From positions 1-37,557 of the forward strand of contig CAMBAJ010000017.1 of assembly GCA_945864305.1 (NCBI GenBank): a DNA stretch of 37,557 nt. The letters are read 5' to 3'. The position numbers were made by a program, and so were the translations under genes. This DNA is from an uncultured Clostridia bacterium. Its GTDB lineage: Bacteria; Bacillota; Clostridia; Oscillospirales; Oscillospiraceae. The notes beneath the pieces are model-generated. The model did no database searches and had not been told where the DNA came from. It saw only the letters and a list, made by a program, of their open reading frames with translations. Every line of letters starts with the position of its first letter. The first letter of the stretch is position 1. Below are positions 1 through 37,557 of the stretch, piece after piece.

Positions 1-164
1 AAGTCAATTCTCCGTCCCTCAACGGCTGTGTTTTTAGATTAACTTAATGACATTGCCCCCACGGGTGTTCTTTTTTCGTATTTGAATGGCAGGATGTAAT
101 TGCTTCCTCTACCCAGAAAGTGCTGCGTTTTCCGGTCAGCGTCAGCCTTTTATACCGTGTTTCC
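1..164. other. Intergenic flank, nothing recognised
   Basis: This is the window edge, downstream of the metal-binding lipoprotein gene on the minus strand. I see no open frame with a ribosome site, no RNA family signature and no clear hairpin followed by a T tract. Any permease or ATPase partner of the lipoprotein would have to lie beyond this edge or elsewhere. Confidence 0.4.
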
Positions 165-1160
165 TTACTTCGTCATATGGGTCCTCAGTGTCTCCAGGTT
201 CATCCGCATGAGCGATACATATGTGGTGCCCGCTTCCAGGTCGTCAGGTGAGATATTGTGACAGGTGTGGAACATGGCCGTCCCGACGCTAGCAGCCTCG
301 GCGATGCTGTCCGCCACCAGGTGGTTAGAGAACTCGATATACCAGACAGTGGAGATGTTCTCATTCCGCACCTTTTCCGTCAAAAAGGCGATCGTCGCCG
401 CGGAGGGCTCCGTCTGGGTGCTGCACCCCGGGAAGGCGGCGTAGTAGTTCAAGTCGTATTCCTCCGCAAAATAGCGCAGCGGGAACCGGTCTCCGAACAC
501 GATGGTCCGGTCCGGCATTCCAGCGAAGAAATCGCGGAACTCCCCGTCCAGTTCGTCGATCTGTCTGGCATAAACTTCCGCGTTCTCCGTATATACCGCA
601 GCGTGAGCCGGGTCCAGCTCCGCCAGCTTCTCCCCGATATCTCGGGTGATCTCGGCGGCATTTTTAGGTGCTGTCCAGACGTGCTCGTCCATGCCGACCA
701 CTTCACCCAGGCCGTGGTCATGGTCTTCATGATTCTCATCTTCGTGCTCATGCTCGTGGTCGTGTCCGGGCTCCTCTTGCATGCCCTCCACGGTCTCCTC
801 CTCCAGCAACTCCACACAGTCTACCATCCGCATGGCGGTGCCCCGCATGTAGACGGCGTCCAGAATCGTGTCCACCCAGGTATCCGACTCGCCGCCCAGA
901 TACAGAAACAGGTCGCAGTCCTGGACCGCCAGGATATCCGCCGGCGTGGGCTCATAGGAGTGGCTCTCCGTTCCCGGCGGCAGCAGCATTTCCACGTCCG
1001 CCAGGTCTCCCGCCGCGGCTCGGGCAAAGTCATAGGCAGGGAACACCGTGGCCACGATTTTCAGGCGGTCCCGCGTCTCCGGCGCGGCTGCGGGCTGGGA
1101 CGCCCCGCAGCCGGTCATCAGCAGGCCACAGAGCAAACACAATGACAGAAATTTTTTCAC
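165..1160 (-). CDS. Metal ABC transporter substrate-binding lipoprotein (ZnuA/AdcA-like)
   Basis: Predicted surface lipoprotein that captures Zn2+ (or Mn2+) and hands it to an ABC importer. The 331-residue product starts with a lipoprotein signal whose lipobox is LMTGC near residues 14-18. The mature part has the cluster A-I fold pattern: a His in the ESHSYEPTP segment, a His/Asp/Glu-rich loop around residues 133-150, then a MDEHVW metal ligand segment. A long acidic His-rich loop is typical of zinc rather than manganese binders. The start is GTG, six bases after AAAGGAGA. It stands alone here: no permease or ATPase gene follows within the window. A Fur-family box lies over the transcription start, so metal repression is likely. 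Zn versus Mn specificity is an inference from the loop. Confidence 0.9.
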   Translation of the reverse strand: MKKFLSLCLLCGLLMTGCGASQPAAAPETRDRLKIVATVFPAYDFARAAAGDLADVEMLLPPGTESHSYEPTPADILAVQDCDLFLYLGGESDTWVDTILDAVYMRGTAMRMVDCVELLEEETVEGMQEEPGHDHEHEHEDENHEDHDHGLGEVVGMDEHVWTAPKNAAEITRDIGEKLAELDPAHAAVYTENAEVYARQIDELDGEFRDFFAGMPDRTIVFGDRFPLRYFAEEYDLNYYAAFPGCSTQTEPSAATIAFLTEKVRNENISTVWYIEFSNHLVADSIAEAASVGTAMFHTCHNISPDDLEAGTTYVSLMRMNLETLRTHMTK

Positions 1161-1178
1161 AGGGTATCTCCTTTAAAT

Positions 1179-1193
1179 TGAGAATGATTTTCA
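1179..1193 (-). promoter_or_regulatory. Fur-family (Zur/Fur) operator
   Basis: The minus strand reads TGAAAATCATTCTCA, a 7-1-7 inverted repeat that differs from the Fur/Zur consensus TGATAATNATTATCA at two positions. It sits between the -10 box and the ribosome site of the metal-binding lipoprotein gene, where a repressor would block transcription start. Which family member (Zur, Fur or MntR-like) binds cannot be decided from the site alone. Confidence 0.65.
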
Positions 1194-1200
1194 GATGTTC

Positions 1201-1229
1201 AATATAGCACGGCCACTGCCAAAAAGCAA
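1201..1229 (-). promoter_or_regulatory. Promoter of the metal-binding lipoprotein gene
   Basis: On the minus strand -35 TTGCTT (1224-1229) and -10 TATATT (1201-1206) are 17 bases apart. The predicted start point falls next to the Fur-family box. Confidence 0.6.
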
Positions 1230-1354
1230 CCGTTTTCTTTTACATCTGATCCTGCGGTTTTATAAAAATAAAAAATTTCTATAAAAGCGGACCACCGGAT
1301 GCGCTTGGGGCTTTCGTCCGTTGGATTTCACCCATGCCGGGCGCAGATATGGAA

Positions 1355-1382
1355 AAATCCCGCCCCTGTCGGGGCGGGATTT
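1355..1382 (-). terminator. Rho-independent terminator of the por operon
   Basis: A 12-bp perfect stem (1355-1366 with 1371-1382) with a four-base loop, followed on the minus strand by T residues. It lies about 20 bases after the porB stop codon. Confidence 0.85.
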
Positions 1383-1402
1383 TGGGTTCAATGTCGGAAC
1401 TC

Positions 1403-2335
1403 TTACAGCTCGCAGAGCTTCAGTAGCTCTTCCCAGTTGCGGTCGACTTCCTTCTGGACCTGCTCGATCATCCACTCGTTGCCGGGCTTGAACATATGGG
1501 CGAAACGGCCCTGCATCTTCAGGTACTCCTCAACGGGCTTCTTCTCCTTGGGCTTGTAGCTCAGGATGTACTTGCCCTCAATGACCTCATACAGGGGCCA
1601 CACGCAGGTCTCGACAGCAGCCTTGGTGACTTCCATCAGCTTCTCGCTGGGATAGCGCCAGCCGCGGGGGCAGGGAGCCATCACGTTCAGGAAGGCGGCA
1701 CCGGGGGTGTAGATGGCCTTGTGGGCCTTCTCGGTGATGTCCTTGAAGTTGCCGATAAAGGTGGTCTGGGCAACATAGGGCACGCCGTGGGCGACCATGA
1801 TCTTGGTCAGGTTCTTCTTCTGCTGCAGCTTGCCGGGGACCACGGAGCCAGCGGGGGTCGTGGTGGTGTCGGCGAAGTGAGGCGTGGAGGAGGAACGCTG
1901 GATACCGGTGTTCATGTAGGCCTCGTTGTCGTAGCAGACATAGACCATGTCGTGGCCGCGCTCCATGGCACCGGACAGGGACTGGAAGCCGATATCATAG
2001 GTGCCGCCGTCACCGCCGAAGGCGATGAACTTCCAGGTCTCATCCAGCTTGCCGCGCTTCTTCATCGCCTTGTAGGCGGTCTCCACGCCGGAGATGGTGG
2101 CGCCGGCGTTCTCGAACGCGTTGTGGATGAAGCTGTCCTTCCACGCGGTGTAGGGATACATGAAGGTGGAAACTTCCAGGCAGGAAGTAGCGGAGCACAC
2201 AACAGCGTGATCCTCGGGGTTCAGGGCGCGCAGCACGGTACGCACGGCAATGGGGGAGCCGCAGCCCGCGCACATTCTGTGACCGCCGGCAAGGCGATCC
2301 TCTTTCATTACATTTTCTTTCAGATTATAGGCCAT
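1403..2335 (-). CDS. porB: 2-oxoacid (pyruvate):ferredoxin oxidoreductase beta subunit
   Basis: Thiamine-diphosphate-binding subunit of pyruvate:ferredoxin oxidoreductase, which cleaves pyruvate with CoA to acetyl-CoA and CO2 and reduces ferredoxin in the cytoplasm. At 310 residues it has the usual size of separate beta subunits. The N-terminal CAGCG pair (Cys22, Cys25), the SATSC Cys and a later APCPRGW Cys form the expected ligand set of the proximal 4Fe-4S cluster. GGDGGTYDIG followed by DNEAYMNTG is the ThDP/Mg2+ motif. It is the last gene of porC-porD-porA-porB, 15 bases after porA, with AAGGAGGG before its ATG. Pyruvate is the likeliest substrate; a branched-chain 2-oxoacid enzyme (VOR) of the same architecture is not fully excluded. 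Confidence 0.93.
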   Translation of the reverse strand: MAYNLKENVMKEDRLAGGHRMCAGCGSPIAVRTVLRALNPEDHAVVCSATSCLEVSTFMYPYTAWKDSFIHNAFENAGATISGVETAYKAMKKRGKLDETWKFIAFGGDGGTYDIGFQSLSGAMERGHDMVYVCYDNEAYMNTGIQRSSSTPHFADTTTTPAGSVVPGKLQQKKNLTKIMVAHGVPYVAQTTFIGNFKDITEKAHKAIYTPGAAFLNVMAPCPRGWRYPSEKLMEVTKAAVETCVWPLYEVIEGKYILSYKPKEKKPVEEYLKMQGRFAHMFKPGNEWMIEQVQKEVDRNWEELLKLCEL

Positions 2336-2350
2336 GACTGTTCTCCCTCC

Positions 2351-3529
2351 TTATTCCCGGACGTCCAGATAGCGGTAGGTCTCGCCGGTCTCACCGGTGG
2401 CGGCGACCTTCTCCAGCTCGGCGAACACGTGCTCGATGCTCTCCACGCGCACGTCGCGGCCACCCAGGCCGTAGATGTAATTGATGCCCTTGGGGGCGCT
2501 GATGCCGGCGGCATACAGCGCGGCGGCGGTCTCGGCGAAGATGGGGCCGCAGTGGGCGTTGAAGCTGTCGTCCTTGTCCATGGCGGCGAAGGCCTTCACG
2601 TTCTTCAGAGCCTCGGCGATGTCCTCGGCGGGGAAGGGACGGAAGGAGCGGATCTTAATCAGGCCCACCTTCTTGCCCTGGGCGCGCAGGTTCTGGATGG
2701 CCTCCTTGGCGGTGCCGGCAGAGGAGCCAATGATGATGATGGCCTCCTCGGCGTCGTCCATCATGTACTTCTCGATCAGGCCGTACTCACGGCCGGTCAT
2801 GGCGGCGAACTCGGCGCCGACCTTCTTGATGACTTCCTTGGCGTCCATCATGGCCTGGGCCTGCTGACGCTTGGCCTCCATGTAGTACACGGGGGTGGCG
2901 TAAGCGCCGACGGCCATGGGCTCGTCCTTGTTCAGCAGGAAGTGCTGGGGCTTGTACTCGCCCACGAACTCCTTCACCTTCTCGGTCTCCACCAGCTCGA
3001 TGTTCTCGATGGCGTGAGAGGTGATGAAGCCGTCCTGGCAGATCATGATGGGCAGGCTGACAGCCTCGCCGATGCGCATGGCCTGCAGGTAGTTGTCGTA
3101 AGCCTCCTGGTTGGTCTCGGCGAACAGCATCAGCCAGCCGCAGTCACGGACGCCCATGGCGTCGGAGTGGTCGTTGTTGATGTTGATGGGGCCGGACAGG
3201 GCACGGCAGGAGACCGCCAGGGTGATAGGCAGACGGTCGGAAGCGGCCACGTACAGCATCTCGGTCATGTAGCACAGACCGCAGGAGGAAGTGGCGGAAA
3301 TGGCGCGGCAGCCAGCGGCCTCGGCGCCGATGCAGGTGGACATGGCAGAGTGCTCGGACTCCACAGCGATGAACTCAGTGTCCACTTCGCCGTTGTCGAC
3401 GTAAGTGGAGAAGTACTGAGGAATCTCAGTGGACGGGGTGATGGGGAACGCGCCCATCACGTCCGGGTTGATCTGCTTCATAGCATAGGCAACAGCTTCA
3501 TTGCCGGAAAGTCTTTCTCTGATTCCCAT
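2351..3529 (-). CDS. porA: 2-oxoacid (pyruvate):ferredoxin oxidoreductase alpha subunit
   Basis: Alpha subunit of the four-subunit enzyme, carrying the pyrimidine-binding (domain I) and transketolase C-terminal-like regions. The 392-residue product begins with the family pattern GNEAVAYAMKQINPDVMGAFPITPSTE, the stretch that binds substrate in PorA proteins, and has the ESEHSAMS segment with the conserved Glu. The C-terminal half (IIIIGSSAGTAKEAIQNLRAQGKKVGLIKIRSFRPFP) is the CoA/domain II region. It lies 15 bases downstream of porD and 15 upstream of porB, in a tight operon. No missing motif was noted. Substrate preference is inferred from overall likeness to clostridial and thermotogal PorA. 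Confidence 0.93.
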   Translation of the reverse strand: MGIRERLSGNEAVAYAMKQINPDVMGAFPITPSTEIPQYFSTYVDNGEVDTEFIAVESEHSAMSTCIGAEAAGCRAISATSSCGLCYMTEMLYVAASDRLPITLAVSCRALSGPININNDHSDAMGVRDCGWLMLFAETNQEAYDNYLQAMRIGEAVSLPIMICQDGFITSHAIENIELVETEKVKEFVGEYKPQHFLLNKDEPMAVGAYATPVYYMEAKRQQAQAMMDAKEVIKKVGAEFAAMTGREYGLIEKYMMDDAEEAIIIIGSSAGTAKEAIQNLRAQGKKVGLIKIRSFRPFPAEDIAEALKNVKAFAAMDKDDSFNAHCGPIFAETAAALYAAGISAPKGINYIYGLGGRDVRVESIEHVFAELEKVAATGETGETYRYLDVRE

Positions 3530-3544
3530 TGTTCTGTCCCCTCC

Positions 3545-3853
3545 TTATTTCTCGTCCTTGACCATGGTGATGGCGCCGAAGGGGCAGGCGTTCGCGCAGA
3601 TGCCGCAGCCCTTGCAGAAGAAGTAGTCAAAATCGCCGCGCTTGCCGTCGGCGCCCACGGGGATGGACATGTCGGGGCACACGGGGGCGCACAGCAGGCA
3701 CTGCTTGCACTTGTCCCAGTCGATAACGGGCTTCATCGTGCGCCAGTCGCCGGTCTCCACGGTGACGGAGGTGCCGCCCTCAAAAATGTTGCAGCCGGGG
3801 GTAATATCCTTCCAAGTGACGCTGGGCGTCATATCCTTTGCCAGATGGCTCAT
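3545..3853 (-). CDS. porD: Pyruvate:ferredoxin oxidoreductase delta subunit (2x 4Fe-4S ferredoxin)
   Basis: Small electron-transfer subunit of 102 residues. The C-terminal half carries two bacterial-ferredoxin motifs, CKQCLLCAPVCP and CKGCGICANACP, each able to hold a 4Fe-4S cluster and pass electrons from the ThDP site toward free ferredoxin. The N-terminal half has the PorD family stretch with TWKDITPGCNIFEGGTS. Its ATG overlaps the porC stop in an ATGA junction, which predicts translational coupling, and porA follows after 15 bases. Confidence 0.94.
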   Translation of the reverse strand: MSHLAKDMTPSVTWKDITPGCNIFEGGTSVTVETGDWRTMKPVIDWDKCKQCLLCAPVCPDMSIPVGADGKRGDFDYFFCKGCGICANACPFGAITMVKDEK

Positions 3854-4428
3854 CCTACCTGTACCTCCTCCATAGAACGCTTCAGGGCACGCATGTTGCC
3901 CTCGATGACCTGGGGCTTGGAGGCGAACTTATGCTTGAAGGAAGCCTCCATATCCTTCACGAACGCGTCGGGCTCCACCACGCCGGAAACCTTGACGATG
4001 GCGGCCAGCATGGGGGTGTTGGGGAAGTTCTTGCCCAGCTCCTCCTCGGAGATCTTGCCGGCGTCGATGGTGCAGACGCGGCCCTCGTAGCCTTTGAGCA
4101 GGGGACGCAACTCCTCCGGGCTCTTGCCGGAGTTGATGACGATGGCGCCTTCCTTCTTCAGGCCGGCGGTGACGTCCACGGCGGAGAGCAGAGTCTCGTC
4201 CACGACCACCACGTAGTCGGGGAAGTAGATGTTGGAATGCACGGTGCTCCGCTCGGAGCTGATCCGGTTGTACGCCGTGATAGGCGCGCCCATACGCTCG
4301 GGACCATACTCAGGGAAGCCCTGGACGTACTTGCCCGTGTTGAAGGCGGCGTCTGCCAGCAGCAGGGACGCCGTCTTCGCGCCCTGGCCGCCGCGGCCGT
4401 GCCAGCGGATCTCTACGATGTCTTTCAT
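3850..4428 (-). CDS. porC: Pyruvate:ferredoxin oxidoreductase gamma subunit
   Basis: Gamma subunit (192 residues) of the same complex, with the family N-terminus IRWHGRGGQGAKTAS and the downstream FPEYGPERMGAPITAYNRIS pattern typical of PorC/KorC domains. It is the first gene of the operon, with GAGGAGGATC before the ATG. The operon promoter lies about 80 bases upstream. Its stop overlaps the porD start by four bases. Confidence 0.93.
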   Translation of the reverse strand: MKDIVEIRWHGRGGQGAKTASLLLADAAFNTGKYVQGFPEYGPERMGAPITAYNRISSERSTVHSNIYFPDYVVVVDETLLSAVDVTAGLKKEGAIVINSGKSPEELRPLLKGYEGRVCTIDAGKISEEELGKNFPNTPMLAAIVKVSGVVEPDAFVKDMEASFKHKFASKPQVIEGNMRALKRSMEEVQVG

Positions 4429-4457
4429 GTGTGATCCTCCTCGTTTCGTTTGTTCCC

Positions 4458-4491
4458 TTTGCAGGGGTAATTTACCTCATTTCGCTGCAAA
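4458..4491 (-). repeat. Nested inverted repeat in the por leader
   Basis: TTTGCAG (4458-4464) pairs with CTGCAAA (4485-4491), and inside it GGTAA (4466-4470) pairs with TTACC (4472-4476). It lies between the -10 box and porC, so it may be an operator or an RNA hairpin. No known regulator site was recognised. Confidence 0.4.
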
Positions 4492-4508
4492 CGCTTGTTA
4501 CTATCCTT

Positions 4509-4538
4509 AGTATAGACCGCCGAGCAGGGACATGTCAA
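4509..4538 (-). promoter_or_regulatory. Promoter of the por operon
   Basis: Consensus -35 TTGACA (4533-4538) and -10 TATACT (4509-4514) with an 18-base spacer on the minus strand. The leader to porC is about 75 bases. Confidence 0.75.
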
Positions 4539-4763
4539 TTATTCGTCCAAGACGCCGCATAGAGAAATCTGCCCGCTCCCTTTGTGAATTTTTTTGGAAT
4601 TTTTGTTGTGTTTTGTCATAGTTTCTTTTTATATTCGTCGTTTTGCACAGCATTTTTCTGTTTTTTCCATCATTCTGCCCGTTTTTCCTCCCCAGCACTG
4701 TCTTTTCGCATATGTCCTTGTATTGTGGACACTTGACTGATATTTCTCAACAGATAAAAGCTC

Positions 4764-4792
4764 TTTCAAAACCGCGAAAAAAGGAGTATACT
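4764..4792 (+). promoter_or_regulatory. Promoter of the DUF308 membrane protein gene
   Basis: -35-like TTTCAA (4764-4769) and -10 TATACT (4787-4792), spacer 17. The T-rich stretch from 4540 to here holds no other gene that I can support. Confidence 0.55.
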
Positions 4793-4828
4793 ATCCGCAA
4801 GAAACAAAAGTTCCGGGAGGTCATGTCC

Positions 4829-5437
4829 ATGCGTGATTTTTTGAAGCAGATTCAGGCCAACGCGCTGTTATCCGCGGCGCTGTATACCCTGTTGGGGCTG
4901 GTGCTTCTAATCTGGCCCGCTCCTTCCGCAAGTCTTCTGTGCATCGCTTTGGGGCTGGTGCTGACCATCTGCGGTGTCATCAATATCCTCGTGTTTTTGT
5001 CCCACCGGGACGGCACGCTGTATGCCGGTTTTCTTCTGATCACCGGCATTATCCTGGCAGTGGTCGGTATCTGGCTGATGGCGCGTCCCACTTTGGTGAC
5101 GGTCATCATCCCCCGCATCATTGGACTTCTGGTGTGCGTCCATGGATTCCGGGATATCCGGGACACCCTCTCCCTGAAAAAATCCGGGTCCTCCCGCTGG
5201 ACTGCCGCGCTCCTGCTGGGCGCGGTCACACTGGTCCTGGGCGCCATTCTGGTGCTTGCCCCCTTTGAGGCCTTCACCACCGTGGTCCGCCTCATCGGCG
5301 CCTTTTTGATCTATGACGGCATCAGCGATATCTGGATCACCACCCAGGTGAGCAAGGCGGTCCGGGACGCGGCAAAGGCCTCCAACGCGGCCCGGGACGC
5401 TGTGGATGTGGAGTACCGGGACGTAGGTGACGAATAA
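4829..5437 (+). CDS. DUF308 / HdeD-like membrane protein
   Basis: About 202 residues with five or six hydrophobic segments arranged in short hairpins, as in the DUF308 family that includes HdeD-type acid-resistance membrane proteins. The first segments read LLSAALYTLLGLVLLIWPAP and ALGLVLTICGVINILVFL. The repeated pattern of a helix ending in P-A/R followed by a G-rich helix is characteristic. The C-terminal tail is hydrophilic and Ala/Asp-rich. Two in-frame ATGs lie close together; the second (4829) is eight bases after GGGAGG while the first is only two, so the second is preferred. Molecular function is unknown; the acid-stress link is only by family name. Confidence 0.75.
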   Translation: MRDFLKQIQANALLSAALYTLLGLVLLIWPAPSASLLCIALGLVLTICGVINILVFLSHRDGTLYAGFLLITGIILAVVGIWLMARPTLVTVIIPRIIGLLVCVHGFRDIRDTLSLKKSGSSRWTAALLLGAVTLVLGAILVLAPFEAFTTVVRLIGAFLIYDGISDIWITTQVSKAVRDAAKASNAARDAVDVEYRDVGDE

Positions 5438-5440
5438 TCC

Positions 5441-5477
5441 GAAAAAAGAAGAGCGGCATAGCCGCTCTTCTTTTTTC
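5441..5477. terminator. Bidirectional terminator between convergent genes
   Basis: A 17-bp perfect inverted repeat with a three-base loop (5441-5457 with 5461-5477). It gives GC-rich cores flanked by A and T tracts in both directions, serving the DUF308 gene and the opposing xpaC-like gene. Confidence 0.9.
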
Positions 5478-5501
5478 GCCTATCAGGTTTTCCACCGGCG
5501 T

Positions 5502-6662
5502 TCACCCTTCATGCTCCCGCTGGACGGCGGTGCCGCCCAGGCCGAAGTCGTCTGCCGTGGTGGCGGTATCCCGCCGAAGCATGGTCTCCATGACCCGGAT
5601 ATCGCTGTCCACGTCCATGGCGTCGGATTTGTACAGCTCGTCCAGCTGGTGTTCAAAGCCCCTGACGATGGAGTCCATGGTGCTCTCGATGCGGCTCTTC
5701 GCCTGCCGCAGGTTCTCCCCCTCCACGCCGGCGGACTCAAATTCCGCGTAGGAATCCAACAGCTTCTGTGTGGTGGGCAGATAGTAGTTCAGGAAAGTGT
5801 CGATGCGCCCCCGCTTCTTCGGGTCCTCCTCCACCGCCTTGAAAATCTTGGCGGTGATCTCCTCCAGGCGGTCGATCTTGGCAGAGAGGACCGGGTCCGC
5901 GATGCGGTCGTTGGCCCGCCGGATATTCCGCAGGATGCCGGAGTAGCCTTCCTCCGCCTCCTTGGGCGTGGGGGCCTTCTTGGTCTCCTCCTGCTGCTTT
6001 TTCCAGGCTGCGTCGGCCTCGCCGCTGCGGAACAGGTAACCAAGCTCCACATTCAGATAGGCCTTGCCGCCGAAGTATCCCTTGTCGATCATTCTCTGGA
6101 GGTCCTTCTCCACCCGGCGCTTTGGATAACCCAGGGTCCGGGCCAGCTCGTCCACCGGCATGGCCTCCCGGTCTCCCATGACCGCCAGATATTTGGCGTA
6201 GCGCTTCAGCTGGCGGTCCATGGAGACGCCGCTGAAAAACATGGCGCCGCCGCCTACTGCTATGGCCAGAGCCGCCAGCAGGTCCTCCAGCCAAACGCCT
6301 ATCCAGTTTGTGGAATAGGGGAGCATCCCCAGTGGCTCCGCCATCGCCACGACGCCAATGGCCGCCACCACAGCGCCGGCGATCTTCAGCCACTTGGCGT
6401 TGGACTTCTTGGCCGTGGGGGATTTCGTGACCTTCCCCACCGCCTGTTTCGCCTTGTTGGTCTGGGCGGCGGTCTCTTTCCGGCGGCTCTCCTGCTCCCG
6501 GAGGGGCGGCGGAGCCGTCTGCTGCTTCTTCTCATCGCTGGCGAACAGCTTCATGAACAGCAAAAACAGCGCCACTGGCCAGACGCCCAGAGCGAACAGC
6601 GCCACGATCAATACCCAGGAGCCCCAGTCATTGTCTTTTTTCTTCTGCTGGCTGCCTGCCAT
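5502..6662 (-). CDS. XpaC-like membrane protein with embedded winged-helix-like segment
   Basis: A 386-residue membrane-anchored protein. Hydrophobic segments lie near residues 14-40, 91-114 and 120-145. Residues about 152-200 (VDELARTLGYPKRRVEKDLQ and on) read like a winged-helix/helix-turn-helix unit. The C-terminal half is helical and holds DTFLNYYLPTTQKLLDSY, the hallmark of the XpaC family (5-bromo-4-chloroindolyl phosphate hydrolysis protein, named for a Bacillus phenotype; biochemical role uncertain). It follows the DUF896 gene by three bases and is last in the ABC exporter-ylmH-DUF896 run. It ends at a strong shared terminator. The N-terminal helices plus cytosolic HTH-like part make it larger than classical XpaC. 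Confidence 0.75.
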   Translation of the reverse strand: MAGSQQKKKDNDWGSWVLIVALFALGVWPVALFLLFMKLFASDEKKQQTAPPPLREQESRRKETAAQTNKAKQAVGKVTKSPTAKKSNAKWLKIAGAVVAAIGVVAMAEPLGMLPYSTNWIGVWLEDLLAALAIAVGGGAMFFSGVSMDRQLKRYAKYLAVMGDREAMPVDELARTLGYPKRRVEKDLQRMIDKGYFGGKAYLNVELGYLFRSGEADAAWKKQQEETKKAPTPKEAEEGYSGILRNIRRANDRIADPVLSAKIDRLEEITAKIFKAVEEDPKKRGRIDTFLNYYLPTTQKLLDSYAEFESAGVEGENLRQAKSRIESTMDSIVRGFEHQLDELYKSDAMDVDSDIRVMETMLRRDTATTADDFGLGGTAVQREHEG

Positions 6663-6665
6663 GGG

Positions 6666-6875
6666 TCAATCCCCCTTCTTTTTCAGCTTCTTCTTATTTC
6701 CCTTTTCATCCACAATATAGGTGTTCTCCAAATGGCCTTCGAGACTGCCCAGCACGGAGTCGATATACTCCCGGCGCAGCGCGGCCCGCTCGGCCACCTC
6801 CCACTCCGTCAGTCCTTCGGGACTCTTGGCCTTCCGGGCCAGTTCGTTGATGCGGTCGATCTGTTTTTGATCCAT
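6666..6875 (-). CDS. DUF896 (YnzC-like) small protein
   Basis: A 69-residue protein matching the DUF896 family found across Firmicutes: RINELARKAKSPEGLTEWE, then RAALRREYIDSVLGSLEGHLENTYIVDEKGNK, ending in a Lys-rich tail. These proteins fold as a short helical hairpin; the cellular role is not known and some homologues are linked to the SOS operon. GGAGGA precedes the ATG. It sits 14 bases after ylmH and 3 bases before the xpaC-like gene, so it is almost certainly co-transcribed. Confidence 0.88.
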   Translation of the reverse strand: MDQKQIDRINELARKAKSPEGLTEWEVAERAALRREYIDSVLGSLEGHLENTYIVDEKGNKKKLKKKGD

Positions 6876-6889
6876 GTTTGCTCCTCCTG

Positions 6890-7687
6890 TCAGACATACC
6901 GTTTCAGAACGATGGACGTGCGGCCCTTTTTGGTCACGCCGCCCACCTCGGTCAGTTCAAATTTTCCAAAGCCCCGGGCGGAGACGGTGTCCCCCGCCGA
7001 GAGCAACTTGTCCGGCTTTGTACACTCCCGCCAGTTCACCTGGACCCGGCCGGAGGTGATGAGGTCCGCCGCCTTGCCCCGGGCCATCTTGAAGCCCGTG
7101 GAGGCCACGGCGTCCAGCCGCAGAGAGGAGACGGTGTCCCGCACCTCCTGGCATTTGACCTCCGGGATGTGGATGTGGCAGGGCTCGATGGCGGTGACGG
7201 TCAGCTTCGCCCGTCCGGCGGAGTCCCAGCTTTGCAGCAGGAAGTCCTCCACCGTGTCCAGCACGACGAGGTCCGCGCTGTCGGGGCCCACCAGGATATC
7301 CCCCACCTTTTCCCGGACGATGCCCATGCCCATGAGGCTGCCCAGGAAATCCCGGTGGGTCAGGGCGTACTCCGCCCGGAAGAACGCCCGCAGGCAGCGG
7401 ATGGGACTCTGGCTGTCCGCGTCCTCTCTGTCCAACCAGTCCGGCAGAAAGAGGAACAGATTCCGCTCCGAGCCGTCGTAGCCGCCCAACCGTGCATACG
7501 CCGTCTCCGGAACACCCGCCAGGCGCAGCAGGTCCAGGGTCTGCATCTGCTGCTGGGGGCTGAGGAAATCCGTGGCGGCGGGGATGTTCCGTCTCTGGGC
7601 CTGCTCCGCCCGGTCCAGGACCTTGGCCAGCAGCAGCCGGTCGTCCCCCGTGGCGCCCAGGCGGTCCAGCAGATGGCTCTTATCCAT
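6890..7687 (-). CDS. ylmH: YlmH family S4-domain RNA-binding protein
   Basis: A 265-residue RNA-binding protein of the YlmH family, often near ftsZ/divIVA in other Firmicutes and recently tied to ribosome-associated quality control. The N-terminal region (AEQAQRRNIPAATDFLSPQQQ, then GGYDGSERNLFLFLPDW) is the YlmH N-terminal domain. The middle has ALTHRDFLGSLMGMGIVREKVGDILV. The C-terminus (RLDAVASTGFKMARGKAADLITSGRVQVNW) is a classical S4 domain. Its first codons overlap the end of the ABC transporter gene by eight bases, indicating coupling. Finding it away from the division cluster is a little unusual. Confidence 0.9.
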   Translation of the reverse strand: MDKSHLLDRLGATGDDRLLLAKVLDRAEQAQRRNIPAATDFLSPQQQMQTLDLLRLAGVPETAYARLGGYDGSERNLFLFLPDWLDREDADSQSPIRCLRAFFRAEYALTHRDFLGSLMGMGIVREKVGDILVGPDSADLVVLDTVEDFLLQSWDSAGRAKLTVTAIEPCHIHIPEVKCQEVRDTVSSLRLDAVASTGFKMARGKAADLITSGRVQVNWRECTKPDKLLSAGDTVSARGFGKFELTEVGGVTKKGRTSIVLKRYV

Positions 7688-9431
7688 GGCGCAGCTCCTG
7701 GGTGCGGACCAGCGCCGCGTAGGCGCCGTTCTTCGCCATCAGTTCCTCGTGGCTGCCCAGTTCCGCGATGCGGCCGTCCTCCACCACCGCGATGCGGTCG
7801 GCGTTGCGGACGGTGGAGAGGCGGTGGGCGATGATGATGGTAGTCCGGCCCTGAGACAGCTTCTCAAAGGTCTCCTGGAGCTTGGCCTCCGTCACGCTGT
7901 CCAGCGCGGAGGTGGCCTCGTCCAAAATCAGGACCGGAGGATTTTTCAGGAAGATGCGGGCGATGGAAATGCGCTGCTTTTGGCCGCCGGAGAGCAGAGC
8001 GCCCCGCTCGCCCACGTAGGTGTTGAAGCCCTCGGGCATAGCCACGATATCGTCATAGATCTCCGCCAGCTTCGCCGCCTGGGCCACCTCTTCCTCGGTG
8101 GCGCCGGGGCGGCCGTAGCGGATGTTCTCCAGAATGCTGGCGGCGAATAGGAACACGTCCTGCTGCACCACGCCCACGTTCTGCCGCAGGGACTCCTGGG
8201 TCACGTCCCTTACGTCCTGGCCGTCGATGCGGATGGCGCCGCTGGTCACGTCATAGAACCGGGGAATCAGCTGGCAGAGGGTGGACTTGCCGCCGCCGGA
8301 AGGGCCAACCACCGCCACGGTCTCGCCGGGATGGATGTGCAGGTCCACGTCGTGAAGCACCGCCAGATCGTCCTGATAGGCAAAGCTGACGTGGTCCACG
8401 TCGATGCGGCCCTCCACCCGCCGGAGCACCTTGGCATCCGGGGCGTCCTTCATGGCGGGCTCCGTCCGCATCAGCTCGATGAACCGGCCCAGGCCGGCGG
8501 TGCCGTTGGCAAGCATCTCCGCCATGGTGGAGAGCTTGCGGATGGGATTAACAAAGGTGGTGATATACAGGCTGAAGGTGATAAGGTCCACGGTGTCCAT
8601 CTGGCCCCGCATGATGAAGAAGCCGCCGGCGGCAATGACCGCCGCCGAGAGAATGCACATAAAGAACTCCATGGTGGCGTTAAACCGCCCCATGGCCTTG
8701 TGGAACTGCCGCTTCGAGGTCTTAAAGCTATCGTTGGAGTTTTCAAACTTTTGCAGCTCCGCCTTCTCATTGGCAAAGGCCTTGGCGGTGCGGATGCCGG
8801 AGAGGCCGGACTCGATATCGGCATTTATGGTGGCGGTCTTCTGCTTCACCCGATCGGAAGCGTCCTGCATGGACTTCCGGCAGCGCCACACCACCAGCAA
8901 AAAGATGGGCAGGATGACGGCAATGATCAGCGCCAGCCGCCACTGGATAGTGAACATGATGACAAGGGCGCCCACGATGGTGACGCCGGAGATGAAGATG
9001 TCCTCCGGACCGTGGTGGGCCAGCTCCGTGATATCGAATAAATCGGCCGTCAGCCGGCTCATCAGCTGCCCGGTGCGGTTGCGGTCAAAGTAGTCGAAGG
9101 AGAGCTCCTGCATATGGCGAAACAGGTCCCGGCGGATATCCGCCTCCACCAAAATGCCGAAGGTATGGCCCCAATAGCAGATGACATAGGTCAGCAGCGC
9201 CCGCAGGGCAAACGCCGCGAACACCACCACCATGACAGCGAAGAAGGTCTGATAGGCGCTCTTCGGCAGTAGTTCATACATGCACCAGCGGGAGACATAG
9301 GGGAACGCCAGGTCGATGATGGAGATCGCCAGGGCACAGGACAGGTCCATGATGAACAGCTTTTTATGGGGTTTAAAATAAGAGAGAAATATCTGTAAAG
9401 CTGATTTCTGCTGAAACTCTTTTGTCGTCAT
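7680..9431 (-). CDS. ABC transporter, fused permease and ATPase (multidrug/lipid exporter type)
   Basis: Half-transporter of about 583 residues that should act as a homodimer or heterodimer in the membrane. Residues 1-320 hold six transmembrane helices of the type-1 exporter fold. The nucleotide-binding domain has Walker A GPSGGGKST, Q-loop GVVQQDVFLF, signature LSGGQKQR, Walker B VLILDEATSALD and switch His in IIIAHRLSTV, all intact, so it should hydrolyse ATP. The preferred start is the second ATG (9431), seven bases after AAGGAG; the ATG at 9437 is only one base away. Substrate is unknown; MsbA/LmrA-like exporters span lipids, peptides and drugs. First gene of a run with ylmH, DUF896 and the xpaC-like gene. 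Confidence 0.9.
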   Translation of the reverse strand: MTTKEFQQKSALQIFLSYFKPHKKLFIMDLSCALAISIIDLAFPYVSRWCMYELLPKSAYQTFFAVMVVVFAAFALRALLTYVICYWGHTFGILVEADIRRDLFRHMQELSFDYFDRNRTGQLMSRLTADLFDITELAHHGPEDIFISGVTIVGALVIMFTIQWRLALIIAVILPIFLLVVWRCRKSMQDASDRVKQKTATINADIESGLSGIRTAKAFANEKAELQKFENSNDSFKTSKRQFHKAMGRFNATMEFFMCILSAAVIAAGGFFIMRGQMDTVDLITFSLYITTFVNPIRKLSTMAEMLANGTAGLGRFIELMRTEPAMKDAPDAKVLRRVEGRIDVDHVSFAYQDDLAVLHDVDLHIHPGETVAVVGPSGGGKSTLCQLIPRFYDVTSGAIRIDGQDVRDVTQESLRQNVGVVQQDVFLFAASILENIRYGRPGATEEEVAQAAKLAEIYDDIVAMPEGFNTYVGERGALLSGGQKQRISIARIFLKNPPVLILDEATSALDSVTEAKLQETFEKLSQGRTTIIIAHRLSTVRNADRIAVVEDGRIAELGSHEELMAKNGAYAALVRTQELRHG

Positions 9432-9504
9432 ATCCATGCTCCTTGCTCGTCTGCGTGTTCATACGGATATATATGATACCACAATTCCAGTGTCCATGCA
9501 ATGA

Positions 9505-9538
9505 AATATCCCCGAATGCACGTGCATTCGGGGATATT
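9505..9538. terminator. 34-base perfect palindrome, probable terminator
   Basis: Seventeen bases followed by their exact reverse complement with no spacer. It lies 10 bases after the stop of the zinc-ribbon/SH3 gene on the minus strand and is followed there by a short ATTT run, so a terminator is the likeliest role. It is also close upstream of the ABC exporter gene. Confidence 0.6.
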
Positions 9539-9548
9539 GTGGTCGTTC

Positions 9549-10502
9549 TTACCGGTTCTCCAGGAACTCGCCCTTCATGTAGCCGGTGGTATTCACGCCG
9601 CCCACGCCGGAGAAGGTGATCTTGTACCATCCGTTTCCGGCGCTCTCCACGATCTGGACGGAGGCGCCGTTGGGCACTGTGGCCAGGGCCTCATGCTCCG
9701 TGCCGGGGCCGGAGCGCACACGGACGCCATTTCCGCCGTTGACGACCACGGCGGAGCCCGCCTTCAGGGAGCCGCTGCCGGAAGTCATGGTGGTCCCGCT
9801 ATTGCCGGAAGGAGTGGTGGTCGTCGTGGCCGCGGCACTGCCGGTCACGTTGCACCGGACGATGCAGACGGCCTTTTTGCTGCCGTCAGTCACCAGCACG
9901 TTGACCGTGCCCCTGGAGACAGCCGTAACCTTGCCGCTGCCGTCCACGGAGGCAATGCCCGCATCCTCACTGATCCAGGTATAGCTGCCGCTGCCGCCGG
10001 AGACCTGGATGGTGTGGGTCTCACCCACGCTCTTCAGGGTGAAGTCCGTGGTGCTCAGCGTCAGGCCGTCGGGCAGGCTGGCCGCCTTTTCATAGTCGCT
10101 CTGGGTGGTGGCGGTGCCGGACTGGTCCTGATTCTCCGTACCCTCGGGTGTCGTATCCTCGGGAGTCTCTTCTCCGGTGCCCTCGCCCTCACCGGTACCC
10201 TCCTGGCCGGGCTTCACGGGTACCACTTCCTCTGTGGCGGGGGGCTCCGTCTGCTCCTCCCCCTTGAGCTTCCCGGCGATCTTGTCGCCGTACAGCAGGT
10301 AGATCAGCAGGCCCGCCATAATCAGGATCAAAATCACCAGCGTAGGGGTGATCAGGCTGTACTGCCGGCCGTGGGCCGTCCGCTTGCCGCCGCGGCGGAG
10401 CTTGTCGCCCTCCCGCAGGGCCGCCTCTTCTTCACAAAACGGACAATTCTTATATGTATCGGAGAATTTCTCTCCGCAGACAGGGCAGCGTTTCATAGCC
10501 AT
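9549..10502 (-). CDS. Membrane-anchored zinc-ribbon / BIG2 / SH3 protein
   Basis: A 317-residue protein with four visible parts. Residues 6-23 form a cytoplasmic zinc ribbon (CPVCG and CPFCE). Residues 49-71 are a single transmembrane helix preceded by basic residues. Residues 75-135 are a low-complexity Thr/Glu/Pro/Gly linker. Residues 145-216 are a bacterial Ig-like (BIG2) domain, with DAGIASVDGSGKVTAVSRGT as the signature. Residues 245-317 are a bacterial SH3 domain (VRSGPGTEHEALATVPNG, then GWYKI and GYMKGEFL). The outer part probably binds the cell wall. The start is ATG six bases after GGGAGGA. No partner gene is adjacent; it is divergent from udk. Function unknown, perhaps envelope sensing or a scaffold. 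Confidence 0.82.
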   Translation of the reverse strand: MAMKRCPVCGEKFSDTYKNCPFCEEEAALREGDKLRRGGKRTAHGRQYSLITPTLVILILIMAGLLIYLLYGDKIAGKLKGEEQTEPPATEEVVPVKPGQEGTGEGEGTGEETPEDTTPEGTENQDQSGTATTQSDYEKAASLPDGLTLSTTDFTLKSVGETHTIQVSGGSGSYTWISEDAGIASVDGSGKVTAVSRGTVNVLVTDGSKKAVCIVRCNVTGSAAATTTTTPSGNSGTTMTSGSGSLKAGSAVVVNGGNGVRVRSGPGTEHEALATVPNGASVQIVESAGNGWYKITFSGVGGVNTTGYMKGEFLENR

Positions 10503-10539
10503 GATGAATCCTCCCGTAATCGATCAATTTATAATTTAC

Positions 10540-10568
10540 ATAATATCGGTTTTTCCTGAGGCCGTCAA
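10540..10568 (-). promoter_or_regulatory. Promoter of the zinc-ribbon/SH3 protein gene
   Basis: -35 TTGACG (10563-10568) and -10 TATTAT (10540-10545), spacer 17, on the minus strand. Confidence 0.65.
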
Positions 10569-10607
10569 GACCAGGCTGTCGATTTTTCAGGAAATTCACG
10601 CTTTTCC

Positions 10608-10636
10608 TTGCTTTTGAGGCGGCATACTTCTATAAT
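10608..10636 (+). promoter_or_regulatory. Promoter of udk
   Basis: -35 TTGCTT (10608-10613) and consensus -10 TATAAT (10631-10636), spacer 17. Confidence 0.7.
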
Positions 10637-10691
10637 TGGACGAAAAGGCCATGTTTGATTCCTTCATCAACTCTGCGGGAGGTTTGGAGAT

Positions 10692-11309
10692 ATGAGCACC
10701 ATCCTGATCGGTATCGCGGGCGGCACCGGCTCCGGCAAGACCACCCTGACCCGGCATTTAAAAGAGCATTTTGGCCAGGAGGTCACGGTCATCAGCCATG
10801 ACAACTATTACAAGCGGCAGGACGGCAAGACCTACGAAGAGCGGGCCAAAGTCAATTACGACCACCCCAGTGCATTTGACACGGACCTGCTGATCGAACA
10901 TCTCCGCCAATTGAAGGCGGGGCATTCCATCCAGTGTCCTGTCTACTCCTACTCCGATCACAACCGCACCGACCGGACGGTGGAGATCTTCCCCACCAAG
11001 GTCATCATTGTCGAGGGCATCCTGATCTTCCAGAACCCCACCCTGCGGGACATGTTCGACATCAAGATTTTCGTGGAGACGGACGCGGACGTCCGCATTC
11101 TCCGCCGGGCCCTGCGGGACGTGGAGGAGCGGGGCCGGACTTTACAGTCCGTGGTGACTCAGTATCTCACCACGGTGAAGCCCATGCACGAGCAGTACGT
11201 GGAGCCCTCCCGGAAGTACGCCGACATCGTGGTGCTGGAGGGCGGCCACAACCTGGTGGCCCTGGAGATGATCATGCAGCGCATCCAGAACCACATCGAC
11301 GCGGAATAA
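10692..11309 (+). CDS. udk: Uridine kinase
   Basis: Cytoplasmic kinase that phosphorylates uridine and cytidine to UMP and CMP in pyrimidine salvage. The 205-residue product has the P-loop GGTGSGKTT (residues 10-18), the family stretch VISHDNYYK with the catalytic Asp, NYDHPSAFDTDLL for nucleoside binding, the VEGILIF Walker-B-like strand, and the lid segment RILRRALRDVEERGR. Length is normal for bacterial Udk. It is a single-gene unit with its own promoter and terminator. Some clostridial proteins of this subtype are listed as uridine kinase or phosphoribulokinase/uridine kinase family; the motifs favour uridine kinase. Confidence 0.93.
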   Translation: MSTILIGIAGGTGSGKTTLTRHLKEHFGQEVTVISHDNYYKRQDGKTYEERAKVNYDHPSAFDTDLLIEHLRQLKAGHSIQCPVYSYSDHNRTDRTVEIFPTKVIIVEGILIFQNPTLRDMFDIKIFVETDADVRILRRALRDVEERGRTLQSVVTQYLTTVKPMHEQYVEPSRKYADIVVLEGGHNLVALEMIMQRIQNHIDAE

Positions 11310-11321
11310 CAGCCGTTTGAA

Positions 11322-11358
11322 AGGCGCTTTGCGGACCTGAAAATTCCGCAAAGCGCCT
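11322..11358. terminator. Terminator between udk and the chromate transporter genes
   Basis: A 14-bp perfect stem (11322-11335 with 11345-11358) followed by CTTTTT on the plus strand. It mainly terminates udk. Confidence 0.88.
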
Positions 11359-11400
11359 CTTTTTGATATCTTGCGCAGGACCTTCGACGCGCCGCACGCC

Positions 11401-11985
11401 TCACACCCCCGCAAAGTGGAATACAACGCCCGCCACCGCCGAAATGGCGATGAACACAGCGGGGTGCCACTTCTTTGTGGGCTTTACCCAGTTGGTCAAT
11501 ACCAGCACCACTGCCGCCAGAATCCACGCCTTCCACCGGAAGAGGTCCGCCAGATTCCCCGTGGTCTGGAACAACTCCTTGTCCATCAGCGCGATCATGA
11601 CCACTGTGATGCCTGCGGCCCCGATCAGGCCCGTGGACGCCGGCCGCAAGCCCCGGAACGCAGCCTCCACATACCGGTTGTGCCGGAACTGCTGAAGTAC
11701 CCGGGCAATCAGCGCGATCAGCAGAACAGCGGGCAGGCCCAATCCCAGCACCGCCGCGATGGTACCGGGAACACCGCCCACAGTATAACCCACATAGGTG
11801 GCCAGGTTGACGCCCATGGCTGCCGGGACAGACTGAGCCACCGCCAGCATGTCCGCCAGCTGCGCGTGGGTGAACCAGCCGGTCTTGTCCGCCAGGTCAT
11901 ACAGAAATGGGACCGTACCCATACCGCCGCCCACGGCAAACAGGCCGATCTTGAAATACTCCCAGAACAATCTCAGGCAGATCAT
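11401..11985 (-). CDS. Chromate transporter family protein, second half
   Basis: About 194 residues, one CHR domain with five or six hydrophobic helices. It starts LFWEYFKIGLFAVGGGMGTVPFL, the CHR N-terminal motif with the GGG turn, and contains AVAQSVPAAMGVNLATYVGY, matching the conserved segment after helix 2. Its ATG overlaps the stop of the first half by four bases (ATGA). Paired short CHR proteins assemble as heterodimers in Bacillus (ChrA/ChrB, YwrA/YwrB type) and replace the long fused form. Chromate is the family's named substrate, but the physiological one in gut anaerobes is unknown. Confidence 0.85.
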   Translation of the reverse strand: MICLRLFWEYFKIGLFAVGGGMGTVPFLYDLADKTGWFTHAQLADMLAVAQSVPAAMGVNLATYVGYTVGGVPGTIAAVLGLGLPAVLLIALIARVLQQFRHNRYVEAAFRGLRPASTGLIGAAGITVVMIALMDKELFQTTGNLADLFRWKAWILAAVVLVLTNWVKPTKKWHPAVFIAISAVAGVVFHFAGV

Positions 11986-12536
11986 GTCCGCTCTCCCTCC
12001 TTCCGCAGCCGGAACTGCTCCAGGATAATACCTGCGGCAGCCGACAGCAGTACAAACCACACCGGAGAGATATCCAGAAAGACGCTCCCCAAAAATACTG
12101 CCACAAAAATCAGGGCCGTCCCGACACCTATGACCGACTTCTTCGCCAGCTTGAGGACGGAGTTAAATATCTGGACGCAGACACAGGCCCGGATACCGGC
12201 GAAGGCGTTCTGCACCCAGGCAAGGTCCGCCACATTGGTGATGATGCTTGCCAGAATGGTGACAATGACCAGAGACGGAAACACGATGCCCAGGGCCGCC
12301 GCCGCGCCGCCCAGGTCTCCCCTTTTCTTCTGTCCCACAAACACCGCCGAATTGATGGCGATGATGCCGGGTGTGCACTGGCTGATGGCATAGTAGTCCA
12401 TCAGCTCCTCTTCCGTCACCCACTGCCGTTTTTCCACCAGCTCCCGCTGCAGCAACGGCAGCATGGCCGCGCCGCCGCCGAAAGTGATGGCGCTCATTTT
12501 CGCAAACGTCCAAAACAGTTCCCAAAGCTCCCTCAA
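11982..12536 (-). CDS. Chromate transporter family protein, first half
   Basis: A 184-residue CHR-domain membrane protein with the N-terminal pattern LFWTFAKMSAITFGGGAAMLPLLQRELVEKRQWVTEEEL and the conserved YAISQCTPGIIAINSAVFVG segment. The start is TTG, seven bases after AGAGGA, since the next ATG would cut into the first helix. It lies 22 bases after birA and couples to the second CHR gene. The two chains have opposite-looking sequence divergence as expected for an antiparallel heterodimer. Anion transport is inferred from the family. Confidence 0.85.
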   Translation of the reverse strand: MRELWELFWTFAKMSAITFGGGAAMLPLLQRELVEKRQWVTEEELMDYYAISQCTPGIIAINSAVFVGQKKRGDLGGAAAALGIVFPSLVIVTILASIITNVADLAWVQNAFAGIRACVCVQIFNSVLKLAKKSVIGVGTALIFVAVFLGSVFLDISPVWFVLLSAAAGIILEQFRLRKEGERT

Positions 12537-12558
12537 TGGATGTTCCTCTCTTTCCCGC

Positions 12559-13560
12559 TCACTCCACGTATCCGTACAGGCCCCGGACGGAGACCTCGCC
12601 GGAGCGGACGGTCTTCTCCGTGCCGTCCGCCGCCCGGACCACCAGGCCGAATTCGTCGTCGATCCCCACCGCCGTCACGGTCTCCCGGCCCTGGGTGCCC
12701 AGCAGCTGGACGGTCTTGCCCAGGTTCACGCAGTCCCGGCGGTACGCCGCCAGGTAGGCGGACAGATTACCGGTTTTCAGCGCCGTATACAGCCGGTCCA
12801 GTCCCTCGATCATGGCCGCCGCCAAGGCCGGACGGCTCACCGGATGTCCCAGCTGCATCTGGAGGGATGTGGCGATCTCCGCCACTTCCGGTGAGAAATC
12901 CACCGCCTCATGGAGGACATTGACACCGATGCCCACCACCAGATATTGCAGCCGTCCGGTCTCCGCCTCCAGGGACATCTCCGTCAGAATGCCGCAGAGC
13001 TTTTTGTTCCCCAGCACCGGGTCGTTGGGCCATTTCAGTCCCGGACGGACGCCGCAGACCTGCTCCACGGCCTCGCAGACCGCCACACCGGCCAGGGCTG
13101 TCACGGGGATCAGTCGCTCCGTGGGCAGGTCCGGTCGCAGCAGGACCGTCAGATAGATGCCCTTGTCCCTGGGGGACTGGAAGGAGCGGTCCATCCGGCC
13201 GCGGCCCGCCGTCTGGCAGTTGGCCACCACCACGGTGCCGTCAGCAGCGCCGTCCAGGGCGATCTGCTTGGCATAGGTGTTGGTGGAGTCGATCTCGTCA
13301 AAGCACCGCAGCTCCCGGCCCACGGTCCGCGTCTCTTGCAGAAAATTCCGGATCTCCGGCTCCGTCAGGGCGTCGGGCGCCGCCGTCAGCCGGTAGCCCC
13401 GGCTGGTCTTTGCCTCGATGGCGTAGCCCTCCCGCCGGAGGGCGTCCACCGCCTTCCATACCGCGGTGCGGCTCAGCCCCAGCTGGCGGCTCAACTCCTC
13501 TCCGGAGAGATACTCCCCCTCCCTGGCCCGCAGCAGCGCCAGGACTGTTTCTCGACTCAT
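12559..13560 (-). CDS. birA: Biotin--protein ligase / biotin repressor
   Basis: Bifunctional protein that makes biotinyl-AMP, loads biotin onto carboxylase carrier domains, and can repress biotin genes. The 333-residue form is class II: residues 1-60 are a winged helix (LSGEELSRQLGLSRTAVWKAVDALRREGY). The catalytic domain has DSTNTYAK (about 91-98), the biotin/ATP loop GRGRMDRSF (119-127) and KWPNDPVL (176-183). The C-terminal SH3-like domain is present. The longer frame starts with an ATG that overlaps the ribosome site GGGAGG, so 13560 is chosen, seven bases after it. No biotin genes are adjacent; the CHR pair follows. Confidence 0.93.
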   Translation of the reverse strand: MSRETVLALLRAREGEYLSGEELSRQLGLSRTAVWKAVDALRREGYAIEAKTSRGYRLTAAPDALTEPEIRNFLQETRTVGRELRCFDEIDSTNTYAKQIALDGAADGTVVVANCQTAGRGRMDRSFQSPRDKGIYLTVLLRPDLPTERLIPVTALAGVAVCEAVEQVCGVRPGLKWPNDPVLGNKKLCGILTEMSLEAETGRLQYLVVGIGVNVLHEAVDFSPEVAEIATSLQMQLGHPVSRPALAAAMIEGLDRLYTALKTGNLSAYLAAYRRDCVNLGKTVQLLGTQGRETVTAVGIDDEFGLVVRAADGTEKTVRSGEVSVRGLYGYVE

Positions 13561-13598
13561 GCAGATGCCTCCCATGTTTCCGACAGAATATTTTGTTT

Positions 13599-13627
13599 AT
13601 TATAGCGCCGTTTTTCCCTTGGCACAA
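13599..13627 (-). promoter_or_regulatory. Promoter of birA
   Basis: -35 TTGTGC (13622-13627) and -10 TATAAT (13599-13604), spacer 17, on the minus strand. Confidence 0.65.
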
Positions 13628-13664
13628 GCCTTCTCATACCGGGAATGCCTTCATATGAAAAGAA

Positions 13665-13701
13665 CCGCGCCTGCCGGAGATGGTATATCCGGCAGGCGCG
13701 G
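13665..13701 (-). terminator. Terminator of the NhaC-family gene
   Basis: A 14-bp perfect stem (13665-13678 with 13688-13701), nine-base loop, followed on the minus strand by TTCTTTT. Confidence 0.85.
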
Positions 13702-13736
13702 AGCTGCTTTTTGATTGGTTTTTGTTTCGGGCTCTT

Positions 13737-15479
13737 TTATACGCCGCTCTGGCTGTGGCGCCGCTTGATGACAGCCAGGGTCCCCAGCATCAACACGATG
13801 CCGATGGGCAGGCCCAGAATGCCGGGAGCGCCGGCAGACACTAGGATACCGGCGATCAGATAGGTAACACCGGACACTACCGCGCAGGTGATGGCATAGG
13901 GCAGCTGGGTGGATACATGGTTCACATGGTCGCACTGGGCGCCGGCGGAGGCCATGATGGTGGTGTCGGAGATGGGGGAGCAGTGGTCGCCGCAGACAGC
14001 GCCGGCCATGCAGGCGGAGATGCAGACGATGGCCATGGGGTTATCCATGGAGAACACGTTCTGGACAATGGGGATCAGGATGCCGAAGGTTCCCCAGGAA
14101 GTGCCGGTGGCAAAGGCCAGCAGGCAGCCGATGACGAACACGATAACGGGCAGCAGCATCTGCACGCCGGTGGCGGAGGTGCGGACGAAGTCCCGGACGA
14201 AGTACTTGGCGCCCAGGGAGTCGGTCATGGTCTTCAGGCTCCAGGCGAAGGTCAGGATCATGATGGCGGGCACCATGGCCTTGAAGCCCTCGGGGATGCA
14301 GCCCATCATGTCCTTGAAGCTCATGGAGCGGCGGATCAGGAAGTAGACGAAGGCGAACACCAGGGCGAAGGCGGAGCCCAGCATCAGGCCCACGGAGGCG
14401 TCGGAATTGGAGAAGGCGGTGATGAAGCCCTCGCCCTCAAAGAAGCCGCCGGAGTAGATCATGCCGATGACACAGCAGACGATCAGCACCACCACGGGCA
14501 GCACCAGGTCCAGCACCCGGCCCTTGTCCTCGGCCACCTCGTCCTCCGCCGCGGCGTAGGGATTGGGGCCGGAGAACAGGTCACCGTTCTCGAGGGCGTT
14601 GCGCTCAAAGGTGCTCATCAGGCCGAAATCCACCTTCATGACCACCAGGCCCACCATCATGACAATAGTCAGGAGGGCGTAATAGTTATAGGGAATGGCC
14701 CGCAGGAACAGGGTGAAGCCCTGGCCGTCCTCGGCAAAGCCGGCCACGGCGGCGGCCCAGGAGGAGATGGGGGCGATGATGCAGATGGGGGCGGCGGTAG
14801 CGTCGATGATATAGGCCAGCTTGGCGCGGGAGATGTTGTGCTTGTCCGTAATGGGCCGCATGACGCTGCCCACGGTCAGGCAGTTGAAATAGTCGTCAAT
14901 GAAGATCAGGCAGCCCAGCAGAATGGAGGCCAGCTGCGCGCCCACCCGGCTCTTGATGTGGACCTTGGCCCAGCGGCCAAAGGCGGCGGAGCCTCCGGCC
15001 TTGTTCATCAGGCACACCATGGCGCCCAGGATGACCAGGAAGATCAGGATGCCCATGTTGTAGCTGTCGGTGACGGAGGCCACGATGCCATCGTTGAACA
15101 CATGGAGAATGGTGCTCTCAAAGGCGAAGTTGGAGTACAGCAGGCCGCCCACCAGAATGCCGATGAACAAAGAGCTGTACACTTCCTTTGTGATCAGGGC
15201 CAGAGCGATGGCGATGATGGGCGGCAGCAGGGACCAGAAGGTGTTAAAGAAACGGCTGGGGGACTCCACATATCCGGTGCCGCCGCAGGTCCCGCAAGGA
15301 GCGGCAGTTCCCTCCTCCGTGAGGACCACACCGGCGGCGCCGCAGTCGGCGCACTCGATCATCTTGGTGCCGGTCTCCTCGGTAGGATCGTCCGCCGCGA
15401 AGGCAGTGCCGGTCATGAGCGTGCATAGCAGCAGGACCAGGGCCAGCAGCGGCAGCACCCGGCGTCTCAGGTTTTTCAT
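13737..15479 (-). CDS. NhaC-family transporter, probable lysine transporter
   Basis: A 580-residue polytopic membrane protein of the NhaC Na+/H+ antiporter superfamily: about a dozen helices, with AGAVCGDHCSPISDTTIMASAGA and FATGTSWGTFGIL as strong family motifs. The N-terminus is unusual: a signal-like helix ending AFA (about residue 28), then a four-Cys segment (Cys43, 46, 62, 65) like a DnaJ-type zinc ribbon, then the first core helix. A lysine riboswitch with its own promoter and terminator lies just upstream, which points to lysine rather than only Na+ as substrate; NhaC-superfamily lysine transporters were predicted by comparative analysis of lysine-riboswitch regulons. AAGGAGAG lies before the ATG, right after the riboswitch terminator. 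Direction of transport is not known. Confidence 0.85.
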   Translation of the reverse strand: MKNLRRRVLPLLALVLLLCTLMTGTAFAADDPTEETGTKMIECADCGAAGVVLTEEGTAAPCGTCGGTGYVESPSRFFNTFWSLLPPIIAIALALITKEVYSSLFIGILVGGLLYSNFAFESTILHVFNDGIVASVTDSYNMGILIFLVILGAMVCLMNKAGGSAAFGRWAKVHIKSRVGAQLASILLGCLIFIDDYFNCLTVGSVMRPITDKHNISRAKLAYIIDATAAPICIIAPISSWAAAVAGFAEDGQGFTLFLRAIPYNYYALLTIVMMVGLVVMKVDFGLMSTFERNALENGDLFSGPNPYAAAEDEVAEDKGRVLDLVLPVVVLIVCCVIGMIYSGGFFEGEGFITAFSNSDASVGLMLGSAFALVFAFVYFLIRRSMSFKDMMGCIPEGFKAMVPAIMILTFAWSLKTMTDSLGAKYFVRDFVRTSATGVQMLLPVIVFVIGCLLAFATGTSWGTFGILIPIVQNVFSMDNPMAIVCISACMAGAVCGDHCSPISDTTIMASAGAQCDHVNHVSTQLPYAITCAVVSGVTYLIAGILVSAGAPGILGLPIGIVLMLGTLAVIKRRHSQSGV

Positions 15480-15495
15480 GTTTCTCTCTCCTTAT

Positions 15496-15530
15496 AAAAA
15501 ATGAAGTCATGACTGCGGTCATGACTTCAT
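15496..15530 (-). terminator. Lysine riboswitch expression-platform terminator
   Basis: A 13-bp perfect stem (15501-15513 with 15518-15530), four-base loop, then TTTTT on the minus strand (15500-15496), directly before the ribosome site. The sequence at 15548-15560, which includes the 3' strand of aptamer helix P1, can pair with the terminator's 5' arm with one mismatch, giving an antiterminator. Lysine binding would free the terminator. Confidence 0.85.
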
Positions 15531-15554
15531 ACCCACCGTTTCCCTGTATGAATC

Positions 15555-15724
15555 CACGACAGCGCTCCACCCTCTCAGGTGACAGTCCGTGGGATGTTCT
15601 CCCCCGGCCCGGCTCCGGTCCCCACAGGCTGGGGATTCCGAAACCTCGGCGGCTGCCCCTTTCCGCTCCCCCTGTGCCTGTCCGTGTGAGGGAGACTACT
15701 CTTGACATCCGCGCCTCTATCATG
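15555..15724 (-). promoter_or_regulatory. Lysine riboswitch aptamer (L box)
   Basis: Read on the minus strand, this 170-base leader has the hallmark blocks in order: GATAGAGGCGCG, CAAGAGTA, GGAAAGGGG and GCCGAGG. Helix P1 forms from CATGATAG (15717-15724) and CTGTCGTG (15555-15562), closing the aptamer at about the usual length. It precedes the NhaC-family gene and is followed by a terminator, so high lysine should switch the gene off. Confidence 0.93.
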
Positions 15725-15736
15725 CTTGGTGGCTTT

Positions 15737-15764
15737 ATTATATAGGAGTTTTCTGGAAAGTCAA
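15737..15764 (-). promoter_or_regulatory. Promoter of the lysine riboswitch transcript
   Basis: -35 TTGACT (15759-15764) and consensus -10 TATAAT (15737-15742) with a 16-base spacer on the minus strand; the start point falls just before the aptamer. Apart from this, 15765-15869 holds nothing I recognise. Confidence 0.8.
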
Positions 15765-15869
15765 TGAACTTTTATATTTTTTATTGTTTTTCCTTAGAAA
15801 ACAGTAAAGAACTGTCAGGTGTGGATGGAATTTCTCGGCCGATGCTCTCTCTGTCCAATGGCAGAGGGT

Positions 15870-15906
15870 AAAAATATCCGGGCGGCAATCCCGCCCGGAT
15901 ATTTTT
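15870..15906 (-). terminator. Terminator of the uracil permease gene
   Basis: A 16-bp perfect stem (15870-15885 with 15891-15906) with a five-base loop and A/T tracts on both sides, 15 bases after the permease stop codon. Confidence 0.9.
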
Positions 15907-15920
15907 CAATGGATTCAGGA

Positions 15921-17300
15921 TCAATACCGGCCCAGGGAGGCGGCGGTATCAGAGGTGGCGCTCTTGCCAAAGTGGAAGTCGTTGCCGGGCAGGATGGCGT
16001 TGAGAACGATGCCGGCAATGGCGGCGATGGCCAGAGAGGTCAGGGTGATGGATGCACCGCCCACGGTGAAGGTCAGGCCGTTGGTGAAACCCAAGCCGCA
16101 CACCAGGATGACGGCGGCAATGATGAGATTGCGGCTGTTGGTGAAGTCCACCTGGTTCTCCACCACGTTCCGCACGCCGATGGCGGAGATCATGCCGTAG
16201 AGGATGAAGCTGACGCCGCCGATGATGGCCGCGGGGATGGTGTTGACGAGATAGGCAAAGGCAGGGCTGAAGGAGAGGATGATGGCATAGACGGCAGCCA
16301 GACGGATGACCTTGGGGTCATGGACCCGGGAGAGCACCAGCACGCCGGTGTTCTCTCCGTAGGTGGTGTTGGCGGGGCCGCCGAAGATGGCGGACAGAGA
16401 GGTGGCGATGCCGTCGCCAATGAGGGTGCGGTGCAGGCCGGGGTCCTCGATGAAGTTCTCACCCACGGTGGCGGAGATGGCGGACATGTCGCCGATGTGC
16501 TCCATCATGGAGGCGATGGCAATGGGGGCCATCACCAGGATGGCGGAGATATCAAACTTGGCGATGCTGCCGCCAAAGTCGGTGACAAAGGGCTGGAAGC
16601 CCAGCAGCGGGGTGGCGCCGCCGAACAGACCCTGGACATCCAGGCCGGAGAAATCCACCATGCCGGCCACCAGAGCCACCACATAAGGGATGACCACGCC
16701 CAGCAGGATGGGGATGATCTTGACCATGCCCTTGCCCCAGATGTTGGCCACCACGATGACGGCGATGGACACCAGCGCCAGCCACCAGCAGGTGGAGGCA
16801 TTGGACACCGCGGAGGGAGCCAGATTCAGTCCGATGAGGATGATGATGGGACCGGTGACGACGGGGGGCAGGTAGTGCATAACCCGATGGACGCCCACCG
16901 CCTTGATGATGAGGGCCAGCACCACATACAGAAGGCCCGCCACCACGATGCCGCCGCAGGCGTACTGCAGCTTTTCACCGGCCTCCATGGCCGCGTACAT
17001 GCCGCTGTCCATGGCTCCCATGGCGGCGAAGCCGCCCAGGAAGGCGAAGGAGGAGCCCAGGAAAGCGGGCACCTTCATCTTCGTGCAGAAGTGGAAGAAC
17101 AAGGTGCCGAAGCCGGCGAAGAACAGCGTGGTCTGGATGGACAGAGGCAGGCCGTAGCTCTGGACCAGGATGGGCACCAGCACGGTGGCGCCGAACATGG
17201 CGAACATGTGCTGCAGACCCAGGATCAGCATTTTGGGCACCCCCAGGGCGCGGGCGTCCCGGATGGGCTGCTGACCGATATCAGGTTTCTTTTCATTCAT
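15921..17300 (-). CDS. uraA: Uracil permease (NCS2 family)
   Basis: Proton-coupled uracil importer of the inner membrane, about 459 residues with 14 hydrophobic segments. It matches UraA closely: LQHMFAMFGATVLVP (helix 1), KVPAFLGSSFAF (helix 3), MMEHIGD with the substrate-binding Glu (about residue 267), DPGLHR, and NTTYGENTGV with the second key Glu (about 316). These motifs favour uracil over xanthine. The longest frame begins at a GTG within the leader; the ATG at 17300 with AGAGGAG upstream is preferred. It is preceded by a leader ORF and an intrinsic terminator, so transcription is probably attenuated in response to pyrimidine supply. Single-gene unit. Confidence 0.92.
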   Translation of the reverse strand: MNEKKPDIGQQPIRDARALGVPKMLILGLQHMFAMFGATVLVPILVQSYGLPLSIQTTLFFAGFGTLFFHFCTKMKVPAFLGSSFAFLGGFAAMGAMDSGMYAAMEAGEKLQYACGGIVVAGLLYVVLALIIKAVGVHRVMHYLPPVVTGPIIILIGLNLAPSAVSNASTCWWLALVSIAVIVVANIWGKGMVKIIPILLGVVIPYVVALVAGMVDFSGLDVQGLFGGATPLLGFQPFVTDFGGSIAKFDISAILVMAPIAIASMMEHIGDMSAISATVGENFIEDPGLHRTLIGDGIATSLSAIFGGPANTTYGENTGVLVLSRVHDPKVIRLAAVYAIILSFSPAFAYLVNTIPAAIIGGVSFILYGMISAIGVRNVVENQVDFTNSRNLIIAAVILVCGLGFTNGLTFTVGGASITLTSLAIAAIAGIVLNAILPGNDFHFGKSATSDTAASLGRY

Positions 17301-17338
17301 ATCAGTTTTTTCTCCTCTCTTTTGTTGCACACAGGGGC

Positions 17339-17365
17339 AAAAAAAATACCGGCACTCCAGCCGGC
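17339..17365 (-). terminator. Attenuator terminator upstream of uraA
   Basis: GCCGGC (17360-17365) pairs with GCCGGT (17348-17353, one G-U) around a six-base loop, followed after one base by eight T residues on the minus strand (17346-17339). It lies between promoter and gene, so it must be bypassed for uraA expression. Confidence 0.8.
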
Positions 17366-17443
17366 TCAGAAAATGGAAATCCCATAAAAATAAGGAAAAG
17401 AAGAAACCTCCGCAGCTTTCATGTTGCGCGTCATCAGCAGCAT
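17366..17443 (-). CDS. Putative 25-residue leader peptide controlling uraA
   Basis: A short open frame between the uraA promoter and the attenuator terminator. It starts at ATG 17443, seven bases after AGGGGGAG (17451-17458), a strong ribosome site, and encodes a peptide beginning MLLMTRNMKAAEV and ending in Ser/Phe/Pro/Tyr/Ile codons. The second half is very U-rich in the RNA (runs of UUUU and UUUUU). The TGA stop abuts the first base of the terminator stem, so a ribosome that keeps up with polymerase would cover the hairpin. This is the logic of the enteric pyrBI (pyrL) attenuator, where low UTP makes polymerase pause in U-rich sequence. No PyrR-binding motif was seen. The peptide itself probably has no function. 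Confidence 0.6.
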   Translation of the reverse strand: MLLMTRNMKAAEVSSFPYFYGISIF

Positions 17444-17473
17444 ACCAGTCTCCCCCTCTCGTTATTTTGGTCT

Positions 17474-17502
17474 ATTATACAGAAAGGGCCTTTGCTTTGC
17501 AA
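17474..17502 (-). promoter_or_regulatory. Promoter of the uraA leader
   Basis: -35 TTGCAA (17497-17502) and consensus -10 TATAAT (17474-17479), spacer 17, on the minus strand. The start point would be near 17467, about 24 bases before the leader ORF. Confidence 0.75.
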
Positions 17503-17551
17503 GGAGGAGTTCTCATGAGGTCCAGACAAAATAGGCGTCCAAAATTGTCGA

Positions 17552-17587
17552 AAATGACGGCAAAGGCAGATGCCGCGGCCGTCATTT
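17552..17587 (-). terminator. Probable terminator of the DUF523 gene
   Basis: A 10-bp stem (17552-17561 with 17578-17587) overlapping the stop codon of the DUF523 gene, followed on the minus strand by only a short T run. Confidence 0.5.
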
Positions 17588-18013
17588 CAGCAGTGTTTCG
17601 ATCTGAGATTCCCCGTATACCGGGATGCCGTTGGCGGTCAGCAGCTCCGCCGTCACGCCGTCTCCGGCTGTCAGTGTGCCGGAAAAGGTCCCGTCATAGA
17701 TCTGTCCCCGGCCACAGGAGGGGCTGCGCTCCTTCAGCACCGCCGCCTCGCAGCCCAGCAGGCGGCACAGCCTGAAGGTCTCCTCCGCTCCCCGGCGGTA
17801 CTGGTCCGTCACATCAATACCGCTCCGGGTCCGCACGGCGCCCCCCTGCCGCTCGGCGGGCGGGCGGGGCGTGGGCAGGCCCCCTAGCTGCTCCGGGCAG
17901 ACGGGCACCAGCGTGTGGCGCTCCGCCAGCGCCTTGACCAGCGGCTGGCCCTTGGACGCGCCGTCATATCGGCAGCAGGTTCCCAGCAGACAGGCTGAAA
18001 TCAAAATGCGCAT
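17582..18013 (-). CDS. DUF523 family protein
   Basis: A 143-residue cytosolic protein of the DUF523 family (ISACLLGTCCRYDG at the N-terminus, VCPEQLGGLPTPRPPAE in the middle, AVLKERSPSCGRGQIYDG later). The conserved Cys residues (CLLGxxCRYDG, CPE, SPSCG) suggest a metal or Fe-S site, or sulfur chemistry, but no activity is established for the short form. Longer relatives carry a DUF1722 domain, absent here. It follows the DUF3783 gene by seven bases, and the ribosome site GGTGAGG lies in that gap. Confidence 0.87.
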   Translation of the reverse strand: MRILISACLLGTCCRYDGASKGQPLVKALAERHTLVPVCPEQLGGLPTPRPPAERQGGAVRTRSGIDVTDQYRRGAEETFRLCRLLGCEAAVLKERSPSCGRGQIYDGTFSGTLTAGDGVTAELLTANGIPVYGESQIETLLK

Positions 18014-18020
18014 TTCCGCC

Positions 18021-18395
18021 TCACCTTCCCTGAATGGCCCGCCGCTCCCGCGCCAGCTCCGTGTACAGCGTCACGGCGTTCCAGGTCCGGTTGTGGGGGG
18101 TCAGCACCGACTTCAGGCAGTCCGGCCCCACACCAGCGCCCGCCAGCGCCGGCAGCAACGCGTCCAGCTGGTCGTCCATTCCGCACAGAACGATCATCCG
18201 CCCGCCCAGAGTACCGCCGGCATAGGGCTGGGCCGGACCGGGGGCAGTGTCCAGTCCCGCCAGAACCGCCAGCGTCTTGTTGTAATCCGTCCGGGCCACC
18301 GGCACGATCTCCGCGCCCAGCGGTCCGGCGGCGGCCTCCACCGCCAGAATAGCCGGCAGGGTATCAAACCCAAACAGCAGCAGTTTTCCACTCAT
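18021..18395 (-). CDS. DUF3783 domain protein
   Basis: A 124-residue small cytosolic protein. The C-terminal part, with LKSVLTPHNRTWNAVTLYTELARER, matches the DUF3783 pattern (K-x-V-L-T-P-x-N-R-x-W). The N-terminus LLLFGF looks like the first strand of an alpha/beta fold. AAGGAGG lies seven bases before the ATG. Probably co-transcribed with the DUF523 gene; the pairing of the two unknown families is the only functional hint. Confidence 0.7.
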   Translation of the reverse strand: MSGKLLLFGFDTLPAILAVEAAAGPLGAEIVPVARTDYNKTLAVLAGLDTAPGPAQPYAGGTLGGRMIVLCGMDDQLDALLPALAGAGVGPDCLKSVLTPHNRTWNAVTLYTELARERRAIQGR

Positions 18396-18413
18396 ACAGG
18401 TACCTCCTTCACG

Positions 18414-18437
18414 CCGGGGCTTTCCGTGCAGCCCCGG
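18414..18437. repeat. GC-rich hairpin upstream of the DUF3783 gene
   Basis: CCGGGGCT pairs with AGCCCCGG around an eight-base loop. There is no T tract, so it is not a clear terminator; it lies between the Nudix gene and the DUF3783 gene. Confidence 0.45.
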
Positions 18438-18540
18438 ATAACCATGGTCCTCCGTTCCGTTGAAAGATGCCGGAATGAACAGCGGTTCGTATCAAACCCG
18501 GTCTCTCCTCTCTCCGGATGCCGGGGCTTCAGCCGGACGC

Positions 18541-19008
18541 TCATACCAGCTTCTCTCCGTTCAGCACCGCCAGCACCAGCTTCTCTCCCTCGTATTTCAG
18601 CTTCAGGGAGAAAAACGGCGTGTCGGTGTCCAGCAGCCGCAGGAAAATCTTGTCCCCCTCCCACAGGGGCAGGGACAACAGGTCCGCCTTTTTGATCCAG
18701 GCCAATTCGCCCTCGTCGCACTCGTGGGGCGTTCCCGTCCAGCCCGCGGCGGTGAACAGATGCATGTACTCGGTAGGATACCGGTCGGACACGAAGGTCA
18801 CCAGGCCCCGATAGCGGTAGTCCGTCAGGGTCAGGCCCGTCTCCTCGAAGGTCTCCCGCAGGATGCAGTCCTCGGGGCTCTCACCCTCCTCGAACTTGCC
18901 ACCCACGCCGATCCACTTATCGTGGTTCATGTCGTTCACTTTTTTCACCCGGTGGAGCATCAGGTACTCATCTCCCCGCTCCAGATAGCACAGGGTGGAA
19001 TTGATCAT
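18541..19008 (-). CDS. Nudix hydrolase, MutT/8-oxo-dGTP diphosphatase-like
   Basis: A 155-residue Nudix protein. The Nudix box is complete: GGKFEEGESPEDCILRETFEETGL fits GX5EX7REUXEEXGU, so it can hydrolyse a nucleoside diphosphate linked to another group. NSTLCYLERGDEYLMLHR before it and ENDMNHDKWIGVGGK-type sequence are usual in clostridial proteins annotated as 8-oxo-dGTP diphosphatases. Start: ATG seven bases after AAGGAGAG. Exact substrate cannot be read from the sequence. Confidence 0.88.
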   Translation of the reverse strand: MINSTLCYLERGDEYLMLHRVKKVNDMNHDKWIGVGGKFEEGESPEDCILRETFEETGLTLTDYRYRGLVTFVSDRYPTEYMHLFTAAGWTGTPHECDEGELAWIKKADLLSLPLWEGDKIFLRLLDTDTPFFSLKLKYEGEKLVLAVLNGEKLV

Positions 19009-19101
19009 GGGGCATCTCTCCTTATGGGGCTATTATACGCCTGAAACGCGAAAATGAAAAGCCCCTGCTTCCGGAGACCTGTTCTGTACAGGTCCGCATC
19101 C

Positions 19102-19143
19102 GCAAGAGGACAGCTCCGGTCTTTGCCGGAGCTGTCCTCTTGC
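19102..19143 (-). terminator. 18-bp stem-loop after the P-type ATPase gene
   Basis: 19102-19119 pairs perfectly with 19126-19143, loop of six. It is just after the ATPase stop codon, but no T tract follows on the minus strand, so it may act as an RNA 3' end or a weak terminator. Confidence 0.55.
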
Positions 19144-19147
19144 AGGC

Positions 19148-21721
19148 TTATGTTCGGGTGCGGATGGTTTTCAGCAGCTGGATGACCACCATGGAGCCGG
19201 CGGACAGGCCCACGACGGTGCCCAGCAGTCCGGCGGACAGCTTCGCCACCCGGAACAGCGGCTCCAGCGCCGGGACCAGTAGCACCGCCGCCAGCAGTGC
19301 AGCGCCGACGGCGAAGGCGCCCAGCAGGAAGCGGTTGTTCCAGAACCGCTTTGTCAGCAGAACGGGGCGGGGGGACTTGCAGTTGAAGCCGTGGAACAGG
19401 CGGCTCAGGCACAGCGTGGCAAAGGCCATGGTGCTGGCCGTGGACGCGCCGCCGTGACTGAGGCCGATGTGGAACGCCGCGATGGTGGCGGCGGCGATGA
19501 CCAGGCCCTCCGTCACCACGCTGGCGAGAAAGGACTTCGTCAGGATGCCCTCGTTCCGGGGCCGGGGCCTCTCCTCCATCACCGCGTCAGTGTGGGGCTC
19601 CAGTCCCAGGGCGATGGCGGGCAGGGAGTCCGTCAGCAGGTTGATAAACAGAAGATGCACCGCCTCAAAGGGCACCGGCATGGCCATCAGGGAGGCGTAC
19701 AGCACTGTCAGGATGCCCGCCGCGTTGCCGGAGAGCAGGAACTGGATGGCTTTTTTGATGTTGGCGTAGACGTTGCGGCCGTTCTTCACCGCCTGGACGA
19801 TGGTGGCGAAGTTGTCGTCCGTCAACACCATGCCGGCGGCGTCCTTGGCCACCTCCGTCCCGGTGACACCCATGGCCACGCCGATGTCCGCCTGCTTCAA
19901 AGCCGGGGCGTCGTTGACGCCGTCGCCGGTCATGGCCACCAGATTGCCCCGGTCCTGCCAGGCCTTGACGATTCTGATCTTATGCTCGGGGGAAACCCGG
20001 GCGTAGACGCTGACCTTCGGAACGAATTCCCGCAGCTCCTCGTCGCTCATGGTGTCGATGACGGCGCCCTCCACGGCCTCGGTGCCCTCGGTGAGAATGC
20101 CGATCTCTCTGGCGATGGCGGCGGCGGTGACCTTGTGGTCGCCGGTGATCATGATGGGCCGGATACCTGCGGCGATGCACTCGCTGACCGCAGCCCTGGA
20201 TTCCTCCCGGGGCGGGTCCATCATGGCGATGAGTCCCAGGAACTCCAGGCCGTTTTCATCCTCCAGGGACACGGATGCCCGGTCCAGATGCCGGCAGGCA
20301 AAAGCCAGCACCCGCAGGCCCTCCCGGGAGAACTGTTCATTGACCCGCTCCACCTCCGCCCGCTCCTCGGGGGAGATGACGCAGCGGTCCATCAGCACGT
20401 CCACGGCGCCCTTGGTGACCATCATCAGACCGCCGGACAGTTGATGGACGGTGCTCATCAGCTTCCGGTCGGAGTCAAAGGGGATCTCCGTCAGGCGGGG
20501 CCAGCGGGAGCGGGTGGCCTCCTCGTCAAAGCCGTGGTCCTCCCCCAGACGGACCAGCGCCGTCTCAGTGGGGTCGCCCACCTCCCCGTTTTCGTCCACC
20601 GTGGCATCGCTGCACAGCAGCGCCGTCCGCAGCAGCGGCTCCTGGACCGGGTCGCGGAAGTCCGCGTCCGCCGCGTCAATGACTTTTCCGCCAGCGTAGA
20701 TCTTCTTCACGGTCATCTTGTTCTGGGTCAGGGTGCCGGTCTTATCCGAGCAGATGACGGACACGCTGCCCAGACCCTCCACCGCCTGGAGCTTGCGGAT
20801 GATGGCGTTTTCCTTCGCCATCTTCTGGGTGCCAAAGGACAGCACGATGGTGACAATGGAGCTGAGCGCCTCGGGAATGGCCGCCACGGCCAGGGCCACG
20901 GCGAACAGGAAGGCGTTCATGACGTTCTCCTGCCGCAGAAACACGCTGACGCCGAACAGCACGGCACAGATGATCAGGATACCGATGGAGAGCTTTCTGC
21001 CGAACTGGTCCAGACTGATCTGGAGCGGCGTTTTCTTCTCCTCGGTGCTTTTCAGCAGCGCGGCGATTTTGCCCATCTCCGTGTCCATGCCGGTGGCCGT
21101 GACCAGGAACCGGGCCCGGCCATAGGTGACGAAGCAGCCGGAGAACACCATGTTCTTCCGGTCGCCCAGTGGGACCTCCCCCTCGATCTCATGGATGTCC
21201 TTCTCCACCGGCAGGCTCTCGCCGGTCAGGGCGCTCTCCGCGCATTTTAGGCTGGCGCTCTCCAGCAGGCGGCCGTCGGCACAGACGGAATCCCCCGCCT
21301 CCAGCACCACCACGTCGCCGGGGACCACCTCCCGGCCGGGGACCTGGAGCACATGGCCGTCTCGGACCACCTTGGCCGTGGGGGCCGACATCTGCTTCAA
21401 ACTGTCCAGGGAGGCGGCGGCCTTCACGGTCTGGACCGTTCCCAGTATGGCGTTCATGGTGATAACCGCCAGAATGACAACCGTGCTCTCCACGTCCCCC
21501 AAAACGGCGGAGACGATGGCGGCCAGGATTAGAATGACCACCAGGAAATCCGCGAACTGCTCCAGGAAAATGCGGAGCACGCTCTTCTTCCTTCCTCCCT
21601 GCAATTCGTTGGAGCCGTACTGTTTCAGCCGTCCGGCAGCCTCCGCCGCCGTCAGGCCCTCCTCCGAGCAGTTCAGCTCCCGGAACAGCTCCATCCGGTT
21701 CTTCTGCCACACCTTGTTCAT
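19148..21721 (-). CDS. P-type cation ATPase (Ca2+/Mn2+ exporter type)
   Basis: P2A-type pump of about 857 residues. Motifs: TGES (about 166-169) in the actuator domain, AIPEALSS in helix M4, the phosphorylated Asp in DKTGTLT (about 326), KGAVD and TGD in the nucleotide domain, TGDGVNDAPAL hinge, and M6 NLLTDSLPAIALG with the Asn/Thr/Asp ligands of site II. In M5 the site-I Glu of SERCA is replaced in SGNAAGIL, which suggests a one-site pump as in PMR1/SPCA, able to move Ca2+ or Mn2+. A Mn2+ riboswitch upstream supports Mn2+ export. Longer frames run into the riboswitch terminator, so ATG 21721 is used (ATG 21730 is an alternative); the weak ribosome site is GGAAAGG. Confidence 0.9.
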   Translation of the reverse strand: MNKVWQKNRMELFRELNCSEEGLTAAEAAGRLKQYGSNELQGGRKKSVLRIFLEQFADFLVVILILAAIVSAVLGDVESTVVILAVITMNAILGTVQTVKAAASLDSLKQMSAPTAKVVRDGHVLQVPGREVVPGDVVVLEAGDSVCADGRLLESASLKCAESALTGESLPVEKDIHEIEGEVPLGDRKNMVFSGCFVTYGRARFLVTATGMDTEMGKIAALLKSTEEKKTPLQISLDQFGRKLSIGILIICAVLFGVSVFLRQENVMNAFLFAVALAVAAIPEALSSIVTIVLSFGTQKMAKENAIIRKLQAVEGLGSVSVICSDKTGTLTQNKMTVKKIYAGGKVIDAADADFRDPVQEPLLRTALLCSDATVDENGEVGDPTETALVRLGEDHGFDEEATRSRWPRLTEIPFDSDRKLMSTVHQLSGGLMMVTKGAVDVLMDRCVISPEERAEVERVNEQFSREGLRVLAFACRHLDRASVSLEDENGLEFLGLIAMMDPPREESRAAVSECIAAGIRPIMITGDHKVTAAAIAREIGILTEGTEAVEGAVIDTMSDEELREFVPKVSVYARVSPEHKIRIVKAWQDRGNLVAMTGDGVNDAPALKQADIGVAMGVTGTEVAKDAAGMVLTDDNFATIVQAVKNGRNVYANIKKAIQFLLSGNAAGILTVLYASLMAMPVPFEAVHLLFINLLTDSLPAIALGLEPHTDAVMEERPRPRNEGILTKSFLASVVTEGLVIAAATIAAFHIGLSHGGASTASTMAFATLCLSRLFHGFNCKSPRPVLLTKRFWNNRFLLGAFAVGAALLAAVLLVPALEPLFRVAKLSAGLLGTVVGLSAGSMVVIQLLKTIRTRT

Positions 21722-21747
21722 ACGTTTCATCCTTTCCGGCAGGACGC

Positions 21748-21799
21748 AAAAAGGCGAGGCCTTTGCGTCAATGCCCTGCATTGATACAAAAGTCTCGCC
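21748..21799 (-). terminator. Mn2+ riboswitch terminator
   Basis: GGCGAG and CTCGCC ends plus inner complementary segments form a long hairpin (21753-21799), followed on the minus strand by TTTTT (21752-21748). The 5' arm contains the 3' strand of aptamer helix P1 (21787-21792), so aptamer folding and termination exclude each other. Confidence 0.85.
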
Positions 21800-21875
21800 A
21801 TTTCAATCCGCAGCGGGGTCTGCGCCCGTACTGACGCCCACGGATACACAAGCTGTGCCAGCTACTCCCTTTTTG
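21787..21875 (-). promoter_or_regulatory. yybP-ykoY (Mn2+) riboswitch aptamer
   Basis: The minus strand has the conserved 5' block GGGAGTAGC, the GTCAGTACGGGC loop segment and the 3' block GCGAGACTTTTG; CAAAAAG and CTTTTG form P1. Length about 89 bases. The family senses Mn2+ and usually turns genes on; here P1 formation prevents the terminator, consistent with an ON switch. P-type ATPases are frequent targets of this class. Confidence 0.9.
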
Positions 21876-21883
21876 TAGAGGGC

Positions 21884-21912
21884 ATCATACTCTACTTTGC
21901 CCCGGTTGTCAA
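21884..21912 (-). promoter_or_regulatory. Promoter of the Mn2+ riboswitch transcript
   Basis: Consensus -35 TTGACA (21907-21912) and -10 TATGAT (21884-21889), spacer 17, on the minus strand. The start point falls at the 5' edge of the aptamer. Confidence 0.8.
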
Positions 21913-21959
21913 GGGATAATACCGTTAAAAAGTGCTAAATTTTATGGTTTTCAGGGCCT

Positions 21960-22412
21960 TCACTCGCCCATGACCTGGAACACGATGTCCCGCACCCGGT
22001 TCCGGGTATCGCACTCCACCAGGGTCAGATTCTGCCAGGGGCCGATGGTGATCTTCCCCGCCACAAAGGGGATGGTGATGAAGGGGGACAGCAGCGCCGC
22101 CTTGATGTGGGAGGAGCCGTTGTCGTCATGCCAGGTCTCGTGGTGCCAGTAGGGGACCACCCGGCCCTTCTCATCCAGATAGGGGGAGAACACGTCCAGC
22201 GCCGCTTTCAGATCGTGGTTCACCATGCCCGGCTCAAACTCCAGGGTGGTCAGACCCGCCACGCCGCCGGTGGTGAAGCCGGTGACGGTGCCGGCGGAGA
22301 TGTTGTATTTCCTGCACGCCTCCGTCACCGCGTGCTGAAAATCCTCCGTCACGTCGATCATGCCCATGTGGGCCTTGGTATGATAGGTCTTGGTCTCTGT
22401 ATAAACTGCCAT
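21960..22412 (-). CDS. YjbQ family protein (UPF0047)
   Basis: A 150-residue cytosolic protein of the secondary thiamine-phosphate-synthase-like YjbQ family. Markers: the N-terminal strand pattern, ITVDVTEDFQ-type segment (here MIDVTEDFQHAV), the GTVTGFTTGGVAGLTTLEFEPG segment with a family variant, and GSSHIKAALLSPFITIPFVAGKITIGPWQNLTLVECD near the end. Residues form a jelly-roll-like barrel in known structures. Physiological role unsettled. The long open frame begins far upstream; the ATG at 22412, eight bases after GAGGAGG, is preferred. It diverges from the Smr gene across a palindromic region. Confidence 0.88.
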   Translation of the reverse strand: MAVYTETKTYHTKAHMGMIDVTEDFQHAVTEACRKYNISAGTVTGFTTGGVAGLTTLEFEPGMVNHDLKAALDVFSPYLDEKGRVVPYWHHETWHDDNGSSHIKAALLSPFITIPFVAGKITIGPWQNLTLVECDTRNRVRDIVFQVMGE

Positions 22413-22440
22413 GGAAGGGGCCTCCTCTTCGGTTTTCTGC

Positions 22441-22470
22441 ATTGTATCACACTTTTGCCTGTGATACAAT
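22441..22470. promoter_or_regulatory. Perfect inverted repeat, possible bidirectional promoter or operator
   Basis: ATTGTATCAC (22441-22450) and GTGATACAAT (22461-22470) are exact reverse complements with a 10-base spacer. By symmetry each strand has TTGTAT as a -35-like box and TACAAT as a -10-like box, 16 bases apart, pointing toward YjbQ on one strand and the Smr protein on the other. A repressor-dimer site would look the same. Confidence 0.6.
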
Positions 22471-22490
22471 GTTTCCAAAGGAGTGGTTTG

Positions 22491-22739
22491 ATGGATTCCG
22501 GCATCCTCACCGTGGACCTCCACGGAAAAAACACCTATCAGGCCAAGATGACGGTGGACGCGCTTTTGAAGCGTGCCCGGGCCGGCACCTACCGCGTCCG
22601 GCTGGTCCACGGCAGCCACGGCGGCACGGCGCTCCGGGACTTCATCCAGGCGGAGTACGCCCACCATCCCAAAGTAAAGCGGTTGGTCCGCTCCCCGGAC
22701 GGCGGGGCCACGGAGCTGGTGCTGCGGGAATACGTTTGA
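22491..22739 (+). CDS. Standalone Smr domain protein
   Basis: An 82-residue protein that consists of an Smr domain only: LTVDLHGKNTYQAKMTVDALL is the DLHG motif and VRLVHGSHGGTALRDFI corresponds to the HGxGxGxL motif, with one extra variation (HGSHGG). Smr domains are nucleases or nucleic-acid binders, also found at the C-terminus of MutS2. ATG at 22491 is about seven bases after AAAGGAG. It starts the Smr/nitrilase/MGMT run, 17 bases before the nitrilase gene. Cleavage activity is not certain because many bacterial Smr proteins are uncharacterised. Confidence 0.82.
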   Translation: MDSGILTVDLHGKNTYQAKMTVDALLKRARAGTYRVRLVHGSHGGTALRDFIQAEYAHHPKVKRLVRSPDGGATELVLREYV

Positions 22740-22756
22740 ATACAGGAGGCGGTTTT

Positions 22757-23572
22757 ATGCGTATCGCGCTGATTCAGATGCCGGTAACGGCGGATAGAGC
22801 GAAAAATATCCAGACAGCCTGTGAAAAGATCCGGGAGGCCGCGCAAAACGGCGCGGACTTCGCCGTGCTGCCGGAGATGTTCTGCTGTCCTTATCAGAAT
22901 GACTGCTTCCGGGCCTACGGCGAGGCGGAGCACGGCCCCGCCCAGACGGTGCTCTCCGCGCTGGCGGCGGAACTGGGCATCTACATTGTCTGCGGTTCCA
23001 TTCCGGAGCTGGCGGAGGGGAATGTCTACAACACCAGCTATGTCTACGGCCGCCGCGGAGAGCTGCTGGCAAAGCACCGTAAGGCTCACCTGTTCGACAT
23101 CGACGTCCAGGGCGGCCAGCGCTTCATGGAGTCGGACACTCTTTCCCCGGGAAGCGATGTCACCACCTTTGAGACGGAATTCGGCACCATGGGGCTCTGT
23201 ATCTGCTTTGACCTGCGGTTTGAGGAATTGGCCCGGTGCATGTGCCTCCGGGGTGCCAAGGTCATCTTCGTCCCGGCGGCCTTCAACATGACCACCGGCC
23301 CCGCCCACTGGGAGCTGCTGTTCCGCCAGCGGGCCGTGGACAATCAATGCTTCACCGTGGGCGTCTCCCCCGCCCGGGACGAGACCGCCGGTTACGTGGC
23401 CTACGGCAACTCCATCGCCGTGGACCCCTGGGGCACGGTGCTGTGCCGGGCCGGGGCGGAGGAGACGACACTGTACGCCGACCTGGACTTTGCCCGGCTG
23501 GAGGCCGTGCGGCAGCAGCTGCCCATCCTGTCCGCCCGACGGACGGACCTGTACGAGGTGCGGGAGAAGTGA
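22757..23572 (+). CDS. Nitrilase-superfamily carbon-nitrogen hydrolase (omega-amidase-like)
   Basis: A 271-residue CN hydrolase. The catalytic triad is visible: Glu40 in LPEMF, Lys109 in KHRKAHLF and Cys150 in LCICFDLRFEE. The surrounding sequence (HRKAHLFDIDVQGG, then ALFRQRAVDNQCF-type segment) resembles Nit2/omega-amidases that deaminate alpha-ketoglutaramate or alpha-ketosuccinamate. Start: ATG seven bases after AGGAGG. It overlaps the MGMT gene by four bases and follows the Smr gene by 17, so all three should be co-translated. Substrate is inferred from motif likeness only. Confidence 0.9.
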   Translation: MRIALIQMPVTADRAKNIQTACEKIREAAQNGADFAVLPEMFCCPYQNDCFRAYGEAEHGPAQTVLSALAAELGIYIVCGSIPELAEGNVYNTSYVYGRRGELLAKHRKAHLFDIDVQGGQRFMESDTLSPGSDVTTFETEFGTMGLCICFDLRFEELARCMCLRGAKVIFVPAAFNMTTGPAHWELLFRQRAVDNQCFTVGVSPARDETAGYVAYGNSIAVDPWGTVLCRAGAEETTLYADLDFARLEAVRQQLPILSARRTDLYEVREK

Positions 23573-23892
23573 GCAGCCGGGTCTTTGCCACATTTTACGA
23601 CATCGTCCGCCGCATCCCCGCCGGGAGCGTGGCCACCTACGGCCAGGTGGCACATCTGGCCGGGCTGCCCCGGTGTGCCAGGACGGTGGGCTACGCCATG
23701 GCGGGCTGTCAGGACCCCTCCGTCCCCTGCCACCGGGTGGTGGACCGCTTCGGCGGAACAAAGGCCTGCTTCGACATCTGCGCTCCCGGCACTCAGCGGG
23801 CACTGCTGGAGGCCGAGGGTGTGGCATTCCGGGAAGATGGGACGGTGGACCTGGAGCGCTGTCTTTGGCATCCGGATTTTCAAGTGATGTAA
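23569..23892 (+). CDS. Short MGMT-family protein (methylguanine-DNA methyltransferase domain)
   Basis: A 107-residue protein equal to the C-terminal DNA-binding and active-site domain of O6-methylguanine methyltransferases, without the N-terminal domain. AGSVATYGQVAHLAGLPRCARTVGYAM is the helix-turn-helix with the Arg finger, and VPCHRVV keeps the methyl-acceptor Cys (about residue 54). The C-terminal FDICAPGTQRALLEAEGVAF and VDLERCLW part resembles alkyltransferase-like (ATL) proteins, which normally have Trp in place of the Cys. GTG start overlaps the nitrilase stop (GTGA). It may repair alkylated DNA or flag lesions; which one is unclear. Confidence 0.85.
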   Translation: MSSRVFATFYDIVRRIPAGSVATYGQVAHLAGLPRCARTVGYAMAGCQDPSVPCHRVVDRFGGTKACFDICAPGTQRALLEAEGVAFREDGTVDLERCLWHPDFQVM

Positions 23893-23932
23893 AGCTTTTT
23901 TCCGCATCGGAGGGATAAACCCCTGATTCAAA

Positions 23933-23965
23933 AACGAGGCGATGCGCTTGCCGCACCGCCTCGTT
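23933..23965. terminator. Bidirectional terminator between MGMT and Dabb genes
   Basis: A 9-bp perfect stem extended by four more pairs (23933-23946 with 23952-23965), flanked by an A run and seven T residues, between convergent genes. Confidence 0.9.
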
Positions 23966-23972
23966 TTTTTGC

Positions 23973-24254
23973 TCAGAATTCGTAATCCACCGCTACCCGG
24001 TCCTCGCGGATGGACTTGCACAGGGCGGACACCGCCTTGTGCCGGGGATCGTTCTTGTAAGTATCCAGTGCCTCCAGGCTCTCAAATTCGCTGACCAGCA
24101 CAGCGTCGTAGTTGCCCTCGCCCACGTTCACAGCCACTTCGCTGCGCAGCAGCTGGGGGATGACGCCCTGAAGGTTCCGCAGGCCCGTCAGAAACTGCTC
24201 CTGTTCCGCCTCCGTACCGGGAAGGAATTTCCACATCACAATATGCCGGATCAT
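23973..24254 (-). CDS. Dabb (stress-responsive A/B barrel) family protein
   Basis: A 93-residue small dimeric alpha/beta-barrel protein. The family pattern is clear: IRHIVMWKFLPGTE at the start, VNVGEGNYDAVLVSEFESLEALDTYKNDPRHKAV in the middle, and DRVAVDYEF at the end. Dabb proteins include stress-induced proteins and some decarboxylases/cyclases; none can be assigned here. It starts one base after the aminotransferase stop and uses GGAGGAAG within that gene's end, so it is its operon partner and falls under T-box control. Confidence 0.9.
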   Translation of the reverse strand: MIRHIVMWKFLPGTEAEQEQFLTGLRNLQGVIPQLLRSEVAVNVGEGNYDAVLVSEFESLEALDTYKNDPRHKAVSALCKSIREDRVAVDYEF

Positions 24255-24255
24255 C

Positions 24256-25452
24256 TTACTTCCTCCGCGCGTTGTACGCCTCGATGCCCAGGCCCAGCAG
24301 CTCCACGGCCCGGGTCAGGTCGTCCGGCGCCGTCACATAGGCAATGCGGGCCTTATTGCGGCCCAAGGCCGGGTCACTGTAAAAGCCCTCACCGGGAGCG
24401 AACATAACAGTCTCGCCGTGGTCCTCAAACTCCTCCAGCAGGAAGTACTGCAGCTTTTCCGCGTCATCCACGGGCAGCGTCACCATCAGGTAGAAAGCGC
24501 CCTCGGGCGTGGTGAACTGCACGCCGGGGACCTTGGACAATGCCGCCACGATGGCGTCCCGGCGGCGCTGGTACTCCTCCCGCACGGACTCATAGTAGGA
24601 GGCGTCCAGCGTGTTGTACATGGCGGCAGCGCCCACCTGGCCCAGGGTCGCAATGCACAGGCGGCCCTGGCAGAGCTTCATGGCCTCGCCCATCAACTCC
24701 CGGTTCCGGGAGACCAGCGTGCCCACCCGGGCGCCGGTGGCGGAGAAGCGCTTGGAGATAGAGTCGATCACCACCACATTTTCCGCCGCGTCCTCGAATT
24801 CCAGCATGGAGGCCATCTTGCCGGTGTACACGATCTCCCGGTATACCTCATCGCTGATGAGGAACAGGTCATGCTCCTTGGCGATGTCGGCCATCAGCCG
24901 CATCTCCTCATGGGACAGGACCACACCGGTGGGATTGCCGGGGGTGGTCATCAGGATGGCCCGGGTATGCCCGTTGATCAGGGGCTCGATTTTCTCCCGG
25001 CTGGCGAAGCGGTAGCCCTCCTCCGCCGTGGTGGGGATGGGGCGGATCTTGCCGCCAGTGATATTGACAAAGGTGGTGTAGTTGGGATAGAACGGCTCGG
25101 GCACCAGGACTTCGTCGCCCTCCTCCAGGATGCAGGACAAGACGATTTCCAGCGCCTCGCTGCCGCCGAAGGTAGCCAGAATGTCATCGTTCGCAACAGG
25201 GCAGCCCAGTTTTTCGTAATACTTCCGAACCGCGTCCACATACACCTCTACGCCGGGAGCCGGGGCATATTCCAGCACAGCCTCCCCGAAGTCGTTCACA
25301 GCGTCGAAAAAGGCCTTGGGGGTCTCGATGTCCGGCTGGCCGATGTTCAGGTGGCGGACCTTCAGGCCCTTGGCCACGGCCGCCATCTCATAGGGGTAAA
25401 ACTTCCGTACGGGCGACAGCTCGCACCGCTTGATTTTGCTGGAAAGTCTCAT
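24256..25452 (-). CDS. Class I PLP-dependent aminotransferase, probable alanine-forming
   Basis: A 398-residue fold-type I aminotransferase. Lys234 in SISKRFSATGAR is the PLP Schiff-base lysine, TTPGNPTGVVLS carries the Asn contacting PLP, and LISDEVYREIVY holds the Asp/Tyr pair; an Arg near the C-terminus binds the substrate carboxylate. It resembles AspC/AlaA-type enzymes. The T-box upstream has a GCC (alanine) specifier codon, which suggests pyruvate plus glutamate to alanine, induced when charged tRNA-Ala is low. The longest frame starts at an ATG in the leader; 25452, seven bases after AGGAGG, is preferred. Strict substrate remains an inference. Confidence 0.9.
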   Translation of the reverse strand: MRLSSKIKRCELSPVRKFYPYEMAAVAKGLKVRHLNIGQPDIETPKAFFDAVNDFGEAVLEYAPAPGVEVYVDAVRKYYEKLGCPVANDDILATFGGSEALEIVLSCILEEGDEVLVPEPFYPNYTTFVNITGGKIRPIPTTAEEGYRFASREKIEPLINGHTRAILMTTPGNPTGVVLSHEEMRLMADIAKEHDLFLISDEVYREIVYTGKMASMLEFEDAAENVVVIDSISKRFSATGARVGTLVSRNRELMGEAMKLCQGRLCIATLGQVGAAAMYNTLDASYYESVREEYQRRRDAIVAALSKVPGVQFTTPEGAFYLMVTLPVDDAEKLQYFLLEEFEDHGETVMFAPGEGFYSDPALGRNKARIAYVTAPDDLTRAVELLGLGIEAYNARRK

Positions 25453-25547
25453 AATAAATCCTCCTAGATCGAATCGATCTGAATTTTGACGATGCATTGG
25501 ATACATGTTTCGACGGCGCTGTTTTGCGTCCTCCGCTACCTGGGGAT

Positions 25548-25579
25548 AAAAAACCGCCCCTGACAGACGTCAGGGGCGG
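25548..25579 (-). terminator. T-box terminator
   Basis: An 11-bp perfect stem (25554-25564 with 25569-25579) with a four-base loop, followed by six T residues on the minus strand. It is the transcription terminator that uncharged tRNA prevents. Confidence 0.93.
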
Positions 25580-25775
25580 AAAATCTTCCACGGTACCACC
25601 CTGATCTGTCTCCTGGCGGAGACATCTCATGTCATCCTGTAACGGGGATGAGCCGTCCCGCTCGTCACGGGCCGCTCCAAAGTGGCTTACTTTGCGGCGT
25701 GGGCTGAGGGCTTGCACCGATTCCCTCTCGCTGGCAGCCGGTTTCGCAAAGCTGGCTTTGTCATCGCTTTTGCTT
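25580..25775 (-). promoter_or_regulatory. T-box leader, alanine (GCC) specifier
   Basis: The minus strand ends with AGGGTGGTACCGTGG (25588-25602), the T-box sequence; its UGGU bulge would pair with an ACCA acceptor end, fitting discriminator A of tRNA-Ala. In Stem I, CTTTGCG pairs with CGCAAAG and CAAAG with CTTTG, leaving a specifier loop TAAGCCA in which, by alignment to glyQS leaders, GCC is the codon. Other Stem I marks (GATGA, GGTGCAAGCC) are present. Confidence 0.9.
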
Positions 25776-25781
25776 TGTTCT

Positions 25782-25809
25782 ATTATACGTGTTTCAAAGT
25801 ATTTGTCAA
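25782..25809 (-). promoter_or_regulatory. Promoter of the T-box transcript
   Basis: Consensus -35 TTGACA (25804-25809) and -10 TATAAT (25782-25787) with a 16-base spacer on the minus strand. It begins less than 20 bases after the ftsK stop codon. Confidence 0.8.
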
Positions 25810-25827
25810 GCCCGGTATGTCAAAGTT

Positions 25828-28434
25828 TCATGTCTCTTCTTCCGGGGATGGTGCTGACGCATCAGTGCTGTCCGCCGCGCCGCCCATCTGCATCTCCTGC
25901 CACTGGGCCCGAGTGATGAGCAGCTGCCGGGGCTTGGAGCCCTCGAAGGGGCCCACGATGCCCCGCTCCTCCATCTGGTCCACTAGGCGGGCAGCCCGGG
26001 AATAGCCCAGCTTCAGCCGGCGCTGGAGCATGGACACGGAGGCCTGGCCGGTCTCCAGCACCACGTCCACGGCGGCGGGCAGCAGCTCGTCGCCCTCGTC
26101 GTCAGAGGACTCGGCGGCGGCAGCGCCCTTGGAAGAGCCGCCCTTCTCCTTCTCCTGCATGGACTCCTCGATCTTGGCGATGACCTCGTCGGAGTACTGG
26201 GCCTCGCCGGTCTGCTTGACGAAGGCCACCACCTCCTCGATCTCCTCCGGGGAGATGAAGCAGCCCTGGACACGGATCTTGGACTCGCCCAGCGGGGCGT
26301 AGAGCATGTCGCCCTTGCCCACCAGCTTTTCCGCGCCAGTGGTGTCCAGAATGATGCGGGACTCCAGAGAGGACGCCACGGCAAAGGCGATGCGGCTGGG
26401 GATGTTGGCCTTCATCAGACCGGTGATGACGTCGGCGGAGGGCCGCTGGGTGGCGATGACCAGGTGCATACCGGCGGCGCGGCCCATCTGGGCCACGCGG
26501 CAGATGGACTCCTCCACCTCTTTCGCCGCCACCAGCATCAAATCGGCCAACTCGTCGATGACCACCACCACGCTGGGCAGTGTCTCCATGCCCTCGGTGG
26601 CCTTAGCCAGCTTGTTGTACTCCTCCAGCTTCTTCACGCCGTGCTCGGAGAAAGTCTTGTACCGCTTCATCATCTCGAACACCGCCCACTGCAGGGCACC
26701 GGCGGCCTTCTTCGGGTCCGTGACCACCGGGATCAGCAGGTGGGGAATGCCGTTATAGGGGGCCAGCTCCACCATCTTGGGGTCCACCATGATAAAGCGG
26801 ACCTCATCGGGCGTGGACTTGTAGAGCAGGCTGACGATCAGGGAGTTGGTGCACACGGATTTACCGGAGCCGGTGGTACCGGCGATCAGCACGTGGGGCA
26901 GCTTTTCGATATTGCCCACGATGTTCCTGCCGCTGATGTCCCGGCCCACGGCGAAGGCCGTGCGGGACTTGTGCTCCGTGAACTCCCGGGACTCGATGAC
27001 ATCCCGGATCAGCACCGGCGTCACCTGCTTGTTGGGCACCTCGATGCCCACCACGGAGCTCTTGTCGGGGATGGGGGCGATGCGGACACCGGTGGCGCCC
27101 AGCGCCAGGGCGATATCGTCCGCCAGGTTGGTGATCTTGGAGAGCTTCACGCCCTGGTCCAGCACGAACTCATAGCGGGTGACAGAGGGGCCGTGGACCA
27201 CGTCTCCCGGCGTGGCGTCCACGCCGAAGCTGGTCAGGGTCTCCGCCAGACGGCGGGAGTTGTTCCGCAGCTCCGCGCCGGCCTCCACAAAATTGTCGTT
27301 CCGGTTCTCGTGCAGCAGCGTGATGGGAGGGAACTGGTAGGCGTTCTCGCCGTCCGCCAGCTTCTGCTCGATCTCTGCCGTCACGGCGGCCGTCTGCTCC
27401 GCCACTTCCCGGGCGGTGTTCGCCTTCTCCTTCCGGCCGGACGCCGGAGCCTCCCGCACAGGCGCCGCCGGCTCCTCCTGCTGGATGGGCACGGGGGGCT
27501 TTACGGCAGGCTGGGACACAGCGGCAGCCGCCGGTTGCCTTGCCTGGGGGATGGCCGGCATCTTCTCCCGGGGCTCCTCCGTCTCCTGCTGAGAATTCTT
27601 CTCAGAGAGCACCTGGTCAGGCGTTCTCTGCTGGTCCGACTTGTGGCGGAAAAAGCTGGTGAAGCGGCCTGGCTCCTTGGGGGCGGGCGTTGGCGGCAGC
27701 GCCGCCGGCTCGTCGATGGGAATGTCGATCTGAGGCTTGGGCCGGTCCGAGGTGCGGCGCCGGACAGGCTCCGTCTCCACGACCCGGATATGGGGCCGCT
27801 CAGGCTCCGGTTCCTCCTCATACTGGGGGCGCTCCCGATGCTTTTCGATGAGGGCCCCCACGGTCAGCCGCAGGGCCACCATCAGCATGACGACAAACAG
27901 CACCGTGAAGATGATGACCGAGGGCAGCATGGAGAACACCGCCACGGAGCCCTCCGCCAAAATGCCAGACACGGCGCCGCCGGAGGTCATCTGAATGCCG
28001 GAGGTCCACAGCTTTGCCAAAATGCCGACGCCGGACTCAAACTCCTCCCGGCACAGCGCCATATGGGCCAGGGTGCCGAACAGCACCGGCAGCAGCAAAG
28101 CGCAGGTCACCCGCAGCTGGACGGGACGGCCGTGGTGGAACAGCAGGATCACTGCCGCCAGCAGCATGGCCGGTGCCACCAGCCAGTAGCCATAGCCGAA
28201 CAGCCCCCGGAGCAGCAGTGCGAACCAGTCGACGAACAGGGCGCTGACACCCACGTAGCTGACGCCGACGCACAGTGTCAACAGCAGCAAAACCACGCCC
28301 CCCACCTCCCGGCGGATGGGCCGCTTCTGGGGCTGCACGGGCTTTTTGGAGCGGCCGGAGCTGCTCTTGGAAGAGCTGCTTTTTCCGGAGCCGCTTCTTT
28401 GCGTTGTGGATTTCTTTTGTGTCGTGGAAGCCAC
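25828..28434 (-). CDS. FtsK/SpoIIIE DNA translocase
   Basis: Hexameric ATP-driven motor that pumps chromosomal DNA through closing septa in division or sporulation. About 868 residues. An N-terminal Ser/Lys-rich stretch is followed by four transmembrane helices (about 45-190) and a Pro/Glu-rich linker to about 350. The motor has Walker A GTTGSGKS (about 519-526) and Walker B VVVVIDELAD (about 622-631). The C-terminal gamma winged helix (GQASVSMLQRRLKLGYSRAARLVDQMEERGIVGPFEGSKPR) should read orienting DNA sequences. Start: GTG 28434, eight bases after GGAGG; the longer frame begins with TTG inside that site. Co-transcribed with uppP, 24 bases upstream. FtsK versus SpoIIIE role not separable. 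Confidence 0.93.
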   Translation of the reverse strand: MASTTQKKSTTQRSGSGKSSSSKSSSGRSKKPVQPQKRPIRREVGGVVLLLLTLCVGVSYVGVSALFVDWFALLLRGLFGYGYWLVAPAMLLAAVILLFHHGRPVQLRVTCALLLPVLFGTLAHMALCREEFESGVGILAKLWTSGIQMTSGGAVSGILAEGSVAVFSMLPSVIIFTVLFVVMLMVALRLTVGALIEKHRERPQYEEEPEPERPHIRVVETEPVRRRTSDRPKPQIDIPIDEPAALPPTPAPKEPGRFTSFFRHKSDQQRTPDQVLSEKNSQQETEEPREKMPAIPQARQPAAAAVSQPAVKPPVPIQQEEPAAPVREAPASGRKEKANTAREVAEQTAAVTAEIEQKLADGENAYQFPPITLLHENRNDNFVEAGAELRNNSRRLAETLTSFGVDATPGDVVHGPSVTRYEFVLDQGVKLSKITNLADDIALALGATGVRIAPIPDKSSVVGIEVPNKQVTPVLIRDVIESREFTEHKSRTAFAVGRDISGRNIVGNIEKLPHVLIAGTTGSGKSVCTNSLIVSLLYKSTPDEVRFIMVDPKMVELAPYNGIPHLLIPVVTDPKKAAGALQWAVFEMMKRYKTFSEHGVKKLEEYNKLAKATEGMETLPSVVVVIDELADLMLVAAKEVEESICRVAQMGRAAGMHLVIATQRPSADVITGLMKANIPSRIAFAVASSLESRIILDTTGAEKLVGKGDMLYAPLGESKIRVQGCFISPEEIEEVVAFVKQTGEAQYSDEVIAKIEESMQEKEKGGSSKGAAAAESSDDEGDELLPAAVDVVLETGQASVSMLQRRLKLGYSRAARLVDQMEERGIVGPFEGSKPRQLLITRAQWQEMQMGGAADSTDASAPSPEEET

Positions 28435-28458
28435 GGTATGTACCTCCAAAGGTTATTT

Positions 28459-29298
28459 CTAGATGAATGTCAAAATCAGGGTCAGTACGCCTACCGCCCA
28501 GCAGTAGTAGGCAAACGCACCGAATTTGCCCCTGTCTGCGATCATCTTCAGCAGGCGGATGCAGGCGTAGCCCACCACAGCGGACACCACCACGCCCACC
28601 AGATAGACGGGGACATCCGCCCAGATGATGCCGGCCTCCACCGCGTCCTTCAGGCTCAGGATGTTGGCGCCCAAAATGGCGGGGATGGACAGCAGGAAGG
28701 AAAAGCGCACGGCGAATTTCCGGTCAAAGCCCCGGAAGCAGCCGGCGGTGATGGTGGTGCCGGAACGGGAGATGCCGGGGCAAGTGGCGATGGCCTGGGC
28801 CACGCCCACCAGCAGAACGTCCACCATGGTGGCGCTCTTCTCCGTCTTGCGGCCCTTTCTCACCCGGTCGCTGGCGAACAGAAGGCAGCCGGTGACCAAC
28901 AGCGCTGCGGCCACGAAGTACATGTTGTCCGCCAGGCCCTCCACCAGGTCCTTGATGGGCAGCACGATCAGCAGCGGCAGAGTGCCCACGATGATCAGCA
29001 GGATCATCCGGCGGGCCGGCGGCACCGGCGTCGGGGTGGAGCCCCGGGCCAGGTCCCGGACGCCGCAGAAAAACTCCACCACCATGTCCCGGACGTCATC
29101 CCAGTAGGCCACAAAGACGGCCACCAGTGTGCCCAGGTGCAGCAGCACGTCGAAAAACTCCGGAATGTCGGAGGCACCGGACATGCCCAGAAGATGCTCC
29201 GCGATGGCCAGATGGCCGGAGCTGGAGATCGGCAGAAACTCCGCCACGCCCTGGATCACGCCCAGCAAAATCGATGACAGCAGTGACAAAACGCTCAC
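28459..29298 (-). CDS. uppP: Undecaprenyl-diphosphatase
   Basis: Integral membrane phosphatase (BacA family) that recycles undecaprenyl diphosphate for cell-wall synthesis and gives bacitracin tolerance. 279 residues, eight hydrophobic segments. Motifs: GVAEFLPISSSGHLAIAEHLL (about 17-37) and PGISRSGTTITAGCFRGFDR, the two active-site boxes with the Glu, Ser and Arg. The GTG at 29298 is only one base from AGGAG, so the TTG at 29289 (start of MSLLSSILLG) may be the true start. Upstream of ftsK, likely same operon. A -10 TATACT at 29332-29337 is plausible, with no good -35. Confidence 0.92.
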   Translation of the reverse strand: MSVLSLLSSILLGVIQGVAEFLPISSSGHLAIAEHLLGMSGASDIPEFFDVLLHLGTLVAVFVAYWDDVRDMVVEFFCGVRDLARGSTPTPVPPARRMILLIIVGTLPLLIVLPIKDLVEGLADNMYFVAAALLVTGCLLFASDRVRKGRKTEKSATMVDVLLVGVAQAIATCPGISRSGTTITAGCFRGFDRKFAVRFSFLLSIPAILGANILSLKDAVEAGIIWADVPVYLVGVVVSAVVGYACIRLLKMIADRGKFGAFAYYCWAVGVLTLILTFI

Positions 29299-29437
29299 GC
29301 TCCTAAATCAGTCAAAAATCTCGTACGATATAGTATACCACGGATATGCCTCGAATTCCAGCTATATTTGTGGAACTTCTGTTCTTCTCCGTCACCGCTT
29401 AAAATTTTCGCAGTTTGGACATCCGATGGAAAGGCAA

Positions 29438-29465
29438 GGCAGGGGCCGCCTTTGCGTCCCCTGCC
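29438..29465 (-). terminator. Probable terminator of rnc
   Basis: GGCAGGGG (29438-29445) pairs with CCCCTGCC (29458-29465) around a 12-base loop, just after the rnc stop codon, with a short T-rich stretch following on the minus strand. Confidence 0.6.
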
Positions 29466-29475
29466 TGAAAATCTC

Positions 29476-30159
29476 TCATTCTCCGCCCAGCGTCTCCAAG
29501 GCGGCTCTTGCGGCGGCCTGTTCCGCCTCCTTCTTGCTGTGGCCGGTGCCGGTCCCCAGCGGCGCGCCGTTCAGCAGCACCTCCGCCGAGAAGGTCTTGG
29601 CGTGGTCCGGCCCCTGCTCCCCCACCATGCGGTAAGTCAGCACCTGGTCTGCCTGACGCTGGACCAACTCCTGAAGGGCAGTCTTGTAGTCCCGGCGGCG
29701 CTCCTCCACCACTTCTTCCCGCTCTGCGTCCAGCAGAACGCGGTGGATCAGCGCCGACGCGGCGCCGATACCGCCGTCCAGATAGACCGCGGCAAACACG
29801 GCCTCCGTGGCGTCCGCCAGAATGGACGTTCGCTCCCGGCCGCCGCCGGCCTCCTCGCCTCGGCCCAGCTTCAGGTATTTTCCAAGGCCCAGCTTCTGCG
29901 CCACCTCGTACAGACTCTGCTCGCACACCAGTGCCGCCCGGATGCGGGTCAGGTCCCCCTCCGGCAGGTCCGGATGCTGTACAAACAAAAATTCCGCCGT
30001 CACAAAGCCCAATACGGAATCCCCCAGAAACTCCAGCCGCTCGTTGCTGTTCAGATGGGCAGCGCGGTGCTCATTGGCATAGGAGCTGTGGCTCAGGGCC
30101 TCGCTGAGGAGCGCCGGGTCCCGGAACGTGTAATTCAGTTTTTTCTCCAGTTCCTGCAT
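29476..30159 (-). CDS. rnc: Ribonuclease III
   Basis: Double-stranded-RNA endonuclease for rRNA processing and mRNA decay, about 227 residues. NERLEFLGDSVLGFVTAEFLF (about 44-64) is the signature with the acidic metal ligands; DATEAVFAAVYLDGG is the second metal-binding stretch. The C-terminal dsRNA-binding domain ends in GTGTGHSKKEAEQAAARAALETLG. ATG 30159 follows GAGAGGA by five bases; the longer frame is not needed. It lies 57 bases after acpP with a hairpin in between. The order plsX-acpP-rnc is common in Firmicutes. Confidence 0.94.
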   Translation of the reverse strand: MQELEKKLNYTFRDPALLSEALSHSSYANEHRAAHLNSNERLEFLGDSVLGFVTAEFLFVQHPDLPEGDLTRIRAALVCEQSLYEVAQKLGLGKYLKLGRGEEAGGGRERTSILADATEAVFAAVYLDGGIGAASALIHRVLLDAEREEVVEERRRDYKTALQELVQRQADQVLTYRMVGEQGPDHAKTFSAEVLLNGAPLGTGTGHSKKEAEQAAARAALETLGGE

Positions 30160-30182
30160 AACGGTCCTCTCTCCAAAAGGAA

Positions 30183-30201
30183 GCCCCGCACTGGGCGGGG
30201 C
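30183..30201 (-). terminator. Intercistronic hairpin between acpP and rnc
   Basis: GCCCCGC (30183-30189) pairs with GCGGGGC (30195-30201), loop of five, followed on the minus strand by TTCCTTTT. It is likely a partial terminator or mRNA stabiliser that lowers rnc relative to acpP. Confidence 0.6.
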
Positions 30202-30216
30202 GGTCCTCAAATCTAC

Positions 30217-30462
30217 TTACTTCAGCTTGCCCGCGATGTAGTTCACCGCGTCACCGACGGTCTTCAGGCCGTTCAGATCGTCCTCTTGGGTCTCGCCCAC
30301 ACCGAAGGACTCCTCCATCGCCATGACCAGTTCCACCAGGTCCACAGAATCCGCGCCCAGATCCTCGGCGAAATCCGTGTCCATTGTCACCTCGGCAGGC
30401 TCCATGGCAAACTGCTCGGCCACCAGTTCTCTCATTGTCTGAAAAATTTCTTCGTTTGACAT
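30217..30462 (-). CDS. acpP: Acyl carrier protein
   Basis: Carrier of growing acyl chains in fatty acid synthesis. 81 residues, acidic, four-helix. Ser39 in GADSVDLVELVMAMEESF is the phosphopantetheine attachment site. ATG 30462 is eight bases after GAGGAG; the frame also has an earlier GTG. It has its own strong promoter in the plsX-acpP gap, and the RBS lies in a possible hairpin. Neighbours plsX and rnc match the usual fatty-acid cluster order, without fabD/fabG here. Confidence 0.95.
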   Translation of the reverse strand: MSNEEIFQTMRELVAEQFAMEPAEVTMDTDFAEDLGADSVDLVELVMAMEESFGVGETQEDDLNGLKTVGDAVNYIAGKLK

Positions 30463-30472
30463 GCTGTTCACT

Positions 30473-30499
30473 CCTCACGGAATTATGGTTCTCGTGAGG
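30473..30499 (-). repeat. Inverted repeat over the acpP ribosome site
   Basis: CCTCACG and CGTGAGG (minus strand 30499-30493 and 30479-30473) can pair around 13 bases, burying part of the GTGAGGAG ribosome site of acpP. Confidence 0.5.
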
Positions 30500-30501
30500 C
30501 A

Positions 30502-30531
30502 ATCATACGGCAAGGAATGCGTCGGTGTCAA
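30502..30531 (-). promoter_or_regulatory. Promoter of acpP
   Basis: Consensus -35 TTGACA (30526-30531) and -10 TATGAT (30502-30507), spacer 18, on the minus strand, in the plsX-acpP gap. Confidence 0.75.
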
Positions 30532-30538
30532 TAGGAAA

Positions 30539-31573
30539 TCAAATTTTTTCCACCTGCGGTTTTACCCGCATGTACTCGATGTTGGCCTCGATATCGGCAA
30601 TGAAGCCGCTCTCGGCATACTCCTTTGCACGCAGGACGGCATTGGAGATGGCCCGGGCGTCAGAGGAGCCGTGGGCCTTGATGACCGGCTTGGAGATGCC
30701 CAGGAAGGGCGTGCCGCCCACCTCGCTGGGGTCCAGCAGCTTCTTCATGTCCGCCATGTCATTCTTCACCAGGACGGCGGCCAGCTTCGTCTTGGCGTTG
30801 GAGAGGAACAGCTTTTTCAGCTCCTTCAGCAGGAACTTGCCGGTGCCCTCCAGGCTCTTGAGCATGATGTTGCCGGAAAAGCCGTCTGTCACGATGACAT
30901 CCGCGCCGCCCAGCATGACGTCGTTGGCCTCGATGTTGCCCACAAAATGGATGCGGCCCTCTTTGCCGGCCTCCTCCAGCAGGGCGTAGGCCTCATGCCG
31001 CAGCGTGTCGCCCTTCTCAGACTCGGCGCCGATATTCAGCAGGGCCACCCGGGGCGTCTCCACACCCAGGACCCGCTTGGAATAATAGTTGCCCAGGTAG
31101 GCGAACTGGAGCAGATACTCCGCCGTGCACTCGGCGTTGGCGCCGCAGTCGCACAAAATGGCCCGGCCACCCAGAACGGGGATGACGGGGCCCATGGCGG
31201 CCCGGCGGATGCCCCGGATGCGCTTGACCAGCAGCGTGGCACCGGCCAGCAGGGCGCCGGTGGAACCGGCGGAGACAAAGGCGTCTCCCTCCCCCGCTTT
31301 CAGCATGTTCAATCCCACCGTCAGGGAGGAGTCCTTCTTCATTTTGAAAGCTGTCGCGGGGTCGTCGGCGATCTCCACCACCTCGCTGGCGTCCTTGATC
31401 TCCACACCGGCGGGCAGCGTCTTCTCGCCGCAGGCTTCCACGGCCCGCAGAATCTCCGCCGCGCGGCCCACCAGAACGATGTCCACGCCGTGTTCCTTGT
31501 GCGCGTCCAGCGCGCCCTGAACAGTGGCCTGGGGGGCGTTGTCGCCGCCCATGGCGTCTACGATGATCTTCAT
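30539..31573 (-). CDS. plsX: Phosphate acyltransferase PlsX
   Basis: Makes acyl-phosphate from acyl-ACP, the first step of phospholipid synthesis with PlsY. 344 residues with the family opening KIIVDAMGGDNAPQA, the central GSTGALLAGA loop, and the LGGADVIVTDGFSGNIMLKSLEGTGKFL stretch. The ATG overlaps the trmFO stop (ATGA), so it is coupled. It precedes acpP, whose product supplies the acyl donor. Normal length; membrane association is peripheral in the family. Confidence 0.95.
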   Translation of the reverse strand: MKIIVDAMGGDNAPQATVQGALDAHKEHGVDIVLVGRAAEILRAVEACGEKTLPAGVEIKDASEVVEIADDPATAFKMKKDSSLTVGLNMLKAGEGDAFVSAGSTGALLAGATLLVKRIRGIRRAAMGPVIPVLGGRAILCDCGANAECTAEYLLQFAYLGNYYSKRVLGVETPRVALLNIGAESEKGDTLRHEAYALLEEAGKEGRIHFVGNIEANDVMLGGADVIVTDGFSGNIMLKSLEGTGKFLLKELKKLFLSNAKTKLAAVLVKNDMADMKKLLDPSEVGGTPFLGISKPVIKAHGSSDARAISNAVLRAKEYAESGFIADIEANIEYMRVKPQVEKI

Positions 31574-32877
31574 GTCAGCACCTCTTCTTTCAACTGCTCA
31601 ATGATGGCCAGGGACCGCTGGGACAGCTCCGCGTTCTTGTTTCTCTTCCCCTTGACCCTGTGGTCCAGGGGCGGGATAATGCCGAAGTTGATGTTCATGG
31701 GCTGGAACACCGTCACGGACTGGTTGGAAATATACAGGCCCAGCGCGCCGATGGCGGTCTCCTGGGGGAAGTCGATGGGTGCCTTGCCCTGGAGCCGCCG
31801 GGCGGTCTCCACGCCCACCAGGAAGCCGCTGGCGGCGGATTCCACATAGCCCTCCACGCCGGTCATCTGGCCGGCGAAGGAAATGCGGGGCTCCGCCTTC
31901 AGGCGGTAGTACCGGTCCAGCAGCCGGGGAGAGTTCAGGAACGTGTTGCGGTGCATGACGCCGTAGCGCAGGAACTCGGCGTCGTGGAGGGCGGGGATCA
32001 TGGAGAACACCCGCCGCTGCTCCGGGAACCGCAGGTGGGTCTGGAAGCCCACCAGATTGTATACTGTGCCGTCGGCGTTGTCCCGGCGCAGCTGCACCAC
32101 AGCGTAGGGCTCCTTCCCCGTCCGGGGGTCCTTCAATCCCCGGGGCTTCAGGGGGCCGTAGCACAGCGTGTCGTGGCCCCGGCGGGCCATGACCTCCACG
32201 GGCATGCAGCCCTCGAAGACCATCTTGTCCTCAAAGCCGTGGACCTCCGCCTCCTGGGCGGTGGTCAGGGCGTTCCAGAAGGCGTCGTACTCCTCTTCGC
32301 TCATGGGGCAGTTCACGTAGTCCGCCGTGCCCTTGTCGTACCGGGAGCCGAACCAGGCCTTGTCCATATCCACACTGTCGGCGGACACCAGAGGCGCCGC
32401 CGCGTCGAAGAAGTGTAGGTCGCTGTCCGCTCCCAGCAGGGTCTGGAGGCGCTCCGCCAGGGCGTCGGAGGTCAGGGGGCCGGAGGCGATGACCACCTCC
32501 CCCTCGGGGATGTCGGTGACCTCCCCGGGCACCACAGTGATGCGGGGATGATTTTTGATCTTCTCCGTCACCAGGGCGGCAAAACCGTGGCGGTCCACCG
32601 CCAGAGCGCCGCCGGCCTCCACACGGGTGGCGTCCGCGCAGGACAAAATCAGGCTGTCCAGGCGGCGCAGTTCCTCTTTCAAAAGGCCCACCGCGTTTTC
32701 CAACTGGTCGCTGCGCAGGGAGTTGGAGCAACAGAGCTCCGCGAAATATTCGGTTACATGGGCGGGTGTCTTCTTCTCCGGCTTCATCTCCCGGAGCGTC
32801 ACATCCACGCCCCGCTGGGCCAGCTGCCAGGCGCACTCACTGCCGGCCAGGCCCGCGCCGATGACTGTTACATGCAT
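31570..32877 (-). CDS. trmFO: tRNA (uracil-5-)-methyltransferase TrmFO (folate/FAD-dependent)
   Basis: FAD enzyme that makes 5-methyluridine at position 54 of tRNA with methylene-tetrahydrofolate as carbon donor, the Gram-positive alternative to TrmA. 435 residues. FAD-binding HVTVIGAGLAGSECAWQLA at the N-terminus; ELCCSNSLRSD holds the catalytic Cys; GCMPVEVMARRGHDTLCYGPLKP and GQMTGVEGYVESAASG are family blocks. It follows topA by 45 bases and couples to plsX. All motifs are intact. Confidence 0.95.
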   Translation of the reverse strand: MHVTVIGAGLAGSECAWQLAQRGVDVTLREMKPEKKTPAHVTEYFAELCCSNSLRSDQLENAVGLLKEELRRLDSLILSCADATRVEAGGALAVDRHGFAALVTEKIKNHPRITVVPGEVTDIPEGEVVIASGPLTSDALAERLQTLLGADSDLHFFDAAAPLVSADSVDMDKAWFGSRYDKGTADYVNCPMSEEEYDAFWNALTTAQEAEVHGFEDKMVFEGCMPVEVMARRGHDTLCYGPLKPRGLKDPRTGKEPYAVVQLRRDNADGTVYNLVGFQTHLRFPEQRRVFSMIPALHDAEFLRYGVMHRNTFLNSPRLLDRYYRLKAEPRISFAGQMTGVEGYVESAASGFLVGVETARRLQGKAPIDFPQETAIGALGLYISNQSVTVFQPMNINFGIIPPLDHRVKGKRNKNAELSQRSLAIIEQLKEEVLT

Positions 32878-32922
32878 AGGTTCGTTCCTCTGTCTTTTCT
32901 CCGGAGAGCTGACGCTCGCCGG

Positions 32923-35265
32923 TCACTCTTCCGCGGTCTTTGCGGCTGTTTTCTTGGCCGCGGGCTTCTTGGCGGCGGTCTTTTTTGCAGCCGTGGTCTT
33001 TTTGGTAGTCGTAGTCTTTTTGGCTGCGGGAGTCTTTCTGGCCGCGGCCTTCTTGGGTGCGGTCTTCTCAGCTGTCTCCTCCGCCGGTGCGCTCTCTTCC
33101 TGGGGTTCTTCAGAGGTGGTCTTCTTGTGATAGCCCCGCTTCTCCTCCGGCAGGAAGTTGGCGCAGGCCGGATTGATGCAGAAGGGCTTCTTGAAGCCTC
33201 TGCCCGCCTTCTTGAACATGGTCTGGCCACACACCGGGCAGTCGTCTTTCACCGGCACGTCCCAGCTCATGAAGTCGCACTTCTTGGCCTCGTCCTTGCT
33301 GTTCATATGCTCGCAGCAGTAATAGGTGTACTGCTTGTTGGTCTTTTTGCTGGTGCCCGTGCGCTTCATCAGGCGGCCGCCGCACTTGGGACAGCGGCCC
33401 GGCATCTCCACCACCAGCGGCATGGTGAAGCTGCAGTCGGGATAGCCGGGGCAGGCCAGGAAGCGGCCGAACCGGCCGGACTTCACCACCAGATTCCGCC
33501 CGCACTCGGGGCAGATCTCCTCGCTGACCTCGTCGGGCACCTTGATGCGGGTGCCCTCCAGGTCCTGCTCGGCCTTTTTCAGATGCTCCTCAAAATCGCC
33601 GTAGAAGTCCCGCAGGACGCCCTTCCAGGGGGTGGCGCCCTCCTCCACGGAGTCCAGCTTCTGCTCCATGTGGGCGGTGAACTTCGTGTCGGCGATGTCG
33701 GTGAATTTGTCCTTCATCAGCTCCGTCACCACCCGGCCCAGGTTGGTGATGCGCAGGTACTTGCCCTCTTTGATGACGTACTCCCTGTCGATGATGGTGG
33801 ACACGGTGGGCGCATAGGTGGAGGGCCGGCCGATGCCCTGCTCCTCCATGGCGCGGATGAGGGTGGCGTCGGTGTAGTGGGCGGGGGGCTGGGTGAAGTG
33901 CTGGTCCTTGGAGAAGTCCTTCAGCGTCAGGACCTCGCCCTCCTGCAAGGCCGGCAGGGGAGATTCCCTCTCCTCCTTCTCCTCGTCCCTGCCCTCCTCA
34001 TACACGGCGGTGTAGCCGGAGAATTTCAGGCTGGAGGAGCTGGCCCGGAAGCTGTGGCAGTTGGCCTCGATCTCCACCGCCACGCTGTCGTACACAGCGT
34101 TGGACATCTGGCAGGCCACAAAGCGGCTCCAGATCAGGCGGTACAGCCGGTACTGCTCGCCGGTCAGGTCTTTTTTCAGCATCTCCGGGGTCCAGTTGAC
34201 GTTGCTGGGGCGGATGGCCTCGTGGGCGTCCTGGGCGTTGGCCTTGGCCTTATAGCGGTGGGCCTGGGGAGGATAGTACTCCCTGCCGTAGCGGCCCAGG
34301 ATGAACTCCTTAGCGGAGGCGATGGCCTCCTCGGACAGGCGCAGCGAGTCGGTACGCATATAGGTGATCAGGCCCACGGTGCCCTCGCCCTCAATGTCCA
34401 CGCCCTCATAGAGCTGCTGGGCGATAGCCATGGTGCGGCGGGGAGTCATGGAGAGCTTTCTAGACGCCTCCTGCTGCATGGTGGAGGTGGTGAAGGGCGG
34501 AGAGGGGCTGCGCTGCTTGTCGGTCCGCTTCACGGACTTCACCGTGAACGCCTGGTTCTCGGTCTCCCGCACCACGGCGTCCACGTCCTCCGCCGATTTC
34601 AGTTCCGCCTTTTTGCCGTCCTTCCCGTGGTAGCGGGCGGCAAAGGGGACCTTTTTCACGTCACTGCCCAGCAGGTTGGCGTCCAGAGTCCAGTACTCCT
34701 CCGGCTGGAAGTTCTCGATCTCCCGGTCCCGGTCGTCCACCATGCGGGTGGCCACGGACTGGACCCGGCCGGCGGAGAGCCCGCGGCGGATCTTCTTCCA
34801 CAGCAGAGGGCTGAGCTCATAGCCCACCAGGCGGTCCAGGATGCGGCGGGCCTGCTGGGCGTCCACCAGATTCTGGTCGATCTCCCGAGGCTCCTGAATA
34901 CTCTCCTGCACCACTTTTTTGGTGATCTCGTTGAACGTGACCCGCTTTGCCTTTTCATCCGGCAGGTTCAAAAGCTGCTTCAAATGCCAGGAGATGGCCT
35001 CGCCCTCGCGGTCCGGGTCGGTGGCGAGGTACACGGTGTCCGCTGCCTTGGCGGACTTTTTCAGGTCACTGATGATATCCTCTTTTCCCTTGATGGGCTT
35101 ATAGACCGGCTCAAAGTCCTTCTCCACATCCACACCCAGGGTGCTCTTGGGCAGGTCCCGCAGGTGGCCCATGCAGGCCTTGACCTCGTAGTCCTTGCCC
35201 AGATATTTGCCGATGGTTTTGGCCTTCGCGGGAGACTCCACGATGACCAGGCTGTGTTTTGCCAT
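32923..35265 (-). CDS. topA: DNA topoisomerase I with Lys/Ala-rich tail
   Basis: Type IA topoisomerase that relaxes negative supercoils, 780 residues. Toprim starts SLVIVESPAKAKTIGKYLG with acidic DPDREGE at 83-89. Tyr302 in GLITYMRTDSLRLS forms the covalent DNA link. Three C-terminal four-Cys zinc modules lie at about 585-611, 625-663 and 676-701. Residues about 733-780 are a histone-H1-like repeat of KKT, AAKK and PAAKK units. ATG 35265 is five bases after GGAGG; the longer frame begins upstream of it. The dprA-topA-trmFO order is typical of Firmicutes. The basic tail is not part of the classical core and is common only in some lineages. Confidence 0.95.
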   Translation of the reverse strand: MAKHSLVIVESPAKAKTIGKYLGKDYEVKACMGHLRDLPKSTLGVDVEKDFEPVYKPIKGKEDIISDLKKSAKAADTVYLATDPDREGEAISWHLKQLLNLPDEKAKRVTFNEITKKVVQESIQEPREIDQNLVDAQQARRILDRLVGYELSPLLWKKIRRGLSAGRVQSVATRMVDDRDREIENFQPEEYWTLDANLLGSDVKKVPFAARYHGKDGKKAELKSAEDVDAVVRETENQAFTVKSVKRTDKQRSPSPPFTTSTMQQEASRKLSMTPRRTMAIAQQLYEGVDIEGEGTVGLITYMRTDSLRLSEEAIASAKEFILGRYGREYYPPQAHRYKAKANAQDAHEAIRPSNVNWTPEMLKKDLTGEQYRLYRLIWSRFVACQMSNAVYDSVAVEIEANCHSFRASSSSLKFSGYTAVYEEGRDEEKEERESPLPALQEGEVLTLKDFSKDQHFTQPPAHYTDATLIRAMEEQGIGRPSTYAPTVSTIIDREYVIKEGKYLRITNLGRVVTELMKDKFTDIADTKFTAHMEQKLDSVEEGATPWKGVLRDFYGDFEEHLKKAEQDLEGTRIKVPDEVSEEICPECGRNLVVKSGRFGRFLACPGYPDCSFTMPLVVEMPGRCPKCGGRLMKRTGTSKKTNKQYTYYCCEHMNSKDEAKKCDFMSWDVPVKDDCPVCGQTMFKKAGRGFKKPFCINPACANFLPEEKRGYHKKTTSEEPQEESAPAEETAEKTAPKKAAARKTPAAKKTTTTKKTTAAKKTAAKKPAAKKTAAKTAEE

Positions 35266-35309
35266 AGTTACCTCCACGTGCCCGGCAGGGCACGAATACA
35301 TTCCCTCAT

Positions 35310-36494
35310 TTATTCTGTTAAGGTCACAGCACGGGTATAGCGCTTTCCGCTGTGCTGCTGGACCAAGTTTTCAATCTCAAGAAGCGTCAGCGCCGACAGC
35401 ACCCGCCGGGTGGGGATGCCGGTCAGCTCGATCAGATCGTCCACCAGCTGAGGTTCCTCTGTCAAAACCCGCAGCAGGGCGATCTGGTCATCCGTCAGTT
35501 CAAGCCCGTTGTCCGACAGGTCCAGAGACGGCGGCACGGGCTTTGCCTCCGTCTTCTGCCGGGCCTGATAGCCCAGCGTCACCGGCTGCTCCCGGCCCTT
35601 TTCCGGATGGAGCCTGTCCGGGAACCGCTCCGTGTATACCCGAAGAATATCCCGGGCATCCATCACCAGGCCGGCGCCGTCCTGGATGAGGCGGTTGCAG
35701 CCCACACTTGTAGGCGCGTCGATGGGACCGGGGACGGCGAATACATCCCGCCCCTGCTCCGTGGCCGTCTCAGCGGTGATCAGCGCGCCGCTGCGCTCCG
35801 GTGCCTCCACCACCAGCGTGGCGGCGGACAGGCCGGAAATGATGCGGTTCCGGACGGGAAAATGTGACCCGGCCGGCTCCGTTCCCGGCGGATATTCCGA
35901 TATCAGCACGCCCGCGGCGGCCACGTCCTCGTAGAGATACCGGCTCTCGTAGGGGTAGCGGACATCCAGTCCGTTGCCCACCACGCCCACGGTGATGCCG
36001 CCGGCCCGAAGGGCTCCCCGGGTGGCCGCGGCGTCGATGCCTTTTGCGAGGCCGCTGACCACAACGGCGCCGCCCTTTGCCAGACCGTAGCCCAGCTTTT
36101 CCGCGCTGGCGATGCCGTAGGGCGTGCAGTCCCGGGTGCCCACCACGGCCACCGCCGCCTCGTCGTCGAAAGCGGGCAGCCGCCCCTTCACATACAACAG
36201 CACCGGCGGGTCGTAGATATTGGCCAGTCTCCCGGGGTATTCGGCGTCCTGAATGGTCAGGAGGCGCAGACCCAGCCGCTGGCAGTCCGCCAGGATCTTG
36301 TCCGCGGCGGTCAGGTCGTGGTTTTCCAGCAGCGCGGCCTGTTCCCGGGTGATTCCCTCCGTCAGCAAAATTTCCCCGGCGTCGGCGTAAAACACGTCCT
36401 CCGGGGTCCCAAAGTGGCGCAGCAGCGCCAGCCGGGTCTGATTGCTCAGGCCTTTCAGTTCCGCAAGCCACACCCAGTGCTTCAGTACCGACAT
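35310..36494 (-). CDS. dprA: DNA-processing protein DprA
   Basis: Loads RecA on incoming single-stranded DNA during transformation; about 394 residues. An N-terminal SAM-like region (WVWLAELKGLSNQTRLALLRHFG) precedes the Rossmann-like core: VAVVGTRDCTPYG, VVSGLAKGIDAAATRGAL, TVGVVGNGLDVRYP, SEYPPGTEPAGSHFPVRNRIISGLS and AVPGPIDAPTSVGCNRLIQDGA, all DprA/Smf hallmarks. The C-terminus is a winged helix (LIELTGIPTRRVLSALTLLEIENLVQQ). ATG 36494 is seven bases after GGAGG. No other competence genes are here, and DprA is widespread even without known competence. Confidence 0.94.
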   Translation of the reverse strand: MSVLKHWVWLAELKGLSNQTRLALLRHFGTPEDVFYADAGEILLTEGITREQAALLENHDLTAADKILADCQRLGLRLLTIQDAEYPGRLANIYDPPVLLYVKGRLPAFDDEAAVAVVGTRDCTPYGIASAEKLGYGLAKGGAVVVSGLAKGIDAAATRGALRAGGITVGVVGNGLDVRYPYESRYLYEDVAAAGVLISEYPPGTEPAGSHFPVRNRIISGLSAATLVVEAPERSGALITAETATEQGRDVFAVPGPIDAPTSVGCNRLIQDGAGLVMDARDILRVYTERFPDRLHPEKGREQPVTLGYQARQKTEAKPVPPSLDLSDNGLELTDDQIALLRVLTEEPQLVDDLIELTGIPTRRVLSALTLLEIENLVQQHSGKRYTRAVTLTE

Positions 36495-36510
36495 GGCGCC
36501 GCCTCCTTTG

Positions 36511-37272
36511 TCAATCGTTTCTCGCCGCCTCCCACAGCAGCACACTGGCGGCAATGGCCGCGTTCAGGGACTCGCAGTGAGCGCTCATAGGAATCAGCAC
36601 GGTCTTGTCGCACACCGCCAGCATCTCCCGGGAAAGGCCCTTTCCCTCGCTGCCGATGGCCATGGCGCAGCGGCCGTAGTCCACGCTCCGGGCGTCCACG
36701 GTGTCGGTCCGCAGGGCCGCGCCGTACAGCGGCAGCCCGGAGGCCGTCAGCAGCGCCCGCAGCTCCGGGACACCGCAGGTCCACACCGGGCAGCGGAACA
36801 CCGCGCCCATGGTGGCCCGGACGGTCTTGGGGTTGTACAGGTCCGCGCAGGCGTTCACCAGCAACACGCCGTCGGCCCGGAAGGCGTCGGCGGTGCGGAG
36901 GATAGTGCCCACGTTGCCGGGGTCCTGAACGCCGTCCAGGATGACGTACCGCTCCCCCTCCAGCTTCTCCGGCAGAGTGCGGTCCGGCATCCCGCAGACG
37001 GACAGTACACCCTGGGGCGTCTCTGCCGGAGAGACGGACTTCATCACGTCCGGCGGCACCTGGACCAGCCGCACCCCCTCCGGGATGGGCGGCAGCGCCG
37101 CGTGCTCCGTACACACCACCGTGTGCAGGTCCCCCTGCCACAGCAGCGCCTCCTCCAGGAGCTTGGGGCTGTCGCAGAGGAACTCACCGCTCCTGCGGCG
37201 ATAGGAAACAGAGGCCGCCAGCTTGCGGAGATGGGTGCACAGCGGATTCTGCCGGCTGGTAATGGTCTCCAT
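36511..37272 (-). CDS. TrmH/SpoU-family RNA 2'-O-methyltransferase
   Basis: SAM-dependent ribose methyltransferase of the SPOUT class, about 253 residues. The N-terminal part (TSRQNPLCTHLRKLAASVSYRRRSGEFLCDS) is an L30e-like substrate-binding domain. The C-terminal knot has VILDGVQDPGNVGTILRTADAF, MGAVFRCPV, and AIGSEGKGLSREML then IPMSAHCESLNAAIAASVLLWE, the three SpoU motifs. It most likely methylates rRNA or tRNA; which nucleotide cannot be said. ATG 37272 follows GGAGG. It ends 16 bases before dprA. Annotated in relatives as RNA methyltransferase. Confidence 0.9.
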   Translation of the reverse strand: METITSRQNPLCTHLRKLAASVSYRRRSGEFLCDSPKLLEEALLWQGDLHTVVCTEHAALPPIPEGVRLVQVPPDVMKSVSPAETPQGVLSVCGMPDRTLPEKLEGERYVILDGVQDPGNVGTILRTADAFRADGVLLVNACADLYNPKTVRATMGAVFRCPVWTCGVPELRALLTASGLPLYGAALRTDTVDARSVDYGRCAMAIGSEGKGLSREMLAVCDKTVLIPMSAHCESLNAAIAASVLLWEAARND

Positions 37273-37303
37273 GGCTAGGGCCTCCTTTTTCTCTTTCTCG
37301 TCA

Positions 37304-37321
37304 GGCGGTCTCAGGACCGCC
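37304..37321 (-). other. Intercistronic stem-loop between lysS and the methyltransferase gene
   Basis: GGCGGTC pairs with GACCGCC around a four-base loop. No T tract follows on the minus strand, so it is more likely an mRNA-processing or stability element than a terminator. Confidence 0.45.
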
Positions 37322-37336
37322 GTTGGTAGCAAATGC

Positions 37337-37557
<221 letters not shown>

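Follow-up and report, generated by a model that had tools for sequence, protein, structure and literature searches.

How could uracil uptake be controlled in a clostridial bacterium in which the expected regulator is not found? Firmicutes are expected to use PyrR for pyrimidine attenuation, and PyrR-dependent attenuators (RF00515) turn down pyrimidine genes at a terminator. The window, which is the whole stretch of 37,557 nucleotides analysed here, contains a permease gene preceded by a short reading frame and an intrinsic terminator.

Layout of the permease leader

As listed in Table 1, the whole arrangement is on the minus strand and runs from the sigma-70-like promoter (17502) to the end of the permease gene (15921). 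The first-pass annotation had described a promoter, a strong ribosome site, a 25-codon ORF, a TGA at the stem and eight Ts; its coordinates and letters proved right, and the U-rich second half of the ORF was confirmed on the minus strand. The TGA directly abuts the first base of the terminator stem (17366 and 17365, respectively), and the eight Ts are located 3′ of the GC-rich hairpin.

Table 1. Features of the permease leader and its gene in the window
Feature	Position	Strand	Basis
Promoter TTGCAA-17-TATAAT	17474..17502	-	10/12 consensus matches
Predicted ribosome-site helix, 5′ arm	17447..17468	-	Fold; cognate preference; without fixed-register covariation
Leader ORF ribosome-binding site GAGAGGGGGAGA	17449..17460	-	Anti-SD duplex -11.1 kcal/mol
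Leader ORF MLLMTRNMKAAEVSSFPYFYGISIF, 25 codons + TGA	17366..17443	-	ATG 17443, TGA 17368-17366
Predicted ribosome-site helix, 3′ arm inside U-rich tract	17387..17408	-	Fold; caveats as for 5′ arm
U-rich second half of leader ORF, proposed UTP-dependent pause region	17369..17407	-	Letters; leader comparison
Intrinsic terminator GCCGGC-TGGAGT-GCCGGT (stem 17365-17348) then ATTTTTTTT	17339..17365	-	Hairpin prediction
Permease gene ribosome-binding site	17311..17320	-	Letters
NCS2 uracil-type permease gene (uraA), ATG 17300	15921..17300	-	TIGR00801 over cut-off

It is the combination of these parts, not the terminator or the fold alone, that exceeds chance. The terminator by itself is no rarer than chance in the window (1 found, 0.8 expected), and the predicted fold of the 193 nt of leader, terminator and permease start does not surpass its shuffles, 40 of 200 being equally good (z -0.82). 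One promoter pair was found in the window versus 0.3 expected in shuffles; comparable TTGCAA/TATAAT-like pairs were seen by eye in many of the 36 printed upstream regions. In contrast to the terminator and the fold, the complete set of a ribosome site, an ATG, a U-rich ORF and a stop at a terminator was matched only once on the two strands of the 37.5 kb window. The same scan was extended to 504 kb from 101 sources, mostly Oscillospiraceae, in which the window and the copy of it in its own genome are separate entries. Its matches were the permease leader in 39 sources and a single further site, which is weak and not associated with a permease. A known riboswitch was rejected, as the leader gave no Rfam match over the gathering score.

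Two neighbouring elements were also observed. Upstream of the promoter (about 17555-17520, minus strand) there is one ACAATTT...TTTTT stretch, similar by eye in several relatives, which is perhaps a regulator site or a promoter up-element. One lysine riboswitch (RF00168, 80.9 bits; 15727-15552, minus strand) is located upstream of an NhaC-like antiporter gene (15479-13737), whose putative product is probably a lysine transporter.

Identity of the permease

Judged by its relatives, the regulated gene appears to encode a uracil-type permease. In the profile search, the window permease is over the cut-off of TIGR00801; the uracil-permease equivalog ranks second, under cut-off (288 versus 477 bits). 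The best solved relative is E. coli uracil permease, with E between 8.8e-58 and 3.1e-56 for the uracil permeases of PDB entries 8omz, 5xls and 3qe7. The TTYGEN motif is kept, and EHVGH has become EHIGD, with Asp in place of the second His of E. coli UraA.

The gene context in relatives gives further information. In five genomes (G183, G335, G148, G363 and G079) pyrR is the immediate neighbour of a permease gene for which the search gave no leader; these orthologues are 59-61% identical, and the leaderless loci directly adjoining pyrR are L207, L209, L211, L212 and L217. Permease orthologues are therefore linked to pyrR, and this context together with the solved relatives indicates that the gene downstream of the leader is a pyrimidine gene.

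The leader frame and its stop are conserved in relatives

Orthologues were gathered from named contigs (the best 80 matches listed) and from further genomes. We analysed 163 non-identical upstream regions, in which the terminators were called and then the ATG with the best ribosome site was chosen, with stops ignored. Eighty regions lack a terminator over the score, two lack an ATG and six (L022, L035, L070, L102, L163 and L167) were left out for a weak ribosome site; the remaining 75 were compared.

The stop of frame 0 is within -3 to +12 nt of the terminator stem in 61 of the 75 leaders (later in 11, earlier in 3), whereas the corresponding counts for frames 1 and 2 are only 2 and 3, respectively; because related species are not independent, these counts are not probabilities. 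The frame reaches the stem in 72 leaders. Anything between 34 and 103 nt separates their ATG from the stem, while the stop keeps close to the stem; in the commonest position, found in 27 of the 72, the last base of the stop is the first base of the stem. The three early stoppers are L182, L061 and L064, the last two titled Butyrivibrio and Eubacterium; for L182 the start was mis-picked, and an adjacent start reads on by eye. The hairpin itself is kept, with a stem sequence that varies by group (CCGGC, CAATCAC and GGTCA types). The leader peptide sequence is not conserved, and an 18-leader alignment revealed no conserved sequence or loop beyond the terminator, the ribosome site and the ATG.

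Such a frame and stop mark the leader as probably translated, with the delivery of a ribosome to the terminator as its purpose. The first-pass annotation had named loss of the frame or of the stop-to-stem distance in relatives as refuting its pyrBI-like attenuator; both are conserved, and the comparison supports that reading.

In the genus of the window genome, 14 of the 15 orthologues pass the automatic leader test, and the fifteenth (L095) has a leader by eye. The family set covers 72 of the 73 orthologues, as G269 was left out (the match there starts at base 34 of its contig). Forty-three of the 72 pass, including L176, whose upstream region is identical to that of L014, and 29 are without a leader by this test. 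Outside this count, frames running into the terminator were seen by eye in L095, L178 and L194, and perhaps also in L163, L167 and L173. Among the matches listed, no locus titled Lachnospiraceae passed the test.

Several leaders differ in detail. The ORFs of L015 and L095 (the latter by eye and outside the 75) traverse the terminator, and their stops overlap the permease ATG, which suggests translational coupling. In L163, L167 and L173 the terminator loop contains a U-rich stretch, and by eye the frame seems to stop within this loop; L172 resembles these three, but its frame stops before the hairpin.

U content is selected at the nucleotide level

The codon and U analysis was performed on 67 leaders, which are the 72 that reach the stem minus near-duplicates, and the permease codon figures come from 32 genes. 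In successive 10-nt steps towards the stem, the U content is 46%, 51% and 55%. A makes up just 7-10% of the last 30 nt, so the U-richness is not plain AT-richness. In the last 12 leader codons, 55% of third positions are U, compared to 14% in the permease genes; U-rich codons are thus kept in related leaders, as the first-pass annotation had proposed to check.

The same preference is visible within synonymous codons. The U use in leaders and permease genes is 0.73 and 0.27 for Phe, 0.80 and 0.05 for the L4 group of Leu, 0.69 and 0.09 for Val, 0.81 and 0.07 for Cys, and 0.75 and 0.25 for Ile, respectively. Synonymous choice favours U in 10 of the 11 codon groups tabulated (Phe, Ser, Pro, Val, Ile, Tyr, Leu, Cys, Arg and Ala), and Gly is the sole group without it. 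Because the peptide varies while the U content and the synonymous U bias are kept, selection appears to act on the RNA letters, not on the amino acids. U-ending codons are rare in the 32 permease genes, so the U codons of the leader could serve ribosome speed instead.

PyrR and the pyrimidine genes

No PyrR RNA motif (RF00515) was found in the 61 genus genomes, the window genome included, and so the earlier remark that the leader shows no PyrR-binding motif extends to whole genomes. Nor did any of these 61 genomes give a PyrR protein over cut-off. The search controls, B. subtilis among them, gave a positive signal; completeness is 90% or more and contamination 5% or less in 31 of the 61 assemblies. 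Weak protein matches occur in 58 of the 61 genomes, with scores up to 32 bits where the cut-off is 138; they are taken to be other phosphoribosyltransferases. PyrR control of the window leader was rejected, as the genome gave neither the protein over cut-off nor the RNA motif.

Among the 73 orthologue-bearing genomes of the family, seven have PyrR: the five with pyrR beside the permease gene, G308, and G269, which is outside the 72 compared for leaders. Nearly all genomes with the U-rich leader have no PyrR: it is present in 1 of the 43 genomes with the leader versus 5 of the 29 without it, the one genome with both being G308 (L198). The clusters of pyrR and permease seem to stand in for the U-rich leader, and two of the pyrR genes, those of G183 and G335, are preceded by a PyrR motif below threshold. 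However, a swap between leader and PyrR explains only a part of the distribution, because 24 of the 29 leaderless genomes are also without PyrR over cut-off.

We also considered whether the leader serves a wider regulon. No leader of this type was found before pyrC, upp or carA of the window genome, so any such UTP sensing is not general to the pyrimidine genes of this genome. None was found in the pyr-operon stretches of five relatives either. With these negatives and the single weak non-permease match in 504 kb, the regulon idea was rejected.

Proposed mechanism

Ribosome-coupled UTP attenuation has been worked out in enteric pyrBI, where pausing that depends on UTP links termination to the position of the leader ribosome. 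We consider it likely that the window leader is a UTP-sensing, translation-coupled transcription attenuator which works like that of E. coli pyrBI. Transcription would start just upstream of the 25-codon ORF. When UTP is plentiful, RNA polymerase would cross the U-rich half fast and the ribosome would lag behind, so that the terminator folds and the permease gene is not transcribed. When UTP is scarce, polymerase would pause in the U-rich tract, and the ribosome could catch up and reach the stop at the stem. Its footprint there would block the hairpin; polymerase would read into uraA, and uracil uptake would rise.

This reading builds on features found by comparing sequences, namely the layout, the conserved frame and stop, the selection for U and the lack of PyrR over cut-off in the genus genomes searched. 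From these we infer leader translation, pausing, coupling and a UTP response, and the presumed direction of the response is borrowed by analogy from pyrBI. As stated in excerpts of PMC4824070 and PMC5021804, coupling in the pyrBI leader stops its terminator from working. The main doubt on a pyrBI-like mechanism is coupling itself. According to the review PMC7858274, transcription outruns translation in B. subtilis, and short stop-to-terminator distances are a proxy of this. For 67 ordinary genes in the loci studied here, the median stop-to-terminator distance is 12 nt, which leans to poor coupling.

If the proposed mechanism holds, dozens of Oscillospiraceae species share a conserved design that depends on coupling; some Firmicutes would then still be able to link ribosome and polymerase where it matters, and the uraA leader would give a natural reporter for testing this coupling. 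The leader also points to a possible way of controlling pyrimidine uptake in gut bacteria where no PyrR was found, and its contrast with the pyrR-permease clusters makes an evolutionary case.

Alternative readings of the U-rich leader

One alternative refines UTP sensing and does not replace it. The U-rich tract may pair with the ribosome site of the leader and hide it, with UTP setting how long the site remains open; loading of a ribosome in time would lead to read-through and no loading to termination. In the predicted folds of 63 of the 67 leaders, the ribosome site forms pairs within the last 55 nt. However, 588 of 670 dinucleotide-shuffled 3′ arms also pair, and much of the pairing is therefore due to composition. 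The whole window leader folds no better than shuffles, and MAFFT with RNAalifold recovered the terminator only and no ribosome-site helix.

Comparison of the leaders gave positive results in the free-register tests and a negative one in the fixed-register test. Cognate arms reach -20.96 kcal/mol versus -18.93 kcal/mol for swapped arms, and none of 20,000 permutations was as good; the preference persists for swaps inside similarity clusters (z -4.1 to -5.0). For arm swaps between near relatives, the tally in favour of cognate pairing was 220 better and 115 worse, compared to 183/151 and 181/154 in the two negative controls. These controls gave z -0.48 and -1.68, and the second value counts against the lock. 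The segment from the ribosome site to the ATG shows a cognate preference by itself (p 0.00045), but neither the outer arm nor the ribosome-site core does so when taken singly. Compensatory changes in fixed register show no excess, at 0.46 compared to 0.46-0.48 in the slid controls. In E. coli K-12 pyrL (L224), the ribosome site (7 of 12 nt) is likewise predicted to pair with a U-rich run, yet 358 of 500 shuffles do equally well.

With this mixed evidence, the predicted lock on the ribosome site is plausible as a refinement, and we regard control by timely ribosome loading as possible rather than likely. One U-rich stretch in Firmicutes may even combine three jobs, as a UTP timer, as the coding sequence that leads to the terminator and as a lock on its own ribosome site, so that only a ribosome loaded in time would keep the gene on; we judge this combination rather unlikely.

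Alternatively, the leader may be a general translation sensor, in which read-through tells only whether the leader is translated, under a translation-inhibiting drug or with growth rate, and the U tract just delays polymerase. Such a sensor would fit a frame that is conserved without its peptide, and a U tract would serve any coupling attenuator. However, the scan of 504 kb placed the leader before this permease and at a single weak place besides, and the permease has a pyrimidine link; we hold a general sensor to be improbable.

U-rich single-stranded RNA is a common protein target, and an RNA-binding protein could recognise the tract or the hairpin, as PyrR does with its own motif. PyrR is the sole trans-factor that was searched for in the genus genomes, which leaves room for such a protein. 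Nevertheless, the 18-leader alignment offers it no conserved site outside the terminator, the ribosome site and the ATG, and the conserved frame and stop would go unexplained, so that we find this reading very improbable.

The least probable reading is a sensor of the phe or his type, in which termination depends on a ribosome stalled on a Phe- or Ser-rich leader peptide: of the 67 leaders, 63 have Phe and 59 have Ser among their last 12 codons, but the synonymous bias to U disfavours an amino acid sensor, in agreement with the first-pass annotation, and the target is a uracil-type permease with orthologues beside pyrR. An attenuator of this class is further disfavoured, since there is no fixed run of codons for one amino acid and the stop sits at the stem, not more than 20 bp away as specified in the excerpt of PMC4824070.

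Comparison with known systems

In the open-licence literature, as far as the accessible excerpts go, no U-rich uracil permease leader and no pyrBI-like attenuator in Firmicutes was found. The leader-peptide attenuators that excerpts describe in Firmicutes include his leaders of bacilli (PMC2965389) and of three lineages (PMC9413887), both with stretches of His codons and the latter with antiterminator structures, an S. aureus BCAA leader peptide called leucine-rich (PMC5794164) and one hflX uORF candidate in Bacillales (PMC8632094). The window system shares with them a short leader ORF before a Firmicutes gene, but it has no amino acid run and no conserved peptide, and its stop is at the stem. 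Different from PyrR attenuators, the leader ORF is conserved, and the 61 genus genomes show neither PyrR over cut-off nor its motif.

The closest comparison is pyrBI of E. coli and Salmonella, with its leader peptide gene pyrL. Excerpts of PMC4824070 place the terminator of amino acid attenuators more than 20 bp from the leader gene and that of pyrBI inside it. By eye, the peptides of pyrL and of the window-type leaders have no evident relation. The E. coli pyrL stop ends 47 nt past the stem start, whereas the stop of the window-type leaders usually touches the stem. These leaders are U-rich up to the stem; pyrL is 40% U in the last 30 nt and 20% in the last 10, and its U run precedes a terminator located inside the ORF. 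The window system also differs in belonging to Firmicutes and in having an uptake gene, not aspartate transcarbamylase, as its target. In the folds inspected no antiterminator was seen, and for the window leader the terminator and the upstream helix are predicted within one structure. Like pyrBI, the window system has a U-rich leader that would be translated, an intrinsic terminator within reach of the ribosome and a pyrimidine target.
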